Assembly: GCA_937902925.1 (NCBI GenBank)
Contig: CALFNN010000077.1
Coordinates: 1-64,000 of the forward strand
Length of the DNA stretch: 64,000 bases
Direction: 5' to 3'
Origin: an uncultured Opitutaceae bacterium
GTDB taxonomy: Bacteria > Verrucomicrobiota > Verrucomicrobiia > Opitutales > Opitutaceae
Made by a program: the position numbers and the translations under genes. A model generated the notes under the pieces. That model was not told the DNA's origin and did not search any database. It worked only from the letters and a program-made list of their open reading frames with translations. This document shows positions 1 to 64,000 of the stretch, piece by piece; position 1 is the stretch's first letter; each line of letters starts with the position of its first letter.

Positions 1-236
1 TCGACCGCGGTGCCGTTGTAGGCCTTGATGCGGGCGAGGTAGAGTTTGACGAGCTCGGTGGACGTGAGCTGCCTGGCGAGAATCGCCTGCTGGATGTCGG
101 CGATGGTGGCTTCCTCGACTTGGAATTTTTTCGCGGCTTGCGCGAACGCGGCGGAGACGGACAGGACAAACGCGCCGGCGCAGGCCGCAAACAACGCGAG
201 GCGGCGACAGGACGGGGAGGAGAGGGCGGAGTTCAT
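1..236 (-). CDS. Exported amidase (amidase-signature family), N-terminal part only
   Basis: The gene runs off the left edge of the window; only about 78 codons are visible. Reading the minus strand from the ATG at 236 gives a basic start (MNSALSSPSCRR), a hydrophobic core and an Ala-rich cleavage region ending near AFAQA, so a signal peptide is likely. The mature start, FQVEEATIADIQ, followed by LVKLYLARIKAYNG, matches the mature N-termini of the two amidases immediately upstream almost residue for residue. It is therefore a third paralog, expected to hydrolyse an amide bond in the periplasm. Its start codon lies two bases past the stop of the preceding gene, so the two are very probably co-transcribed and translationally coupled. 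The catalytic Lys and Ser residues lie outside the window and cannot be checked. Confidence 0.85.
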   Translation of the reverse strand, partial: MNSALSSPSCRRLALFAACAGAFVLSVSAAFAQAAKKFQVEEATIADIQQAILARQLTSTELVKLYLARIKAYNGTAV

Positions 237-238
237 GG

Positions 239-2299
239 TCAGCGGGCGGCGACGCGGTCGTCGGTGAGCGGACCGAAATCCGGCGGCTGCATGCGGTGGT
301 GGGTGGCCTTCTCGTAGGCGGCGGCGGCTTTCAGCAGCGTGGGTTCGCTGAACGGACGCCCGATGAAGTCGATCCCGACGGGGAGCTTGGCGGGAAACGG
401 CCCGGTGAGGATCGTGGCGACGCCGCCCCGGCCGCCTTCACTCTCGCCCTCGCCGCCGGGGCGACCGCCGCGTCCTCCGCGGGCGCCCTCCGCGCGCGGC
501 GGCGCGGCAGGATCGGGAATGCGGTCATAGACCTGTGTCGTGAACCCCGCGGGCACGGTGATTGCCGGAAAACCCTGCGCACCGATAAACGTGATCATGC
601 CATAGTTGCCGTAGCCGGGCCCGGACTCGCCCGGCCCGAGAAGCTTGCGCGCGGGCGAGAGGCCCGTGGGCTCGACGATGGCATCGAGCTTCAGCTCGGC
701 CATGCACTGGAGGACGATCTGCTGAATGGCGAAACGGCGCTGCAGGCGAACGGCGGTATCCAGCGCCATCGCCTTGTCGGCGTTTTCCAGACTGGTTTTC
801 TTCGTCGGGAAGCCGGGCGAGCTGAAAAAATTAGCCTTCGTGTAGAGATCGGTGAGCGTCTTGATGTTCGCGTCGCCGCGCTCGCGAAGATAGATGTCGT
901 AACCGTATTTGCCCTCGCCGACGGCCTGCGCGGTGCCGAAGTCGCGGATTGTGACCTTGCCCGGCACCTTCGCGGGATCGAAGCGAAGGTCGACGAGCGT
1001 CGCGATCTGGTCCGTCGTCGGCTTGCCGTCGGCATCGACGGGGAACATGTCGGGCGCGAGTTTCGTCCACGACGAATTGCTGAGCATCGGATTGTAGCGG
1101 CGGATGTAGGGCGTGAACAAACCCTCCGGGCCCGGCTCGACGATGGTCGCGCCGAGGGCTTTCAAGTCCTCGATGGCCTGGTCGACGAGTTCGATGTTCT
1201 GCAGCTCGGCCTGGCCGTAGACGGATTTGTCGAGGTATTCGCGGGCGACGCCGATGCGCATGCCCTTGAGGCTGGTCTCGTGGGTGAAGCTTTCGTAGGG
1301 TTGCGCGGGGGTGCGGCCGGCGGCGAACGACGTCATCTCGTCCTGCGGATCGTAGCCGGCGATGACGGAGAGGATGCGCGCGGCGTCCTCGACCGTGCGG
1401 GCGATCGGGCCGACGCGCGTGTTGAGCCCGATGTTGATCATGCCGTGACGGCTGACCAGTTCCTGGGTCGGCGAGATGCCGACGTCGTTGTTGTATTGGG
1501 CGGGAGCGCGGATCGACGGGCCGGTCTCCTCCGCGATGGCACACGTGACCATGTTCGTGGCGACCGACATGCCGGAGCCGCCGCTCGAGCCGCCGGGCGT
1601 GCGCTCGGTGTCGTAGGGATTCACTTCCACGCCACCGAACGAGCTCCGGTAGCCGCCAGCGTATTCGCCCATGTTGGCCTTCGCGAGAATGATCGCGCCA
1701 GCGGCGCGGAGGCGCACGGCGAACGTTGCATCGTGCGGCGGTCGGTCGTTGGCATAGAACGCGTCGGCACCGGAGGTCGTCCGCATGTCGAACGTGTCGT
1801 ATTGGTCCTTGATCGCCATCACGACGCCGTGCAGCGGGCCGACCAGCTTGCCGGTTTTCGCGAACTCGGCGTCGAGCCGCGCGGCGACCTCGAGCGCGTC
1901 GGGCATGTTGGGATCGTCGTCGACGGGATCGGTCATGCTGCGGGCCTTGCGGTCATCGAAGCCCAGCGCTTTGCGGGTGGCGGGGCGGAGATTGAGCGTG
2001 ATGAGGGCGTTGACGCCCTTGGCGTGGGCGACCGGCGTGATCGGGCCGAGCAGGCCGTCGGAATACTCCACGGCCTGGCCGTTGTAGGCCTTGATGCGGG
2101 CGAGATAGAGTTTCACGAGCTGCGTGGCCGTGAGTTTTTTCGCGAGGATCGCGGCCTGGATGTCGGCGATGGTCGCCTCCTCGACGTGAAATGCCGTGGG
2201 GTCGTTCGCGGCGCAGAGGGAGGCGGTGCCGAGGGCCAGCGCGGCGGCGAGTGAAAACGCCAGCAGGCGCGGGGCAATTCTGTCAGTGGGTGATTTCAT
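239..2299 (-). CDS. Exported amidase, amidase-signature (AS) family
   Basis: A 686-residue amidase-signature hydrolase, which breaks a carboxamide C-N bond and releases ammonia or an amine. The catalytic triad is visible in the usual order and spacing: Lys164 in AIKDQYDT, cis-Ser238 in GGSSGG, and nucleophile Ser262 in TGPSIRAPA, 24 residues after the cis-Ser as in the family. An N-terminal hydrophobic stretch (about residues 9-31) looks like a signal peptide, so the enzyme is probably periplasmic. I chose the ATG at 2299 because an upstream in-frame ATG at 2371 would add a basic tail in front of the signal peptide. The substrate cannot be told from the sequence. A Gly/Arg-rich insertion (ARGGRGGRPGGEGE) lies near the C-terminus. 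It sits in a row with two paralogs downstream of an RND pump. Confidence 0.9.
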   Translation of the reverse strand: MKSPTDRIAPRLLAFSLAAALALGTASLCAANDPTAFHVEEATIADIQAAILAKKLTATQLVKLYLARIKAYNGQAVEYSDGLLGPITPVAHAKGVNALITLNLRPATRKALGFDDRKARSMTDPVDDDPNMPDALEVAARLDAEFAKTGKLVGPLHGVVMAIKDQYDTFDMRTTSGADAFYANDRPPHDATFAVRLRAAGAIILAKANMGEYAGGYRSSFGGVEVNPYDTERTPGGSSGGSGMSVATNMVTCAIAEETGPSIRAPAQYNNDVGISPTQELVSRHGMINIGLNTRVGPIARTVEDAARILSVIAGYDPQDEMTSFAAGRTPAQPYESFTHETSLKGMRIGVAREYLDKSVYGQAELQNIELVDQAIEDLKALGATIVEPGPEGLFTPYIRRYNPMLSNSSWTKLAPDMFPVDADGKPTTDQIATLVDLRFDPAKVPGKVTIRDFGTAQAVGEGKYGYDIYLRERGDANIKTLTDLYTKANFFSSPGFPTKKTSLENADKAMALDTAVRLQRRFAIQQIVLQCMAELKLDAIVEPTGLSPARKLLGPGESGPGYGNYGMITFIGAQGFPAITVPAGFTTQVYDRIPDPAAPPRAEGARGGRGGRPGGEGESEGGRGGVATILTGPFPAKLPVGIDFIGRPFSEPTLLKAAAAYEKATHHRMQPPDFGPLTDDRVAAR

Positions 2300-2367
2300 G
2301 GTGAGCGGTCTTTTTAAAGAACGAGGTCGGAAAATTTGGAGGAAGGGTCGAGTTCGCGGGGAGCGAC

Positions 2368-4473
2368 TCAATGCGGGATCGTCGGGAGAGTTTGCGTCGC
2401 GGCCCAGGTGCCGTTGGGCAGGGGACCGAAGTCGGACGGCGGCGTCCGATGGTGCGTCGCTTTTTCGTAGGAGGCGGCGATCATGAGCAGTTTCGGCTCG
2501 GTGAACGGCCGGCCGAGAAAATCGAAACCGATCGGAAGCACGGCGGGCACGGGGCCGACGAGCTTGGTGGCGCGCCGGGGACCGCCGCGGCCGGCTTCAT
2601 CGCCGTCGGTGGCGGCGGGAGCCGGAGCGTCGGGATCGACTTCGCGATCGTAGACCTCGGAGGTGAATCCGCCGGGCACCGTGATCGCCGGAAATCCTTG
2701 GGCGCCGAGAAACGTCCATGAAGTTGCGCCACCGACGCCACCGACGCCGACGCCGCCGCGCCCGGCAGCGCCGCGCGGTTGCGGCGGCCAGATCTTGGCG
2801 GGCGGGAGCGTGCCGGTCGGATAGACGACCGCGTCGAGGTTCAGCTCCGCCATGCATTGCAGGACGATTTGCTGGACGGCGTAACGGCGCTGCATCCGGA
2901 GGGCGGTGTCCAGATACGTGTCGGTGTCGGTTTTCATCAGCCCGGTCGGCTTGCCGCTGCCGGCCGACCCGTCGTTGAAGAAGCGCGCCTTGGTGACGAG
3001 GTCGGCGAGCGTCTTGATGTTGGCGTCGCCGCGCTGCGCGAGATACCAGTCGTAGCCATACTTGCTTTCGCCGGGCACGGGCGTGTTCGGGAAATCGCGA
3101 ATGGTCACCTTGCCGGGAACCTTCGACGGATCCATCGCGAGGCCGATCAACGTGGTGACTTGATCGGTGGCCGGCTTGCCGTCCGCGTCGACGGGAAACA
3201 TTTCCGGATTGGCCTTCGCGAACGAGGCGTTCGACAGCAGCGGATTGTAGCGCCGGATGCAGGAGGTGAAAAGTCCCTCGGGTCCCGGATCGACCATCGT
3301 CGCCCCGAGCTTGCGCAGATCCTCGATCGCCTGCTCGGCCATCGCGATGTTCTCGAGTTCGGCTTTCGTCGCGATGCTCCGGTCCATGTATTCGCGCACG
3401 ATGCCGATCCGCACGCCCTTCAGGCTGGCCGGGTGAGCGTAGGTCTCGTAGGGCTCCGAAGGCAGGTGCCCGACGTTGAATGCGGTCATCTCGTCCTTCG
3501 GGTCGTAGCCGGCGATGACCGTGAGAATCCGGGCGGCGTCCTCGACGGTGCGGGTGATCGGGCCGACGCGCGTGTTGACGCCCGGGTTCATCATGCCGAC
3601 GCGGCTGACAAGCTCCTGGGTGGGCGAGAGGCCGACGCAGTTGGCGTTTTGAGCGGGCGAGCGGATCGACGGCGTCGTTTCCTCGGCGATGCCGCAAGTG
3701 ACGAGATTCGCGCCGACGGCCGCACCGACGCCGGAACTCGAGCCGCCGGGATCGCGCTCGGTGTTGTAGGGATTGACGACCTGACCGCCGAAGGAACTCC
3801 GGTTGTGGCCGTAGCCGCCGGCGTATTCGCCCATGTTGGCCTTCGCGAGAATGATCGCGCCCGCCGCGCGCAGCCGCGCGACGCACTCGGCGTCGCGCGG
3901 CGGGCGGTCGTTGGCGTAGAACGCGTCCGCGCCCGACGTGGTGCGCATGTCGAGCGTGTCGTATTGGTCCTTGATCGCGATCACGACGCCGTGGAGCGGG
4001 CCGACGAGCTTGCCGGTTTGGGCGAACTCGGCGTCGAGCTTGGCGGCGACCTCGAGCGCATCGGGCATGGCGGGATCGTTGTCCGCCGCATCTGTCATCG
4101 AGCGGCCGTTGCGATCGTCGAAGCCCATGGCTTTCCGGGTCGCGGGCCGGAGGTTCAACGTGATGAGGGCGCCGATGCCCTTCGCATGGGGCATGGTCTT
4201 GATCGGGCCGAGGATGCCGTCGGGGTATTCCACGCTCGCGCCGTTGTAGGCCTTGATGCGGGCGAGGTAGAGTTTCACCACCTGGGTGGCGGTGAGCTTT
4301 TTTGCGAGGATCGCGGACTGGATGTCGGCGATGGTCGCCTCCTCGACGTGAAACGATCCGGGTTGCTGCGCGACGGCGAAGCCCGCGATGGAAACGAGGA
4401 GAACGGCGGCGAACAGACGCGCGCGCCGAGCGGGGCGGACTTTTGCGGCGGGGATGAGGATGGTCGGAGACAT
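2368..4473 (-). CDS. Exported amidase, amidase-signature (AS) family
   Basis: A 701-residue amidase-signature enzyme, clearly paralogous to the next gene of the operon along nearly its whole length (mature start FHVEEATIADIQ, then LARIKAYNG). Triad residues: Lys168 (AIKDQYDT), cis-Ser245 (GGSSSG) and Ser269 (TTPSIRSPA), with the expected 24-residue spacing between the serines. As in its neighbour, Pro replaces the Gly that normally precedes the nucleophile. Residues 1-35 form a basic stretch plus hydrophobic core ending AVAQQ, a likely signal peptide, so the protein should act outside the cytoplasm. A Gly-rich low-complexity stretch (GRGGVGVGGVGG) lies near residue 590. The start lies 40 bases past the RND pump stop, which supports one transcript. 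Substrate unknown. Confidence 0.9.
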   Translation of the reverse strand: MSPTILIPAAKVRPARRARLFAAVLLVSIAGFAVAQQPGSFHVEEATIADIQSAILAKKLTATQVVKLYLARIKAYNGASVEYPDGILGPIKTMPHAKGIGALITLNLRPATRKAMGFDDRNGRSMTDAADNDPAMPDALEVAAKLDAEFAQTGKLVGPLHGVVIAIKDQYDTLDMRTTSGADAFYANDRPPRDAECVARLRAAGAIILAKANMGEYAGGYGHNRSSFGGQVVNPYNTERDPGGSSSGVGAAVGANLVTCGIAEETTPSIRSPAQNANCVGLSPTQELVSRVGMMNPGVNTRVGPITRTVEDAARILTVIAGYDPKDEMTAFNVGHLPSEPYETYAHPASLKGVRIGIVREYMDRSIATKAELENIAMAEQAIEDLRKLGATMVDPGPEGLFTSCIRRYNPLLSNASFAKANPEMFPVDADGKPATDQVTTLIGLAMDPSKVPGKVTIRDFPNTPVPGESKYGYDWYLAQRGDANIKTLADLVTKARFFNDGSAGSGKPTGLMKTDTDTYLDTALRMQRRYAVQQIVLQCMAELNLDAVVYPTGTLPPAKIWPPQPRGAAGRGGVGVGGVGGATSWTFLGAQGFPAITVPGGFTSEVYDREVDPDAPAPAATDGDEAGRGGPRRATKLVGPVPAVLPIGFDFLGRPFTEPKLLMIAASYEKATHHRTPPSDFGPLPNGTWAATQTLPTIPH

Positions 4474-4513
4474 GGGTCGATTGGTTGCGGAAGGGAGCGG
4501 TTGGAGAGTTGCG

Positions 4514-7500
4514 CTAGGCGGAAGAGGATGGAGAGGGCGCGGCGTGCGGGAGCGGCACGCGACCGCCGGAGCCGGCGGTCGATGCGGATCGCGCGGCGAG
4601 CCGGTGAGTGAAGCGCTCCATGTAGAGGTAGAACACGGGCGTGATGTAGAGCGTGAGGAGCTGCGAGACGCAGAGACCGCCGACGACTGCGAGGCCGAGC
4701 GAGCGGCGCGACTCGGCGCCGGCGCCCCAGCCGAGCGCGATGGGCATCGTGCCGGCGAGCGCGGCGAGCGTCGTCATCATGATCGGCCGGAACCGCACCA
4801 TGCAGGCCTCGTAGATCGCGACCTCGGCGGACTGGCCGCGCTGGCGTTTCGCCTCGAGGGCGAAATCGATCATCATGATCGCGTTTTTTTTCACGATGCC
4901 GATCAGCATGATCAGGCCGACATAGCCGTAGATGTTCAGCTCCTGGCGAAACAGCAGCAGCGTCACCAGCGCGCCGAAGCTCGCGGAGGGCAGTCCGGAG
5001 AGAATCGTGAGCGGGTGAATGAAATCCTCGTAGAGAATCCCGAGCACGAGATAGATCACGAGCACCGCCACGAGCAGCAGCACGCCGAGACCGCGTAGCG
5101 AACTGGTGAACGCCGCCGCGGTGCCCTGGAAGGTCGCGCTGACGGTGGCGGGGAGTTCGGTGCGGGCGAGTTTGTCGATCGCGTCGGTGGCGGCGCTGAG
5201 CGACGCGCCGGGCGCGAGGTCGAACGACAGCGTGACGGAGGGCAGTTGGCCGAGATGCGTGACGGTGAGCGGCCCGACGGTCGAGCGGACGCGCGTGACC
5301 GCATCGAGCGGGATGAGTTTGCCCGCGTTGTTGTGCAGGTAGAGCAGCGAGAGCGACTGCGCGTCGCGCTGGTATTCGTCGGCGAGCTTGAGGATGACGA
5401 AATACTGGTTGCTCGGCGTGTAGATCGTGGAGACCTGGCGGGAGCCGAAGGCGCTGTAGAGCACGTCCTCGACCTGCTGCGCGGTGATCCCGAGGCTGGA
5501 GGCGCGGTCGCGATCAATGTCGATGAACAACTGCGGGCTGGTGATGAGCAGGTCGGATGTCACGTCGACGACGCTCGGCAGCGCGCGGACCTTTTCCTGG
5601 AACTCGGGCGTGACGCGGAAAAGCTCGTCGAGGTCGGTGCCGTAGAGGGTGAATTGATAGACCGACGACGACTGGCGGCCGCCGATGCGAATACTGGGCG
5701 GCACCTGCGGAAACGCGCGGACGCCGGGCACCTTGGCCAGCGCGGTGCGCAGCATCTGGGCGACTTGCGAGGCGGGCGGCCGCAGCCGGCGATCGATGAG
5801 CCGGAGGTTGAAACGGCCCTGGTTGAACGGGCCGCCGCCGCCGCTGCTCAGCGGACCGATCGACGAAGTGAAGGCGGCGACGTAGGGATTCTTGCCGATG
5901 ATCGCGGCGGCGATGCGCTGGTAATTCCGCATCGCGTCGAACGACGCGTCCTGCGCCACCTCGATCGTGCAGCTCATCGTGCCCGTGTCGTCGGTGGGAA
6001 TGAAGCCCTTGGGCACCGTCACGAGCAGGCCGACCGTGAGCGCGATCATCAGTCCCGCGACGATCATGACGGTCAGCCGGTAGCGGAGCGAGAGTTGCAG
6101 GGTCCGCTCGTAGAGGGCGAGCGTGTCCTGGAAAATCCGCTCGGTCACCGCGTAAAAGCGGCCGTGTCCCGCGCCGTGGCCGGTCGGCTTCAGAAACCGG
6201 CTGCACAGCATCGGGGTGAGCGTGAGCGAAACGAAGCCGGAGACGAGGATCGCGGCGCTGATCGTGACGGCGAACTCATGCAGCAACCGGCCCAGCACGC
6301 CGTCCATGAACAGGACCGGGATGAACACCGCCACGAGCGAGATCGTCATCGAGATGATCGTGAACCCGATCTCGCGGGAGCCTTTGAGCGCCGCTTCGCG
6401 CACCGGCTCGCCCAGCTCAATGTGCCGGATGATGTTTTCGAGCATCACGATGGCGTCGTCCACCACGAAGCCGACGGAGAGCGTCAGCGCCAGCAACGAG
6501 AGATTGTCGATGGTGAAGCCGAAGAAGTGCATCACCGCGAACGTGCCGACGATGGCGATCGGCATCGCGATGCTTGGGATCACCGTCGCGGAGAGCGAAC
6601 GCAGGAACAGGAAGATCACCAGCACGACGAGGATGATCGCGAGGATGAGCGTGAACTTCACGTCGGCCACGGATTCGCGGATCGTCGTCGAGCGGTCGGT
6701 GACGATGTTGAGGTTGATGGCCGCCGGCAGTTGCGCTCGGAAGGTCGGAAGCAGGGCCTTGACCGCGTCGACGACCTCGATCGTGTTCGTGCCGGGCTGG
6801 CGCTTGACCTGGAGATTGATCGCGCGGGTGTTGTTGAACCAGCCGGCGGACTTGTCGCTCTGCACGCTGTCGATGACCGAGGCGACGTCGGTGAGGCGGA
6901 CGGGCGCGCCGTTCCGATAGGTGACGATGACGCGGCGGAAGGCGTCGGCGCTCTTCAACTGGCCGGAAGCCTGGAGCGTGACGGACTTGGACTGGCCGTC
7001 GAGCGTGCCGGACGGGAGATTGACGTTGCTGTTGTTGAGCGAGGTGCGGACCTCGTCGAGGCCGATGCCGCGGGCGGCGAGCGCGCGGGGGTCGAGGAGG
7101 ACGCGCACGGCGTATTTTTGCGAGCCGAGCACCTGGACCTGCGCGACGCCGTTGACGGTCGAAATGCGCTGCGCGAGCAGCGTCTCGGCATATTCGTCGA
7201 CTTCGGAAAGCGGGAGCGTGGCGGAGTTGAGCGAGAGCTGGAGAACGGGATCGTCGGCCGGGTTCGATTTGCGAAACGACGGCGGGCTGGGCATGTCCTG
7301 CGGCAATCGGCGCTGGATGGCGGAGATGGCGGCCTGCACGTCTTGCGCGGCGCCGTCGACGGAACGGTCGAGGCTGAACTGGAGCGTGATCTGCGTCGTG
7401 CCGAGCGAACTCGTCGATGTCATCGAATCGATGCCGGGGATCGTGGAGAATTCCTGCTCGAGCGGCGTCGCCACGGCGGAGGCCATCGTCTCGGGGCTGG

Positions 7501-7660
7501 CGCCCGGGAGGTTGGCGGTGACGTTGATCGTGGGAAAATCGACGTTCGGCAGGTCGTTGACCGGCAGGGAACGGTAGGCCATCACGCCGAAAATCGTGAT
7601 GCCCGCCGTGACGAGCGTCGTCATGACCGGCCGGCGGATGAAGAATTCCGGGATGCTCAT
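4514..7660 (-). CDS. RND efflux pump inner-membrane transporter (HAE1/AcrB-MdtBC type)
   Basis: A 1048-residue proton-driven pump, the normal length for AcrB/MdtB/MdtC-like transporters. It begins MSIPEFFIRRPVMTTL, the typical start of the family, with the first membrane helix, then a large periplasmic loop (VNDLPNVDFPTINV and onward). The family's proton-relay residues are present: the paired Asp in VGFVVDDAIVMLEN of helix 4 and the Lys in GIVKKNAIMMIDFA of helix 10. The second half repeats the first. I start it at the ATG at 7660; the frame stays open further upstream but only as a shadow of the adaptor gene. The start overlaps the adaptor stop by four bases (ATGA), so translation is coupled. 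No outer-membrane channel gene is visible here. Substrate unknown, but the linked amidases suggest a possible amide-related cargo. Confidence 0.95.
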   Translation of the reverse strand: MSIPEFFIRRPVMTTLVTAGITIFGVMAYRSLPVNDLPNVDFPTINVTANLPGASPETMASAVATPLEQEFSTIPGIDSMTSTSSLGTTQITLQFSLDRSVDGAAQDVQAAISAIQRRLPQDMPSPPSFRKSNPADDPVLQLSLNSATLPLSEVDEYAETLLAQRISTVNGVAQVQVLGSQKYAVRVLLDPRALAARGIGLDEVRTSLNNSNVNLPSGTLDGQSKSVTLQASGQLKSADAFRRVIVTYRNGAPVRLTDVASVIDSVQSDKSAGWFNNTRAINLQVKRQPGTNTIEVVDAVKALLPTFRAQLPAAINLNIVTDRSTTIRESVADVKFTLILAIILVVLVIFLFLRSLSATVIPSIAMPIAIVGTFAVMHFFGFTIDNLSLLALTLSVGFVVDDAIVMLENIIRHIELGEPVREAALKGSREIGFTIISMTISLVAVFIPVLFMDGVLGRLLHEFAVTISAAILVSGFVSLTLTPMLCSRFLKPTGHGAGHGRFYAVTERIFQDTLALYERTLQLSLRYRLTVMIVAGLMIALTVGLLVTVPKGFIPTDDTGTMSCTIEVAQDASFDAMRNYQRIAAAIIGKNPYVAAFTSSIGPLSSGGGGPFNQGRFNLRLIDRRLRPPASQVAQMLRTALAKVPGVRAFPQVPPSIRIGGRQSSSVYQFTLYGTDLDELFRVTPEFQEKVRALPSVVDVTSDLLITSPQLFIDIDRDRASSLGITAQQVEDVLYSAFGSRQVSTIYTPSNQYFVILKLADEYQRDAQSLSLLYLHNNAGKLIPLDAVTRVRSTVGPLTVTHLGQLPSVTLSFDLAPGASLSAATDAIDKLARTELPATVSATFQGTAAAFTSSLRGLGVLLLVAVLVIYLVLGILYEDFIHPLTILSGLPSASFGALVTLLLFRQELNIYGYVGLIMLIGIVKKNAIMMIDFALEAKRQRGQSAEVAIYEACMVRFRPIMMTTLAALAGTMPIALGWGAGAESRRSLGLAVVGGLCVSQLLTLYITPVFYLYMERFTHRLAARSASTAGSGGRVPLPHAAPSPSSSA

Positions 7661-8859
7661 GTGGCCTTGCGCTGGCGCTTGGGGCGGGGGGGCGCGTCGG
7701 CGGCCGCGGCGTCCCGCGCCTCCACCAACTCCCCGGGGACGAGGCGAAGCTGGCCGTCGACGACGACGATCTCGCCCTCGGCGAGACCGCCGGCGACAAC
7801 CGAGTCGGTGTCGCTGACGCGCTCGATCGTCACGTGGCGAAACTCGGTCTTCCGGTCGGCGTTCACCACGAAGACGTGCTGGCCATCCTGGTCGTCCTGC
7901 ACGGCGGTGGTGGCGACGACGAGCACGTCGGGCGACGCCAGCGTCACATGCACCGGCACGAACTGGCCGGGCCAGAGGTGGTGCGCGGCGTTGGGAAACG
8001 TGGCCTTCACCTTCAGGGTGCCGGTGGTGGCGTCGACCATGTTGTCGAGGAAAGTCAGCTCGCCGCGCTCGGGCGCGCTGTCGGCGCCGGGAGGGGCGGC
8101 GACGACGGAGATGGCGCCCGCGGTGCGATAGCGGCTGAGCGTCGAGATTTGCTGCTGCGGCACGCCGAACGTCACGTAAATCGGGCTGAGCTGGTTGATC
8201 GTGACGAGCGCGATATTGGCGTCGCTCGCGCGGACCAGGTCTCCCTCGTGAGCGCCCAGCGTCCCGGTGCGACCGGCGAACGGCGCACGAATGGAGCAAT
8301 ATTCGAGCTGAAGCTGCGCACTCGCGACGGCGCTCTCGCTGACCAACAGCTGCGCGGCGAGGGCGCGCTCGGTGGCCTGAATCGTATGATACTGCTCCTG
8401 CGACACCATGTTGGTCCGGTTCAACTCGGCGTAACGCGCGACCTGCAGCCGGGCGTTTTCGAGTTGCACGGCGATTTTTTCCCGGTCGGCCTCCGCGACC
8501 GCGATGGCGTTCTGGAACGGCCGCGGGTCGATCTCGAACAGCAGGTCGCCGGGCCGGACGTCCTGCCCCTCTTGAAAAGCAACGCGCAGCAGCGTGCCGG
8601 TGACCTGCGAGCGGACGGCGGCGCTGCGAACGGGCTCGAAGACCCCGACGGCGTCGAGCGTGAGCGGCACGGCCCGGCGTTGCACCTTGCCGGTCCGCAC
8701 GATCGCGGCGGTCGAGTCGCTCGTGGCGGTGGATGGCGTCTTTCCGGCGCATGCGGCGAGCGCGAGCGTTACCCCGACCGCGATGACAAGATGCACCGGG
8801 CGGAGGCGCAACCGACAGGACGAGCGGAATGGGCGGCGGACCAGTGTTAGGTTTCCCAC
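7657..8859 (-). CDS. RND efflux periplasmic adaptor (membrane-fusion lipoprotein, AcrA/MdtA type)
   Basis: A 400-residue adaptor that would bridge the RND pump and an outer-membrane channel. After a basic N-terminus and hydrophobic core there is a lipobox (LAAC near residue 37), so the mature protein is probably a lipoprotein. The lipoyl/barrel-sandwich halves are recognisable (VTGTLLRVAFQEGQDVRPGDLLFEIDPRPF, read as two pieces, and YCSIRAPFAGRTG), separated by a helical hairpin. A beta-barrel region with WPGQFVPVHV and a membrane-proximal domain follow. The start used is a GTG at 8859; a second GTG at 8796, just before the hydrophobic core, is also possible. First obvious gene of the pump-amidase operon, preceded by the sigma-54-like element at 9020-9056 and a leader of about 160 bases. 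Confidence 0.92.
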   Translation of the reverse strand: MGNLTLVRRPFRSSCRLRLRPVHLVIAVGVTLALAACAGKTPSTATSDSTAAIVRTGKVQRRAVPLTLDAVGVFEPVRSAAVRSQVTGTLLRVAFQEGQDVRPGDLLFEIDPRPFQNAIAVAEADREKIAVQLENARLQVARYAELNRTNMVSQEQYHTIQATERALAAQLLVSESAVASAQLQLEYCSIRAPFAGRTGTLGAHEGDLVRASDANIALVTINQLSPIYVTFGVPQQQISTLSRYRTAGAISVVAAPPGADSAPERGELTFLDNMVDATTGTLKVKATFPNAAHHLWPGQFVPVHVTLASPDVLVVATTAVQDDQDGQHVFVVNADRKTEFRHVTIERVSDTDSVVAGGLAEGEIVVVDGQLRLVPGELVEARDAAAADAPPRPKRQRKAT

Positions 8860-9002
8860 GGGAACAGTGTCCCGCCGAAGCTGCCGCGCCGTGAAAAACC
8901 GGGGTCGTCAACGGCAACCGCGGCGACGCGATTGCCCGGACGAAATTTGGTTTGCCAAGAGGCGTGGGCCGACGGTGTAGTCGACCGCTCGGGCGAGTTC
9001 AT
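8847..9002 (-). CDS. Possible 51-residue leader peptide upstream of the RND operon
   Basis: A short open frame starting MNSPERSTTP and ending LFPWET, whose stop overlaps the GTG start of the adaptor gene. Its ATG sits in the context AACC-ATG-AAC, the same context found after the conserved GCCAATCG block in front of one acetamidase-family gene and of the TonB receptor at 15.8 kb. It lies directly downstream of the sigma-54-like element at 9020-9056, so it would be the first open frame on that transcript. There is no recognisable domain, signal peptide or membrane segment. It could be a translated leader coupled to the pump, the remnant of a former downstream gene, or chance in GC-rich DNA. Evidence is positional only. 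Confidence 0.25.
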   Translation of the reverse strand: MNSPERSTTPSAHASWQTKFRPGNRVAAVAVDDPGFSRRGSFGGTLFPWET

Positions 9003-9019
9003 GGTTGTGGTTGAAGTCA

Positions 9020-9056
9020 GACGATTGGCGTTGTCCGACCAGCAAACCAGATGCCA
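9020..9056 (-). promoter_or_regulatory. Sigma-54-like promoter element plus conserved start block (copy D)
   Basis: On the minus strand: TGGCAT (9056-9051), five bases, TTGCT, then eleven bases and GCCAATCGTC (9029-9020). The invariant GG-N10-GC of sigma-54 promoters is present and both boxes match consensus well. The distance from the T of TGGCAT to the G of GCCAATCG is 27 nt, the same as in copies A, B and C. It points toward the RND adaptor gene and the amidases behind it. Confidence 0.65.
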
Positions 9057-9280
9057 TGGCTCGCCTGAGCGCTTTTTATGAAATCGTTTTGTGCCGGCCC
9101 GCGGCGGGATGAAGCCGGGTCCGCGCGACGATGACGCGGCGGTGAGCGCAACGAAGTTTGGCGCGAACGAGTTCCCGCAGCACAGGCGACCCTGAGGTGT
9201 GGTCGCGAAGTTTTCGGGGGTGAGCGGATCGCGCCGGCGCCGGGCACGCCGCCGTGCGACGGTGGAGCCGCGCGAGCGCG

Positions 9281-9318
9281 TGGCATGTTTCCAGCTCATC
9301 CGCTGCCGACGCCAATCG
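9281..9318 (+). promoter_or_regulatory. Sigma-54-like promoter element, divergent copy (E)
   Basis: TGGCAT (9281-9286), five bases, CAGCT; GG-N10-GC is kept but the -12 box is weak. GCCAATCG follows at 9311-9318, at 30 nt instead of the 27 seen in the other copies, and then changes to ACGTC. It lies 86 bases before the ATG of the first acetamidase-family gene. It is the least certain of the five. Confidence 0.4.
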
Positions 9319-9366
9319 ACGTCCGTGCGCGATTTTCGCGGCGGATCACTTCAACCGACATCATCA

Positions 9367-10593
9367 ATGAATCACCCTCGTGCCGTGGGTGCCGCGGCTT
9401 GCTCCGCGACACCACCAGAACTCGCGGTCCGCCGGACCGCCGCGCCTCGTGCGCTTTTCGCCCTCGGGCTCGCGCTGCTCGCGCAGCAAGCCACCGCCAT
9501 GGAAATCACGCCGGACTACGTCGTGCATTTCACGCCGGAGAACGCCATCCTCGGGCACTTTTCCTCGACGAAGAAGCCGGTCGTCACCGTGAAGTCCGGT
9601 GCGATCGTCCGGATCGAGGGCGGCGGCGGGGCGCGCTGGGGCGCGGGCGATCCCGACGCGTGGCTGAAGGAAAACAACGTCCCGACCACGGTGGAAACGT
9701 GCCCGGCGTTGCAGGAGACGATCAAGGTGCTGAAGGAAACGCCGAACCGGTTGCCGCCACCCGAGCCGCCGCCGGGTGCGCCGCCGCCCGCGGCGGGAGC
9801 GGCCGGTGCCGCGCGCGCCGGCGGCCACATGCTCGTCGGGCCGGTCTATATCGAGGACGCCGAGCCGGGCGATTCGCTCGAGATCCGCATTCTCGACGTC
9901 ACGCCGCGGATTCCTTACGGCACGGTCGGCGCGAATCCCGGCGGCGGCGCGCTGCCCGACCTCGTGCCGCGGCCGTTCACCAAGGTCGTCGTGCTCGATC
10001 TCAAGCGCAACGCGGGCATCTTCGACGACAACGTGGAGGTGCCACTCGCGCCCTTCAACGGCGTGATGGCGACGTGCCCGCCCGACTCCGAGGGGCCGGA
10101 CCGCCGCTCGGGTCCGCCGGGTGCGTTCGGCGGCAATCTCGACTGCAAGGAACTCGTCGCGGGCGCGACGCTTTACCTGCCGGTGTTCCAGAAGGGCGCG
10201 TTGTTCTACACCGGCGATTGCCACGCGGCGCAGGGCGATGGCGAGATCACGGTCAACGCGATCGAGACGGCGAACGTCGCGACGCTGCAATTCATCCTGC
10301 ACAAGGGCCTGACGCTGCAGGAGCCGCGCGCGGAAAGTCCGACCCACTACATCGCGTTCGGGCTGGATCCGGATTTGGACAAGGCGATGCGGATGGCGAT
10401 GATCGAGGCGGTGGATTTCCTGAAGGAAAAGCAGGGTTACGATTTTCACCACGCCTACACGCTCGCGAGCATCGCGGTGGACTTTCACGTGACGCAGGTC
10501 GTCGACAAGACCCTCGGCATCCACGCCATGATTCCGAAGAAACTCTTCATCAAGGATCCGAATCCCTATTGGTATCGGCCGCACGGAACGTGA
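9367..10593 (+). CDS. Exported acetamidase/formamidase (FmdA/AmdA) family protein 1
   Basis: A 408-residue member of the acetamidase/formamidase family, whose characterised members hydrolyse small amides such as formamide and acetamide to the acid plus ammonia. Family hallmarks visible: VKSGAIVRIEGGGG near the N-terminus, GPVYIEDAEPGDSLEIRI, PLAPFNGVMATCPP, FGGNLDCKEL, LYLPVFQKGALFYTGD-CHAAQGDGEI, and the C-terminal VDFHVTQVVD. Unlike typical cytoplasmic formamidases it has an N-terminal hydrophobic segment (about residues 28-44) ending AMEI, suggesting export. A Pro/Gly/Ala-rich stretch at about residues 135-155 interrupts the fold. The ATG at 9367 is preferred over the longer open frame (9199), whose added residues are basic and overlap the promoter element. 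First of three paralogs on this strand. Confidence 0.88.
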   Translation: MNHPRAVGAAACSATPPELAVRRTAAPRALFALGLALLAQQATAMEITPDYVVHFTPENAILGHFSSTKKPVVTVKSGAIVRIEGGGGARWGAGDPDAWLKENNVPTTVETCPALQETIKVLKETPNRLPPPEPPPGAPPPAAGAAGAARAGGHMLVGPVYIEDAEPGDSLEIRILDVTPRIPYGTVGANPGGGALPDLVPRPFTKVVVLDLKRNAGIFDDNVEVPLAPFNGVMATCPPDSEGPDRRSGPPGAFGGNLDCKELVAGATLYLPVFQKGALFYTGDCHAAQGDGEITVNAIETANVATLQFILHKGLTLQEPRAESPTHYIAFGLDPDLDKAMRMAMIEAVDFLKEKQGYDFHHAYTLASIAVDFHVTQVVDKTLGIHAMIPKKLFIKDPNPYWYRPHGT

Positions 10594-10626
10594 CCCGGCG
10601 CTGCGGGAAACCGGCGAGGTGGGGCG

Positions 10627-10655
10627 GGGCGCGACGCGAATGTCGCGCCCTTTTT
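10627..10655 (+). terminator. Rho-independent terminator
   Basis: Nine-base perfect stem (10627-10635 with 10642-10650), loop GCGAAT, then five T. It follows the first acetamidase-family gene, so the second probably needs its own promoter, in agreement with element A. Confidence 0.85.
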
Positions 10656-10682
10656 GTTGTTGCGGCACAATCGCGGTCGCCG

Positions 10683-10719
10683 TGGCACGCCGCTGGCTGT
10701 GGCGGGAGAGCCAATCGTC
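10683..10719 (+). promoter_or_regulatory. Sigma-54-like promoter element plus conserved start block (copy A)
   Basis: TGGCAC (10683-10688), five bases, TGGCT, then GCCAATCGTC at 10710-10719, exactly 27 nt from the first T. GG-N10-GC is intact; the -12 box has TGGC instead of TTGC. The element lies just after a terminator and 8 bases before the ATG of the second acetamidase-family gene, so a transcript starting near 10709 would have a leader of about 19 bases. Confidence 0.6.
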
Positions 10720-10727
10720 TACTCCCT

Positions 10728-11987
10728 ATGACTTCCTCACGAATGCTGGATTCGTGTCCGACGCGCTCGGACACCCGGTCGACGCTCCGCGTTGCCCAGT
10801 CGTTGCGCCTTGGTTCGCCTCGAGCGAACCGGGGCTTCGGTTCGATCATCAACCCGGCGACGACCCGCGGTCTCGCGCTCGCCGTGCTCGGCCTCGCGCT
10901 CGCCACGGGCGCGCGGGCACTGGAGGTGCCTTACGATTACACGGTGCCGTGCACGCCGGAGAACGCGATCTTCGGATATTTTTCGCCGACGAAAAAGCCG
11001 GTGCTCACGGTGAAGTCTGGCGCGGTGGTCCGCATCGAGGGCGGCGGCGGCAACAAGTGGGGCGCCGAGGCCGATCCCGACGTGTGGCTCAAGGAAAACC
11101 ACATCCCGATCACCGTCGAGACGAACGCAGCGCTGAAGGAAATTGTGACGGCGTTGAAGGACTCGCCGAACCGTCCCCCGCCACTGCCTGGCGCGCCGGC
11201 CGGCACCGGTCGCGGCGGCCATTTTCTCATCGGGCCGATCTACATCGAGGACGCCGAGCCGGGCGATTCGCTCGAGGTCCGCATCCTCGACGTGACGCCG
11301 CGGCTGCCCTACGGCGCGAACAGCGCCACGCCGGCCGGCGGCGGCCTGCCCGGCGTGATGCCGCGGCCGTTCAGCAAGGTCTATATGCTCGATCACAAGC
11401 GGAACGCCGCGATCTACGACGACAAAATCGAGATCCCGATGGCGCCCTTCAACGGCGTGAACGCGACGTGTCCGCCGGATTCGGAGGGACCATATCGGCG
11501 CTCGACGGAGCCGGGCGTGTTCGGCGGCAACCTGGACAGCAAGGACCTGACGACGGGCAGCACGCTTTACCTGCCGATTTTCCAGAAGGGCGCGCTCTTC
11601 TACACGGGCGACTGCCACGCGGCGCAGGGTGACGGCGAAATCGCCGGCGACGCGATCGGCACCGCGAACACCTGCATTTACCAGTTCATCCTCCACAAGG
11701 GCGTCACGCTCAAGGGCCCGCGGGCGGAGACGCCGACGGAATATATCATCTACGGCATGGATCACGACCTGGGGATCGCGATGAAGAACGCGATGATGGC
11801 CACGCTCGACTTCCTCAAGGAGAAGGGCGGCTACGATCTCATGCAGGCCTACACGCTGTGCAGCGCGGCGGTCGACTTCCGCGTGACGCAGGTGGTCGAC
11901 AAGACGCTCGGCATCCACGGCGCGATCGCGAAGAAACTCTTCGTGAACGACACGGACACCTACTGGTATCGCACGCCGCGATTTTGA
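10728..11987 (+). CDS. Exported acetamidase/formamidase (FmdA/AmdA) family protein 2
   Basis: A 419-residue paralog of the preceding gene with all the same blocks: VKSGAVVRIEGGGG, GPIYIEDAEPGDSLEVRI, PMAPFNGVNATCPP, LYLPIFQKGALFYTGD-CHAAQGDGEI and VDFRVTQVVDKT. It would hydrolyse a small amide to release ammonia, outside the cytoplasm if the N-terminal hydrophobic segment (about residues 45-65, ending ATGARALEV) is a signal peptide. The n-region before that segment is unusually long (about 44 residues) and contains an inverted repeat in the DNA (10812-10830) also found in the third paralog. The ATG at 10728 follows the conserved GCCAATCGTC block closely; a second ATG at 10743 is possible. The PPP/Gly-rich loop is shorter than in its neighbours. 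Confidence 0.88.
   Translation: MTSSRMLDSCPTRSDTRSTLRVAQSLRLGSPRANRGFGSIINPATTRGLALAVLGLALATGARALEVPYDYTVPCTPENAIFGYFSPTKKPVLTVKSGAVVRIEGGGGNKWGAEADPDVWLKENHIPITVETNAALKEIVTALKDSPNRPPPLPGAPAGTGRGGHFLIGPIYIEDAEPGDSLEVRILDVTPRLPYGANSATPAGGGLPGVMPRPFSKVYMLDHKRNAAIYDDKIEIPMAPFNGVNATCPPDSEGPYRRSTEPGVFGGNLDSKDLTTGSTLYLPIFQKGALFYTGDCHAAQGDGEIAGDAIGTANTCIYQFILHKGVTLKGPRAETPTEYIIYGMDHDLGIAMKNAMMATLDFLKEKGGYDLMQAYTLCSAAVDFRVTQVVDKTLGIHGAIAKKLFVNDTDTYWYRTPRF
10812..10830 (+). repeat. Hairpin in the signal-peptide coding region (copy 1)
   Basis: GGTTCGC, five bases, GCGAACC, followed by GGGGCTTC. The same arms, loop length and following bases occur at 12219-12237 in the next paralog. The two copies lie 102 and 105 bases after their GCCAATCGTC blocks. 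Confidence 0.6.
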
Positions 11988-12031
11988 TTGCGCGGTGGCC
12001 GCGCGGTGCGAAGCGCGGCGGGTCGATGCGA

Positions 12032-12059
12032 GCGCAGCCTGCGGGCTGCGCTTTTTTTT
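12032..12059 (+). terminator. Rho-independent terminator
   Basis: Eight-base stem (12032-12039 with 12044-12051), four-base loop and a run of eight T. It ends the second acetamidase-family gene. Confidence 0.9.
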
Positions 12060-12086
12060 CGCGGGTTCGGTAACTGGAGGTCCGGC

Positions 12087-12123
12087 TGGCACGCCACCGG
12101 CTCCGCCACTTTTGCCAATCGTC
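12087..12123 (+). promoter_or_regulatory. Sigma-54-like promoter element plus conserved start block (copy B)
   Basis: TGGCAC (12087-12092), five bases, CGGCT, then GCCAATCGTC at 12114-12123, again at 27 nt. GG-N10-GC is intact, the -12 box is off consensus. The ATG of the third acetamidase-family gene follows 11 bases later in the context ACAACC-ATG-AAT. Confidence 0.6.
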
Positions 12124-12134
12124 TCCCTACAACC

Positions 12135-13484
12135 ATGAATTCCTCTCCATTGCTGGATCGGCGGTCCGCTCGCGCGGCCGCCCAGTCGACGCCATGCGCC
12201 GGCTTTGTTCATCGCCCGGGTTCGCCAGTTGCGAACCGGGGCTTCAGTCGCCTCATCGTCCCGACCACCTTGCTCGCCCTCGGGTTTGCCGCCGGAGCGA
12301 GCGCGATGGAAGTGCCCTACGACGTGCTCGTGCCATGCACTCCGGAAAACCTGATCGTCGGCCACTACTCGTCGACGAAGAAACCGGTGGCCGTCGTCAA
12401 ATCCGGCACGGTCGTCCGGATCGAGGGCGGCGGCGGCGCGCGCGGCGGCGGAGGCGACGGCGAGGCCGCAGTCGAGGCGCAGAACAAATGGCTCAAGGAA
12501 AACGATATTTCGCTGACCGTGGCGGACAGCCCGGCGCTGCAGGAGACAATGAAGGCGCTTGCGGAGACCACGAACCGGTTGCCGCCACCTCCCGGCGCGC
12601 CGCCGGGCACGGGCGTGGGCGGGCATTTCATCATCGGCCCGGTTTACATCGAGGACGCGGAGCCGGGCGATTCGCTGGAGGTTCGAATCCTCGACGTGTC
12701 GCCGCGGATTCCATGGGGATCGACCGGTGGTTCGCCGGGTCGCGGCGGACTCGCGCTGGGTTCGAGTCCGCCGGAGTCCATGGCCAGCGCCTCGGCGGCG
12801 CTGCCGTTGCCCGGTGCGGGAGGACGGCGGGGCGGGGCGGGAGCGGCGGGCGGCATGGCCTTGCCGCGGCCGTTTTCAAAGGTCACGCTGCTCGATCTCA
12901 AGCGCAACGCGGGCCACTTCAACAAGAACATCGAAGTGCCGCTCGCGCCCTTCATGGGCGTGATGGCGACGTGCCCGCCGGATTCCGAGGGGCCGGACCG
13001 CCGGTCGACCGCGCCGGGGACGTTCGGCGGCAACCTGGATTGCAAGGAACTCGTCGCGGGCACGACCCTGTATCTGCCGGTTTATCAGAAGGGCGGGCTG
13101 TTTTACACGGGCGACTCGCATGCGGCGCAGGGCGATGGCGAGATCAGCGGCACGGCGATCGAGACGGCCGACACGTGCACGGTCCAGTTCATCCTGCACA
13201 AGGGCAAGACGCTCACGATGCCGCGCGCCGAGACGCCGACCGCCTACATCGCGTTCGGGCTCGATCCCGACCTGAACAAGGCGATGAAGCAGGCGATCGA
13301 CGAAACCCTGTCATTCCTGCAGGAAAAGGAAGGCCTCGATCTGCTCCAAGCCTATGCGCTTTCGAGCATCGCAGTGGATTTTCACGTGACGCAGGTCGTC
13401 GACCGCGTGTTTGGCATCCACGCAATGATCCCGAAGCGAATCTTCGTGAACGATCCGGACTCGTATTGGTATCGCGCCAAATAG
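12135..13484 (+). CDS. Exported acetamidase/formamidase (FmdA/AmdA) family protein 3
   Basis: A 449-residue third paralog, longest of the set because of two low-complexity insertions: a Gly-rich one after VVRIEGGGG and a Ser/Pro/Gly/Ala-rich one of about 45 residues (around residues 195-240) before LPRPFSKVTLLDLKRNAG. The family blocks are otherwise kept (GPVYIEDAEPGDSLEVRI, PLAPFMGVMATCPP, FGGNLDCKELVAGTT, YTGDSHAAQGDGEI, VDFHVTQVVD). The Cys of the usual GD-CHAAQ block is Ser here (GDSHAAQ), which may matter for activity or substrate. A hydrophobic segment at about residues 42-58 (LLALGFAAGASAM) suggests export after a long n-region. The ATG at 12135 lies 11 bases after the GCCAATCGTC block. 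Confidence 0.88.
   Translation: MNSSPLLDRRSARAAAQSTPCAGFVHRPGSPVANRGFSRLIVPTTLLALGFAAGASAMEVPYDVLVPCTPENLIVGHYSSTKKPVAVVKSGTVVRIEGGGGARGGGGDGEAAVEAQNKWLKENDISLTVADSPALQETMKALAETTNRLPPPPGAPPGTGVGGHFIIGPVYIEDAEPGDSLEVRILDVSPRIPWGSTGGSPGRGGLALGSSPPESMASASAALPLPGAGGRRGGAGAAGGMALPRPFSKVTLLDLKRNAGHFNKNIEVPLAPFMGVMATCPPDSEGPDRRSTAPGTFGGNLDCKELVAGTTLYLPVYQKGGLFYTGDSHAAQGDGEISGTAIETADTCTVQFILHKGKTLTMPRAETPTAYIAFGLDPDLNKAMKQAIDETLSFLQEKEGLDLLQAYALSSIAVDFHVTQVVDRVFGIHAMIPKRIFVNDPDSYWYRAK
12219..12237 (+). repeat. Hairpin in the signal-peptide coding region (copy 2)
   Basis: GGTTCGC, five bases (CAGTT), GCGAACC, then GGGGCTTC. The arms match the copy at 10812-10830 while the loop differs, so pairing is kept. 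Confidence 0.6.
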
Positions 13485-13517
13485 TCCGCGGCGAAGGCAC
13501 GACCCGGGACTCTGCTC

Positions 13518-13547
13518 GAGCGCGGCTGGAAAGGTCGCGCTCTTTTT
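13518..13547 (+). terminator. Rho-independent terminator
   Basis: Seven-base stem GAGCGCG/CGCGCTC (13518-13524 with 13536-13542) followed by five T, downstream of the third acetamidase-family gene. Confidence 0.75.
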
Positions 13548-13703
13548 CCGCTCCCGGCACACCCGACACCGGTCGGCAGGGCGGGTTCACCGATCGGCAG
13601 CCCGGTCGACTACAGTCCCGGTGCCCCCGGGGGAAGGGCCCTGCTGGAATGAAGCTTGCTGCCCCGTGCTGCATCAACCGGACGTGGCCGCCGGTTCGGC
13701 CCG

Positions 13704-15677
13704 ATGTTTTCCCTCCAACCACCCATGCGGAAGTGCGCCGGGTCCTCGGCGCGCACACGGAGACCGTGTGCGCTGATTTTCTTCGCGACGTTCATCGCCT
13801 ACTGGCCTGCGCTGGCTGGCGGATTCCTCTGGGACGACCCCGCCCACGTGACGCGTCCCGATCTCCGGTCGCTGGCCGGACTCGCGCGGATCTGGTTCGA
13901 GCCGGGTGCCACCCAGCAATACTACCCGCTCCTGCACTCGGCGTTCTGGCTCGAACACGCGTTGTGGGGCGATGCGACTGTCGGTTATCATCTCGTGAAC
14001 GTCCTGTTGCACGCGACGGCGGCGTGCCTGTTTGGCGTGGCGTTGCGCCGGCTCGAGGTGCCGGGGGCGTGGCTGGCGGCGGCGATTTTCGCGCTGCACC
14101 CGGTGGGCGTCGAATCGGTGGCGTGGATTTCCGAGCAGAAGAATACGCTGTCGCTCGTGCTTTATCTGGGAGCGGCGCTCGTCTACCTGCGCTTTGACGA
14201 ACGCCGCCGCCGGACCGACTACGCGGGCGCCACGGCGTTGTTCGTCGCCGCCCTGCTGACGAAGACGGTCGCGGCGACGCTGCCGGGTGCGCTCCTCGTG
14301 ATCTTCTGGTGGAAGCGCGGCCGCCTCGATGCGCGACGCGATGGGTTGCCGCTGCTGCCGTGGTTCGGCCTTGGGCTCGTTGCCGGCTTGTTCACGGCCA
14401 CGGTTGAACACGCGTTGATCGGCGCCGAAGGTGCGGACTTTGCGCTGTCGTTCCTGCAACGCGGCCTCCTCGCGGGTCGCGCGATCTGGTTTTATCTCGG
14501 CAAGCTCCTCTGGCCGGCCGACCTCGTTTTCATCTATCCGCGCTGGGACATCGATGCCGCGGCGGCGTGGCAATATCTGTTTCCACTCGCGGCCCTGGCC
14601 GCGACGGGCGGGTTGGCGTGGTGGGCCCCCCGTTCGCGTGCACCGCTCGCGGCGCTGCTTTTTTTCGGCGGCTCGCTGTTTCCCGCACTCGGTTTCGTCA
14701 ACGTCTTCCCTTTCCTCTATTCGTTCGTCGCGGATCATTTTCAGTATCTCGCGTCCCTCGGGGCGATCGCGGCAGCGTCGTCGGCGCTGACGTTCCTGCT
14801 CGCGCGCCTGCCCCGCTGGGAGAGCCGTGTCGCCGGCGCCACCCTGCTGATCTCGCTCGCCGCGCTCACGTGGCGGCAGTGCGGCATGTATCGCGACCTC
14901 TTTGTCCTCTACGATACGACGATCGCCCACAACCCGGCCTGCTGGATGGCGCACAACAATCTTGCCATCGCGCTCGCCGATGCCGGCCGGTGCGGCGAAG
15001 CAGTGGCGCACTTTGAGCAGGCGTTGAGACTCCGGCCGGCGTATCCCGAGGCGGAGGCCAATCTCGGCGAGGCATTGAACCGTCTCGGTCGTTCGGGTGA
15101 GGCCATCCCGCACCTGGAGCGGGCGCTTCAGCTGCAGCCAACCTACGCCGATGCGCATCACAATCTTGGCATCGCGCTGCTGGCCACGGGACGCGCGGCG
15201 GAGGGCATGGCGCAATTCGACGTGGCGCTCCGGCTCCGGCCGGCCTATCCCGAGGCGCAATTCAGTCTCGGTCACGCGCTCGCGGTCGCCGGCCGCTACG
15301 CCGACGCCATTCCCCATTTCGCCGAGGCGGCGCGCCTGAAACCCGACTACGCCGCCGCCCAGCTCGACTGGGGCACCGCGCTCATGGTCGTGGATCGCTT
15401 TCCCGAGGCGGTGGTTCATTTCGAGGAGGCCATTCGCCTGAATCCCGCGCTCCCCGAGGCGCACGACAATTACGGTCGCGGCCTCGCCCGGGCCGGCCGG
15501 ATGGAAGAGGCGATCGCGCAGTTCCGGGCGGCGCTCCGGTTGAATCCCGATTTCGCCGAGGCGCAGCTCCATCTGGCGCTCGCGCTCCGCCAGGCGGGCG
15601 GCCACGCCGAGGAAGCGGCGAAACATTTCGCCGAGGCACAGCGCCTCGATCCGACGCTGGCCGCGGGTTCGCGGTAG
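13704..15677 (+). CDS. Membrane protein with C-terminal TPR repeats (TMTC/GT-C-like)
   Basis: A protein of about 657 residues. The first 370 or so residues hold many hydrophobic segments; an early loop has WDDPAHV, and FALHPVGVESVAWISEQKN follows, a block typical of bacterial membrane-TPR proteins related to the TMTC/GT-C glycosyltransferase-like group. From about residue 410 to the end there are six or seven TPR units (repeats of the form A..NLG.AL...GR..EAI.HFE.AL.L.P.). The role is unknown; family logic suggests modification of an exported substrate or a scaffold. The start is uncertain: ATG at 13704 is used, 13725 is close and 13656 would add basic residues. It converges with the TonB receptor gene. 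Confidence 0.8.
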   Translation: MFSLQPPMRKCAGSSARTRRPCALIFFATFIAYWPALAGGFLWDDPAHVTRPDLRSLAGLARIWFEPGATQQYYPLLHSAFWLEHALWGDATVGYHLVNVLLHATAACLFGVALRRLEVPGAWLAAAIFALHPVGVESVAWISEQKNTLSLVLYLGAALVYLRFDERRRRTDYAGATALFVAALLTKTVAATLPGALLVIFWWKRGRLDARRDGLPLLPWFGLGLVAGLFTATVEHALIGAEGADFALSFLQRGLLAGRAIWFYLGKLLWPADLVFIYPRWDIDAAAAWQYLFPLAALAATGGLAWWAPRSRAPLAALLFFGGSLFPALGFVNVFPFLYSFVADHFQYLASLGAIAAASSALTFLLARLPRWESRVAGATLLISLAALTWRQCGMYRDLFVLYDTTIAHNPACWMAHNNLAIALADAGRCGEAVAHFEQALRLRPAYPEAEANLGEALNRLGRSGEAIPHLERALQLQPTYADAHHNLGIALLATGRAAEGMAQFDVALRLRPAYPEAQFSLGHALAVAGRYADAIPHFAEAARLKPDYAAAQLDWGTALMVVDRFPEAVVHFEEAIRLNPALPEAHDNYGRGLARAGRMEEAIAQFRAALRLNPDFAEAQLHLALALRQAGGHAEEAAKHFAEAQRLDPTLAAGSR

Positions 15678-15712
15678 TCACACCTGCCGCTCCCTGGCGC
15701 TCATTCTTTCCA

Positions 15713-15756
15713 GAAAAAACGCGCCGGCGGCACGGGTTGCGTGCATCGCCGGCGCG
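15713..15756 (-). terminator. Rho-independent terminator of the TonB-dependent receptor gene
   Basis: Ten-base perfect stem CGCGCCGGCG/CGCCGGCGCG (15720-15729 with 15747-15756) with an inner hairpin, followed on the minus strand by six T. It lies between the two converging genes. Confidence 0.85.
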
Positions 15757-15813
15757 GCAGTTGAACTTATTCCCGGCGGGTCGTCCCGATCCTCCGGGAG
15801 CCCATTCGGTGGC

Positions 15814-18228
15814 TCAGAATCCGTTCTTGCCGAACTTCCAGGTGAATTTGCAGTCGATGGTGCGACCGACCCCGGGGATGAGGCTGCCACCGTTGTTCGC
15901 GAAATAAAGGGCGTCGGTCAGGTTCTTGCCGGAGACGCGGAAGTCCCATTTTCTCGTGGTGTAGCCGATGGAGGCGGTCACGAGAAACGCCGCCGGCAGG
16001 TGAATCGTCTGCGAGCTGTCGGCGGAGAAGCTGCCCTGGCGATTGAAGCCCACGGAGGCGTCGAAGCCTTTGCCGAGATCGACGTTGGCAAACAGATTCC
16101 AGACCTGCGGCGGCTCGTAGCTCTTGCCGTTGTTGATGGCCGGCACGGTGACGCTGTAGCGGCCGAGACCCTGGGTGATGGGATCGTAGCCGGCGGCTGC
16201 GGCCGAGACGGTGACACCGCCGGCGCTGGGCGGCGTGGTGATTTTCTCGATCCAGTCGATCGAGGCGGAAATGCTGATCCGGCGGCTGGGCACCCAGCGG
16301 GCCTCGATATCGGCGCCCTTGCTCTCGGTGTTCACATACTGGTCGATGGTGGCGTTGTAACTGCCGCGGAACTGGTCGAAGGCGGACGAGCCGACGAACA
16401 ACTTGCCGCCGAAGAAGTCACCCTTGATGCCGGCTTCCTTCAACGTCGACGGCTGGAGAATTTCCTTGGCGGTGACCGTGGACGAGGTCAGCCCGCCGGA
16501 ACTGCCGGGAATGAAACTGCGAGGGCTGCCGTAGGTGAAATAGGGATGGATCCCCTTGAACAGCTCGTAGGACACGCTCGCCGAGGTCAGAGAGTATTTC
16601 TTATCGGAACCCTTGTCGAAACGGGGCGCCGTGATGCTGACGGTGTCGTTCGCCGCCAGCGTGTAGCCCTGGCGGGTGCCGACCCGGGCATAGACCGTGT
16701 CGAGGCGTTCACCGATCGTGAGGTTGAGCTTCCTGAACGCGGTGAGGTCGAGCAGCGTGCCGGCTCCCACCTCGATGTCCTGGCTCTTCACGCCCGAGGC
16801 GACGGGAGCCAGTTCGGGATTGTCGTAGCCGTCGGCGAAGGCGTAGCGCCCGGTCTGGTAGCGGCTGAGATCCCAGTAGTTGAAAATCTGGTCGATGTTC
16901 GTGGTGTTGTTGTAGGTGTCGAGCCAGCGCGCGTTGACCGAGGTCACGTCGGCGACTTTCAACCACTCGGGCAGGTGCGTGGCGTGCCACTCGACGCTCA
17001 CGCGGTCCTCGGCGAGGAAGGCATGGTGCATCCGGAAATAGGCGATGTCGGACGCCTTGTGGTGGGCCTGCTTCTCGATGAACAGCTTGTTGCGGAAGAC
17101 GAGATTCGGATCCGCATCGTTCACCAGGTCCGCAAAGAATATGTAGTCCCGGCCGAAGGCGTTCTTCTCGATCGCGACCGCGCGGGGGCTGAGTTTGACG
17201 ATCGCCGTCGTGGTCGGATCCATCGCCAGGATGCTCGGATTTGTGAGTTTGGGCGGAACGCCCGACGCCGGCACGGTGATGTTGAAGTTCTGCTTGGCGT
17301 TGACGAACTCGGCGAGGCTGACCAACCCGTCGCCGTTGGTATCGAGATTCACCAGCGGCAGGCCGGCCTGGTAATTCCGATTGTCGACGAGGTCCTGCGT
17401 GATCCGGTTCCAGCCCGCGATGCCGGTGCCGTGGAAGTTCTGGTAGTTGATGCCCGTCTCCAAGCGGAGCGACGGGGTGAGATCGACGGTCAGGGTCGAC
17501 TGCAGAATCTGCTGCCGGGTGAAATTGCCGTAGAAATATCCGTCCGAGTCGTCGACCTGGGCGTAGGTGTAGAAACCGGCGCGCTTGCCGAAGATGGACA
17601 GGGGGCCGCCCACTTCGCCGGTATAGGTTTTCTTGCCGTAGGTGCCGAGCGTCGCGGAGATCTTGCCCGTGATCGACTCCATGTAGCGGCCGGTGCTGGC
17701 GCGGGCGGACTTGGGTTTGTAGTCAGTGTAGCCGCCGACCTGGCCGGCGCCGTAGACGGCGGACGGCGGGCCGCGCACGATGTCGACGCCATCGCTGGCG
17801 CCGATGAGCGTGGGCATGTTCGGGCCGTTGTTGATGCGCTTCATCTCGCGGTAGTAGGTGTCGCCCGGGCCGCCGCGGATGTTCAACCCGCCCTGGATTC
17901 CGTAGGAAAACGAGGTGTAGGTGCTCGGCACGAAGCTCGCCATGTCGACGAGTTCGTTGATGTGGAATTTGTCGACCATGTCGCCGCTCACGATGCTGAT
18001 CGACCGCGGCGTTTCCACGATCGGCTTGCCGAGGCCGAAAACCGAGTCGCTGATCTTCGGGATGAGACCCGACGGATCGTTGTCGTTGGCGACGAATTTT
18101 TCCATGACGACGATGTTCTCGTCGGGTTTCTTTTCCTTTTCCTTGGCGTCGTCGGTTTGGGCGTGAACGGCGGCGAGGATGCCGAGAGTGCAGGCGGCAG
18201 CGACGACTAGCGGAATGCGTTGGGACAT
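15814..18228 (-). CDS. TonB-dependent outer-membrane receptor
   Basis: An 804-residue TonB-dependent receptor that would import a substrate through the outer membrane using TonB energy. MSQRIPLVVAAACTLGILAA then HAQT is a signal peptide; a TonB-box-like stretch (ENIVVMEKFVAN) follows. The plug is recognisable by SISIVSGDMVDKF, LNIRGGPGD and DGVDIVRGPPSAVYGAGQVGG. The rest is beta-barrel ending in WKFGKNGF, with a terminal aromatic residue. The ATG at 18228 is chosen because it begins the signal peptide. The barrel differs from the three receptors at 49-60 kb and there is no EF-hand. Upstream lies sigma-54-like copy C, shared with the amide genes, which suggests that its cargo may belong to the same pathway. 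The cargo itself cannot be read from the sequence. Confidence 0.92.
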   Translation of the reverse strand: MSQRIPLVVAAACTLGILAAVHAQTDDAKEKEKKPDENIVVMEKFVANDNDPSGLIPKISDSVFGLGKPIVETPRSISIVSGDMVDKFHINELVDMASFVPSTYTSFSYGIQGGLNIRGGPGDTYYREMKRINNGPNMPTLIGASDGVDIVRGPPSAVYGAGQVGGYTDYKPKSARASTGRYMESITGKISATLGTYGKKTYTGEVGGPLSIFGKRAGFYTYAQVDDSDGYFYGNFTRQQILQSTLTVDLTPSLRLETGINYQNFHGTGIAGWNRITQDLVDNRNYQAGLPLVNLDTNGDGLVSLAEFVNAKQNFNITVPASGVPPKLTNPSILAMDPTTTAIVKLSPRAVAIEKNAFGRDYIFFADLVNDADPNLVFRNKLFIEKQAHHKASDIAYFRMHHAFLAEDRVSVEWHATHLPEWLKVADVTSVNARWLDTYNNTTNIDQIFNYWDLSRYQTGRYAFADGYDNPELAPVASGVKSQDIEVGAGTLLDLTAFRKLNLTIGERLDTVYARVGTRQGYTLAANDTVSITAPRFDKGSDKKYSLTSASVSYELFKGIHPYFTYGSPRSFIPGSSGGLTSSTVTAKEILQPSTLKEAGIKGDFFGGKLFVGSSAFDQFRGSYNATIDQYVNTESKGADIEARWVPSRRISISASIDWIEKITTPPSAGGVTVSAAAAGYDPITQGLGRYSVTVPAINNGKSYEPPQVWNLFANVDLGKGFDASVGFNRQGSFSADSSQTIHLPAAFLVTASIGYTTRKWDFRVSGKNLTDALYFANNGGSLIPGVGRTIDCKFTWKFGKNGF

Positions 18229-18245
18229 GGCTTTGGTTTGTTCAT
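18207..18245 (-). CDS. Possible 12-codon upstream open frame overlapping the TonB-receptor start
   Basis: ATG at 18245 in the context GCAACC-ATG-AAC encodes MNKPKPCPNAFR and a stop, in another frame, overlapping the receptor ATG at 18228. It is the first ATG after the conserved GCCAATCGTC block. Whether it is translated is unknown. Confidence 0.2.
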   Translation of the reverse strand: MNKPKPCPNAFR

Positions 18246-18262
18246 GGTTGCGGTTCGAGTCG

Positions 18263-18299
18263 GACGATTGGCACCGCGGTTTTAGCAAGCGCGGTGCCA
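18263..18299 (-). promoter_or_regulatory. Sigma-54-like promoter element plus conserved start block (copy C)
   Basis: On the minus strand: TGGCAC (18299-18294), CGCGC, TTGCT, eleven bases, then GCCAATCGTC (18272-18263). This is the best match of all copies to the sigma-54 consensus. It also forms a long hairpin, since GGCACCGCG pairs with CGCGGTGCC. It reads toward the TonB receptor. Confidence 0.7.
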
Positions 18300-18432
18300 C
18301 CTCCCCGCCGCCCGGAAGCCCATGAATTATTTTCGCGCAACCTCGCGCCCACAGAAACGCCCGGCGTTCACGCGCGGGCGCCGGTCCCGGACGCGACACG
18401 ACGCGGGCCGGCTGGCGGCGCCCCGCGGCCGA

Positions 18433-18999
18433 CTACGGTGTCGCGGGATACTCCGCGTCGATCAACTCGCAGAAATGATGGATCAGGAACAAGTGAGCTT
18501 CCTGCGCCGCGGCGCCGCTTTCGCCGGGCATGACCAGGTCGCACGTCGCGAGCCCCCGCGCCTTCCCGCCACCGCGGCCGAGGAACGCGATGCTCTCGAG
18601 GCCGAGCTTCCGGGCCTCCGCGAGCGCGGCGACGATGTTCGCCGAGTTGCCGCTCGAGGTGAGCACGACGAGGAGATCGCCAGGCTGCGCAAGGCCCGCG
18701 ACCTGCCGCGCGAAAACCTGGTCGTAGCCGAAATCGTTGCCGAGGCAGGTGACGAGCGAGCCGTCGGACGACAACGCGATCGCCGGCAGCGACCGGCGGG
18801 TCTTCGCGTAACGGCCGACCAGCTCGGTCGCGAAATGCGCCGCCTCGGCCGCGCTGCCGCCGTTGCCGCAGAGGAGGAGTTTGCCGCCGCGGCGGAGCGT
18901 CGCGAGGATCAGGCCCCCGGCGCGGTCGATGGCGGGGCGGATGGTCGTCAGGGCCTGCAGGGTGCGCGTGGTTTCGGCGAGCGACGCTTCGAAGGTCAT
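18433..18999 (-). CDS. gmhA: Phosphoheptose isomerase (SIS domain)
   Basis: A 188-residue single-domain SIS protein, the normal length of GmhA, which converts sedoheptulose 7-phosphate to heptose 7-phosphate for lipopolysaccharide core synthesis in the cytoplasm. The phosphosugar-binding motifs are clear: LLLCGNGGSAAEAAHFATEL, the SSDGS stretch, and VVLTSSGNSANI. The acid/His helix near the C-terminus reads EAHLFLIHHFCELID. The ATG at 18999 is chosen; the open frame further upstream runs into the divergent recF. Other heptose genes are not in the window. A SIS-family paralog with another sugar is possible, but length and motifs favour GmhA. Confidence 0.88.
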   Translation of the reverse strand: MTFEASLAETTRTLQALTTIRPAIDRAGGLILATLRRGGKLLLCGNGGSAAEAAHFATELVGRYAKTRRSLPAIALSSDGSLVTCLGNDFGYDQVFARQVAGLAQPGDLLVVLTSSGNSANIVAALAEARKLGLESIAFLGRGGGKARGLATCDLVMPGESGAAAQEAHLFLIHHFCELIDAEYPATP

Positions 19000-19126
19000 G
19001 GGTTTGTTGGCACAGGAGCTAGCGAAGGAAAGCGGCGAGGGGAAGACATAGTTCGGAGGCGGCCCGCGAGGCGTGGATTGACTCCCCGTGGGCGTCGTTT
19101 CCTCCTGTCGGGTCATCCCGGTCCGC

Positions 19127-20227
19127 ATGCGCCTGCGCAAACTAACCCTCCGGCACTTTCGCAACGTGGGCTTTGCCGCGCTCGAATTTTCCGGCCGCCA
19201 GCAATTCCTGGTCGGCGCGAACGGACAGGGGAAGACCAACCTGCTCGAGGCCGCGGGTTTTCTGACGGCGTTGCGCTCGTTCCGGACCACGGAAAACAAA
19301 CTCCTCGTCGGCCACACGCAGCACACCGCGGCGATCGCGTGCGAGCTGGAGCACGAGCGGCTGGGCGAGACCCGCGTGACCATCAAGCTCCGTCACGATG
19401 GCAAGGAACTGTGGTGCGACCAGGCGCGCGTGACCCGGCTGGCCGATCACTTGGGGAAGTTTCCGACGGTCGTGTTTTCGTCGCAGGACCTGCAGCTGGT
19501 GCGCGGCTCGCCGGCGGGGCGGCGGCGGTGGCTCGACCTCACGCTGGCCGCGATGGATCCGGGCTACTTCGGCGCGTTGCAGAAATTTTCCCGGGCGCTG
19601 GCCGGGCGCAATGCGCTCCTCAAGGCGGGTCGAGCCGTGGACGGGGAACTGGGCGCCTTCGAGCAGATTCTGGCCGCCGCGGCCGCCGAGCTGATCGGAT
19701 TGCGCGCGAGCGGATTGCAGGCGCTCGGCGCCCAGCTCAAGGCCTCCTACGCGAAGCTCTGCGACGATGCCGAACCGGCCGGCCTCGGCTACGAGCCGAA
19801 CTTCGACGAGCCGTCCGCGGAAGCGCTGCTCGCGCGCCTCGAGGCCGGGCGCGAGCGCGACCGGCAGATGCGCACGACGCTGGTGGGGCCGCACCGCGAC
19901 GATTTTCATTTCTCGGTGCGGCACACGGCGGCGAGGGACTTTGCGTCGGAGGGCCAGCAGCGTTCGCTCGTGCTGGCGCTGCGCCTCGCGCAGGCGGCCT
20001 GGTTCCAGGAAAAGAGCGGCGTGCGTCCCGTGATGCTGGCGGACGACGTGCTCGGTGAACTCGATCCGGCCCGCCGCCGCCGGTTCTGGGCGGCGATCGA
20101 TCCGGCGTCGCAGGTCCTCGCGACGGGCACCGCGCTGCCCGATGGCGAGCTCGGCGCGTGGCAGATTTTTGAAGTGGCCGACGGGGCGTTTGTCGAGAAG
20201 CCCGCACGCGTGGAGGCGATCCCGTGA
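19127..20227 (+). CDS. recF: DNA replication/repair protein RecF
   Basis: A 366-residue RecF, an SMC-like ATPase that helps load RecA at single-strand gaps. It begins [13 protein letters not shown], typical of the family; the Walker A motif is GANGQGKTN, the signature region includes [17 protein letters not shown], and Walker B is [13 protein letters not shown] place the start at 19127 rather than at an upstream in-frame start (19088), which would add 13 atypical residues. It is separated from dnaA/dnaN, so this is not evidence for a replication origin. Its TGA overlaps the GTG of the next gene by four bases, so recF, the permease gene and ruvC form a tight transcript. Confidence 0.93.
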
Positions 20228-20958
20228 ACCTCGAACCGTGGGAATGGGTGCTCGCCGTGGTCGGCGCGCTGCTGGTGGGGGTTTCCAAGACCGGCATCGC
20301 GGGGCTCGGCATGCTGTTCGTCGTCTTGTTCGCCCAGATCATGCCGCCGAAGGAGGCGACCGGCCTCGTGCTGCCGTTGTTGTGCTTTGGCGATCTCATT
20401 GCGGTCGCCTCGTATCGGCGGCACACGCAGTGGCGGTTTCTCTGGCGGCTGTTTCCGTGGACGGCGATCGGCGTCGTTCTCGGATATATCGCGCTGGGCC
20501 AGCTCGACGATCATCAGGCGAAGCTGCTGATCGGCGGCATCGTCCTGGGCTTGTTGGCGCTGCACGTGGGGCGGCGGATGCGCGCGGCGACGGAGGAACC
20601 GGAGCACAACTGGTGGTTCGCGCCGCTCATCGGCGTGCTGGCGGGGTTCACGACGCTGGTGGCGAACGCGGCGGGGCCGCTGATGGCGATCTACCTGCTG
20701 GCGATGCGGCTGCCGAAGATGGAATTCATGGGCACCGGCGCGGTGTTCTTCATGCTGTTGAACCTGTTCAAGGTGCCGTTCATGGTGCATCTCGGCTTGA
20801 TCAACGAAGCGAGTTTTTCGCTCAACGTGCTGCTCGCGCCCGCGGTATTCGTCGGGGCCTTCCTCGGGCGCAAGCTGCTGGTGAAACTCGACCAGCGGTT
20901 GTTCGAGAATCTCGCGCTCGGCCTGGCGGCGGCGGCGGGATTGAAACTTCTCTTCTGA
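20224..20958 (+). CDS. TauE/SafE-type membrane permease
   Basis: A 244-residue protein with about eight membrane helices. It matches the TauE/SafE family (sulfite/organosulfur exporters and related anion permeases): a duplicated hydrophobic half structure, [14 protein letters not shown] at the start, [16 protein letters not shown] in the second half, and a Gly-rich C-terminal helix. It starts with GTG, overlapping the recF stop (GTGA). The substrate is not known; a SulP anion transporter lies 0.7 kb downstream, but there is no sulfur-metabolism gene to confirm a sulfur role. Confidence 0.85.
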
Positions 20959-20959
20959 C

Positions 20960-21565
20960 ATGGCCCGGATGACCGTGAGGCAAATGTGGGCGGCGAAATT
21001 GCAGGGCGGCGTCCTGCCCGCACCGTCGCCGCGGGCGCGCGTGGCCGCCGAGGGGCAGGCCGCCTTCACCCTGCGGCGGGCGCCATTTGCGGGGCGCGTG
21101 CTGGGCATCGATCCCTCGCTGCGGGGAACCGGGCTCGCGCTGATCGAGTTTGTGCCCGGGCGGCAACCGGTGCTGTTGCGCTGCCAGACCGTGCAGGTCG
21201 CCGCAAAGCTGCCGATGGCGGTGGCGCTGGCGGAAATTCACCGCGCGGTGACGGCGTTTCTCGAGGGGATGGAGGTGAGGCACGTGGCGCTGGAGCAGAC
21301 GATCTTCGTGCAGAATTTCCAGACGGCGCAGATCCTCGGCGCGGCGCGCGGCGCAGCGATCGCGGCGGCGGCCCTGCGCGAGCGGCCGGTGTTCGAGTAT
21401 CCACCGTTGCGGGTGAAGCAGGCGGTGGTGGGGGCGGGGCGCGCGAGCAAGGAGCAGATGGCGCGCACCGTGATGGCGCTGCTCGGCCACGGGCGGACGC
21501 TGGCGGTCGACGAGGCCGATGCGGCCGGAGTCGCGTTGTGCCACGCGTTTACCTGGCGCGAATAA
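20960..21565 (+). CDS. ruvC: Crossover junction endodeoxyribonuclease RuvC (N-terminally extended)
   Basis: A 201-residue Holliday-junction resolvase. The RNase-H-like core starts at about residue 46 with GRVLGIDPSLRGTGLALIE; the four acidic catalytic residues map to Asp51, Glu112 (ALEQTIF), Asp184 and Asp187 (VDEADAAG). The core length is normal, but some 45 residues (containing LPAPSPRARVAAEGQAAF) precede it. The start is one base after the permease stop, and no good internal start fits the core, so the extension may be real. RuvA and RuvB are not in the window. Confidence 0.88.
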   Translation: MARMTVRQMWAAKLQGGVLPAPSPRARVAAEGQAAFTLRRAPFAGRVLGIDPSLRGTGLALIEFVPGRQPVLLRCQTVQVAAKLPMAVALAEIHRAVTAFLEGMEVRHVALEQTIFVQNFQTAQILGAARGAAIAAAALRERPVFEYPPLRVKQAVVGAGRASKEQMARTVMALLGHGRTLAVDEADAAGVALCHAFTWRE

Positions 21566-21651
21566 GCGGGATCGCAAGATTTGCGCAGCAAATGACAAGC
21601 ATCGGCTCTTGTTGACGCGGCGGAGTGGTGGCAGGCTGTGCGGCGCCTGCA

Positions 21652-23340
21652 ATGGAACCTGCCACCAACTACTTTTCATTTCGACCGAAGCTGGTCGAAT
21701 GCCTGCGCGGCTACTCGCGGGATAATTTTTTCGCCGACCTGCTGGCCGGGCTCACGGTGGGCATTGTCGCGCTGTCGCTCTGCATCGGGCTGGGAATCGC
21801 GTCGGGCGTGACGCCGCAGGCCGGGCTTTATGCCGGCATCGTCGGCGGTTTTTTTGTCTCGGCGCTGGGCGGGTCGCGCGTGCAGATCGGCGGACCGGCC
21901 GGAGCGTTTGTCGGGTTGGTGGCGCTGGTGGTCGCGCGCTACGGGCTGGCAAACCTGTTCGTCTGCACGATGCTCGCGGGCGTCATCATGTTCGCGATGG
22001 GCGCGTTCCGGCTGGGCTCGCTGATCCGCTTCATCCCGCAGCCGGTGACGATGGGTTTCACCTGCGGGATCGCGATCACGATCATCACCACGCAGCTGCG
22101 GGCGTTGTTCGGGTTGCAGCTCGAGCACGAGCCGGCGGAATTTTTGCCGAAGCTCATCGCGTTGGGGAAAGTGGCTGGAACGGTCGACTGGCGAACCGTC
22201 GCGCTGGGCGCGGGCTCGCTGGCGGTGATCGAACTTTGGCCGAAAAGGTGGAGCCGGCGCGTGCCCGGGTCGATCGTGGCGGTCGTCCTCGCGACCCTGG
22301 CCGTGAACGTGCTGGGTTGGTCGGGAGTCGAGACCATCGGGAGCAAATTTCACGGGATTCCGCAGGGGCTTCCGCGGCCGGCCTGGCCCCATTTCGACTG
22401 GCGGGCGCTCAACGGCCTGATCGGGCCGGCGTTCGCGATCGCGATGCTGGGCTCGATCGAGTCGCTGTTGTCCGCGGTGGTGGCCGACGGTCTGATCGAC
22501 GACCGGCACGATTCGAACCAGGAACTCATGGCTCAGGGCGTGGCGAATTTTGTCTCCCCGATCTTCGGCGGCGTGCCCGTCACGGGGGTGATTGCGCGGA
22601 CGGCGACGAACATCCGCAACGGCGCGGCCTCGCCCGTGGCGGGCATCGTGCATGCGATCATGCTGCTCCTCGTCCTGCTGGTCGCGGCGCCGCTGGCGAA
22701 CGGCGTGCCGCTGACCGCGCTGGCCGCGGTGCTGGTCGTGGTCGCGCTGCGCATGGGGGAGTGGGACGAATTCCGGCTGCTCGCGCGGATGCCGAAGAGC
22801 GACAGCGCCGTGTTCTTGACGACGTTCCTGCTGACCGTGTGCTTCGACCTGACGACGGCGGTGCAGGTCGGGATGGTGCTGGCGGCGGCGCTGTTCATCA
22901 AGCGCGTGGCCGACACGACGGAGATTCGCGCCATGGCCACCGAGCGCGAGGGTGCCCACGAGCTTGTGAAGGATCTGCCGAAGGACGTGGTGATCTACCG
23001 GGTCTACGGCGCGCTGCTGTTTGGCGCGGCGGACAAGCTCGAGACCGTCCTGCGCCGCGCGGGCGGCGACCTGCGGGTGATCATCATGCACCTGGGAGCG
23101 GTCACGGCGATGGACTCGACGGCACTCGCGCGGCTCGACGAGCTCCACGAAAAGCTTTTGCGGCACAAGAAGCACCTGGTGCTGTGCGCGCCGCACACGC
23201 AGCCCTATGCGGTGATGGACCGCGCGGGATTTCTCGAGCGCGTCGGGGCGGAAAACATCGCCGCCGACCTCGACACGGCGGTGGCACGGGCGCGCGGGCT
23301 GGCGGCGACGAAAAAGCCGCCCACGCGGCCGCCGTTTTAG
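21652..23340 (+). CDS. SulP-family anion transporter with C-terminal STAS domain
   Basis: A 562-residue SulP (SLC26-type) inner-membrane transporter. The N-terminal two thirds are hydrophobic with family blocks DLLAGLTVGIVALSLCIG and ASGVTPQAGLYAGIVGG, QIGGPAGAFVGLVA, and GSIESLLSAVVADG. The last 120 or so residues are a STAS domain (DVVIYRVYGALLFGAAD, IIMHLGAVTAMDSTALA). Members carry sulfate, bicarbonate or other anions; the substrate is not determined here. I use the ATG at 21652 (MEPATNYFSF); a GTG at 21625 would add nine residues. It ends three bases before the converging histidine kinase gene. Confidence 0.92.
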   Translation: MEPATNYFSFRPKLVECLRGYSRDNFFADLLAGLTVGIVALSLCIGLGIASGVTPQAGLYAGIVGGFFVSALGGSRVQIGGPAGAFVGLVALVVARYGLANLFVCTMLAGVIMFAMGAFRLGSLIRFIPQPVTMGFTCGIAITIITTQLRALFGLQLEHEPAEFLPKLIALGKVAGTVDWRTVALGAGSLAVIELWPKRWSRRVPGSIVAVVLATLAVNVLGWSGVETIGSKFHGIPQGLPRPAWPHFDWRALNGLIGPAFAIAMLGSIESLLSAVVADGLIDDRHDSNQELMAQGVANFVSPIFGGVPVTGVIARTATNIRNGAASPVAGIVHAIMLLLVLLVAAPLANGVPLTALAAVLVVVALRMGEWDEFRLLARMPKSDSAVFLTTFLLTVCFDLTTAVQVGMVLAAALFIKRVADTTEIRAMATEREGAHELVKDLPKDVVIYRVYGALLFGAADKLETVLRRAGGDLRVIIMHLGAVTAMDSTALARLDELHEKLLRHKKHLVLCAPHTQPYAVMDRAGFLERVGAENIAADLDTAVARARGLAATKKPPTRPPF

Positions 23341-23343
23341 AAT

Positions 23344-26055
23344 TCAGCCCAGGACCGTCTTCAGCACCTTGCCGAGGTCGGTCACGCGGTAGGGCTTCGT
23401 GAGGTAGCCGCAGAAACCCATGTCGAGATACTTGCGGGCCATGTCGTCGTTGTCGTAGCCGCTGGACACGATGGCGCGCACCTCGGGGTCGAGCTCCTTG
23501 AGCGCCTTGAAACATTCCTCGCCGCCCATGCCGCCGATGACGGTGAGGTCCATGATGACCGCGTCGTAGGGCCGGCCGATGTTCATGTAGCGCTTGTAAA
23601 ACGTGATCGCCTCCTCGCCGTTCTTCGCGAGATCGAATTTGTAATCGAGACTCTGGAGCATCGTGGCGGTGAGCGCGGAGATCTTCGCGTCGTCGTCCAT
23701 GAACAGCACGCGGCCGGTGCCGAAGCGGAGCGACGCGGCCTTGCGCGCCTGCACCTCCACCGGCTTGTCGGCCTTGGGCAGGTAGACGGTGAACGCGGTC
23801 CCTTTGCCCACCTCGGTGTCGAGGCCGAGCTGGCCGCCGTGTTTGCGCACGATGGAAAGGACGGTGGCGAGGCCGAGGCCGGTGCCGTGCTTTTTCGTGG
23901 TGAAAAACGGGTCGAAGATTTTCTCGACGTGCTCGGGCTTGATGCCGGAGCCATTGTCGCGCACCTCGAACTCGACGTATTCGCCCGCGGCGAGCGCGGG
24001 CACCTGGCCGTCGGCGAGCGTGATGTTGCCGGCGCGGATCTGCAGCTTCGGCATGTGGGGCGGCGGCGGCATCGCCTGCAGGGCGTTGACGATGAGATTC
24101 TGGAACACCTGCAGGATCTGGGCGCGGTCGACGAGCACGGGGTCGACTCCGTCGGGCACGTTGAGCGCGATCTCGGCAGTGGCGGCGGCGGCGGCGATCT
24201 TGATCGAGTCCTCGAGAATTTCCTTCGAGGCGCAGACGATCTGGGTGCCGGCGCCGCCCTTGGCGAAGGCGAGGAGCTGCTTGGTGAGTCCCTTGGCGGT
24301 CAGGCAGGCCTTCTCGGCGTCGCCCAGCGCCGTATAGTCGCGGTTGTCTTTTGCGAGCGAGACGGCGCCGAGGATCGTCGTGAGGAGATTGTTGAAATCG
24401 TGCGCAATGCCGCCGGCGAGCAGGCCGAGGGACTCGAAACGGTTGGCCTTCACCAGTTCCTCCGGGGTGAGCGTCATCTCGTCGGGATTGCGCCAGACGA
24501 CGGCGACACCGCGGGCTTTGCCGTCGGGGCCAAAGGAGGCGCGGGCCGTCCAGACCACCGGCGTCGGCACCTCGCCGTCGACGGGGGAGGCGAGCGCATC
24601 GTCGCTGATGAGCGGGAGCGGATGGTCGGCGGAAAGGGCGCGCTCGACCGGGTCGTCGCCCTGGCGGCCGCTCTGGCGGTTGACGAGGCGGAAGAAATCG
24701 CCGACCGGCTTGCCAGTCGCCTGCTCGGCCGAAGTGCGGAGGGATTTGACGGCGGGGGGATTGAGAAAAAGGATTTTGCCCCGGGGGTCGGCGACGAGCA
24801 CGGACTCGGCGAGCGTGCCGAACGCCTCGGTCGCGAGGGCAGCCGGCAACGCGGCACCGCCGTCGCCGCCCGCGGAAAGATCGGCGGGGAGCGGGCAGGC
24901 GAAGCCGACGACGCGGGCCAGTTCACGTTTGCGGGTCACCGTGCGATGGGCGCCGAACAGCACCGGCACGGGCCGGCCGTCCTTGCCGCGCAGACGCACG
25001 GCCTCGACGAACGACGACTGGCCGGGGGCGCGGGCCAGCAGCCAGGCCTCGACCCCGGCGGCGGCTTCCTCCGCCGGCAGGGCGGCGGCAAACGAGGCGG
25101 CGGCGCGGGCGAGTTCCTCCTCCTCGTAGCCGAGAAGTTTTTCCCACGCCGGCGAGAACCAGAAATTCTGCCCGGCGAAATCGAGTTCGAAGGCTGCGAG
25201 CGGGCCGCCGCCGCTGAGATCCTGGATGCGGGCATCGTTGGCGAGGGATTCCTCCTCGAGCTGCTTGCGCTCGGTAATGTCGAGATGCAGGCCGACGACG
25301 CGCTCGAGTTCGCCGGTGGCGTTCATCAACTGCAGGCCGAGACACTGGATCCACACCCAGTGACCGGCACGGTGCTTCATGCGAAATTCGACACTGAACG
25401 GCCGGGCGCCGACCGTGGGTTTTTTCCCGATCTTGTCGGGGGCGGCCCCGGAGTCGTCCGGATGGATCAGCCGATGCCACGTCTCGAGGGAATCCGGCAA
25501 CTCGGCATCGACGTAACCGACGATTTTTTTCCAGGCGGGCGAAAAGCGGACGCGGTTCAGCTTGAGGTCGAGGTCGAAGAACCCGGCGGCGCTCTTGTCG
25601 GCGAGCAGCTTGAACCCGGAAGCGGTTTCGTCGCCGACGGGGGCAGGGGCGGGTGTCGCTGCCGGCAGGATGGTGGCGAGATAGCCGGGGCCATCGGCGG
25701 CGCCGGAAGCGTGGGCGGGAGCGTGGGCTTTTTCCAGGCGGACACTGACCTCACGGGGCGCGCCCTCGCGGGGTTGGGCGTTGAGCGTGGCCGATTTGTC
25801 CAGCGCACCGGCCAGCACGACCTCCCATTGCGCCTCGAGAAACTCGGGATCGCTCGACGTGACCTCGAAGGCGAACAGCGCCGCGAAGGCGTCGCCGACC
25901 AGTTCGCCGGGGCCCGTCTGCCAGAGCGCACGAGCGGTGGCGTTGGCGGCGGTGACGCGGCCCGCCGCATCGAGGACGAGGACGGCGCAGGCGGATCCGC
26001 CGGAATCCGGCGCAGTGGCGGGACCAGAGGCGGATGCTGGGGAGGATTCGTTCAC
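23344..26055 (-). CDS. Hybrid PAS-domain histidine kinase with receiver domain
   Basis: A 903-residue soluble sensor kinase with no membrane segment or signal peptide. Order: PAS-like regions at about 20-130, 145-265 (SPAWKKIVGYVDAELPDS; HLDITERKQLEEE), 270-390 (SPAWEKLLGYEEEEL) and 405-525; then a HisKA-type phosphoacceptor with His552 in GGIAHDFNNLLTTI, an ATPase domain (N box near NLIVNALQAM, DNGSGI, GTGLGLATVLSIV), and a C-terminal receiver with acceptor Asp836 (VIMDLTVIGGMGG) and Lys887 (LTKPY). The HDFNNLL form is typical of NtrB-like and hybrid kinases. It starts with a GTG overlapping the hemH stop by four bases. The output partner is not nearby; the signal is unknown. Confidence 0.92.
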   Translation of the reverse strand: MNESSPASASGPATAPDSGGSACAVLVLDAAGRVTAANATARALWQTGPGELVGDAFAALFAFEVTSSDPEFLEAQWEVVLAGALDKSATLNAQPREGAPREVSVRLEKAHAPAHASGAADGPGYLATILPAATPAPAPVGDETASGFKLLADKSAAGFFDLDLKLNRVRFSPAWKKIVGYVDAELPDSLETWHRLIHPDDSGAAPDKIGKKPTVGARPFSVEFRMKHRAGHWVWIQCLGLQLMNATGELERVVGLHLDITERKQLEEESLANDARIQDLSGGGPLAAFELDFAGQNFWFSPAWEKLLGYEEEELARAAASFAAALPAEEAAAGVEAWLLARAPGQSSFVEAVRLRGKDGRPVPVLFGAHRTVTRKRELARVVGFACPLPADLSAGGDGGAALPAALATEAFGTLAESVLVADPRGKILFLNPPAVKSLRTSAEQATGKPVGDFFRLVNRQSGRQGDDPVERALSADHPLPLISDDALASPVDGEVPTPVVWTARASFGPDGKARGVAVVWRNPDEMTLTPEELVKANRFESLGLLAGGIAHDFNNLLTTILGAVSLAKDNRDYTALGDAEKACLTAKGLTKQLLAFAKGGAGTQIVCASKEILEDSIKIAAAAATAEIALNVPDGVDPVLVDRAQILQVFQNLIVNALQAMPPPPHMPKLQIRAGNITLADGQVPALAAGEYVEFEVRDNGSGIKPEHVEKIFDPFFTTKKHGTGLGLATVLSIVRKHGGQLGLDTEVGKGTAFTVYLPKADKPVEVQARKAASLRFGTGRVLFMDDDAKISALTATMLQSLDYKFDLAKNGEEAITFYKRYMNIGRPYDAVIMDLTVIGGMGGEECFKALKELDPEVRAIVSSGYDNDDMARKYLDMGFCGYLTKPYRVTDLGKVLKTVLG

Positions 26056-27089
26056 ACGCTGCCGGCACTAAGCCAGCGTTCGGTGCGCTTGGCGAGAAAA
26101 TCGATGAAGGCGGGGTGATCGTTGAGGCAGGGAATCTGCTGGAAGGACTCGCCACCGGCCTCGAGGAACGTGGCGCGGCCCTGCTGCTGAATCTCCTCGA
26201 GCGTTTCGAGGCAGTCGGCCGTGAAGGCGGCGCATATGACCAGGAGTTTTTTGACGCCGTTCTGCGCCAGCCGCTCGAACTCGTAGTCGGTAAAAGGCCG
26301 CAGCCAAGGTTCGCCCAAGAGCCGCGATTGAAAGGAAATCGAATGGCGGTCCGCGGCGAGTCCGGCGCGCACGGCGAAGGCGCGCGTGGTCGCGGTGACC
26401 TGCGCCTTGTAGCAGGTGGCATGGGCTGGAGAACAGGTGGTGCAACAATCTGGGACCACCCTGCAATGGGCGTGCGACGTGTCGGCCTTGCGCATGTGGC
26501 GTTCGGGAAGGCCGTGATAGGAGAAGAGCAGATGATCGTGTGGCTGTTTCAGGTAGGGCGAGCTCACGGCGTGGAGTGCCTCGATGTAGTCGGCATCGGC
26601 GTAGAACGGTTGAACCGTCGAGACACGGAGTCGAGGCGCCTGGGTTGCGACCTCCTCCATCACGCGGACGACCACCGTCTCCCACGAGGACATGGCATAG
26701 TGCGGGTATTGCGGGAACAGCAGCAGTTCATCGACGCCGTCGGCCGCGATTTGCCCGACGACCGACGCAATCGAGGGCCGGCCATAGCGCATCGCGAGGT
26801 AAACCCGGGTATCGGAGCCAAGAGCCGCCGCGAGTTTTTGCCGCACCGAGCGCGACGTCACGACGAGAGGAGAACCTTCTTTCGTCCAGACCTGCGCATA
26901 GGCATGGGCCGATTTCGGTGGCCGGGTGCGGAGGATGATCCCCTCGAGCAAAATCCCGCGCCACGGTTGGCCGGGCGCGTCGATCACGCGTTCGTCCCCG
27001 AGAAACTCGCGCAGGTAGTCCCGGACATCGGGGACCGACGTGGACTCGGGCGAACCGAGGTTGACCAAGAGGACGGCGCGTTTGGGCAT
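26052..27089 (-). CDS. hemH: Ferrochelatase
   Basis: A 345-residue ferrochelatase, inserting iron into protoporphyrin IX as the last step of protoheme synthesis. It starts MPKRAVLLVNLGSP, with RYGRPSI, LFPQYPHYA, the metal/porphyrin His in FSYHGLPERH, and the acid motif AAFTADCLETLEEI. A Cys-rich insertion (HCRVVPDCCTTC then CYKAQ) follows the SYHG motif, as in some bacterial lineages; whether it binds a metal or cluster is unknown. Its end overlaps the hybrid kinase gene, so the two are co-transcribed. No other heme gene is nearby. Confidence 0.95.
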   Translation of the reverse strand: MPKRAVLLVNLGSPESTSVPDVRDYLREFLGDERVIDAPGQPWRGILLEGIILRTRPPKSAHAYAQVWTKEGSPLVVTSRSVRQKLAAALGSDTRVYLAMRYGRPSIASVVGQIAADGVDELLLFPQYPHYAMSSWETVVVRVMEEVATQAPRLRVSTVQPFYADADYIEALHAVSSPYLKQPHDHLLFSYHGLPERHMRKADTSHAHCRVVPDCCTTCSPAHATCYKAQVTATTRAFAVRAGLAADRHSISFQSRLLGEPWLRPFTDYEFERLAQNGVKKLLVICAAFTADCLETLEEIQQQGRATFLEAGGESFQQIPCLNDHPAFIDFLAKRTERWLSAGSV

Positions 27090-27331
27090 CGGGCGGAATT
27101 CGCGCGGAAATCGGCGACGAAGTCAAACGGCCTCCCGATACCGCGCGGCCCGAGGTTTTACGCTGCGCAGCGGAGGAAGTAGATCGGAGCGATGAGGGGA
27201 AGATTTCGGAGGCGATCCGGTCGGTAATGACGGATCGGGGATGGTTCGTCGCGGCGGAAGGGCATCACCTCCGTCTCCGCAGAATACGCTGGGAACGTCA
27301 TTTAGCGCTTCGTCCAGCGAGCAATCGTGGT

Positions 27332-27916
27332 ATGCGAGAGGGAGTGAGCGATATCACGCTGATTCTGGAAGGAATCGAGAAAGGAGCGCCCGATGCCGCT
27401 GCCCAGCTCTTCCCGCTCGTTTACGGGGAACTGCGCCAGCTGGCTGCGGCGAAGATGGCGCGCGAATCGGCGCCGCATACGCTGCAGCCGACCGCGTTGG
27501 TGCATGAGGCGTGGCTGCGGCTCGGCGGCGACCGGCAGGCGGACTGGAAGAACCGCCGGCATTTTTTCGGAGCGGCGGCCGAGGCGATGCGGCAGATTCT
27601 AATCGAGAAGGCGCGCCGGCGCAGCGCCGTGCGCCACGGCGGCGGTCAACGGCGGGCGGATGGAGACGCGCTCGATTTCGCGGCGACCGAGGGGCCGGAG
27701 GACCGGGTGTTGGCGGTGAGCGAAGCCTTGCAGCGGCTCGCCGTGCTCGACCCGGAAAAGGCGGAACTCGTCAAGCTGCGCTACTTCGTCGGCCTCACGA
27801 TCGAGGAGGCGGCCACCGCGGTAGGTATCTCGGCGCCGACTGCGAAACGCTGGTGGAGTTTTGCCCGGGCGTGGCTGGCGCGGGAAATCAGGCGGCAGGA
27901 CGCCGCGGAAAATTGA
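27332..27916 (+). CDS. ECF-type RNA polymerase sigma factor
   Basis: A 194-residue ECF sigma factor. Region 2 is visible in LVYGELRQLAAAKMARE and WLRLGGDRQADWKNRRHFFG-AAAEAMRQIL, and region 4 in LVKLRYFVGLTIEEAATAVG with the recognition helix ISAPTAKRWWSFARAWL. The ELRQLA, HTLQPTALVHEAWLRL and RRHFFGAAA blocks are typical of the ECF group found in Planctomycetes and Verrucomicrobia next to protein kinases. The ATG at 27332 is chosen over the longer frame at 27227. The Ser/Thr kinase follows 55 bases downstream and may control the factor by phosphorylation instead of through a classical anti-sigma factor; this is inference from context. Confidence 0.9.
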   Translation: MREGVSDITLILEGIEKGAPDAAAQLFPLVYGELRQLAAAKMARESAPHTLQPTALVHEAWLRLGGDRQADWKNRRHFFGAAAEAMRQILIEKARRRSAVRHGGGQRRADGDALDFAATEGPEDRVLAVSEALQRLAVLDPEKAELVKLRYFVGLTIEEAATAVGISAPTAKRWWSFARAWLAREIRRQDAAEN

Positions 27917-27971
27917 TCCGAACCACGGGAAAATTGCGCATGAAGGTCGCGCGCCCTTTCCGGCCCGCCCG

Positions 27972-30900
27972 ATGACGAATTCCTACCGAGACGAAGAGAA
28001 ACTTTTCGCCGCAACGGTGGCCTTGCCGGCCGCTGAGCGGGCGGAGTTTATGCGGTGGGTATGTGCGGGCGACGAGGAGTTGAGGGCGCGCGTCGAGGCC
28101 TTGGTGCGTGAACACGAGGCGGGCGGCGATTTTCTCGAGGTGCCGCCGGAATACGAGCTGGCCGAGGCGGCGCGGCAAGCGAACGAAGCTGCGCTGCCCG
28201 CCGAGGCGCCGGGAGCAAGGGTGGGTCGTTACAAGCTGCTCGAAAAGATCGGCGAAGGCGGCTGCGGTGCCGTCTACCGCGCCGAGCAGACGGAGCCGGT
28301 TCGCCGCGAGGTCGCGCTGAAGATCATCAAGCTCGGCATGGACACGAAGGCCGTCATTGCGCGCTTCGAGGCGGAGCGGCAGGCGCTGGCGCTGATGGAT
28401 CATCCCCATATTGCGCGGGCCCTTGATGCCGGAGCGACCGAGGCAGGCCGGCCGTATTTCGTGATGGAGCTGGTGCGGGGCACCAAGATCACGGACTGGT
28501 GCGACGAGCGCCGGCTGCGGCCGGAGAAGCGGTTGCGGTTGTTCATCCAGGTCTGTTCGGCGGTGCAGCACGCGCACCAGAAGGGGGTGATTCATCGCGA
28601 CCTCAAGCCGTCGAACATCCTCGTCATGTCGCTCGACGGCGTGCCGGTGCCGAAGGTGATCGACTTCGGGATCGCGAAGGCGACGCAGGGGCGGCTGACC
28701 GATCATACGCTGTTCACGGCGTTCGAACAGTTCATCGGCACGCCGGCTTACATGAGCCCGGAGCAAGCGGGACTCAGAGCCATCGACATCGATACCCGCA
28801 GCGACATCTACAGTCTCGGTGTATTGCTCTATGAACTGCTGACCGGGCGCACGCCGCTGGACGGGGCGACGTTGAAGCTGGCGGGCGTCGACGAAGTGCG
28901 CCGGTGCATCTGCGAGCAGGAGCCGCCACGACCGTCGGAGCGCCTGCGCACGCTCGACCCCGCGATGCTTACCCCGGCCGCGGCGCACCGTCAGATCGAG
29001 CCGCCCAAGCTGAGGCACCTGATCAGCGGTGATCTCGACTGGATCGTGATGCGCTGCCTCGAAAAGGATCGCACCCGTCGCTACGAAACCGTCAACAGTT
29101 TGGCGCGGGATCTCGAGCGATATTTGGCGAACGAACCTGTGACGGCGCGGCCGCCGGCGCGAAGCTATGTGCTGCGGAAATTAGTTCAACGCCACAGGGT
29201 GGCCTTTCTCGCCGGCGGTGCAGTCGCCGGGGTGCTGATCGCGGGTGTCACCGTGTCCACCGTTCTCTTCTTTCAAGAGAAGGCCGAACGGGAACGGGCG
29301 GTTTTGGCCGAACAGGCGCAGAGCCGGCTGCGACAGCAGGCCCAGGCCGCGGCGAGCAAGGCGGAAACAGAGGCGGTGCGCAGCACCCAAGTCGCGCGTT
29401 TCATGGCGGACGTGCTCAAGGGTGTCAGTCCCGCCGCGGCGCAGGGTCGCGACACAGTTCTTTTGCGAGAGATACTGGATGCGACGGCGCTCCGGCTTGA
29501 GATCGAATTGAAAGACCAGCCAGCAGTGCAGGCCGACCTTCGCGTCACGCTCGGCCAGATTTATTACAATCTGGGAGAATATGGTCGCGATGAAGCGATG
29601 TTAAGGGCGGCGTTGATGCTCCGCCGCCAGCTCTACGGCAGCGAAAACCTCAGAGTGGCGGAGATACTCAACAGCCTTGGCGAAGTGTTGCATAAGGAAA
29701 GCCGGCCGGTCGAGGCGGTGACAGCGGGCCGCGAGGGGCTGGCCATCCAAAGGAAACTGCTCGGCCGCGACAGTCTGGTGGTGGCGGAGACGCTGGTGCT
29801 GTTCGGTCATGTGCTGGTGGCGGATCATCAAGGGGCCGAGGCCGAGGCGGTCTGCGAAGAAGCGGTGGCCATTCGACAGAAGCTGCTGGGTCGCGACCAC
29901 GTCTTGACCGCCATTGCCCTGGCCGCTCTTGGAGATGTTTACTTTTTGGAGAACCGGCTGCTCGAAGCCGAGGTGGTGTTGCGGGATGCCATGGCTAGAT
30001 ATCGCCAGAGCAATCTGGATCCTGAGCCCAGCATGCTGCTGCGATTGGGCACGGTGCTCACCGATCGCGGCGAACTAACCGAGGCCGAAAGTTGTCTCCG
30101 CGAAGTGCTGGCGATCAGAAGAAAAACGTTGGACGACGTGCATCCAATGATCGCCGAGGCCCTCGACCGAGTGGGCTTGGTCTTAAACCAAGCCGGCAAG
30201 TTCGCGGCCGCAGAGGAAATTTATACGGAGGAAATGGTCATTAGAAGAAAATTGGCGGAAAAGGATCCCGCCAACATTCACACCAAGCGCGGGCTGGCCT
30301 ACGCGCTCAGGCATCTGGCCGAGACGCTGGGGCATCAAGGACGATATACCGAGAGCGAGAATTTGTTGCGCGAAGCGATGGCGATCCGACGCGACTACGG
30401 GCTGGATGGGCCGGGGGCTGAGATTGTCACGCTTATGCTGCTCGGCGATAGTCTCCGGCATCAGGGCAAGCTGCCCGAAGCCGAAAAGATTTTTCGTGAA
30501 GCGGCGGCTCTCGCCGAGACCGCCCCCGACGAAAAGGCTTATTTTGTTTTCGGAGGACTCAGCGGAACACTGGAGCAACAATCTCGTGCGGCGGACGCAG
30601 ACGCCGTCTGGACCGAGGCGATCGCCTCGGCGCGTCGCGGCCCCACGGCGCAGAACGCCGCGGCCAATGACATTTTTCTGGTCGCCACGTTGACGGCGAT
30701 GATCGAGAGCGGTCGATTTACTGGCGCCGAGGCGGTGACAAGGGAAAATCTCGCACGCTGGGAGAAACTTTTCCCGGACAACTGGCGCACCTTTGCCTGT
30801 CGGACTTTGTTAGGCGGCGCTTTGGCTGGTCAGCAGAAGTTCGCCGAGGCGGAGCCGCTCCTGCTCTCGGGTTGTGACGGCTTGGTGGCGCAGGGCGACG

Positions 30901-31040
30901 ACGCTCCGCTGGTGAGTGGGAAGCTGCTGCGTTTCACGTTCCGCCGCATCGAGCAACTTTACGATGAGACGGACCGGCCGGAGAAGGCAGCCGAATGGAG
31001 AAGGAAGCATCGAGAAATAAATCCCGAAGCGAGGCCGTGA
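27972..31040 (+). CDS. Membrane-anchored Ser/Thr protein kinase with C-terminal TPR domain
   Basis: A 1022-residue protein. An N-terminal helical region (residues 1-80) precedes a Hanks-type kinase: Gly loop IGEGGCGAVY (about 93), ATP-binding Lys117 (VALKII), catalytic loop HRDLKPSN (His208-Asp210), DFG at Asp231, and GTPAYMSPEQA. A membrane helix follows (VAFLAGGAVAGVLIAG, about 400-425), then a short coiled coil and a TPR region of more than 500 residues, which would face the periplasm. The kinase would thus sense outside conditions and act on cytoplasmic targets; the ECF sigma factor just upstream is the obvious candidate. The ATG at 27972 is chosen as the first with family-like N-terminus. 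Confidence 0.93.
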   Translation: MTNSYRDEEKLFAATVALPAAERAEFMRWVCAGDEELRARVEALVREHEAGGDFLEVPPEYELAEAARQANEAALPAEAPGARVGRYKLLEKIGEGGCGAVYRAEQTEPVRREVALKIIKLGMDTKAVIARFEAERQALALMDHPHIARALDAGATEAGRPYFVMELVRGTKITDWCDERRLRPEKRLRLFIQVCSAVQHAHQKGVIHRDLKPSNILVMSLDGVPVPKVIDFGIAKATQGRLTDHTLFTAFEQFIGTPAYMSPEQAGLRAIDIDTRSDIYSLGVLLYELLTGRTPLDGATLKLAGVDEVRRCICEQEPPRPSERLRTLDPAMLTPAAAHRQIEPPKLRHLISGDLDWIVMRCLEKDRTRRYETVNSLARDLERYLANEPVTARPPARSYVLRKLVQRHRVAFLAGGAVAGVLIAGVTVSTVLFFQEKAERERAVLAEQAQSRLRQQAQAAASKAETEAVRSTQVARFMADVLKGVSPAAAQGRDTVLLREILDATALRLEIELKDQPAVQADLRVTLGQIYYNLGEYGRDEAMLRAALMLRRQLYGSENLRVAEILNSLGEVLHKESRPVEAVTAGREGLAIQRKLLGRDSLVVAETLVLFGHVLVADHQGAEAEAVCEEAVAIRQKLLGRDHVLTAIALAALGDVYFLENRLLEAEVVLRDAMARYRQSNLDPEPSMLLRLGTVLTDRGELTEAESCLREVLAIRRKTLDDVHPMIAEALDRVGLVLNQAGKFAAAEEIYTEEMVIRRKLAEKDPANIHTKRGLAYALRHLAETLGHQGRYTESENLLREAMAIRRDYGLDGPGAEIVTLMLLGDSLRHQGKLPEAEKIFREAAALAETAPDEKAYFVFGGLSGTLEQQSRAADADAVWTEAIASARRGPTAQNAAANDIFLVATLTAMIESGRFTGAEAVTRENLARWEKLFPDNWRTFACRTLLGGALAGQQKFAEAEPLLLSGCDGLVAQGDDAPLVSGKLLRFTFRRIEQLYDETDRPEKAAEWRRKHREINPEARP

Positions 31041-31177
31041 GCGAAGGCGTGAGTGGTGGGTAGCGCGGGCGGGTCGCATGGCCGCCGTGTTTCGGCGCAG
31101 CCGGATAAATTTCCGCAGAAATGCGAAGCACCAAGATTGGTGATCCTTTTCGCCCGGAAATTTCGCATGAGAGGGAA

Positions 31178-34138
31178 ATGCACCCTCTTCTCCCTTCGAA
31201 GATCCCAGTCCGCGGTGCGTGGATCGGTCTTCCACCTCGGGCGCGCCGGCAATTTTCGTTTTGGATGGTCGCGGCTCTGCTGGTCGCAGCCGGGCAGGCG
31301 CGGGCGGACGGCAACGCGACCATTTCCAAGCAGCATAGTTATGTTCAGACTGGGTTCACCGCGATCGCCGACGATCCCGTCAATGGACCATGGAACTTCC
31401 AGGCCCAATTCAGCGGCGGCAAGACCGAGATAGATTCAAAATTTTTCACGGCGCCGAATTCGCTGGCGCAAAGCCTGGCCTACACGGCCGCGGATCAAGA
31501 CTGGGCTTATGTTTCTCCAGGCTACGCTTCCGCCGGGGCCTTGAATGCTATTTTTCCCAGCGGTTCCTATACGCTGGCGCTGCAAGGCAAAACCGCTCCG
31601 CTGGGTTTCGCGGGCGACACCTATCCCAACGCTCCGGTGGTTTCCGCGAGTGCTGGCACCTGGGCTGGCGGGGTCTTGATCGTCGATCCCACCCAAGCCC
31701 TGGCGCTCACCTTGAATTTCACCTCGAATTACAACGCTGCGCTCGCGCGCATGACGTTGGCGGTGTCGGGCACGACCGCGGATTTGTCCACGCACAATGG
31801 CATCGGCACCAGTAGTCCGGCCGCCAATCAGCTCACCCTGACCATTCCCGCCAACACGCTCGTCAACGGCACGTATCAGGTCAGAGCCGCGCTGTCTAAT
31901 TTCGCGACCGTCGACCAGACCTCGATCGCAGGTCTCCTGCTGGCGTCGTATTACTCGACCCAGAATACCTTCACGCTTCAGGTGATCTCCGGTGGTCCGG
32001 TCGTGCTGCAGGACCAGACCGTCAGCATCGGGGGCAGCGTCAATTTCACGGCCCCAACCAGCGGCGTCCAGCCGGTCACCTACCAGTGGTATAAGGAGGG
32101 TTTCCCGATCGCTGGCGCTACGACGGCGAACTATGGCATTGTCGCGGCTAAACCCCTGGATGCCGGCACCTACACCGTGGTGCTTACCGGGAGCAATGGC
32201 TCGGTCACCAGCAACCCGGCCAAGTTGACGGTCGGCGCGCCCTATGATGGGTTCTATGGTGCAAACGCGAGCGACCTCTACCTCGAGCCGGATCCCAATT
32301 TGTCGCGTGGGACCTATGGCCTGCCCGAGGATCTTAGGCTGAGTTTTTTGGTGCACGACAATATCGTCACGGATGTTCAATTTTCGGGCGACCCCCTGCT
32401 CCCCAATGGTGGCGCCAGAGGAGCGGGAAAATACTGCACGGTTGGGCCGGATGGGTTCATCAATTTCATCGCCGAATATCTGGACTTTAATTCCAACAAC
32501 ACCGTCTTCTATACGGTGACGCTCCAAGCCACCCGGCTTCTGGACGCGAAAGGCAATTTTACCGAGAACTTCGGATTACGCGGAAGTTTTACCGAAGACT
32601 ACGACATCAAAACGCCGGTTCCAGACGTGGGCTTCGGCCCCAAGCCCATTTCGGGCACCGGAACAATTTCCGACGATTTTATTACGGTCGACGGCAGTTT
32701 AGGCGTCGCTGGATTTCCGACGGATACGGGCAATTGGTCGCCTTCGACGGATGCGTTACTCGAGCCGTTTGGCGTTTCCGAATTTCCCATCTTCACGGCT
32801 CAGCCGGCCGGCACCACGACAGGGCCCAGCGGGCGGGTAAGTTTTTCCGTTTCAGTGCGGGGATTGGGGTTGAGCTACCAGTGGTTTAAAAACGGCCAGG
32901 CGATCCCCGGGGCGACGAATGCCACCTATACAATCCCGAACGTCACCGCACTGGACGCGGGAAACTACACCGTGGCGGTGAGCAATGCCATCGGCACCGT
33001 CACGAGCAGTGCGGCGGCGCTCACCGTGGGGCCGGCGATCACCACGCAGCCCACCGGGTCGGTGGTGGCCGCGGGCGGAAACCTGACCTTATCCGTCGCG
33101 GCGGCTGGCACGGGCACGAGTTATCAGTGGCTTCAAAACAGCGTCGCGATCTCCGGCGCCACCGGCAGCACGTTGAATTTGCCCAATCTGCAACCGGTCA
33201 ACACCGGCCTCTACGCGGCGCTCGTCACCAGCGGTGGGACGACGACGAGCGATGCGGCGATCGTTGGTGTGTCGACCACCGCGAAGGTAGTCGGAACCGG
33301 GTCGGAGGTCGGGACGAACATCGTTCATCCGAACGGGAACGTATTCGATCAAGTGCTGCTCTCGGGTGCGGCGGCGACGATCACCGCGGATTCTGCGCTC
33401 AACCAGGTCACACGATTGTCCTTCATCGATCTGAACGACGACATTGTGCAGGTCGAATTCAGCGGTCCGGGGACATTGTCGCTCGTGCTCGACAATCCTT
33501 CCGGTCCGGCGGCACCCGTGAAATACACGCAGCCGGCGGTGGCCTACATGAAGGGCCACGCGGAAATCGTGATCACGGGAGCGAATGACAACACCAACGT
33601 CTCGGTCTTCACGGTCGGCCGGGCGACGGCATTCGATCCGACCGGCGCGTTTAACATCCTCCTGCCGATCAGTGCGACGAACAACCCGGCGAATAACGGC
33701 AGTTCGCTTTTCCAGGGACAGGACGCGACCGTTTACGACGGTGTTGCGGATATCGCGTTCATCGCGATTTCGAGCGCGAACGGAAAATTCGGCGGCGTGC
33801 GAACGGCGGGCGCCAGCTACTTCGCGACGAAAGGTTTGACGGGAGTCTATGCACCGGGCGTGCAGTTCAGCGGGCCGCTTTTTGTCGGAGATATCAACGC
33901 TTCCGGCACCGCGACGCCGGTGATTGAGGTTGGGTCGGTGGCCGACGCGCGCATCACGGGCGGCGATCTGTTGCAGGCCAACCGTCAGCCCGTGAAGGTG
34001 AGCGGCCTCACCCAATTGAAGTTCACCGCCGGCGCGACGTCGGGTGGGGTGAACCTGCCGCCGCAGACGAACAAGGCCCAATTGCTGCAAAACGGCACGG
34101 ATGTAACGGCTCAGATCGTCGTCAATCCGGCACAATGA
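31178..34138 (+). CDS. Exported protein with Ig-like repeats and a shared C-terminal module
   Basis: About 986 residues. A hydrophobic segment with AALLVAAGQARADG at its end suggests export. Three Ig-like repeats are recognisable by the YQWYKEG/YQWFKNG/YQWLQNS strand and the D-A-G-x-Y-T motif, at roughly residues 290-360, 560-620 and 630-710. The last 270 or so residues, from DAAIVGVST to the end, are closely similar to the end of the next gene (DIVQVEFSG, LVLDNPSGP, AYMKGHA, ATNNPANNGSSLF, LTQLKFTAGAT). Function unknown; likely a cell-surface or secreted adhesin-like protein. Start: ATG at 31178 follows GAGAGGG, a possible ribosome-binding site; an in-frame ATG at 31121 is also possible. Its stop overlaps the next start by four bases. 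Confidence 0.8.
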   Translation: MHPLLPSKIPVRGAWIGLPPRARRQFSFWMVAALLVAAGQARADGNATISKQHSYVQTGFTAIADDPVNGPWNFQAQFSGGKTEIDSKFFTAPNSLAQSLAYTAADQDWAYVSPGYASAGALNAIFPSGSYTLALQGKTAPLGFAGDTYPNAPVVSASAGTWAGGVLIVDPTQALALTLNFTSNYNAALARMTLAVSGTTADLSTHNGIGTSSPAANQLTLTIPANTLVNGTYQVRAALSNFATVDQTSIAGLLLASYYSTQNTFTLQVISGGPVVLQDQTVSIGGSVNFTAPTSGVQPVTYQWYKEGFPIAGATTANYGIVAAKPLDAGTYTVVLTGSNGSVTSNPAKLTVGAPYDGFYGANASDLYLEPDPNLSRGTYGLPEDLRLSFLVHDNIVTDVQFSGDPLLPNGGARGAGKYCTVGPDGFINFIAEYLDFNSNNTVFYTVTLQATRLLDAKGNFTENFGLRGSFTEDYDIKTPVPDVGFGPKPISGTGTISDDFITVDGSLGVAGFPTDTGNWSPSTDALLEPFGVSEFPIFTAQPAGTTTGPSGRVSFSVSVRGLGLSYQWFKNGQAIPGATNATYTIPNVTALDAGNYTVAVSNAIGTVTSSAAALTVGPAITTQPTGSVVAAGGNLTLSVAAAGTGTSYQWLQNSVAISGATGSTLNLPNLQPVNTGLYAALVTSGGTTTSDAAIVGVSTTAKVVGTGSEVGTNIVHPNGNVFDQVLLSGAAATITADSALNQVTRLSFIDLNDDIVQVEFSGPGTLSLVLDNPSGPAAPVKYTQPAVAYMKGHAEIVITGANDNTNVSVFTVGRATAFDPTGAFNILLPISATNNPANNGSSLFQGQDATVYDGVADIAFIAISSANGKFGGVRTAGASYFATKGLTGVYAPGVQFSGPLFVGDINASGTATPVIEVGSVADARITGGDLLQANRQPVKVSGLTQLKFTAGATSGGVNLPPQTNKAQLLQNGTDVTAQIVVNPAQ

Positions 34139-36322
34139 ACTCGTGGACAAACCTGATGCCGCGCTTCCTGCGCGCTTTTATGATGGGAGCGCTGTCGGTC
34201 GCCGGAACGATCGACGTTTCGGCGCAGAACAACTACGCCACGCCCTACACGATCACGACTCTGGCAGGATTAGCTGGCGTCTCCGGGAAAGTGGACGGTT
34301 CCGGGAGTGCAGCGCGCTTTTTTTGGCCGGGTGGCATAGCGGTGGATGGGGCGGGCAATGTCTACGTCGGCGACACCTCGAATCAAGCTATCCGCAAGAT
34401 CACGCCCGCGGGTGTCGTGACCACCTTGGCCGGTGGGCAACTAGGTCGAGCGGATGGCCCGGGCATCGCGGCACAATTTTGGAGTCCGCAAGGCGTGGCG
34501 GTGGACGCCGCGGGTAACATCTACGTGGCGGACTACGATAACGGCCGGATTCGCAAGATCACCGCAACGGGGCAGGTGAGCACCGTCCCGGGAACGGACA
34601 AACAAACCGGCATCGCGAGCGGGCTGGAGGCTCCGACGGGTGCGGCGGTGGATATTGCCGGGTAACCTTTACGTTTCGGACATCAATCATACAATTTACA
34701 AGATCTCACCCGCCGGGGTCATTTCCAACTTCGCCGGGACCGCACTCCAATCAGGCTTCACGGACGGCACGGGCGCGGCCGCACGCTTCAACTATCCTTT
34801 CGGCTTGGCGGTCGACAGCGCTGGCAACGTCTATGTCGCCGACACGGATAACTACGCGATTCGCAAGATCACGCCGGACGGTGTGGTCACGACGCTGGCT
34901 GGGGGAAAGCTGGGCAGCGTCGATGGCACTGGCAGTGTCGTGGCTTTCAATACGCCCAAAGGCGTGGCGGTCGATGGCGCGGGTAACGTTTATGTGGCCG
35001 AAGGCTACGCGATTCGTCGCGTCACCCCCGCCGGAGTTGTGACCACGTTGGCCGGCGATCCGAAAATACTGGGTCACAGCGCCGACGGGACGGGTTCGGC
35101 GGCCTGGTTTAATCAGCCGGGCGGCATAGCGGTGGACAGCGCCGGCGTCATCTATGTGGCTGACACATTTAACAGCACGATTCGCAAAGGAATTTCCCCC
35201 ACAGCCACTTCCGCTGCGCCCGACATTATCGCCCAGCCACAAAGCCAAACCGTTTCCGCCGGCGCCAACGTAACGTTAAGCGTTGCCGTCGGCACCAGCG
35301 GAGCGGCCACTTACCAATGGCAGCAGAACGGCACTGCGATCTCCGGTGCCGCCGGCAGCACGCTGCCGCTATCCAATGTGCAACCGCTGAACGCCGGCCT
35401 CTACACTGCCGTGATCACAGGTGGAGGCACGACGATGAGTGACGCGGCGATCGTGGGGGTGTCGACGACAAACAAGGTGATCGGGACCGGCTCGGAGATC
35501 GCGGCGGACATTCTGTATCCGACGGGAGCCAGATATGACCAGGTGCTTCCGTCGGGTCCGGCCGTGACGATCACGGCCGATGCGGGGCAGGTCAGCCGGA
35601 CCTCCTACATCGACCTGAACGACGACATCGTGCAGGTGGAGTTCAGCGGCGCGGGCGCGCTCTCGCTGGTGCTGGACAATCCCTCCGGTCCGGGCGTGCC
35701 GTTGAACTACAATCAACCGACCGTGGCCTACATGAAGGGTCACGCCAACATCGTGATTACGGCGGCGAACGAAAGCACCAACGTGTCGGTCTTCAGCGTC
35801 GGGCGGGTCAACGCGTTCGATCCGACCGGTGGGTTCGATTTTCTCCGCGCCATCAGTGCGACCAACAATCCCGCGAACAACGGCAGCTCACTGTTTAGCG
35901 GCCACGCGGCGACCCCATACGACGGAGTGGCTGATATCGGCTTCATCGCGATCGCGAGCGCCAACGGGAAGTTCGGCGGCCTGCGTGCCTCGGATGCGAG
36001 CTGTTTTGCGACGCAGGGCCTGACCGGGATCTACGCGCCCGGAGTCACATTCACCGGGCCCGTGTTCATCTGCGACATCACTGCCACCGCCGCGGCGACG
36101 CCGGTGCTCATCATCGGTTCTTCGCCGGATACGCGGGTCACCGGTGGCGATCTTTTGCAGACGAACGGCCAACCGGTGAGAGTGAGCGGACTGACGCAGT
36201 TGAAATTCACGGCTGGTGCAACCTCGAATAACGTGTCGTTGCCAGCGCTGGCGAACAAGGCGGTTCTACAACAGAACGGCATCGACGTGACAGCGCAGGT
36301 CGCGGTCAACCCCACGCCGTGA
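34135..36322 (+). pseudogene. Exported NHL-repeat/Ig-like protein, split by a one-base frameshift
   Basis: The first frame (34135-34665) encodes a signal peptide (FMMGALSVAGTIDVSAQ) and NHL-type beta-propeller repeats (GIAVDGAGNVYVGDTSNQAI, RKITPAGVVTTLAGG). It stops at TAA 34663-34665. The next frame (to 36322) continues the same repeat without gap: removing one G from the GGG at 34660-34662 joins VDIAG to NLYVSDINH. The joined product would be 728 residues: about six NHL repeats, one Ig-like unit (YQWQQNG; LNAGLYTAV), then the 270-residue C-terminal module it shares with the preceding gene. An annotation tool would report two genes, the second from a GTG at 34640. It may be a true mutation, a sequencing error or, less likely, programmed frameshifting. 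Confidence 0.8.
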
Positions 36323-36342
36323 ATTTCGGCTGAACCGGGAAC

Positions 36343-36660
36343 TCACGCCGCGCCGCGCCAGAACTGGATCTGGGAGATGAGGCGATGGACGTTTTCCGGC
36401 GCGATGCGGTCGGTGATGACCGAGCGCGGAAATTGTCGCTCCACGTCGAGATGCACGCCCTGTTCGGTGCCGGGGCGCACGAAGTCCTCCACAAAGTCCA
36501 TCCCGCCGCGAGGGCGCATCCAGCGGAAATACGGATCGGGGTCATCCGATTCGATCACCACCTCGTCGCGCAGGAAGACGTGGCAGTAGAGCGTCAGGTC
36601 CCGGAACGACGCGAACCACGTCGGCGGATTGACCAGTTGGTCTCGAATGATGAGCGTCAT
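36343..36660 (-). CDS. Small hypothetical protein
   Basis: A 105-residue protein starting MTLIIRDQLVNPP and ending QIQFWRGAA. Composition is balanced and soluble-like (mixed acidic, aromatic and hydrophobic residues, e.g. LTLYCHVFLRDEVVIESDD), unlike the Arg/Ala-rich shadows of GC-rich DNA, so I think it is real. No domain, signal peptide or membrane helix is recognised. It is transcribed away from gpmI, with 140 bases between the starts. An overlapping plus-strand frame (36385-36804) is His/Arg-rich and was not accepted. Confidence 0.6.
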   Translation of the reverse strand: MTLIIRDQLVNPPTWFASFRDLTLYCHVFLRDEVVIESDDPDPYFRWMRPRGGMDFVEDFVRPGTEQGVHLDVERQFPRSVITDRIAPENVHRLISQIQFWRGAA

Positions 36661-36800
36661 CGAGGGAGTTTGCTAAGCAGCGTTGCTGCCAACTTCGGCA
36701 CAAGCCGGATATTTTTGACCGCCGATTGCGAGACGGGCCCGGAAAATATTTGCCTTTTGTCCGTGTCGTTCCGCGTCAACCGTGGTGAGTTGATATCTCG

Positions 36801-38393
36801 ATGAGCACTCTTCGCAAACCCGTCCTCCTGGTCATCCGCGATGGCTGGGGCAAGAATCCCGATCCCGCGCAAAACGCGACCAATGCCACCTTCCTCGCGA
36901 AGAAGCCGTGCGACGACATGCTGCACGCCACCTATCCGCACACGTTGGTGAAGGCTTCCGGGCTCGATGTCGGTCTCCCGGCTGGCGTGATGGGCAACAG
37001 CGAAGTGGGGCACGAAAACATCGGCGCCGGCCGGATCGTCGACCAGGAACTCGTGCGGCTGAACAAACTTTTTTCCGAAAAACGCCTGGCGGCCAATCCC
37101 GTGTGGCGGGCCACCGTGGCGCGGGTGAAGGCGAAGCCGGGCGCGAAGCTGCATCTCATGGGCATCGTGAGCGACGCCGGGGTGCACGGAATGCTCGAGC
37201 ATCTCTATGGGATTCTGCGCCAGGCGAAGGAGGATGGGCTGAACGCGGGCCAGGTGTTCATCCATGCCTTCACCGACGGGCGCGACACGCCGCCGACCAG
37301 CGGACTGCGCTACGTGCGGGAGGTCGACGCGCAATGCGCGAAGATCGGTGTCGGGAAAATTGCGAGCGTGTGCGGGCGGTTCTGGGCGATGGACCGCGAC
37401 AACCGTTGGGAACGCGTGCAAAAAGCCTACGACTTGCTGACGGGCCGCGCGGCGGGCGCGAAGGCCGCGAGTGCGGCGGCGGCGGTGCAGCAGTATTACG
37501 ATGCGCCGCTCAGCGAAACCCAGAAGGGCGACGAGTTCGTGGCCGCGACCTGGATCGCCGGCGCGGACGGCAGGCCGCTCGCAACAATCGGCAACGGCGA
37601 CGCGGTGCTTTTCTACAACTATCGTGGCGACCGGCCGCGCGAGATCACGAAGGCGTTCGTGATCGACGATTTCAAGGGCTTCGACCGCGGCCCGAAGCTC
37701 GACCTCTACTACGCGACGATGACCGAATACGAGGCGGGCCTGCCGGTGAACGTGATTTCGCCGAAACCCGCGCCGTTGAAAAACATCCTGGGCCAGGTGG
37801 TCAGCGAGGCGGGGATCGCGCAATTTCGCTGTGCGGAAACGGAAAAGAACCCGCACGTGACCTTTTTCTTCAACAACTACCGCGCCACGCCATTCCCCGG
37901 CGAGGACCGCGCCTGTCCGCCAAGCCCGAAGGTGCCGACCTACGACATGCAGCCGGAAATGTCGGCGGCCGAAGTGACGGCCGCCGCCAAGGCGGCGATT
38001 CTTTCCGGCAAATATGGCTTCCTCGTCGTGAACTACGCCAATCCCGACATGGTGGGTCACACGGGTTCGCTGCCGGCTGCGATCAAGGCGTGCGAAGCGA
38101 CGGACCGCGGGCTGGCGGAGCTGCTGGCCGCGCTCGCGCAGATGGGCGGCCGCGCCGTGATCCTCGCCGACCACGGCAACGCCGAGCAGATGTGGGACTT
38201 CGTCAACAACGCGCCCCACACTTCGCACACGCTCAACCTCGTCGAGACCTTCGTGGTCGGCGAGGGATTCGCCGCCGGCAAGACCCGGATGCACTCCGGC
38301 GGGCGGCTCGCCGACATCGCGCCCACGGTGCTTGCGCTGATGGGCCTGCCGAAGCCGGCGGAGATGACGGGCGAGAGCCTGGTCGTCTCGTAG
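36801..38393 (+). CDS. gpmI: 2,3-bisphosphoglycerate-independent phosphoglycerate mutase
   Basis: A 530-residue cofactor-independent phosphoglycerate mutase, interconverting 3- and 2-phosphoglycerate in glycolysis in the cytoplasm. It belongs to the alkaline-phosphatase fold: metal ligand Asp in VIRDGWGKN, phospho-Ser in VMGNSEVGHENIGAGR, HAFTDGRDTPPTSG, NYRGDRPREIT, and the C-terminal metal ligands in NYANPDMVGHTG, LADHGNAEQM and PHTSHTLN. Length is normal. The first motif has Arg (VIRDGWG) where most members have Leu or similar. It is followed 70 bases later by aspS on the same strand. Confidence 0.95.
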   Translation: MSTLRKPVLLVIRDGWGKNPDPAQNATNATFLAKKPCDDMLHATYPHTLVKASGLDVGLPAGVMGNSEVGHENIGAGRIVDQELVRLNKLFSEKRLAANPVWRATVARVKAKPGAKLHLMGIVSDAGVHGMLEHLYGILRQAKEDGLNAGQVFIHAFTDGRDTPPTSGLRYVREVDAQCAKIGVGKIASVCGRFWAMDRDNRWERVQKAYDLLTGRAAGAKAASAAAAVQQYYDAPLSETQKGDEFVAATWIAGADGRPLATIGNGDAVLFYNYRGDRPREITKAFVIDDFKGFDRGPKLDLYYATMTEYEAGLPVNVISPKPAPLKNILGQVVSEAGIAQFRCAETEKNPHVTFFFNNYRATPFPGEDRACPPSPKVPTYDMQPEMSAAEVTAAAKAAILSGKYGFLVVNYANPDMVGHTGSLPAAIKACEATDRGLAELLAALAQMGGRAVILADHGNAEQMWDFVNNAPHTSHTLNLVETFVVGEGFAAGKTRMHSGGRLADIAPTVLALMGLPKPAEMTGESLVVS

Positions 38394-38463
38394 GACGCGG
38401 GAGGCCGAGAATCTGTTTGCGCTGCCGGGCGGCGGTGCGTTGTCCTGTCCGGCTCACGTTTCC

Positions 38464-40251
38464 ATGCACCGCACCCATCATTGTGCCCAGCTCACCACGG
38501 CCGATCTCGGCGCCACCGCGTCGCTCCTCGGCTGGGTGGACACCATCCGCGACCAGGGCGGCATCATCTTCGTCGATCTGCGCGACCGCAAAGGCGTCAC
38601 GCAGATCCAGCTCGAGCCTGCGGAAAACGCGAAGCTCGCGGAGCAGTTGAAGCACCTGAAGCTCGAGTCGGTCATCGGCGTGACCGGCAAGGTTGTGCGC
38701 CGCCCGGCGGGCACGGAGAACAAGAATCTGCCGACTGGCGAGGTCGAGATCGTGGCGGCGGAACTCGAGATTCACAACCTCGCGGAAACGCCGCCATTCC
38801 CGCTCGACGATGCGGGCGGCGACAAGGTCAACGAGGACTTGCGGCTCACCTACCGTTACCTCGACTTGCGCCGGCCGAAAATGCGGAAAAATCTCCAGGT
38901 GCGGCACAAGGCGGCCAAGTCGATCCGCGATTACTTCGACGCGCAGGAGTTTATCGAGGTCGAGACGCCGGCGCTGTTCAAGAGCACGCCGGAGGGCGCG
39001 CGCGAGTATCTCGTGCCGTCGCGCATCCATCCGGGCCAGTTTTACGCGCTCTCGCAGTCGCCGCAGCAGTTCAAGCAGATCCTCATGGTCGCGGGCGTGG
39101 AGAAATATTTCCAGATCGCGCGCTGCTTCCGCGACGAGGATTTGCGCGCCGACCGGCAGATGGAATTCACACAAGTGGACGTCGAGGCGTCGTTCGTCAC
39201 GCGCGAGGACATCTATGCGCTGTTCGAGGGCATGTTGCAAAAACTGTGGAAGGACGTGCTCGGGACGGATATCCCGGCGCCGTTCCCGCGAATGGCGTTC
39301 CACGACGCGATGAACCGGTATGGCGTCGACAAACCGGATGTCCGGTTCGGGCTCGAACTGGTCGACTTCACCGAGCTGTTCAAGGCCTCCTCGTTCAAGG
39401 TGTTCGCCTCCACGGCAACCGGCGGCGGTGCTGTCAAGGCACTGAACGCAAAAGGCCTCGCCGACCTCACGCAGGGCGAGCTGAAGAATCTCGAGGAGAT
39501 CGCGAAATCACTCGGCGCGAAAGGCCTCGCCTTCATCAAGGTCGAGGGCGGCGAGTGGAAGTCGCCGATCGTGAAATTTTTCTCGGACGCGGAGAAAGCG
39601 GCGCTGACGGAGAGGCTCAGCATTGCCGAGGGCGACATCGTCTTTTTCGCGGCGGCGCCGTGGGAAAAGGCCTGTGCCATTCTCGGTCGGCTGCGGCTGG
39701 AGGCGGCGCAACTGCTCGTGAAGCGCGGCAAGCTGACGATCCGCCATGACGATTGGAAATTTCTCTGGGTGATCGATTTTCCGCTGATGACGCACGATGA
39801 GGCGGAGAACCGTTATGTCGCGACCCATCATCCGTTCACCGCGCCGGTGCCGGAGGATGCGGCGTTGCTCGACAGCGACCCGAAGAAAGTTCGCGGCCAG
39901 CACTACGACGTCGTCCTGAACGGCATGGAACTCGGCGGCGGCTCGATCCGGATCCACCAGCCGGCGCTGCAGAAAAAGGTTTTTGAGGACGTGCTGAAAA
40001 TCCCGGCGGAGGTTGTCGAGAGCCGGTTCGGCTACATGCTGAAGGCGTTCACCTACGGCGCTCCGCCACACGGCGGCATTGCATTCGGGCTCGACCGGAT
40101 GTGCGCGCTGTTGTGCGGCACGACAAGCATCCGCGATGTCATCGCATTTCCCAAGACGCAGAAAGGGCAGGACCTCATGGCGCAGAGCCCGACACCGGTT
40201 ACCGCGAAGCAACTCAAAGACCTCCATATTGCGACGGTGATGCCGGAATGA
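38464..40251 (+). CDS. aspS: Aspartyl-tRNA synthetase (bacterial type)
   Basis: A 595-residue class II synthetase charging tRNA(Asp). N-terminal OB fold: GWVDTIRDQGGIIFVDLRDR. Class II core: motif 1 near YFDAQEFIEVETPAL, motif 2 IARCFRDEDLRADRQMEF, the bacterial GAD insertion around residues 290-420, and motif 3 GIAFGLDRMCALLCG. The length is typical of bacterial AspRS. I start at the ATG at 38464 (MHRTHHC); an in-frame start at 38440 would add eight residues. Whether it also charges tRNA(Asn) cannot be judged here. Confidence 0.95.
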   Translation: MHRTHHCAQLTTADLGATASLLGWVDTIRDQGGIIFVDLRDRKGVTQIQLEPAENAKLAEQLKHLKLESVIGVTGKVVRRPAGTENKNLPTGEVEIVAAELEIHNLAETPPFPLDDAGGDKVNEDLRLTYRYLDLRRPKMRKNLQVRHKAAKSIRDYFDAQEFIEVETPALFKSTPEGAREYLVPSRIHPGQFYALSQSPQQFKQILMVAGVEKYFQIARCFRDEDLRADRQMEFTQVDVEASFVTREDIYALFEGMLQKLWKDVLGTDIPAPFPRMAFHDAMNRYGVDKPDVRFGLELVDFTELFKASSFKVFASTATGGGAVKALNAKGLADLTQGELKNLEEIAKSLGAKGLAFIKVEGGEWKSPIVKFFSDAEKAALTERLSIAEGDIVFFAAAPWEKACAILGRLRLEAAQLLVKRGKLTIRHDDWKFLWVIDFPLMTHDEAENRYVATHHPFTAPVPEDAALLDSDPKKVRGQHYDVVLNGMELGGGSIRIHQPALQKKVFEDVLKIPAEVVESRFGYMLKAFTYGAPPHGGIAFGLDRMCALLCGTTSIRDVIAFPKTQKGQDLMAQSPTPVTAKQLKDLHIATVMPE

Positions 40252-41125
<874 letters not shown>

Positions 41126-41161
41126 GCTCCTTCGCGACACACTTTCACAGGTTCTCGCCCG

Positions 41162-41192
41162 GCCGGGCTCGTTTGCGGGTCCGGCTTTTTTT
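41162..41192 (+). terminator. Rho-independent terminator after PII copy 1
   Basis: GCCGG/CCGGC stem (41162-41166 with 41181-41185), a G-rich loop, then seven T. It lies between two converging genes. Confidence 0.7.
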
Positions 41193-41303
41193 CGATTTTG
41201 GCCTGGAAGCCATGCCCCCAGACTCCGCCTAGCTTCACCCGAACGGCCCTTCTCGGTGAGCGCCGTTGGCGTAGGGATCGCGTTCGTTTTTGGAGTTGCC
41301 AGG

Positions 41304-42908
41304 TCAACGGTCCTCGTTGGGCAGATTGTCGGGTTCGAGGTGGGGCAGATACACGGTGAACGCGGCTCCCCCGTCGGGGTTGTTGTTGGCGGCCACACCA
41401 CCGCCCTGCGCGAGCATGAAGCCTTTTACGATCGAAAGGCCGAGGCCGAGGCCGCCGGCGCGTGCGCCGGGGCCGCGGCGGAATTTTCTAAAGAGGGAAC
41501 CGAGCAACTCGGGTGGAATGCCGGGCCCGCGGTCGCTCACAGCGAGGAAAAAACGTGTGGTGGCGGGTTCGACGCCCGCGCGCACGACAATCGGAGTGGC
41601 GGCCGGGGTGTGGAGTGCGGCGTTGAGCAACAGGTTCGCGAGCACTTGCTCCATGAGCGGCGCGTCAGCCATCACCAACGGCAGATCGGGCGGAATCTCG
41701 AGCGTCAACGGGTGGCCGGACAGGGTGGTGCCCGCCGCGCGCCGGGCGGCGCCAACGATGTCGCGCGCGTCGCACCAGTCGAGCTGAGGCCGGAGCCCCC
41801 CGGTTTCGAGCCGGGTTTGATTCAAGAGATTCGCAACGAGATGATCGAGGCGCCCCGTGGCGATCCGAATCTCGGCGGCCAGCGCGGCGCGCTTCCGGGC
41901 ATCATCGGTGTCAAATTTTTCCGCAGCGCTGTGAAGCACGGCGAGGGGGGTTTTCAACTCGTGCGAGACGCTGTCGAGCAGCGTGCGATGCAGACGGTCC
42001 GACTCTTGGAATAGTTTTTCCCGTTCGCTGGCGGCGCGAAGCTTTTCGCGCTCGATCAGCAGCGCGATCTGCGCGGCGAACGCTTCCATCAGCTCGCGTT
42101 GGGCAGGCGTAATCGCGGCAACTTCGGCGGGCAGGTGCAACGCGAGGACGCCGAGCGTCGTGGCGGCGCGCAGGATCGGCAGGTGGACGCCGCCGACGGA
42201 AGCAAAATTTGGCGTGAACCGTCCCGCTTCCCGGCCATGGCGCCAGACCCACTCCGCAACGGCCCGATCACAATCGTCGAGGAGGAAAGACCCCGCCGGG
42301 TGCATCGTGAGATGCCGGGGAGCGGACGCGATGAGCAGGGCGGTGCGCGCGTGGAAGAGTTCTTCGGCCTGGCGCAACGCCGACTCCACGGCTTCGTCGA
42401 GCGTGTGCGCTCCCGCGAGCACCCGGGTGAGCTGAAACAACGCCGTCGCGCGTTTTTGGCGTTCGCGTTCCAGGGTCTCGTTCCGACGAATTCGCTCCAT
42501 GAGCTGCCCTGCGATCAGCGCGACCACGAAATAGGTGCCAAGCGTCAGGTCGGCGTCAAAATCGAGCCGGTGAAACGAAAGCCGGGGCGGGATGAACACA
42601 TAGTTCCATGCCGAGGCGCTCACGACTGCGGCGAACAGCGCCGGCCACCGGCTCACCCGCAAGCTCAGCAGGATAACGGCGAGAAAATAGATATGGCCGA
42701 ATACATGATAGGTAAACGGCATATACCACCCGACTGCCGTCACCACGGCGATCACCACCAGGACTTCCAAGTATTCCCGACCCGGGGAACCGGGACGGTG
42801 CAGTGCGGGCTTGGAGTCTTTCCCGGGCGCGTGGATGCCGGCCGTCCGATTTTTGCCGGGGATTATTGCGCGAATGAAGCCGGCACTGGCTGAAATGAAA
42901 GAGGGCAT
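41304..42908 (-). CDS. KdpD-like membrane sensor histidine kinase lacking the KdpD N-terminal domain
   Basis: A 534-residue kinase. Hydrophobic segments at about 46-66, 68-85, 88-105 and 122-138 form a DUF4118-type four-helix module (GHIYFLAVILLSLRVSRWPA; WNYVFIPP), as in the middle of KdpD. A GAF-like region (150-285) follows, then HisKA with His316 in DSVSHELKTPLAVLHS, and an ATPase domain (LLLNAALHTP, DRGPGIPPE, GLGLGLSIV). The cytosolic KdpD/Usp domain that normally precedes the membrane part is missing, so it is not a complete KdpD. No kdpE or kdpABC is near. It is inverted between PII copy 1 and the first amt gene; a role in nitrogen or ion sensing is speculation. The start at 42908 is the first available. 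Confidence 0.88.
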   Translation of the reverse strand: MPSFISASAGFIRAIIPGKNRTAGIHAPGKDSKPALHRPGSPGREYLEVLVVIAVVTAVGWYMPFTYHVFGHIYFLAVILLSLRVSRWPALFAAVVSASAWNYVFIPPRLSFHRLDFDADLTLGTYFVVALIAGQLMERIRRNETLERERQKRATALFQLTRVLAGAHTLDEAVESALRQAEELFHARTALLIASAPRHLTMHPAGSFLLDDCDRAVAEWVWRHGREAGRFTPNFASVGGVHLPILRAATTLGVLALHLPAEVAAITPAQRELMEAFAAQIALLIEREKLRAASEREKLFQESDRLHRTLLDSVSHELKTPLAVLHSAAEKFDTDDARKRAALAAEIRIATGRLDHLVANLLNQTRLETGGLRPQLDWCDARDIVGAARRAAGTTLSGHPLTLEIPPDLPLVMADAPLMEQVLANLLLNAALHTPAATPIVVRAGVEPATTRFFLAVSDRGPGIPPELLGSLFRKFRRGPGARAGGLGLGLSIVKGFMLAQGGGVAANNNPDGGAAFTVYLPHLEPDNLPNEDR

Positions 42909-43041
42909 CGACGGGGATGGCAGCGCAACAACTATACCATATCGGTCTGGCGGCGATCACGCATCGGTCCGGCTCCGCCGGGCCAGCCTGTCTATGTCTT
43001 ATTCATTAATCGTTTATTTCCTGTTCATTTTTTTGACCGCT

Positions 43042-43057
43042 TGGCACCGGTCGTGCT
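43042..43057 (+). promoter_or_regulatory. Sigma-54-like promoter of the first amt-glnK operon
   Basis: TGGCAC (43042-43047), five bases, GTGCT (43053-43057) with GG-N10-GC. Transcription would begin near 43068, some 55 bases before the chosen amt start. Nitrogen-controlled amt-glnK operons are classic sigma-54 targets. Confidence 0.6.
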
Positions 43058-43123
43058 CAAGCGCAGAGACCCTGTCCTTCGCGAAGGCGGACAGCATTCA
43101 TGTTCAACTACCTCCAATCCACT

Positions 43124-44623
43124 ATGAAAAAATGGTTTCACTCCATGCCTGGGAAGCTTGCTGCCGCCGCGTTGCTCGCGACGGTCTTGGCCGCTCTTCC
43201 GGCGTTCGCTGCTGATGCGGCCGCGCCCGCCGCGCCGGAAATCCCAAAAATGTCGGACCTCAGCGATCTGCGCGTCGGCGCGGACACGATCTGGGTCCTG
43301 GTCACGGCGATGCTCGTGTTCTGGATGAACGCTGGATTCGCGCTGGTGGAATCGGGTCTTTGCCGCGCGAAGAACTGCACGAACATCCTGGCGAAGAACT
43401 TCATCGTCTTCGCCGCCTCCACGATCTCCTTCTGGGTGATCGGTTGGGGGCTGATGTTCGGCGACGGCACGCCGTGGGTTGGCACGAGTGGCCTGTGGTT
43501 CGTCGCCGGTGCGGACAACTCGCCGGCGCTTGGCGAAGCCTACATGGCGACGAATCCCTTCTCGTCGGAGAAATACGCCGGCGTTTATAGCGCGATCAAC
43601 TGGACGGACACGCCGCTCTGGGCCAAGTTTTTCTTCCAACTCGTGTTCGCCGGCACGGCGGCGACGATCGTCTCCGGGGCCGTGGCGGAACGCATCAAGT
43701 TCCTCGCCTTCCTGGTGTTCAGCTTCCTGCTCGTCGCGTTCGTCTATCCCGTCACCGGCCATTGGATCTGGGGCGGTGGTTATCTCGGTTCGAATAATTT
43801 CCGCGACTTCGCCGGCTCGACCGTCGTGCATTCGGTCGGTGGCTGGGCGGCTCTCGCCGGCATCATCGTGCTCGGGCCGCGCATCGGAAAATACAAGGAC
43901 GGCAAGGTCCACCCGATTCCGGGTCACAGCATGACTTCGGCCGCGCTGGGCGTGCTCATCCTCTGGCTCGGCTGGTTCGGGTTCAATCCCGGCTCCACCA
44001 TGGCCGCGGGTAACGGCAAGGCGATCGCCCACATCCTCGTGAACACGAACCTGGCCGCGGCGACCGGTTCGCTCGGCGCCATGCTCACGGCTTGGCTGCT
44101 CCTCAAGAAGCCCGACCTTTCGATGATTCTCAACGGGTGCCTCGCCGGACTGGTGGCCATCACGGCGCCGTGCGCATTCGTCACGATTTCATCCGGGGCA
44201 ATCATCGGTTTTATTTCCGGCATCATTGTGGTGCTCGCCGTCATTTTCTTCGACAAGTTGAAACTCGACGACCCGGTGGGGGCGCTGGCGGTCCATCTGG
44301 TGAACGGCGTCTTCGGCACGCTGGCGCTCGGATTGTTCTACAGCTATGACGTGGCGGCCAGCATCGCGGCGCTGCCGCCGACCGGCGCGGACGGCAAAAC
44401 GCTGACCGCCGACCAGTGGGGCGCGATGCAGCAAACGATGGTCCAGCTCAAGGGCATCGTCATGGCAGGTGCCTTCGTCTTCGTGATCTCGCTTGTGTTC
44501 TGGTATGTCATCAAGGCCGTATTCGGTGGCATCCGGGTGAGCGCCGAGGAAGAGGTCGAGGGCCTCGACATTGGCGAGCACGGCAACGACGCGTATCCCG
44601 ACTTTACGCCGGCGCACAAATAA
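43124..44623 (+). CDS. amt: Ammonium transporter (Amt family) 1
   Basis: A 499-residue Amt channel. A cleavable signal peptide (MKKWFHSMPGKLAAAALLA ending LPAFA) precedes eleven expected helices, as in AmtB. Family blocks: NAGFALVESGLCRAKN, FQLVFAGTAATIVSGAVAER, the first pore His in DFAGSTVVHSVGGWAALAG, GWFGFNPGS, and the second pore His in VHLVNGVFGTLA. An ATG at 43100 is in frame, but 43124 starts the signal peptide directly. The PII gene follows 27 bases later, so a direct Amt-GlnK complex is likely. This Amt belongs to a different subgroup from the second one. Confidence 0.95.
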   Translation: MKKWFHSMPGKLAAAALLATVLAALPAFAADAAAPAAPEIPKMSDLSDLRVGADTIWVLVTAMLVFWMNAGFALVESGLCRAKNCTNILAKNFIVFAASTISFWVIGWGLMFGDGTPWVGTSGLWFVAGADNSPALGEAYMATNPFSSEKYAGVYSAINWTDTPLWAKFFFQLVFAGTAATIVSGAVAERIKFLAFLVFSFLLVAFVYPVTGHWIWGGGYLGSNNFRDFAGSTVVHSVGGWAALAGIIVLGPRIGKYKDGKVHPIPGHSMTSAALGVLILWLGWFGFNPGSTMAAGNGKAIAHILVNTNLAAATGSLGAMLTAWLLLKKPDLSMILNGCLAGLVAITAPCAFVTISSGAIIGFISGIIVVLAVIFFDKLKLDDPVGALAVHLVNGVFGTLALGLFYSYDVAASIAALPPTGADGKTLTADQWGAMQQTMVQLKGIVMAGAFVFVISLVFWYVIKAVFGGIRVSAEEEVEGLDIGEHGNDAYPDFTPAHK

Positions 44624-44989
<366 letters not shown>

Positions 44990-45021
44990 TGCCGAGTTTG
45001 TTCCCACGTCGAGTTTAGGAT

Positions 45022-45060
45022 AGTGGCCCCGTTCGTTCGCGAGCCGGGCCACTCTTTTTT
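45022..45060 (+). terminator. Rho-independent terminator after PII copy 2
   Basis: Eight-base stem AGTGGCCC/GGGCCACT (45022-45029 with 45046-45053), a loop that can fold further, then a run of six T. Confidence 0.85.
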
Positions 45061-45215
45061 GCTCGGTCGAATCGATTCGGAATTGAAGGGCTGGCGGGGA
45101 TTTGGCCGGTCGGGCCCCCGTTGCGCCGGTCGACGCCAGTTTTGGCTGGAGTGACCAATGGGCGGTCCACATAAGACAGAATTTTCTGCGTTGAGCTGCG
45201 TATTAGGCCCCGTTC

Positions 45216-45231
45216 AGGCATTAATTCTGCT
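45216..45231 (+). promoter_or_regulatory. Sigma-54-like promoter of the second amt-glnK operon
   Basis: AGGCAT (45216-45221), five bases, CTGCT (45227-45231) with GG-N10-GC. The predicted start is about 10 bases before the amt ATG, giving a very short leader. Confidence 0.5.
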
Positions 45232-45251
45232 CATGCTTTACCCCGTTATCC

Positions 45252-46784
45252 ATGAACAAAACTCGAAAACCCTCCCTGCGTTTCCTGATCGCGGCGGGTC
45301 TGGCGCTCCTGGCCAGCCTGTCCGCTTTTGCCCAGACGGCTTCGCCGACGGCGCCCCTGCCACCGCCTCCAACTCCCAAGGATTCGGAAGTGCTGCAATC
45401 GATGGGTGCCTATTTTCAAAACACCGACCCGAGCGCGGCATTTGCTGCCTATAAAGACAAAGACGGGAACCTGCCCAAGGGTTTCACGGCCCCGACTCTC
45501 GGCGTGGCCGGGCCCGGTCACAACGGCTGGATGATGACGAGCGCCGCGCTCGTGCTCTTCATGACCCTGCCCGGACTGGCCCTGTTTTACGGCGGGCTGG
45601 TGCGGACCAAGAACGTGCTGTCCGTCATGGCGCAGTGCCTCGGCATCGCGGGGCTGGTCACGATTCTCTGGTGGGCGTTCGGCTACAGCCTCGTGTTCGG
45701 GAAGAATTTTGGGAGCGCCTTCCTCGGCGGCTCGGAATTCTTTTTCCTCCGGGGCGTCGACAGCGCCCCGAACGCCGACTACGGCGCGTGGGTTTCGCAC
45801 AACGTGTTTGCGATGTATCAACTGATGTTCGCGATCATCACGCCCGCCCTGATCGTCGGGGCGATTGCCGAGCGCATGAAGTTCTCGGCCGTGCTGCTCT
45901 TCGTGACGGTGTGGATGTTTGTCGTCTATTTCCCGCTGGCTCACATGGTCTGGGGAGTGACGGGATTGATGAACGGTGTCTGGAATTCCGGCGCCGCGAT
46001 CAAGGCGATCGATTTTGCCGGCGGCACCGTCGTCCACATGTCGTCAGGCTGGTCCGCGCTGATTCTCTGTCTGATCCTTGGGCCGCGGCTCGGCTTCGGC
46101 AAGACGCCGATGCCGCCGCACAGTCTCGTGCTCTGCATGGTCGGCACGGGAATGTTGTGGGTCGGCTGGTATGGCTTTAACGCGGGGTCGGCGGTCGCCG
46201 CCGACGGCGTCGCGGCCAACGCGTTCACGACGACGACTCTCGCTACTGCCGTCGCTTCGTTCACATGGGCGGCGCTCGAGTATCTGCTGCGTGGGAAGGC
46301 CAGCGTGCTCGGCTTTTGCTCCGGGGCGGTCGCCGGCCTGGTCGTCGTGACGCCGGCCTGCGGGTTTATCACGAGTTCCCTGTCGGTGCCGCTTGGGATC
46401 ATTGCCGGCGCGGTGCCGTTCTTCGCCTGCACGAAACTCAAGCCGCTCTTCGGCTATGACGACGCGCTCGATACTTTCGGGGTCCACGCGATCGGCGGGA
46501 CGCTCGGGGCGTTGTTGACCGGACTCTTCGCCCGCAACGCGGCCAACGCGAATCTTGCCACCAATCTCAAGGACAAGGTGACCGACGCCTTCGGCCAGCC
46601 TCTGGTGATCGAACAACTCAAGGCCATCGGCCTGACGCTCGCGCTGGCGGTGGTGTCGACGGTCGTGATTGCCTACGTGGTCAAGGCCGTGGTCGGACTC
46701 CGCCCAACCGTCGAATCGGAACAGGAAGGCCTCGACCTGAGCGACCATGGCGAGGAAGGTTACATCTACGAGGCCAAGGCCTGA
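45252..46784 (+). CDS. amt: Ammonium transporter (Amt family) 2
   Basis: A 510-residue Amt channel with an N-terminal signal peptide (LIAAGLALLASLSAFAQT) and a Pro-rich, soluble stretch of some 60 residues before the first helix. Blocks: MTLPGLALFYGGLVRTKNVL, MYQLMFAIITPALIVGAIAER, first pore His in DFAGGTVVHMSSGWSAL, GWYGFNAGS, and second pore His in FGVHAIGGTLGALLTGLFA. This is the common AmtB-type subgroup. It has its own sigma-54-like promoter and is followed 27 bases later by PII copy 3. Confidence 0.95.
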   Translation: MNKTRKPSLRFLIAAGLALLASLSAFAQTASPTAPLPPPPTPKDSEVLQSMGAYFQNTDPSAAFAAYKDKDGNLPKGFTAPTLGVAGPGHNGWMMTSAALVLFMTLPGLALFYGGLVRTKNVLSVMAQCLGIAGLVTILWWAFGYSLVFGKNFGSAFLGGSEFFFLRGVDSAPNADYGAWVSHNVFAMYQLMFAIITPALIVGAIAERMKFSAVLLFVTVWMFVVYFPLAHMVWGVTGLMNGVWNSGAAIKAIDFAGGTVVHMSSGWSALILCLILGPRLGFGKTPMPPHSLVLCMVGTGMLWVGWYGFNAGSAVAADGVAANAFTTTTLATAVASFTWAALEYLLRGKASVLGFCSGAVAGLVVVTPACGFITSSLSVPLGIIAGAVPFFACTKLKPLFGYDDALDTFGVHAIGGTLGALLTGLFARNAANANLATNLKDKVTDAFGQPLVIEQLKAIGLTLALAVVSTVVIAYVVKAVVGLRPTVESEQEGLDLSDHGEEGYIYEAKA

Positions 46785-47150
<366 letters not shown>

Positions 47151-47178
47151 GAAGCGGGCCCGGCCGGGTCCGACCGCG

Positions 47179-47209
47179 ACCGGCGCCGCAGACGGCGCCG
47201 GTTTTTTTT
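47179..47209 (+). terminator. Rho-independent terminator after PII copy 3
   Basis: Ten-base perfect stem ACCGGCGCCG/CGGCGCCGGT (47179-47188 with 47193-47202), loop CAGA and a run of T. Confidence 0.92.
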
Positions 47210-47305
47210 CGAGCGAATGCACGGATCCGTCCCCAAGGTGACACACTCGTTGCGATATGAGGCTTGCGGCTGCCGACGGGCTTCGGCATCTAGGGCGGCA
47301 CGAAA

Positions 47306-48805
47306 TTGGACCCCAGCGCACGCAGAGAGCTCCTTGTTCGATGGTTACTCGCGATCGGTTGTTTCGCGGTCCTGATTTTCTTTTTTAGCCCGCCGTGGGG
47401 GGCGTTTCTCACTTGGCAACGCGTCCCCGAGATGGGTTCGCTGATCGAAACGCGGCGCGGCGCCAGCGTCCTGTGGCAGGCGGATCATTTGGGCGCGACG
47501 ATTCCCGACCCGCTGCACGGTGCGATCCAGTGGCGGCTGCTGTTTCCCCTGATCGGCCATTGGCTCAACCTGCCGGCGTTCGCCCTGTTTGGGCTCGCCG
47601 ATGTCGGTTGCGTGCTGGCGCTGGCCTACATCGTGACCGTGTTGCGCCGTGCGGGCCTGGGCTGGCTTGAAACCGGATTGGCGGCGACGATCCTGGGCTC
47701 CGCGTCGTGGTTTTTCGCATCGGTGAGCTGGCTGGGTTACTACGACTCGTGGGTGGTGCTGGCGCTGCTGCTGGTGACCTTTGCCCGTTCAAGCTGGCCG
47801 GTGTGGCTGGCTTGCTGCTGGGCGCCGTGGATCGACGAGCGATTCGTGATCGGCGCGCCGCTGGCCCTGTGGGGCAGGTATCTTTGGCAGGCGAACGCCG
47901 ACGGCGCGAAACAATCCCTGGCGCAGTGGCGCCGGGAATTCTCGATTGCCGCGGGGCTGGTTGCCGCCTTCGTGTTGGTGCGGCTCGGCCTGCTGTCAGG
48001 CTACTCGGGTTCCAAGGCCACGATCGCCGGCTATCTGGGCGGCCTGAAGATCGGGGACACCCCGCCTTCGCGCTTTTTGTTCGGGGTCTGGGAGGGCTGG
48101 CGTGCCGGCTGGGTGTTTGTGGTGGGCGCCGTCTTGCTCGGCTGGCGAAACCGGCCGCGGGCGGTCGGTCTGGCCGTGGGGGTTGTGGTGGTCGCGCTGG
48201 TCGGCCTCGGCACGGCGCAGGATTTCAGCCGCTCCATGATGTTTATCGCGCCGGCGGCGGTGCTGGGGGTCGTCTCGATGGCCGGTGTGGCGGCACCCTG
48301 GGCGCGATGGACATTTCGAGCGGGTGCGGTGGCTGCGCTGCTGTTGCCGGCGCACCTCGTCATGAATGACGCAGTGAACCCGATATTTTACCTCTATCAC
48401 GAACTCGCTTCGCTCCAAAACCCGCCTGCGGCGATCATGCCCGAACTGTTTGAATTGCGGGCGATCCAAGCGATGCAGGGAGGAAATTTCGATCAGGCAG
48501 GAGCCGATCTCGCGCTCGCGATCAAGCTCGCCCGCGACCCGACCGGCCCGCACCAGCAGCGCGGGATCATGCTGGCCAGCCAGGGCCATTGGTCGGAGGC
48601 GAAGCAGGATTTTTCCGCGATGGTCGAATTCGAACCGCAGAATCCAGACGGTTGGTTCCTCCGGGCGCAGGCGGAGCTGGTCTTGGGCGACGCAGCGGCC
48701 TCGCGAACGGATATGGATCAGGCGACGTCGCTCGGATCCGAAGAATGGTCGCGACGGCCGGATGTGGCGCGCTTCCTGACGCGACTGAAGGCAAGTGGTC
48801 GGTAG
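47306..48805 (+). CDS. Polytopic membrane protein with a C-terminal TPR-like region
   Basis: A 499-residue protein with about ten hydrophobic segments in the first 360 residues (LLVRWLLAIGCFAVLIFFF onward), then a soluble tail with two or three TPR-like units (AIQAMQGGNFDQAGADLALA; GIMLASQGHWSEAKQDFSAM; AELVLGDAAASRTDMDQA). It is unrelated in detail to the membrane-TPR protein at 13.7 kb but similar in plan. No enzyme motif is recognised. It appears to start with TTG at 47306, since the first helix begins at about residue 9 and the next Met (about residue 43) would lose it. It lies after the ammonium genes, separated by a terminator. Confidence 0.75.
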   Translation: MDPSARRELLVRWLLAIGCFAVLIFFFSPPWGAFLTWQRVPEMGSLIETRRGASVLWQADHLGATIPDPLHGAIQWRLLFPLIGHWLNLPAFALFGLADVGCVLALAYIVTVLRRAGLGWLETGLAATILGSASWFFASVSWLGYYDSWVVLALLLVTFARSSWPVWLACCWAPWIDERFVIGAPLALWGRYLWQANADGAKQSLAQWRREFSIAAGLVAAFVLVRLGLLSGYSGSKATIAGYLGGLKIGDTPPSRFLFGVWEGWRAGWVFVVGAVLLGWRNRPRAVGLAVGVVVVALVGLGTAQDFSRSMMFIAPAAVLGVVSMAGVAAPWARWTFRAGAVAALLLPAHLVMNDAVNPIFYLYHELASLQNPPAAIMPELFELRAIQAMQGGNFDQAGADLALAIKLARDPTGPHQQRGIMLASQGHWSEAKQDFSAMVEFEPQNPDGWFLRAQAELVLGDAAASRTDMDQATSLGSEEWSRRPDVARFLTRLKASGR

Positions 48806-48841
48806 CACGAGAACGATCCTGCGACCGGGCGACGGCACCCG

Positions 48842-48880
48842 AAAAAAATCGCCGCCGACCACGATGGGCCGGCGGCGACG
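48842..48880 (-). terminator. Rho-independent terminator of TonB receptor 1 of the array
   Basis: On the minus strand, a GC-rich stem of eight or more bases (48871-48878 with 48849-48856) is followed by seven T. The stem core CGCCGCC recurs in the terminators at 52967 and 56923. Confidence 0.85.
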
Positions 48881-48909
48881 ATGGAGAAGGTTAGACGATA
48901 TTGCCTGTC

Positions 48910-51900
48910 TTACAGATCGAAGGTCGCACTCAGGACAAACTTTCGCGGGTCGATGATTCGATACGCGCTAGGCGTGCCGTCGGGGAAGGCGTCGATCGCC
49001 TGCAGCTTGGCATGACTGTATTGAAGGTCGGTCACGTTGAGCTGGAAACGGGCGGGAACTCTGTCGCCGAACAGACGCGTCCGATAACCGACGAACATGT
49101 CGAAGTGGTATTGCGACTTCTGGTAGATCGGGTTGTTGACATCCAGTGCGGTGACAATGGCGGGAAGCTGTTGCAACCCGTAGTAGTCGATCGCCACCGC
49201 GGACTGCCAACGCACGGCTCCACCGACGTTGAATTGCTTCAGGAGCTTATTCTCGGTCACGCCCGCCAGTTGGAAGTTCGTGCTGACCTTGGCCGAGTAT
49301 TTGCCGATCTGGGGATTGGCTTTGCCCTGCTTTTGGTTGGTGACCGCATACGGCGTCTGCACGAAGCTGATGTAGTTCGCCTGTGCCGTTTGCGAGCCGC
49401 CGTAGTTGGTGGTCCACCAAGGCGTGTTATAACGGGGATCAACGATGCTGGTCCAGATCGGCATGCGTTGGTTGATCCAATCGTTGATGCTGGTCGCGAC
49501 GTTGGTGTTGACCGATTCGGTTTCAGCGCCGTTGGCGGACACCGTCCAATACCGGGTCGGGTTGAAGTTGACCTCGAGTTCATTGCCCTTCGCCGTGATG
49601 TCTTGGGTGGCAGTGATGGTGCCGGCGTTGAACGCGGCTTGGGTGGCGAGAATCGTGGCAAACGGCATGCCGAATTCCTTGGCGGTCTCGTCCTGAACCT
49701 GCTGCTCAGTGTATTCCGGGTGCACGACGCGAATCCAGCCGACTTGCTGGGGCTGGGCGACACCGTTGATGGTGGCGGCTCCCAGCAGGGTCGGGCTATA
49801 CATTTGATTGAAAAGCAGGAAGCCAGCGTTGGAAGCGAGGTCGATACGGGTCACGCGTTGGGCAATCGTGCCGGCGTCACCGCCGCGATTGTTGATCGAG
49901 AGATTCTCGTAGTGGTTCCAACGGACCACCAGGCGACCATCGAGCATGTTAAACGAGACACCGTAATCTTTGCCGTGGCCCGTGGGAACCGGCAGCGCGT
50001 CGAGATAAAGGTCGGTGGCGAAGCCGGCAGGGATGAAGCTGTCCGACTTGTTGTAGGTGATGGACATCCCCCGAATCATGTTACCAATGAAGTGGGAGAC
50101 CCCGGGCGTTTCGTCCATCTTGCGGACGAATGACAGGTCACGGAAGGGACGGAGCACCGCGCCGCCGGTCTTCGTCTTGCCACTGTTGAATTTATAATCG
50201 CCGGCCGCCCAATGATTGACCGAGTCGTAGTTCAACGTCTCGCCGTCGGCATTCAGGAGTTGGGGCGTGCTGCCCGACTTCGTGTATTGTTGGTCCTCGC
50301 GCAAACCGAAAGTCGTGACGAGCTTGTCATCGAGCAGATGATTCTGGACGACGGCGCCGAGCGTCTTGAGGATCGTCTTGGAGTTGCTTCCGGCACCGGT
50401 CGAGTCGGTCACGGCAACCTGTTCGAGGTTGATGGGGTCGCTGTGAAATACGCCGGTGGACGTGTTGCCCCAGTGGAACGGATAAGAGCCGTAGGCGAAG
50501 TTGCTCGGGGCGTAGTCGACGACGCCATTGTTGCTGCCGACGTAATAGCGGAAATAGGCGCGGGTGATCGCGAGGGCGGCGGCGGGGCCGCCACCGATCG
50601 CACCCTGATTGGCGCGCGACATGCCGGCGGGAATCCACGAGACGGGACCCGACATCGCATCCTTGAAGCCATAGCGGCGGTTGATCCGGTATTTGTATTC
50701 GTCGTAAACCGTGAGCTGTGTCAGGCCCAGCCACTTGAGTGCATTTTCCTCGTGGCTGAGATCAAGTTTGTAGGCGATCTGGCCGCGATACGTGTCCCAC
50801 TTGGCGGGCTGCTGAAGCGTGATCGGCTGGTCGGTGGCGATGTAAGCCCGGCCAAGGTAAGGGTTCGGCGTGCCATCGAGGTTCTTCTCGTTGATGTCGA
50901 CGAAAAGCTGGCCGGATTGGCCGTTGGCGTTGGTGGTGGCGAGAAGATTGCGCTGCATCTGCTGCGAGTCCTCGCGGAAGAATCCCGCCTGGGCGGCAAG
51001 CGTCTGCCGCGGCGTGTTGAAGAACAATTGGTCGATTTGCACCGTGGAAGTGATCGTCCGGGTGTGCCCGTCGTTGACGGCGGCAAGGTTGATCGACGAA
51101 TAGTCGTAGAGGGCCTTGTCACCGACGGTCGGCGTCGTCGTGAACAGCGGCTGCGTCGTGCTGCGGCCCAAGGTAGCGTTGGCCTGCGGGGTCGTGGCGA
51201 GGAGGTATTTCTGCCCGCCCGAGGTAGGGCCGGCGGTCGTGGCTCCGGCGAGAATCGCCGTATTGGAGAAGCCGGTCGGGGCCGCCCAGTAGCCGAGGCC
51301 ATTCTGGTCGACGTAGGCGTAGGAATGGTTGCTGCCTGTAAAGGTCGTCTGGAAATAGTTCGGTCCGGCGTAAGCGGTGGTCGAGGTCGTGAAGGGCCCG
51401 AGGGTCTGCCCATTCACATGGACCACCTGGGCGATCGGATCCCACGTCGGTTTGCCGCTGGCGATCCAGTAGGAAACGTTGTCGCGCGGCGTAACGAAGT
51501 TGGGTCGATTGCCGTGACTGTCGTAGTAGTTAACGCTGGCGCTGATCGTCGTCTTCTTGAACGGCTGAAACTTGATCATGGCGTTGTAGCGCTCGGTGTT
51601 CACGCCCGATGGCTTCCGCACAAAGCCATCGTGCTGAAACACGGCCTGACCGCGGACCGCCAGCTTGCCTTGGATCAGGATGCGGTTCACATCGAGCGAG
51701 CCGCGATAGCCGTCGTAGCTGTCGGTGCGCGCTGTGACGGTCGAAATGTCGCGGGAGACATTGGCTGCGGACGGCACCATGTTGACCGTGCCGGATGGGT
51801 TGCCGAGGCCGAAGATGTTGGCATTAGGGCCGCGGCTGACCTCGACGGCGTCGATGCCGATCGGATCGACCGGCACGCGCGACATCGTCTGGATATTGTT

Positions 51901-52467
51901 GAACGCGTAGTTGGCCGGCCCAATGCCGCGAACCCGGTTCGCATTGGCCGGGTCCGCCATGACGTTGTCCTGCGTGTCGCCGTTGCGGTTGATGGAGAAA
52001 TCCGTGTAGGTGCCGGTGCCCTCGGTGTTGGCCGTGTAGTTGAAGATATCGTTGATATCGAGCATCGCGAAGTCGGTCATTTGCTCCTTCGTGACGACCG
52101 AGATGGACGAGGCAAGGTCCTCGAGCTTTGAGTTGAAGCGGGTGCCGGACATCGTGTTCGCCGAGTAATAGCCCTTCGTATCGGAGACGACTTCGAATGG
52201 GGAAAGGACGACGGTTTCGTCGGTCTTGGGTGCGGACGCATCGACGACTGGCACCGACTTTTTCTGATCCGCCTCCATGGCGGCGGCCTCGTCCGGATCG
52301 AGCTTCCCGTTTTTATTCGTGTCATATTTTTCGAGCGTGGCGGCATCGGGAGCGTTGGTTGTCGCCATCTGCGCTCGAAGGAACGGAGCGCTGACCGTCA
52401 TGAGCATGCAGGCTTGGGTCAGGACCAAGCGCCGCAGCGTCGGGGATTTCGTTTTCGTTAGGTTCAT
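48910..52467 (-). CDS. TonB-dependent receptor with N-terminal EF-hand (array member 1)
   Basis: A 1185-residue outer-membrane receptor. A signal peptide (RRLVLTQACMLMTVSAPFLR) ends near residue 33. A canonical EF-hand loop follows at residues 49-60 (DTNKNGKLDPDE), then the TonB box ETVVLSPFEV (84-93) and the plug (SGTRFNSKLEDLASSISVVT, VEVSRGPNANIFGLGNPSG). The large barrel ends in FVLSATFDL, with a terminal hydrophobic residue as needed for assembly. The family in related bacteria probably imports oligosaccharides or other large substrates, but the cargo cannot be read here. It diverges from members 2 and 3 in the plug and loops. Upstream are a GGACA-N2-TGTCC palindrome and a TTTGACAC box. 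Confidence 0.95.
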   Translation of the reverse strand: MNLTKTKSPTLRRLVLTQACMLMTVSAPFLRAQMATTNAPDAATLEKYDTNKNGKLDPDEAAAMEADQKKSVPVVDASAPKTDETVVLSPFEVVSDTKGYYSANTMSGTRFNSKLEDLASSISVVTKEQMTDFAMLDINDIFNYTANTEGTGTYTDFSINRNGDTQDNVMADPANANRVRGIGPANYAFNNIQTMSRVPVDPIGIDAVEVSRGPNANIFGLGNPSGTVNMVPSAANVSRDISTVTARTDSYDGYRGSLDVNRILIQGKLAVRGQAVFQHDGFVRKPSGVNTERYNAMIKFQPFKKTTISASVNYYDSHGNRPNFVTPRDNVSYWIASGKPTWDPIAQVVHVNGQTLGPFTTSTTAYAGPNYFQTTFTGSNHSYAYVDQNGLGYWAAPTGFSNTAILAGATTAGPTSGGQKYLLATTPQANATLGRSTTQPLFTTTPTVGDKALYDYSSINLAAVNDGHTRTITSTVQIDQLFFNTPRQTLAAQAGFFREDSQQMQRNLLATTNANGQSGQLFVDINEKNLDGTPNPYLGRAYIATDQPITLQQPAKWDTYRGQIAYKLDLSHEENALKWLGLTQLTVYDEYKYRINRRYGFKDAMSGPVSWIPAGMSRANQGAIGGGPAAALAITRAYFRYYVGSNNGVVDYAPSNFAYGSYPFHWGNTSTGVFHSDPINLEQVAVTDSTGAGSNSKTILKTLGAVVQNHLLDDKLVTTFGLREDQQYTKSGSTPQLLNADGETLNYDSVNHWAAGDYKFNSGKTKTGGAVLRPFRDLSFVRKMDETPGVSHFIGNMIRGMSITYNKSDSFIPAGFATDLYLDALPVPTGHGKDYGVSFNMLDGRLVVRWNHYENLSINNRGGDAGTIAQRVTRIDLASNAGFLLFNQMYSPTLLGAATINGVAQPQQVGWIRVVHPEYTEQQVQDETAKEFGMPFATILATQAAFNAGTITATQDITAKGNELEVNFNPTRYWTVSANGAETESVNTNVATSINDWINQRMPIWTSIVDPRYNTPWWTTNYGGSQTAQANYISFVQTPYAVTNQKQGKANPQIGKYSAKVSTNFQLAGVTENKLLKQFNVGGAVRWQSAVAIDYYGLQQLPAIVTALDVNNPIYQKSQYHFDMFVGYRTRLFGDRVPARFQLNVTDLQYSHAKLQAIDAFPDGTPSAYRIIDPRKFVLSATFDL

Positions 52468-52594
52468 AGTTCGATTGCTATCTTGGTGGGTCGGCCCGGT
52501 GTAGGAGCCGCAATTATAGGGTCCGCCTTCGAGAGGTGGACGTAGTGGGTAGGCGAAAGAGGGGAGGGGCTACAAAAGAACAAAGCACGCAATC

Positions 52595-52608
52595 AGGACA
52601 CGTGTCCT
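52595..52608. promoter_or_regulatory. Perfect palindrome, candidate operator
   Basis: AGGACACGTGTCCT, 128 bases upstream of receptor 1. Half-sites GGACA and TGTCC are separated by two bases. A site with the same half-sites and spacing lies upstream of receptor 3 (60621-60636). The CG centre resembles operators of LacI-type regulators, but no such regulator is in the window. Confidence 0.5.
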
Positions 52609-52692
52609 AGTTGCAAGGGGAGGCAATTCAACATTAAAAATGGGGAAATGACGCCGTTGTCAGCACGACACGAGGTCCGTAAATAAGTTCAA

Positions 52693-52707
52693 TTTTCGTG
52701 TGTCAAA
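52693..52707 (-). promoter_or_regulatory. TTTGACAC box upstream of TonB receptor 1
   Basis: On the minus strand TTTGACACACGAAAA. Similar boxes (GACACGTGTAAA) lie 190-200 bases before receptors 2 and 3. TTGACA could be a -35 element, but no clear -10 follows at all three sites. Confidence 0.35.
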
Positions 52708-52966
52708 TTTGGGGCGCTGGCTTGCTGAGTTGGCGAGCCATTGAATAGCAGGCAATTACCCTGCCGGTCTGCGCCGGCTCCGGCTGCGAAAAAAACAGAA
52801 GCTTTTTTGTCGGCGTCGTCGGCCCTCAACAGGCCTTTCGGCTTGGCGGGAAAGCATCGGAAGTTTGTGCGTCAGTTGACGGTCAATTCCGGGGGACGAC
52901 GGCAATCCAGTCGCGGAAAAATCCCATGTGGGACGATGGCGACAGCGGGTCGGGCAAATATCGACG

Positions 52967-53001
52967 AAAAAAATCGCCGCCGATCGTGCGATCGGCGGCG
53001 A
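52967..53001 (-). terminator. Rho-independent terminator of TonB receptor 2
   Basis: Twelve-base stem TCGCCGCCGATC paired with GATCGGCGGCGA (52974-52985 with 52990-53001), a four-base loop and, on the minus strand, seven T. Confidence 0.92.
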
Positions 53002-53034
53002 CGAGGACTGGTGGAGAGCTACTGGCTCCCGATG

Positions 53035-56000
53035 CTACAAATCGAAGGTCGCGCTCAAAATAAACTGGCGGGGATCGACGATCCGATAGCTGGACGGGGT
53101 GCCGTCCGGAAACGCCGCCGTCGGTTGGAGGCGTCCACTTTCTTGAAGATTTCTCACGTTTAGCTGGAACGTCGCACCGATCTTGTCGCCCCAGAGGCGG
53201 GTGCGGTAGCTGGCCAGGAGATCCACATACAAGTGCGATGGATCGTAGATCGGATTATTGGGATCCAAGGCCGTGATCACGGCCGGGAGCTTCTGCACGC
53301 CGTAGTAACCGATCGCGCCCCTGTCTTCCCAGCGCAGTGCGCCGCCGACAGACATCTTTTTCAAGAAGCGGTTTTCCGTGATGCCGGCGAGGCGGTAATT
53401 CGTGCTGAGCTTGAAGTTGTAAGCACGGATGCTGGGCTTCGACTTGCCCTCTTGGGCGTGGATCACGGCGTAGGGCGACTGCACAAACGTCTGGAAATTC
53501 TGCTCTGCGGTCTGCGAGCCACCATAGTTCTGGGTCCACCAGAGTGCAGGAGTGTTGTCGTCGGCGGTGAACGCGACGTGGTCGGGTCCACGTGGATCCT
53601 TGATGGTCGTCCAAATCGGCATGCGCAGATCGATCCACTGTTGCACCGACGCCGACACGTTGGCCGTGATCGACTTGGTGTTCGTGCCCGACGCCGACAC
53701 GGTCCAGAACTTCGTCGGGTTGTAATTGATTTCGACTTCCGTGCCGGTCGAGATGACGTCGTTGGTCGCTGCGATCGGCGGGCTGGGATTACGCAATTGC
53801 GCCTGGAGATCGACGGACAAGCCGATTTCCTTGGCGACTTCGGCGTTGATCTGATCGGTCGTCCACGTGGGATTGAACGCCGTGACCCAGGCGGTCGCTT
53901 GCGATACCAACTGGAACGGATCGACGGCGGTAGCGGTATCGTGCCGGAGAACGCGCTGGGCGATCGTGTTGGCGTCGCCGTTGCGAGCGTTGATCGACCG
54001 GTCATCGTAGCGATTTACCCGGATGACCAGCTTGCTGTCGAAAAGGTTCAACGCGAAGCCATAATCCTTGCCGAGGCCGGTTTGATTGGGCAGCGGGTGA
54101 AGGAAAAGATCCTGCGCTGGCGTTTGCGGCGTGAAGCTGTCGGAATGGTTGTAAGTAACGGACAGACCATTGAGCAGGTTGGAGAAGAAGTGGCCGGCCT
54201 CGCCATTGTTGTTCATCGAATTGACGAACGACAAGTCGCGGAATGGCTTCAGGACGAACCCGACCTGCTTGGTCTTGCCGCTGTTTGCCCGCCAGTCGAC
54301 CGACGACCAGTGGTTGAAAGCGTCGTTGTTGTAGGTATTCCCGTCGGGATTGAGGAGGCCGGCAGTGTTGCCAAATTTGACATAGACCCGATCCTCGCGA
54401 ACGCCCAAGGTCGAAACGAGTCGATCGCCGAGGAAGTGGCTTTGGAGCAGGACGCCGACCGTCTTCAGGATCGTTTTGGAATTGCTCGCGCCGCCACCGT
54501 TGTCGGTTTGGGCCGCCTGCGCGAGCTGCGTGGGTTCGTGGTTGAAGACGCCGCTCGCGGGATTGGGGACGCCCCCCGCCACGCTCGAGTAGCCGCCCCA
54601 AGTAAAGGGGTAGGTGCCGTATTTGAAATCACTCGGGGCGTAATCGACGTTCGAACCCTTGTTGTCGCCGACGTAAAAGCGATAGTAAGCCACCCTGAGG
54701 TTCGCCCCCGGGGCCCAGGCATGGGTGTCGTAGATCACGTCACGGTAGCGATATTGGCGCTGAATCCGGTATTTGTATTCGTCGTAACCCGTGAGTTGGT
54801 GAAGGCCCAGCCACTTGAGCAGCCCTTCCTCGTGGGTCAGGTCAAGTTTGTAGGCGAGCTGCGCGCGGTAGGTGTCCCACTTGTAGGGTTGCACCGTGGT
54901 CGCCGGTTCGTCGGTGCCGATGAACGGGCGCAGGAAATACGGGTTGGGCGTGCCATCCAGCAGCCGCTCATTCACGTCGACGATCATCTGGCCCGACTGG
55001 CCGTTCTGATTTGCCGGTCCGAGTTCATTGCGGGCATAATTCCTCGAATCTTCGCGGAAGAAACCCGCCTGACCGGCCAGCATCTGGCGCGGGGTATTCA
55101 GGAAAGTTTGATCGAGCTGGACGGTGGACGTATACGTCCGCTCGACAACGCGGTTGACCGCGGACAGGTTGACCGAGGTCCAGTCGTAGAGGCTCTTGTC
55201 GGCGATGGTGGGCGTCGTCGTGAACAGGGGCTGGGCCGTGATGTGGCCCAAGGCCACGCCCGCCGCGCCACTCGAACTGATGAAGCGGACGGATTGGCCG
55301 TTGGCGGCGGGCGTGAACGGAACGGACAGCGGATTGTTCGAGGTCGGCGTCGTCCAGTAGATGCCGCCATCGTTGTTGACGAAGATCTGGCCGCGTGTGC
55401 TGCCGGTGAAGGTGTTGAGGAAATAATCGGGCAGGCCCGTCGCGTTGGTGAACGTGCCGACGGTGACGCCGTTCAGATGGACCTGTTGCAGCACCGGATC
55501 CCACGTCGGTCTTCCGCTGGCGATCCAGTAGCCGATCTGGTCGCGGGGCGGCGCCGCATTGGGACGGTTGCCGGTCAGGCGGTAGGCTTGGAAGGAGGCG
55601 CTGATCGACGTGTTCTTGAATGGCGTGAACTTGATAAAACCGTTGTAGCGGGTGACATTCGTTCCCGAGGGCTTGCGGATGTAGCCGTCATGCTGGCCGA
55701 CGCCGCTGAAGCGCATGGCGAGGACGTTCTTCACGAGCACGCGATTCACGTCGAGACTCGTGCGGTAGCCGCCATAGCTATCGGCGCGCGCCTGAACTTG
55801 GGAGCGGTCGCGCGTCGTGTTGGCCGAGGCCGGCACCTGATTGACCGTGCCGGCGGGACTGCCGAGACCGGAAAGGCTGGCATTCGGTCCGCGGCTGACC
55901 TCGACGCCGTCGATGGCGATCGGATCGACGGGATTGCGGCCCATCGTTTCGAAGTTGCCGAACATGACGTTCGCGGACGCGATGCCGCGGACGCGATTGG

Positions 56001-56520
56001 CGCCCTGCGGATTTAGTTCCACGTTGTCCGAGTAGCTGCCGTTGCGATCGATCGAGAAATCCGTGTAGGTTCCCGTGCCCTCCGTGTTCGCCGTGTAGAG
56101 GAAGACGTCGTTGATATCGAGCATCGCGAAGTCCTGCATCTGCTCCTTCGTCACGACGCTGATGGAGGCGCCGAGATCCTCGATCTTCGAGTTGAAGCGC
56201 GTGCCGGACAGCGTGTTCGACGCATAATAACCCTTGTTGTCGGTCGTCACTTCAAAGGGCGAAAGCACGACCGTGTCCCCGGTTTTTCCGGCGTCGGTTT
56301 CCTCGACTGGGACGGGTTTTGCCTGGTCGGCTTGCATCGCGGCGAGCTCGTCGGCGTCGAGCTTGCCGTTCTTGTTTTTGTCGTATTTTGCTAGGGTCGC
56401 GGCGTTGGGTGCCGCGGCGGGTGCCGTCTGGGCGGGGGAAAGCGAGAAGCCGATCGTCAGACACGCCGACGTCAAAAGAAGACGTCGCATGGGAGGGAAC
56501 GCTGATTTAGTTAGGTTCAT
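53035..56520 (-). CDS. TonB-dependent receptor with N-terminal EF-hand (array member 2)
   Basis: A 1161-residue outer-membrane receptor, highly similar to member 3 along the whole length. Signal peptide at residues 1-31 (RRLLLTSACLTIGFSLSPAQ), EF-hand loop at 47-58 (DKNKNGKLDADE), TonB-box-like DTVVLSPFEV, then plug blocks SGTRFNSKIEDLGASISVVT and GVEVSRGPNASLSGLGSPAG. The barrel ends in FILSATFDL. It would move a substrate from the surface to the periplasm using TonB. The leader DNA is shared with member 3, which points to a fairly recent tandem duplication that included the control region. No substrate-processing enzyme lies next to it, so the cargo is unknown. Confidence 0.95.
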   Translation of the reverse strand: MNLTKSAFPPMRRLLLTSACLTIGFSLSPAQTAPAAAPNAATLAKYDKNKNGKLDADELAAMQADQAKPVPVEETDAGKTGDTVVLSPFEVTTDNKGYYASNTLSGTRFNSKIEDLGASISVVTKEQMQDFAMLDINDVFLYTANTEGTGTYTDFSIDRNGSYSDNVELNPQGANRVRGIASANVMFGNFETMGRNPVDPIAIDGVEVSRGPNASLSGLGSPAGTVNQVPASANTTRDRSQVQARADSYGGYRTSLDVNRVLVKNVLAMRFSGVGQHDGYIRKPSGTNVTRYNGFIKFTPFKNTSISASFQAYRLTGNRPNAAPPRDQIGYWIASGRPTWDPVLQQVHLNGVTVGTFTNATGLPDYFLNTFTGSTRGQIFVNNDGGIYWTTPTSNNPLSVPFTPAANGQSVRFISSSGAAGVALGHITAQPLFTTTPTIADKSLYDWTSVNLSAVNRVVERTYTSTVQLDQTFLNTPRQMLAGQAGFFREDSRNYARNELGPANQNGQSGQMIVDVNERLLDGTPNPYFLRPFIGTDEPATTVQPYKWDTYRAQLAYKLDLTHEEGLLKWLGLHQLTGYDEYKYRIQRQYRYRDVIYDTHAWAPGANLRVAYYRFYVGDNKGSNVDYAPSDFKYGTYPFTWGGYSSVAGGVPNPASGVFNHEPTQLAQAAQTDNGGGASNSKTILKTVGVLLQSHFLGDRLVSTLGVREDRVYVKFGNTAGLLNPDGNTYNNDAFNHWSSVDWRANSGKTKQVGFVLKPFRDLSFVNSMNNNGEAGHFFSNLLNGLSVTYNHSDSFTPQTPAQDLFLHPLPNQTGLGKDYGFALNLFDSKLVIRVNRYDDRSINARNGDANTIAQRVLRHDTATAVDPFQLVSQATAWVTAFNPTWTTDQINAEVAKEIGLSVDLQAQLRNPSPPIAATNDVISTGTEVEINYNPTKFWTVSASGTNTKSITANVSASVQQWIDLRMPIWTTIKDPRGPDHVAFTADDNTPALWWTQNYGGSQTAEQNFQTFVQSPYAVIHAQEGKSKPSIRAYNFKLSTNYRLAGITENRFLKKMSVGGALRWEDRGAIGYYGVQKLPAVITALDPNNPIYDPSHLYVDLLASYRTRLWGDKIGATFQLNVRNLQESGRLQPTAAFPDGTPSSYRIVDPRQFILSATFDL

Positions 56521-56706
56521 GGGTAGGTTCTTGGTGAATTGCTGCGCAGTGAAACGTTGGTGAGACGTGGTTAAAGGACGGCAGGCAAAGCGGAGCCGGC
56601 CGGATTTCGATGCAGCGGGGAAAGAGCGAAGAAGGCAGGCGGGGATGGGGAGTCTCCTCGGCCGGTCACGTTTCGTAGGGGGTTCTCCTGAAAATTCAAA
56701 GAAAAA

Positions 56707-56718
56707 TTTACACGTGTC
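56707..56718 (-). promoter_or_regulatory. GACACGTG box upstream of TonB receptor 2
   Basis: Minus strand GACACGTGTAAA, with the palindromic core ACACGTGT at 56710-56717, followed by a T-rich run. It matches the box before receptor 3 in sequence and in distance from the gene (about 190 bases). Confidence 0.4.
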
Positions 56719-56922
56719 GACATAACTTGAAGCCGCTTAAGGTTGTTCGGCTTGGGAATTGCGAGGGCGAGGCGGGAGCCGGCTTCAATCCCATCGGCGG
56801 GAAATGCGGCGGGAGAAACGGCTCGCTCGGTTTTTACCGAGGTATCACGGCGACGGATGGCGAATCCGCAGGCGCGCCCGGAAACGTATCCGAACTCCTT
56901 CAGACGATCGTTTGGGCGCACT

Positions 56923-56956
56923 AAAAAAACCGCCGCCGACCGTGAGGTCGGCGGCG
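56923..56956 (-). terminator. Rho-independent terminator of TonB receptor 3
   Basis: Eleven-base stem CGCCGCCGACC/GGTCGGCGGCG (56931-56941 with 56946-56956), a four-base loop and, on the minus strand, seven T. Confidence 0.92.
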
Positions 56957-56991
56957 AAGAGACTGTCGCTGATTAAATCAGCGGGCCTTGC

Positions 56992-59900
56992 TTACAAATC
57001 GAAGGTCGCGCTGAAGATAAACTGTCGCGGATCGACAATGCGAAGACTGGCCGGAGTGCCGTCAGGGAAAGCGGATGTCGCCTGCAGACGCCCGCCCTCC
57101 TGAATGTTTTTCGCGTTGAGCTGGAAGGTGGCGCCGATCTTGTCGCCCCAAAGCTTCGTCCGGTAACCGATGAACGCGTCGAAGTAGAAGTGCGCCGGAT
57201 CGTAAATCGGGCGATTGGGATCGAGGGCGGTGATCACGGCAGGCAGCGACTGGAGGCCATAGTTGCCGATCGAACCCTTGTCTTCCCAGCGCAAGGCGCC
57301 GCCGACGTTGACGTTCTTCCAGATGCGATGCTCGGTGATGCCGGACAGCCGGAAGTTGGTGCTGATGCGCACGCCATATTCGCGGATGCTAGGCTTCGGC
57401 TTGCCCTCCTGGGCATGGATCACGGCATACGGCGCTTGCACGAACGTTTGGAAGTTCTGTTCCGCCGTCTGTGAACCGCCGTAGTTTGTGGTCCACCAGC
57501 TCACCGGACCATCGTCCGCGGTCCCCAGAACGTGATCGGCCCCGCGTGGGTCCTTGATTGTCGTCCAGATCGGCATGCGGAGGTCGATCCACTGCTGCAC
57601 GGAGGCTGAGACGTTGGATGTGATCGACTGGGTCTGGGTGACAGAGCCCGCCACCGTCCAGAACCGGGTGGGGTTGTAATTCAACTCAAGCTCGTTGCCT
57701 TGGGCCAGCACGTCATTGGTCGCGGCGATCGGAGGCGACTGAAGACGGAGCGCATCGTAGAGCGTCTGGCTCAGGCCGATTTGCTTGAGCACGTCGGTGT
57801 TGAGTTGGTCCGTCGTCCAGTCGGGATGCTGGGCGGTGGTCCAGTCGAGGGCCCGGTTGTAGAGTTGGAAGGGATCCGCCTGCGAAGCGTCGTGACGCAG
57901 CACACGTTGCGCGATGGTGTTCGCGTCGCCGTTGCGGGCGTTGAGCGATTTGTTGATGTAGTGGTTCACCCGGATGACGAATTTCCCATCAAATGCATTG
58001 AGCGTGAATCCGTAGTCCTTGCCCTGGCCGGAGGCGTTGGGGAGCGGGTGGAGAAACAAATCCTGCGCCGGCGTCTGCGGCGTGAAGCTGTCCGACGTAT
58101 TGTAGCTGATGGAGAGGCCGCCGAGAAGGTTGGCGAAGAAATGACCCGCGCTCCCGGCATTGTTCATCCCGTTGAGGAAGGACATGTCCCGGAAGGGCTT
58201 GATCACGGCGCCCGAGGTCTTGGTTTTGCCCTGGTTTTCCCGCCAGTTGACGCTCGACCAGTGGTTGAAGTTGTCGTAGTTATACGTGAGGCCGTCGGCG
58301 TTGAGCAGGCCCACCGTATTGCCGAATTTGACCCCGATCTTGTCTTCGCGCAGGCCGAACGTGGTCACGATGCGATCGTTGAGGAAGTGGCTTTGCACGA
58401 CGGCGCCCAAGGTTTTCTGGATGGTCTTGGAGTTACTGCCACCGCCGGCGTTGTCCGTGCCGGCGTCCTCGGCCATCAACGCGGGCTCGTGGTTGAACAC
58501 GCCCGAGGAAAGCACCGGGATGCCGCCGGGGATCGAGGCATAGCCGCCCCACGTGAACGGATAGGTGCCATATTTGAATCTCGTCGCCGCGTAGTCCATG
58601 TTCGAGCCGACGTTGTCGCCGACATAGTAACGGAAATAGGACTGCCGGAGCGTGGCGGGATTCCAGACGTGGCTGTCCGAAATGCCGTCGCGGTAGCGAT
58701 ACTGGCGCTGAATCCGGTATTTGTATTCGTCGTAGCCCGTGAATTGATGCAGCCCCAGCCATTTGAGCGCGTTTTCCTCGTGGGTGAGGTCCAGCTTGTA
58801 GGCGACTTGGGCGCGATAAGTGTCCCACTTGTAGGGTTGCCGCGTGGTCGCGGGCGCATCGGTTCCGATGAACGTGCGCAGGAAATAAGGATTGGGCGTG
58901 CCGTCGAGCAGCCGTTCGTTGACATCGACGATCAGCTGTCCCGAGGCACCGTTCTGATTGGCGTCGCCAAGGATATTCCGCGCATAACGCAGCGCGTCTT
59001 CACGGAAGAACGCGCCCTGAAAGGCGAGCGTCTGGCGCGGCGTGTTCAGGATGATCTGGTCGACCTGGAGGTTGGTGGTGAGCGTGCGATCGGCGATGCG
59101 GTTGGGCGCCGACGTATTGAGGGACGTCCAGTCATACATCGACTTGTCGCTGACGGTCGGCGTGGTCGTGAACAGGGGTTGGGCCGTGATGTGCCCCAAC
59201 GCGACACCCGCCGCGCCGCTCGAGCTGAGCATACGCATCGAACCCTGGCCATTGGCGATCGGGGTGAACGGATTGGCCGTCGGGCTGTTCGTGTTGGGGG
59301 TCGTCCAATAACCCAAGCCGGATTGATCGACGTAAACCTGGCTGCGGGTGCTGCCCGTGAAGGTGCCGAGGAAGTAGTCGGGCAGCCCGGTGGCGTTGGT
59401 AAACGTGCCAACGGTGGCGCCATTGAGATGAACCTGCTCGGTGATGGGATCCCACGTGGGCTTGCCGCTTTTCAGCCAGTAGGAGATCTGGTCGCGCGGC
59501 GGGGCCGCGTTGGGCCGGTTGCCGTTCATGCGATAGTAGGAGTAGGAAGCCGAAATCGTCGTCAGCTTGAACGGCTGGAATTTGACCATGGTGTTCCATC
59601 GCACCGTGTCCGTGCCAGACGGCTTGCGGATGTAACCATCGTGCTGGAAGGCGCCGCTGGCGCGGAACGCCAGTTTGCCCTTCACCAACACGCGATTCAG
59701 GTCGAGTTGTGTCCGGTAGCCACCGTAGCTGTCGCCGCGGACCTGCGCTTGCGAGCGGTCGCGCGTGAGGTTGGCGGAGGCGGGGACCTGATTGACGGTG
59801 CCGGCTGGACTGCCGAGGCCGAAGACGTTGGCGTTCGGGCCGCGACTGACCTCGATCCCGTCGATGGCCAGCGGATCGACGGGGTTGCGGCCCATCGTTT

Positions 59901-60471
59901 CAAAATTTCCCATCGAGACGTTGGCGGCGCCGATGCCGCGGACGCGATTGGCGCCCTGCGGATTCATCTCCACGTTGTCGGTGTAGCTGCCGTTGCGGTC
60001 GACGGTGAAATCGGTGTAGGTGCCGGTGCCCTCGGTGTTCGCGGTGTAGAGGAACACGTCGTTGATATCGAGCATCGCGAAGTCCTGCATCTGCTCCTTG
60101 GTCACCACGGTGATGGATGCGCCCAAGTCCTCGATCTTCGAGTTGAAGCGCGTTCCCGACATGGTGTTCGATGCGTAGTAACCCTTGGTGTCGGTGCTTA
60201 CTTCAAAGGGGGAGAGAACGACGGTGTCGCCGGTTTTGCCGGCCGCGGTTTCCTCGACCGGGACGGACTTTGCCTGGTCGGCTTGCATGGCGGCGAGCTC
60301 GTCGGCGTCGAGCCTGCCATTCTTGTTTTTGTCGTATTTCGCCAGAGTGGCGGCGTCAGGGCCGCTCGCGGGCGCCGTTTGGGCGGGAGAGAACGAAGCG
60401 CCGAACGTCAGACAGGCCGACGCCAAAAGCAGGCGTCGCAAGGCAGGTAGGTTTGCTGGAGGTAGGTTCAT
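56992..60471 (-). CDS. TonB-dependent receptor with N-terminal EF-hand (array member 3)
   Basis: A 1159-residue outer-membrane receptor, close paralog of member 2. Signal peptide at residues 1-31 (RRLLLASACLTFGASFSPAQ), EF-hand loop at 47-58 (DKNKNGRLDADE), TonB-box-like DTVVLSPFEV, plug with SGTRFNSKIEDLGASITVVT and GIEVSRGPNANVFGLGSPAG, and a barrel ending FIFSATFDL. It is the first gene of the array in the direction of transcription, but each member has its own terminator, so they are likely separate transcripts. Upstream lie a near-perfect GGACA-N2-TGTCC palindrome and a GACACGTG box. Cargo unknown. Confidence 0.95.
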   Translation of the reverse strand: MNLPPANLPALRRLLLASACLTFGASFSPAQTAPASGPDAATLAKYDKNKNGRLDADELAAMQADQAKSVPVEETAAGKTGDTVVLSPFEVSTDTKGYYASNTMSGTRFNSKIEDLGASITVVTKEQMQDFAMLDINDVFLYTANTEGTGTYTDFTVDRNGSYTDNVEMNPQGANRVRGIGAANVSMGNFETMGRNPVDPLAIDGIEVSRGPNANVFGLGSPAGTVNQVPASANLTRDRSQAQVRGDSYGGYRTQLDLNRVLVKGKLAFRASGAFQHDGYIRKPSGTDTVRWNTMVKFQPFKLTTISASYSYYRMNGNRPNAAPPRDQISYWLKSGKPTWDPITEQVHLNGATVGTFTNATGLPDYFLGTFTGSTRSQVYVDQSGLGYWTTPNTNSPTANPFTPIANGQGSMRMLSSSGAAGVALGHITAQPLFTTTPTVSDKSMYDWTSLNTSAPNRIADRTLTTNLQVDQIILNTPRQTLAFQGAFFREDALRYARNILGDANQNGASGQLIVDVNERLLDGTPNPYFLRTFIGTDAPATTRQPYKWDTYRAQVAYKLDLTHEENALKWLGLHQFTGYDEYKYRIQRQYRYRDGISDSHVWNPATLRQSYFRYYVGDNVGSNMDYAATRFKYGTYPFTWGGYASIPGGIPVLSSGVFNHEPALMAEDAGTDNAGGGSNSKTIQKTLGAVVQSHFLNDRIVTTFGLREDKIGVKFGNTVGLLNADGLTYNYDNFNHWSSVNWRENQGKTKTSGAVIKPFRDMSFLNGMNNAGSAGHFFANLLGGLSISYNTSDSFTPQTPAQDLFLHPLPNASGQGKDYGFTLNAFDGKFVIRVNHYINKSLNARNGDANTIAQRVLRHDASQADPFQLYNRALDWTTAQHPDWTTDQLNTDVLKQIGLSQTLYDALRLQSPPIAATNDVLAQGNELELNYNPTRFWTVAGSVTQTQSITSNVSASVQQWIDLRMPIWTTIKDPRGADHVLGTADDGPVSWWTTNYGGSQTAEQNFQTFVQAPYAVIHAQEGKPKPSIREYGVRISTNFRLSGITEHRIWKNVNVGGALRWEDKGSIGNYGLQSLPAVITALDPNRPIYDPAHFYFDAFIGYRTKLWGDKIGATFQLNAKNIQEGGRLQATSAFPDGTPASLRIVDPRQFIFSATFDL

Positions 60472-60620
60472 GGTTGGGGACTAGTTTTTGCGGGATAGCT
60501 GCGCAGTGAGACGTCGGTGTTAACGTGGTGAGAGGACGGCGGACAACGACGTGTCCGCCGGATAACCGGCGCAGCGCGGAAAGGGGGCGTGAAAGCACGC
60601 AGAAGTTGGGGCTGGAGCAA

Positions 60621-60636
60621 TCGGACAGGTGTCCGA
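60621..60636. promoter_or_regulatory. Near-perfect palindrome, candidate operator of TonB receptor 3
   Basis: TCGGACA, GG, TGTCCGA: seven-base half-sites pairing perfectly around a GG centre, 150 bases before the gene. It shares half-sites and spacing with the palindrome before receptor 1 (52595-52608). Confidence 0.5.
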
Positions 60637-60663
60637 GGGGGACGCGAAAACCGAATCGGAAAA

Positions 60664-60679
60664 TTTTACACGTGTCAAA
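60664..60679 (-). promoter_or_regulatory. TTTGACACGTG box upstream of TonB receptor 3
   Basis: Minus strand TTTGACACGTGTAAAA, containing TTGACA and the palindromic core ACACGTGT (60668-60675). The same box precedes receptor 2 and a variant precedes receptor 1. Confidence 0.4.
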
Positions 60680-60750
60680 CTTTGGAACACGCCGTCGCAT
60701 TTCCCGCTCTCACGGAGAGCCGGCGCGGTCGGCGAGACGTGCGCCGAGCC

Positions 60751-62664
60751 TCAGCTCTTTTTCTTGTCGGGGAGCGCGCGGGTGGCGACCTCGGTCTTGA
60801 GCTTCGCCACCAAGGCGTCGGCTGTCATCACTCCTTCGTCGCCGCGGGCGCGCGAACGGACCGAGACGCTGTTCGCCTCGGCCTCCTTCTGGCCGATCAC
60901 GAGGGTGTAGGGCACCTTGTCGAGTTCGGCGCGACGGATCTTGGCCCCGAGCTTGTCGGAGTGCTCGTCGAGCGTCGCGCGAAGGTTTTCGCCGCGCAGC
61001 TTTGCCAGCAATGCCCGCGCATAGTCATTCACCTTGTCGCTGATCGGGACGAGACGGACCTGCTCGGGCGCGAGCCATGCCGGAAAATCGCCCGCGAAGT
61101 GCTCGATGAGCACGCCACAGAATCGCTCCATCGAGCCGAACGGCGCGCGGTGGATCATTACCGGCCGGTGCGCCTGGTTGTCGGCGCCGATGTAGGAAAG
61201 GTCGAAGCGGACGGGCAGGTTGTAGTCCACCTGCACCGTGCCGAGCTGCCACTCGCGGCCGATCACGTCCTTGATGACGAAGTCGATCTTCGGCCCGTAG
61301 AACGCGGCCTCGCCAGGCTCCTCGGTGAACGGCACGCCGAGGGTCTTCGCGGCCTCGCGACAGGCGTTTTCCGCCTTGTCCCAGTTCGCGGCCTCGCCGG
61401 TGTATTTGTTGGAATCGGGGTCGCGCAGGCCGACGCGCACGCGGTAGTCGGCCATGCCGAGCGTGGAGAGGACGATCTTTACGAGCGAAAGACATCCGAG
61501 CACCTCGGCGGCGACTTGTTCCTCGGTGCAGAAGAGATGCGCGTCGTCCTGCGTGAAACCGCGGACGCGGGTCATGCCATTGAGCTCGCCGCTCTGTTCC
61601 CAGCGGTAAACGGTGCCGAATTCCGCGAGCCGCACGGGAAGGTCGCGATAGCTGTGCGGCTGCGAGGCGAAGATCTTGATGTGATGCGGACAGTTCATCG
61701 GCTTCAGCATGAAGCCGTCGAGGAGCTGGGCGTCGGGCTTCACGCGGTCGGCCGTGATGGTCTCCTTGCCGGTGCGCGCGTTGACCTGGTCGCGCAGGTG
61801 CGACGACACGGCGTCGAGCCGGGCGAACACCTCGGCGCACGAGCAGTTTTCCTTGAGCGCCTTCGCGAGCGACTCGTTTTCGATCACGGGCGAGAACTGC
61901 GATTCCTTGTAGTAGGGGAAATGGCCGGAGGTCTTGTAGAGCTCGAGCTTGCCAATGTGCGGGGTGAACACCTGCGAGTAGCCCTGCTTGCGCAGCTCCT
62001 CGCTGATGAAGTTCTGCAGCTCCTGGCGGATGATCGAGCCGTTCGGCGTCCAGAGGATGAGCCCCTGGCCGACGTCCTCGTCGATGTGGAAAAGCTTCAA
62101 GTCCTTGCCGAGCTTCCGGTGGTCGCGCGCCTTGGCCTGCTCCTGCTGCTCCAGGTAGGCGGCGAGTTCGTCCTTGGTCGGAAACGCGGTGCCGTAGATC
62201 CGCTGGAGCTGCTTGTTCTTCTCATCGCCGCGATGGTAGGCACCCGCGATGGAGAGGAGCTTGAACGCCTTCAGCTTCGAGGAATAGCGGACGTGCGTGC
62301 CCGCGCAGAGATCGACGAATTCGCCGTTGGTGTAGAACGAAATCTTTTCGCCCTCGGGGATATCGGCGAGCCGGCCGAGCTTGTAGCGTTCCTGACCGCG
62401 TTGCTTGATGATCGCCACGGCCTCGTCGCGCGAAACCTCCTTGCGGAGGAACGGCTGGTTTTCGTCGGCGATCTTTTTCATCTCGACCTCGAGCTTCGCG
62501 AGATCCTCGGCGGTGAATTTGTGGTCGAGATCGATGTCGTAGTAGAAGCCGGTGTCCGTCGGCGGGCCGATGTCGAGTTTGGCCTCGGGGAAGAGGCGGA
62601 GAATGGCGGTCGCGAGGATGTGCGACGCCGAGTGGCGGAGTTCTTCGAGCGGAGTCATGGACAT
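60751..62664 (-). CDS. thrS: Threonyl-tRNA synthetase without TGS domain and with a 59-residue insertion
   Basis: A 637-residue ThrRS, charging tRNA(Thr). The N-terminal TGS domain of most bacterial ThrRS is missing: the protein starts almost directly at the editing domain (HSASH at 11-15; Cys120 and His124 in DLCAGTH). The class II core has motif 2 in GTVYRWEQSGELNGMTRVRG, the zinc ligand Cys324 in KPMNCPHH, and the anticodon-binding domain from about 530. Compared with the usual form, where the GHF.YY segment leads directly to KPMNCP, about 59 residues (259-317) are inserted, with ENCSCAEVF and Arg/Ala-rich helices. The start at 62664 is the first ATG; a second lies two codons on. cysS is upstream on the same strand. 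Confidence 0.93.
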   Translation of the reverse strand: MSMTPLEELRHSASHILATAILRLFPEAKLDIGPPTDTGFYYDIDLDHKFTAEDLAKLEVEMKKIADENQPFLRKEVSRDEAVAIIKQRGQERYKLGRLADIPEGEKISFYTNGEFVDLCAGTHVRYSSKLKAFKLLSIAGAYHRGDEKNKQLQRIYGTAFPTKDELAAYLEQQEQAKARDHRKLGKDLKLFHIDEDVGQGLILWTPNGSIIRQELQNFISEELRKQGYSQVFTPHIGKLELYKTSGHFPYYKESQFSPVIENESLAKALKENCSCAEVFARLDAVSSHLRDQVNARTGKETITADRVKPDAQLLDGFMLKPMNCPHHIKIFASQPHSYRDLPVRLAEFGTVYRWEQSGELNGMTRVRGFTQDDAHLFCTEEQVAAEVLGCLSLVKIVLSTLGMADYRVRVGLRDPDSNKYTGEAANWDKAENACREAAKTLGVPFTEEPGEAAFYGPKIDFVIKDVIGREWQLGTVQVDYNLPVRFDLSYIGADNQAHRPVMIHRAPFGSMERFCGVLIEHFAGDFPAWLAPEQVRLVPISDKVNDYARALLAKLRGENLRATLDEHSDKLGAKIRRAELDKVPYTLVIGQKEAEANSVSVRSRARGDEGVMTADALVAKLKTEVATRALPDKKKS

Positions 62665-62689
62665 GGTCGGAAAGGGATTTTGTCTGAGG

Positions 62690-62762
62690 GTAGGGGCCGA
62701 CCTCCGGGCGGCCCGTGGGCGAGCGAATTCCCTGAACGGCCCGCCCGGAGGTCGGGCCCTAC
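62690..62762. repeat. Long imperfect inverted repeat between thrS and cysS
   Basis: Arms of about 24 bases (62690-62713 and 62738-62762, core CCGACCTCCGGGCGG and its complement) flank a 24-base centre. It ends close to both genes and resembles a REP-like intergenic repeat unit rather than a terminator, since no T-run follows. Confidence 0.6.
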
Positions 62763-62769
62763 CTGTGAG

Positions 62770-64000
62770 TCATTTCTTCAGCGGTTCGAGTTTGTAATCG
62801 GTTTTGCCGTCGAGCATCGACCAGCCGGCGGCGGCGAGTTCCCTGCGGAGGCCGTCGGCGGTGGCGAAGTCCTTCGCCTGTTTCGCGGCCCAGCGTTTTT
62901 CGGCGAGAGCGGTGATGGCGGAAGGAATCGATGATTTTGGCTTTTCGAGTTTGAATCCAAACACCTGAATCACGAGTTCGAGAGCAGAAAGGTGGGCCGA
63001 GATTTTCTCTTTTGGAAGCCCACCGCCGCGGATCACTGTGAAAGCTGAATGCAGTTCGCCAAGAGCTTTGGGGAAGTTCAGATCATCACAGAGTGCTGCC
63101 AACGTGCTATCAAACAGATCGGATGGAGGTGCGGGGGTAGGGTCGATTGCGTTAGAAAGAAGCCCTTGGAACCAACGAATTCCTGTCAGCGCTTCTTCAG
63201 CGTCGTGGAGTGATTTCAAGGTGAAGTTGAGCTGCTTTTTCGGATGACCTGAAAGCAACGCGTAGCGCACGGCCATCGGCGAGTAACCTTTTTCGACGAG
63301 GTCACTGAGTGTGTAGTAATTTCCCTTGCTCTTGCTCATCGTCGTGCCGTCGACGAGCAGGTGTTCGCTGTGATACCAGTGACGGGAAAAGAGCTGGCCA
63401 TTGCAGCACTGGCTCTGGGCGATCTCGTTTTCGTGATGCGGAAAGAGCAGGTCCACGCCGCCGGTGTGGAGGTCGATCGTCTCGCCAAGATGTTTCTTGA
63501 TCATCGCACTGCACTCGATGTGCCAGCCGGGCCGGCCTTCGGACGCGCCACGCGGGCCGGGCCACTTCACGTCGCCGTCGTCCTCGGGCTTGTAGGCTTT
63601 CCAGAGCGCAAAGTCCGAGACGGAATCCTTGTGGTCGGAGTCGAACGCGGAGTTGGTGATCTTGAGTTCGCGTTCCTTGATCCGTGAGAGCGCGCCGTAT
63701 TCGCGAAACGAGCTGATTTTGAAATACACCGAGCCGTCGGCGGCGCGGTAGGCGTTTCCCTTCTCCATCAGGCATTCGATCATGTCGACCTGCTCGCGAA
63801 TGTGGCTCGTCGCAGTCGGCTGCTCGTGCGGATCAAGGCAGTTCAGGGCCTTGCAGTCGGCCCAGAATTTCTCCGTCCATTTTTTTGTGATCTCGGCGAG
63901 CGGGCGGCCTTCCTTTTTGCTTTGGCCGATGGTCCGGTCGTCGACGTCCGTGAGATTGCGGACGTGCTTCACCTTGTCCGCGCCGAACTCGAGTTCGAGC
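62770..64000 (-). CDS. cysS: Cysteinyl-tRNA synthetase, C-terminal part (cut by window edge)
   Basis: About 410 codons are visible; the N-terminus with the HIGH motif lies outside the window. The open frame continues past 63972 to the edge ([19 protein letters not shown]). Family features: [11 protein letters not shown], the zinc-binding region [15 protein letters not shown] and [13 protein letters not shown], the KMSKS loop as TTMSKSKGN, then the helical DALR-like domain. It charges tRNA(Cys) in the cytoplasm. The coding DNA between about 62930 and 63330 is visibly less GC-rich and uses more A/T-ending codons than the flanking genes. thrS follows after a short repeat-containing gap. Confidence 0.93.

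Follow-up and report, generated by a model that had tools for sequence, protein, structure and literature searches.

The window, a stretch of 64,000 nucleotides from an uncultured Opitutaceae bacterium (contig CALFNN010000077.1), carries a 9.3-kb gene cluster with three tandem acetamidase/formamidase genes, a TonB-dependent receptor gene and an RND efflux pair (Table 1). All five copies of a composite element lie within this one cluster. Each copy, named here by the position of its first T, consists of a core resembling a sigma-54 promoter followed at short distance by the sequence GCCAATCG, hereafter called the tag. An earlier note on this DNA had described these copies, and they are present as it described them, with 27 nt from the first T to the tag at four elements and 30 nt at 9281. 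The combination TGGCAY-N7-GCT plus tag has five matches in the window versus a mean of 0.00 in 100 shuffles. By itself, GCCAATCG occurs in the window at chance level (7 seen, 5.62 expected), and so the signal is the combination of core and tag.

Table 1. Features of the gene cluster and of a comparison site in the window
Feature	Positions	Strand	Remarks
ACR_tran RND pump	4514..7723	-	
HlyD/CusB-type membrane fusion protein (RND adaptor)	7657..8859	-	GTG start as listed
Inverted repeat, 3' arm CTCGCCCGAGCG (one mismatch)	8987..8998	-	around 9056 promoter
Sigma-54-like core TGGCAT-N5-TTGCT, 11 bases, tag GCCAATCG	9022..9056	-	upstream of RND efflux pair
Inverted repeat, 5' arm CGCTCAGGCGAG	9060..9071	-	around 9056 promoter
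Upstream element AAAACGATTTCAT (variant)	9078..9090	-	21 bases before TGGC
Promoter core TGGCAT-N5-CAGCT, 14 bases, tag GCCAATCG	9281..9318	+	upstream of formamidase gene 1
Acetamidase/formamidase family gene 1	9367..10593	+	PF03069
Promoter core TGGCAC-N5-TGGCT, 11 bases, tag GCCAATCG	10683..10717	+	between terminator-like hairpin and formamidase gene 2
Acetamidase/formamidase family gene 2	10728..11987	+	PF03069
Promoter core TGGCAC-N5-CGGCT, 11 bases, tag GCCAATCG	12087..12121	+	between terminator-like hairpin and formamidase gene 3
Acetamidase/formamidase family gene 3	12135..13484	+	PF03069
TonB-dependent receptor	15814..18228	-	plug domain PF07715
Canonical core TGGCAC-N5-TTGCT, 11 bases, tag GCCAATCG	18265..18299	-	upstream of TonB receptor
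Upstream element GAAAATAATTCAT	18322..18334	-	22 bases before TGGC
Upstream element TTTCTG	18352..18357	-	58 bases before TGGC
Sigma-54-like core TGGCACCGGTCGTGCT, no tag	43042..43057	+	comparison site ahead of ammonium transporter (43112 onward)

A genome-wide pattern search, which the earlier note had proposed, returned the known elements only. Across the 5,998,283 bases of the genome (105 contigs), a looser pattern matches at these five elements and nowhere else; the canonical pattern, when as many as three mismatches are allowed, picks out only four of the five. The view of the copies as unlinked promoters is therefore contradicted by their location in a single cluster, and a mobile promoter module was rejected for this genome, in which the copies are not scattered.

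All five elements are followed by an ATG, 18-56 nt beyond the base with which the tag begins. At 9056 and 18299 this ATG begins a short upstream frame rather than the main gene, and the two leaders resemble one another beyond the tag itself. We rejected the short frame as a conserved leader peptide, given that its ATG is ACG at two sites of the related locus L036 and AGG in loci L072 and L079. The cores at 10683 and 12087 lie, by eye, just past the terminator-like hairpin and T-run of the preceding gene, with the next ATG 45-48 bases downstream, which is the place expected for a promoter. Locus L036 also contains a site resembling the 9281 element (gap 13) ahead of a formamidase gene.

Sigma-54 (RpoN) promoters of the -24/-12 type serve nitrogen genes such as glnK and amtB, and flhB, flagellar rod and ammonium transporter genes are likewise typical targets of this sigma factor. 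The genome contains one rpoN match (PF04552, E 1.5e-58) and 11 matches to the activator domain PF00158, eight of them strong. None of the 11 lies on the contig of the window, and an activator gene beside the sites was rejected as a candidate because no GAFTGA-like frame occurs in the 25 regions searched (439,148 bases). The pattern TGGCAC-N6-TGCW occurs 14 times in the genome and its reversed control more often, 63 times, and the core by itself is thus weak proof. Among these 14 are sites ahead of flhB (PF01312), a flagellar rod gene (PF00460) and an ammonium transporter gene (PF00909), all three with the core and without the tag; the tag accompanies the match at 18299 only. Furthermore, GG-N10-GC is present in all five elements, as the earlier note had claimed. 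Together, the rpoN gene, the eight strong activator-domain genes and the shared core at flagellar and ammonium transporter genes bear out the sigma-54 interpretation to the extent that the five elements are most likely RpoN promoters.

The same arrangement recurs among 252 genomes of the host's family, where core, spacings, gene content and recurrence can all be read directly. A search for GCCAATCG with a loose core matched 36 of these genomes, many of them probably by chance. When TGGCAY-N6-TGCT, a spacing of 8-14 and GCCAATC were required, 22 matches in 14 of the 252 genomes were obtained, versus 0 for the reversed control. Their spacings are 11 (15 matches), 12 (5) and 9 (2), which places 20 of the 22 at 11-12; the two spacing-9 matches, one of which is ahead of an flhB-like gene, were taken for chance. 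A profile built from eight sites revealed further, partly degenerate sites, and 14 regions were fetched from its long list of matches, mostly without the weaker ones. A further search yielded 54 stretches, 13 of them with titles that name Verrucomicrobia, Opitutae or Opitutaceae; eight of the other 41 were inspected and the others assumed to be chance.

Our table comprises 29 sites, drawn from 22 regions in 15 genomes, the window included. Matches in L038, L039 and L111, judged chance, and the one in L112, ahead of an flhB-like gene, were excluded, and L072, L073 and L079 were retained despite a degenerate tag. The downstream gene of each site, picked by hand among the listed frames, encodes a TonB receptor at 13 sites (one receptor being shared by two sites), an acetamidase/formamidase at 6, an amidase at 5, and an asparaginase, an RND protein and a DUF3299 protein at one each, with 2 unresolved. 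TonB receptors, amidases, asparaginase or formamidases consequently follow 25 of the 29 sites, and the theme of these genes is amide nitrogen. The RND and DUF3299 genes have no obvious amide role.

Most of these sites had been found through GCCAATC itself, and we therefore also fetched promoters by protein, without selecting for the tag. A query with the nitrogen sensor PII (PF00543), taken from a tag-bearing locus, matched 48 of 49 genomes from another Verrucomicrobia family, and the best 30 loci were read; these are related to one another and do not represent 30 independent events. TGGCAY-N6-TGCT lies within 300 bases of the start in all 30, again with an exact GG-N10-GC, and GCCAAT follows at a gap of 10-15 in 22 of the 30 (11 of them at gap 12). 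When the 60 bases downstream of these promoters were shuffled, a mean of 0.053 carried GCCAAT and the largest count was 1. Average agreement over the 60 bases upstream of the cores is 40%. By eye, an ammonium-transporter-like frame follows PII in the three loci read further.

The proposal that a shared tag occupies about position +2 of the transcripts is thus strengthened by promoters that were not chosen for carrying it. The sequence likewise supports the note on the shared 5' end, with one correction: the tag is common to all five elements, and GCCAATCGTC is present at four only, with GCCAATCGAC in its place at 9281. Because the tag also occurs at PII promoters of another Verrucomicrobia family, it would be an older feature of nitrogen sigma-54 promoters, and the start-region tag is best read as predating the host's family.

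Still, the tag is not universal. A TonB receptor from genome G063, used as a query against the 252 family genomes, retrieved 16 loci, and a clear TGGCAY core is present within 700 bases upstream in 11 of the 16 and GCCAAT in 7; the row for L233, which concerns a second copy in that locus, was not counted. All seven GCCAAT-bearing loci had already been found by the tag searches, such that the new information is the denominator. At these receptor loci the core shows stronger conservation than the tag, which is also missing from this genome's own amtB promoter.

Additional conserved sequences are located upstream of some cores. Eleven of the 29 sites have a GAAA whose first base stands exactly 35 bases ahead of TGGC, and nine have TTTCTG 57-58 bases ahead of it, giving the combined layout TTTCTG-N17-GAAANNAATTMAT-N21/22-TGGC. 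These elements are absent at 9281, 10683 and 12087. Such constant spacing from the core suggests that a protein acts there together with the polymerase.

The earlier note had also pointed out that TGGC and GCCA could pair to form a hairpin across the promoter. We rejected this hairpin as a common feature: its four pairs are invariant, and 19 of the 29 sites fold within 1.1 sd of their shuffles. Because the stem never varies, covariation cannot judge it. Among the sites that do fold, the partner of TGG is CCA of the leader, and GCCAATC sits in the loop. Five sites fold far better than shuffles (9056, L037b, L070, L071 and L073; z -3.2 to -5.8), and the fold of this class, termed class 1, is a long hairpin spanning the whole promoter. 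Among seven aligned class-1 sites, both sides have changed in 6 of 17 pairs versus 2.5 +/- 1.1 in shuffled alignments, a number equalled in 0 of 500, although the structure was derived from the very alignment used for covariation, which favours it. Sliding the pair partners abolishes the effect. Two of the seven (L036a and L072) are unremarkable in the folding test, and the covarying fold belongs to a minority of promoters. RNA begun at the predicted start would not include the 5' half of this fold, which is located upstream, suggesting that read-through RNA is relevant there.

The PII promoters offer a different pairing partner. TTGGC occurs downstream in 13 of the 22 tagged promoters and can form a short stem-loop with the tag. 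The inner position of this stem holds a U-A or U-G pair in all but one of the 13, and the outer position pairs in seven (A-T, C-G, G-C) and does not pair in six. Within 35 bases, TTGGC was found at 0 of the 27 tabulated sites having GCCAA. The tag is common to the groups while its possible pairing partners differ.

The strong folds, the covariation and the fixed distance of TTTCTG and GAAANNAATTMAT could all be accommodated by a structured leader RNA made from a promoter further upstream, in which TGGCAY, TGCT and GCCAATC would owe their conservation to the RNA and not to a sigma-54 promoter. We consider such an RNA improbable, however, since the majority of sites fold much like their shuffles, the core also precedes flagellar and ammonium transporter genes, GG-N10-GC is exact in every PII promoter read, and at 10683 and 12087 the terminator-like hairpin and the core are, by eye, so close together that a promoter would hardly fit in between. 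Moreover, no match at gathering score to Rfam was obtained with the window and eight loci, and a known RNA family was set aside on this basis. A riboswitch-like RNA as the general explanation was seriously weighed, and was dropped in view of the 19 sites that fold near shuffles. A history of duplication, in which one promoter was copied and the shared tag is a functionless mark of common descent, would suit the three tandem paralogues and the similar leaders at 9056 and 18299. This appears improbable, given that the surrounding bases differ among amidase, asparaginase, TonB and PII genes and the tag itself persists, that the sequences before the PII cores agree so modestly, and that the distance between core and tag floats from 10 to 15 at PII promoters.

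It is also conceivable that both kinds of control coexist, with sigma-54 promoters embedded in a class-1 inverted repeat that folds upstream read-through RNA and keeps it untranslated, whereas RNA started at the tag would lack the 5' arm and be free. In favour of such fold-back control, the predicted start falls in the middle of the covarying repeat, with 5' arms upstream and 3' arms in the leader beside the ATG of the receptor. Yet the repeat is found at a minority of sites, and by eye the orthologous receptor loci L224, L225 and L229, which have a core or near-core, lack such arms; we regard this combination as possible but unlikely. Fold-back inhibition of read-through transcripts is known from Tn10, which shares with the class-1 subset an inverted repeat with the promoter between its arms. 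Unlike in Tn10, there is no transposon here, the arrangement is confined to a subset, and it is known from sequence alone.

Taken together, these observations favour, with a probability of roughly 0.7, the interpretation that the elements are RpoN -24/-12 promoters of a small local amide-nitrogen regulon with a shared start tag. The sigma-54 holoenzyme would recognise TGGCAY and TGCT/NGCT, and an NtrC-type nitrogen-responsive enhancer-binding protein would activate the promoters, at some of them in concert with TTTCTG and GAAANNAATTMAT. Transcription would begin within or just ahead of GCCAATC, and the mRNAs would thus start with nearly identical bases. Acetamidase/formamidase-like enzymes, a TonB-dependent uptake receptor and the RND efflux pair would be the parts of a regulon that serves to obtain nitrogen from amides. 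We infer RpoN use, the start site, nitrogen control and tag function from these sequence patterns. The targets appear to be nitrogen-acquisition genes, as judged from amide or asparagine hydrolases at 12 of the 29 sites and the 22 tagged PII promoters; the 13 TonB receptors are unassigned as to substrate.

A motif that is conserved at the start of transcription is expected to act on start-region DNA or on the RNA 5' end, and the tag most likely functions there, whether as DNA recognised by a nitrogen regulator or as the 5' terminus of the transcript. One specific version, which we advance as speculative and rather unlikely, is that GCCAAU is a 5'-terminal mRNA signal of Verrucomicrobiota nitrogen sigma-54 transcripts, read once transcription is over by a dedicated RNA-binding protein, a small RNA or 5'-end nuclease control. 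If so, one sequence would couple promoter choice to mRNA fate, and in one group of PII transcripts the stem-loop with UUGGC would lie at the 5' end.

The candidate promoters resemble those of glnK and amtB in their TGGCAY-N5-NTGCT core, their nitrogen-related genes and the presence of rpoN in the genome. They are unlike these promoters in that a GCCAAT tag is conserved near +2, that some sites have TTTCTG and GAAANNAATTMAT at fixed upstream distance, and that the targets are TonB receptors, amidases and formamidases. Sigma-54-dependent amtB promoters are named in the parts of PMC3404531 available to us. Another parallel is the PEP-CTERM promoter class of Proteobacteria, for which the accessible text describes a sigma-54 motif and a second conserved motif proposed as an activator site (Haft et al. 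2006, PMC1569441). As far as that text goes, both cases have a sigma-54 motif and a second motif defining one dedicated regulon, whereas in the present promoters the additional motif lies at the predicted start, downstream of the core, and the associated genes concern amides and uptake. No PEP-CTERM domain was found in the downstream proteins scanned with Pfam.

In the literature searched, which included little subscription content, we found no description of such a promoter. It is unusual for a start-site motif to be kept at nitrogen sigma-54 promoters while the flagellar promoters of the same genome lack it, and the tag appears to belong to Verrucomicrobiota nitrogen-related sigma-54 promoters rather than to sigma-54 promoters generally. 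The combination of core and tag would provide a sequence definition of a Verrucomicrobiota nitrogen regulon and tie TonB receptors, amidases, formamidases and the RND pair, whose substrate is unassigned, to the use of amide nitrogen.

In a class-wide draw of 384 genomes, matches were found in 3 of the 346 outside the family. Two of these are ahead of PII genes. The third, L181, lies by eye ahead of pilin-like genes, a location that does not fit the nitrogen reading.

Both short reading frames that lie upstream of main genes in the window start from the first ATG located 3' of the tag, the GCCAAT(C) block at the predicted start of transcription. When conservation of the ATG codons of these frames was looked for in relatives, they were found not to be kept.

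Short upstream frames in the window and a set of paralogous genes in a related locus
Feature	Size	Location	Strand	Context
Short upstream frame	12 codons	window 18207-18245	minus	overlaps TonB receptor start
Short upstream frame	51 codons	window 8847-9002	minus	overlaps region of RND adaptor start
Three tandem paralogous genes		L037 11925-16322 (genome G080)		after TonB receptor, at the place of formamidases

Because approximately 350-390 bases separate the tag from the start of the main gene in four fetched loci (L074, L075, L076 and L077), these genes may carry long leaders. A search for Rfam families yielded no matches in any of the four. A Pfam scan of the first of the three G080 paralogues gave no match.

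Outside Opitutaceae, locus L181 carries the sigma-54-like core and GCCAATC, with a spacing of 12, upstream of pilin-like genes. In 30 PII-gene promoters from another Verrucomicrobia family (L192-L221), A-rich columns are kept at about -41, -52 and -70 before TGGC, within a stretch approximately 33-73 bases before this motif and spaced by roughly one helical turn or two; the column near -41 is A in 29 of the 30. Finally, some 0.36 kb separate the sigma-54-like site TGGCACACCCGCTGCA (G000:C81:1551; loci L177 and L189) from a downstream reading frame, itself a response-regulator-like sigma-54 activator gene.
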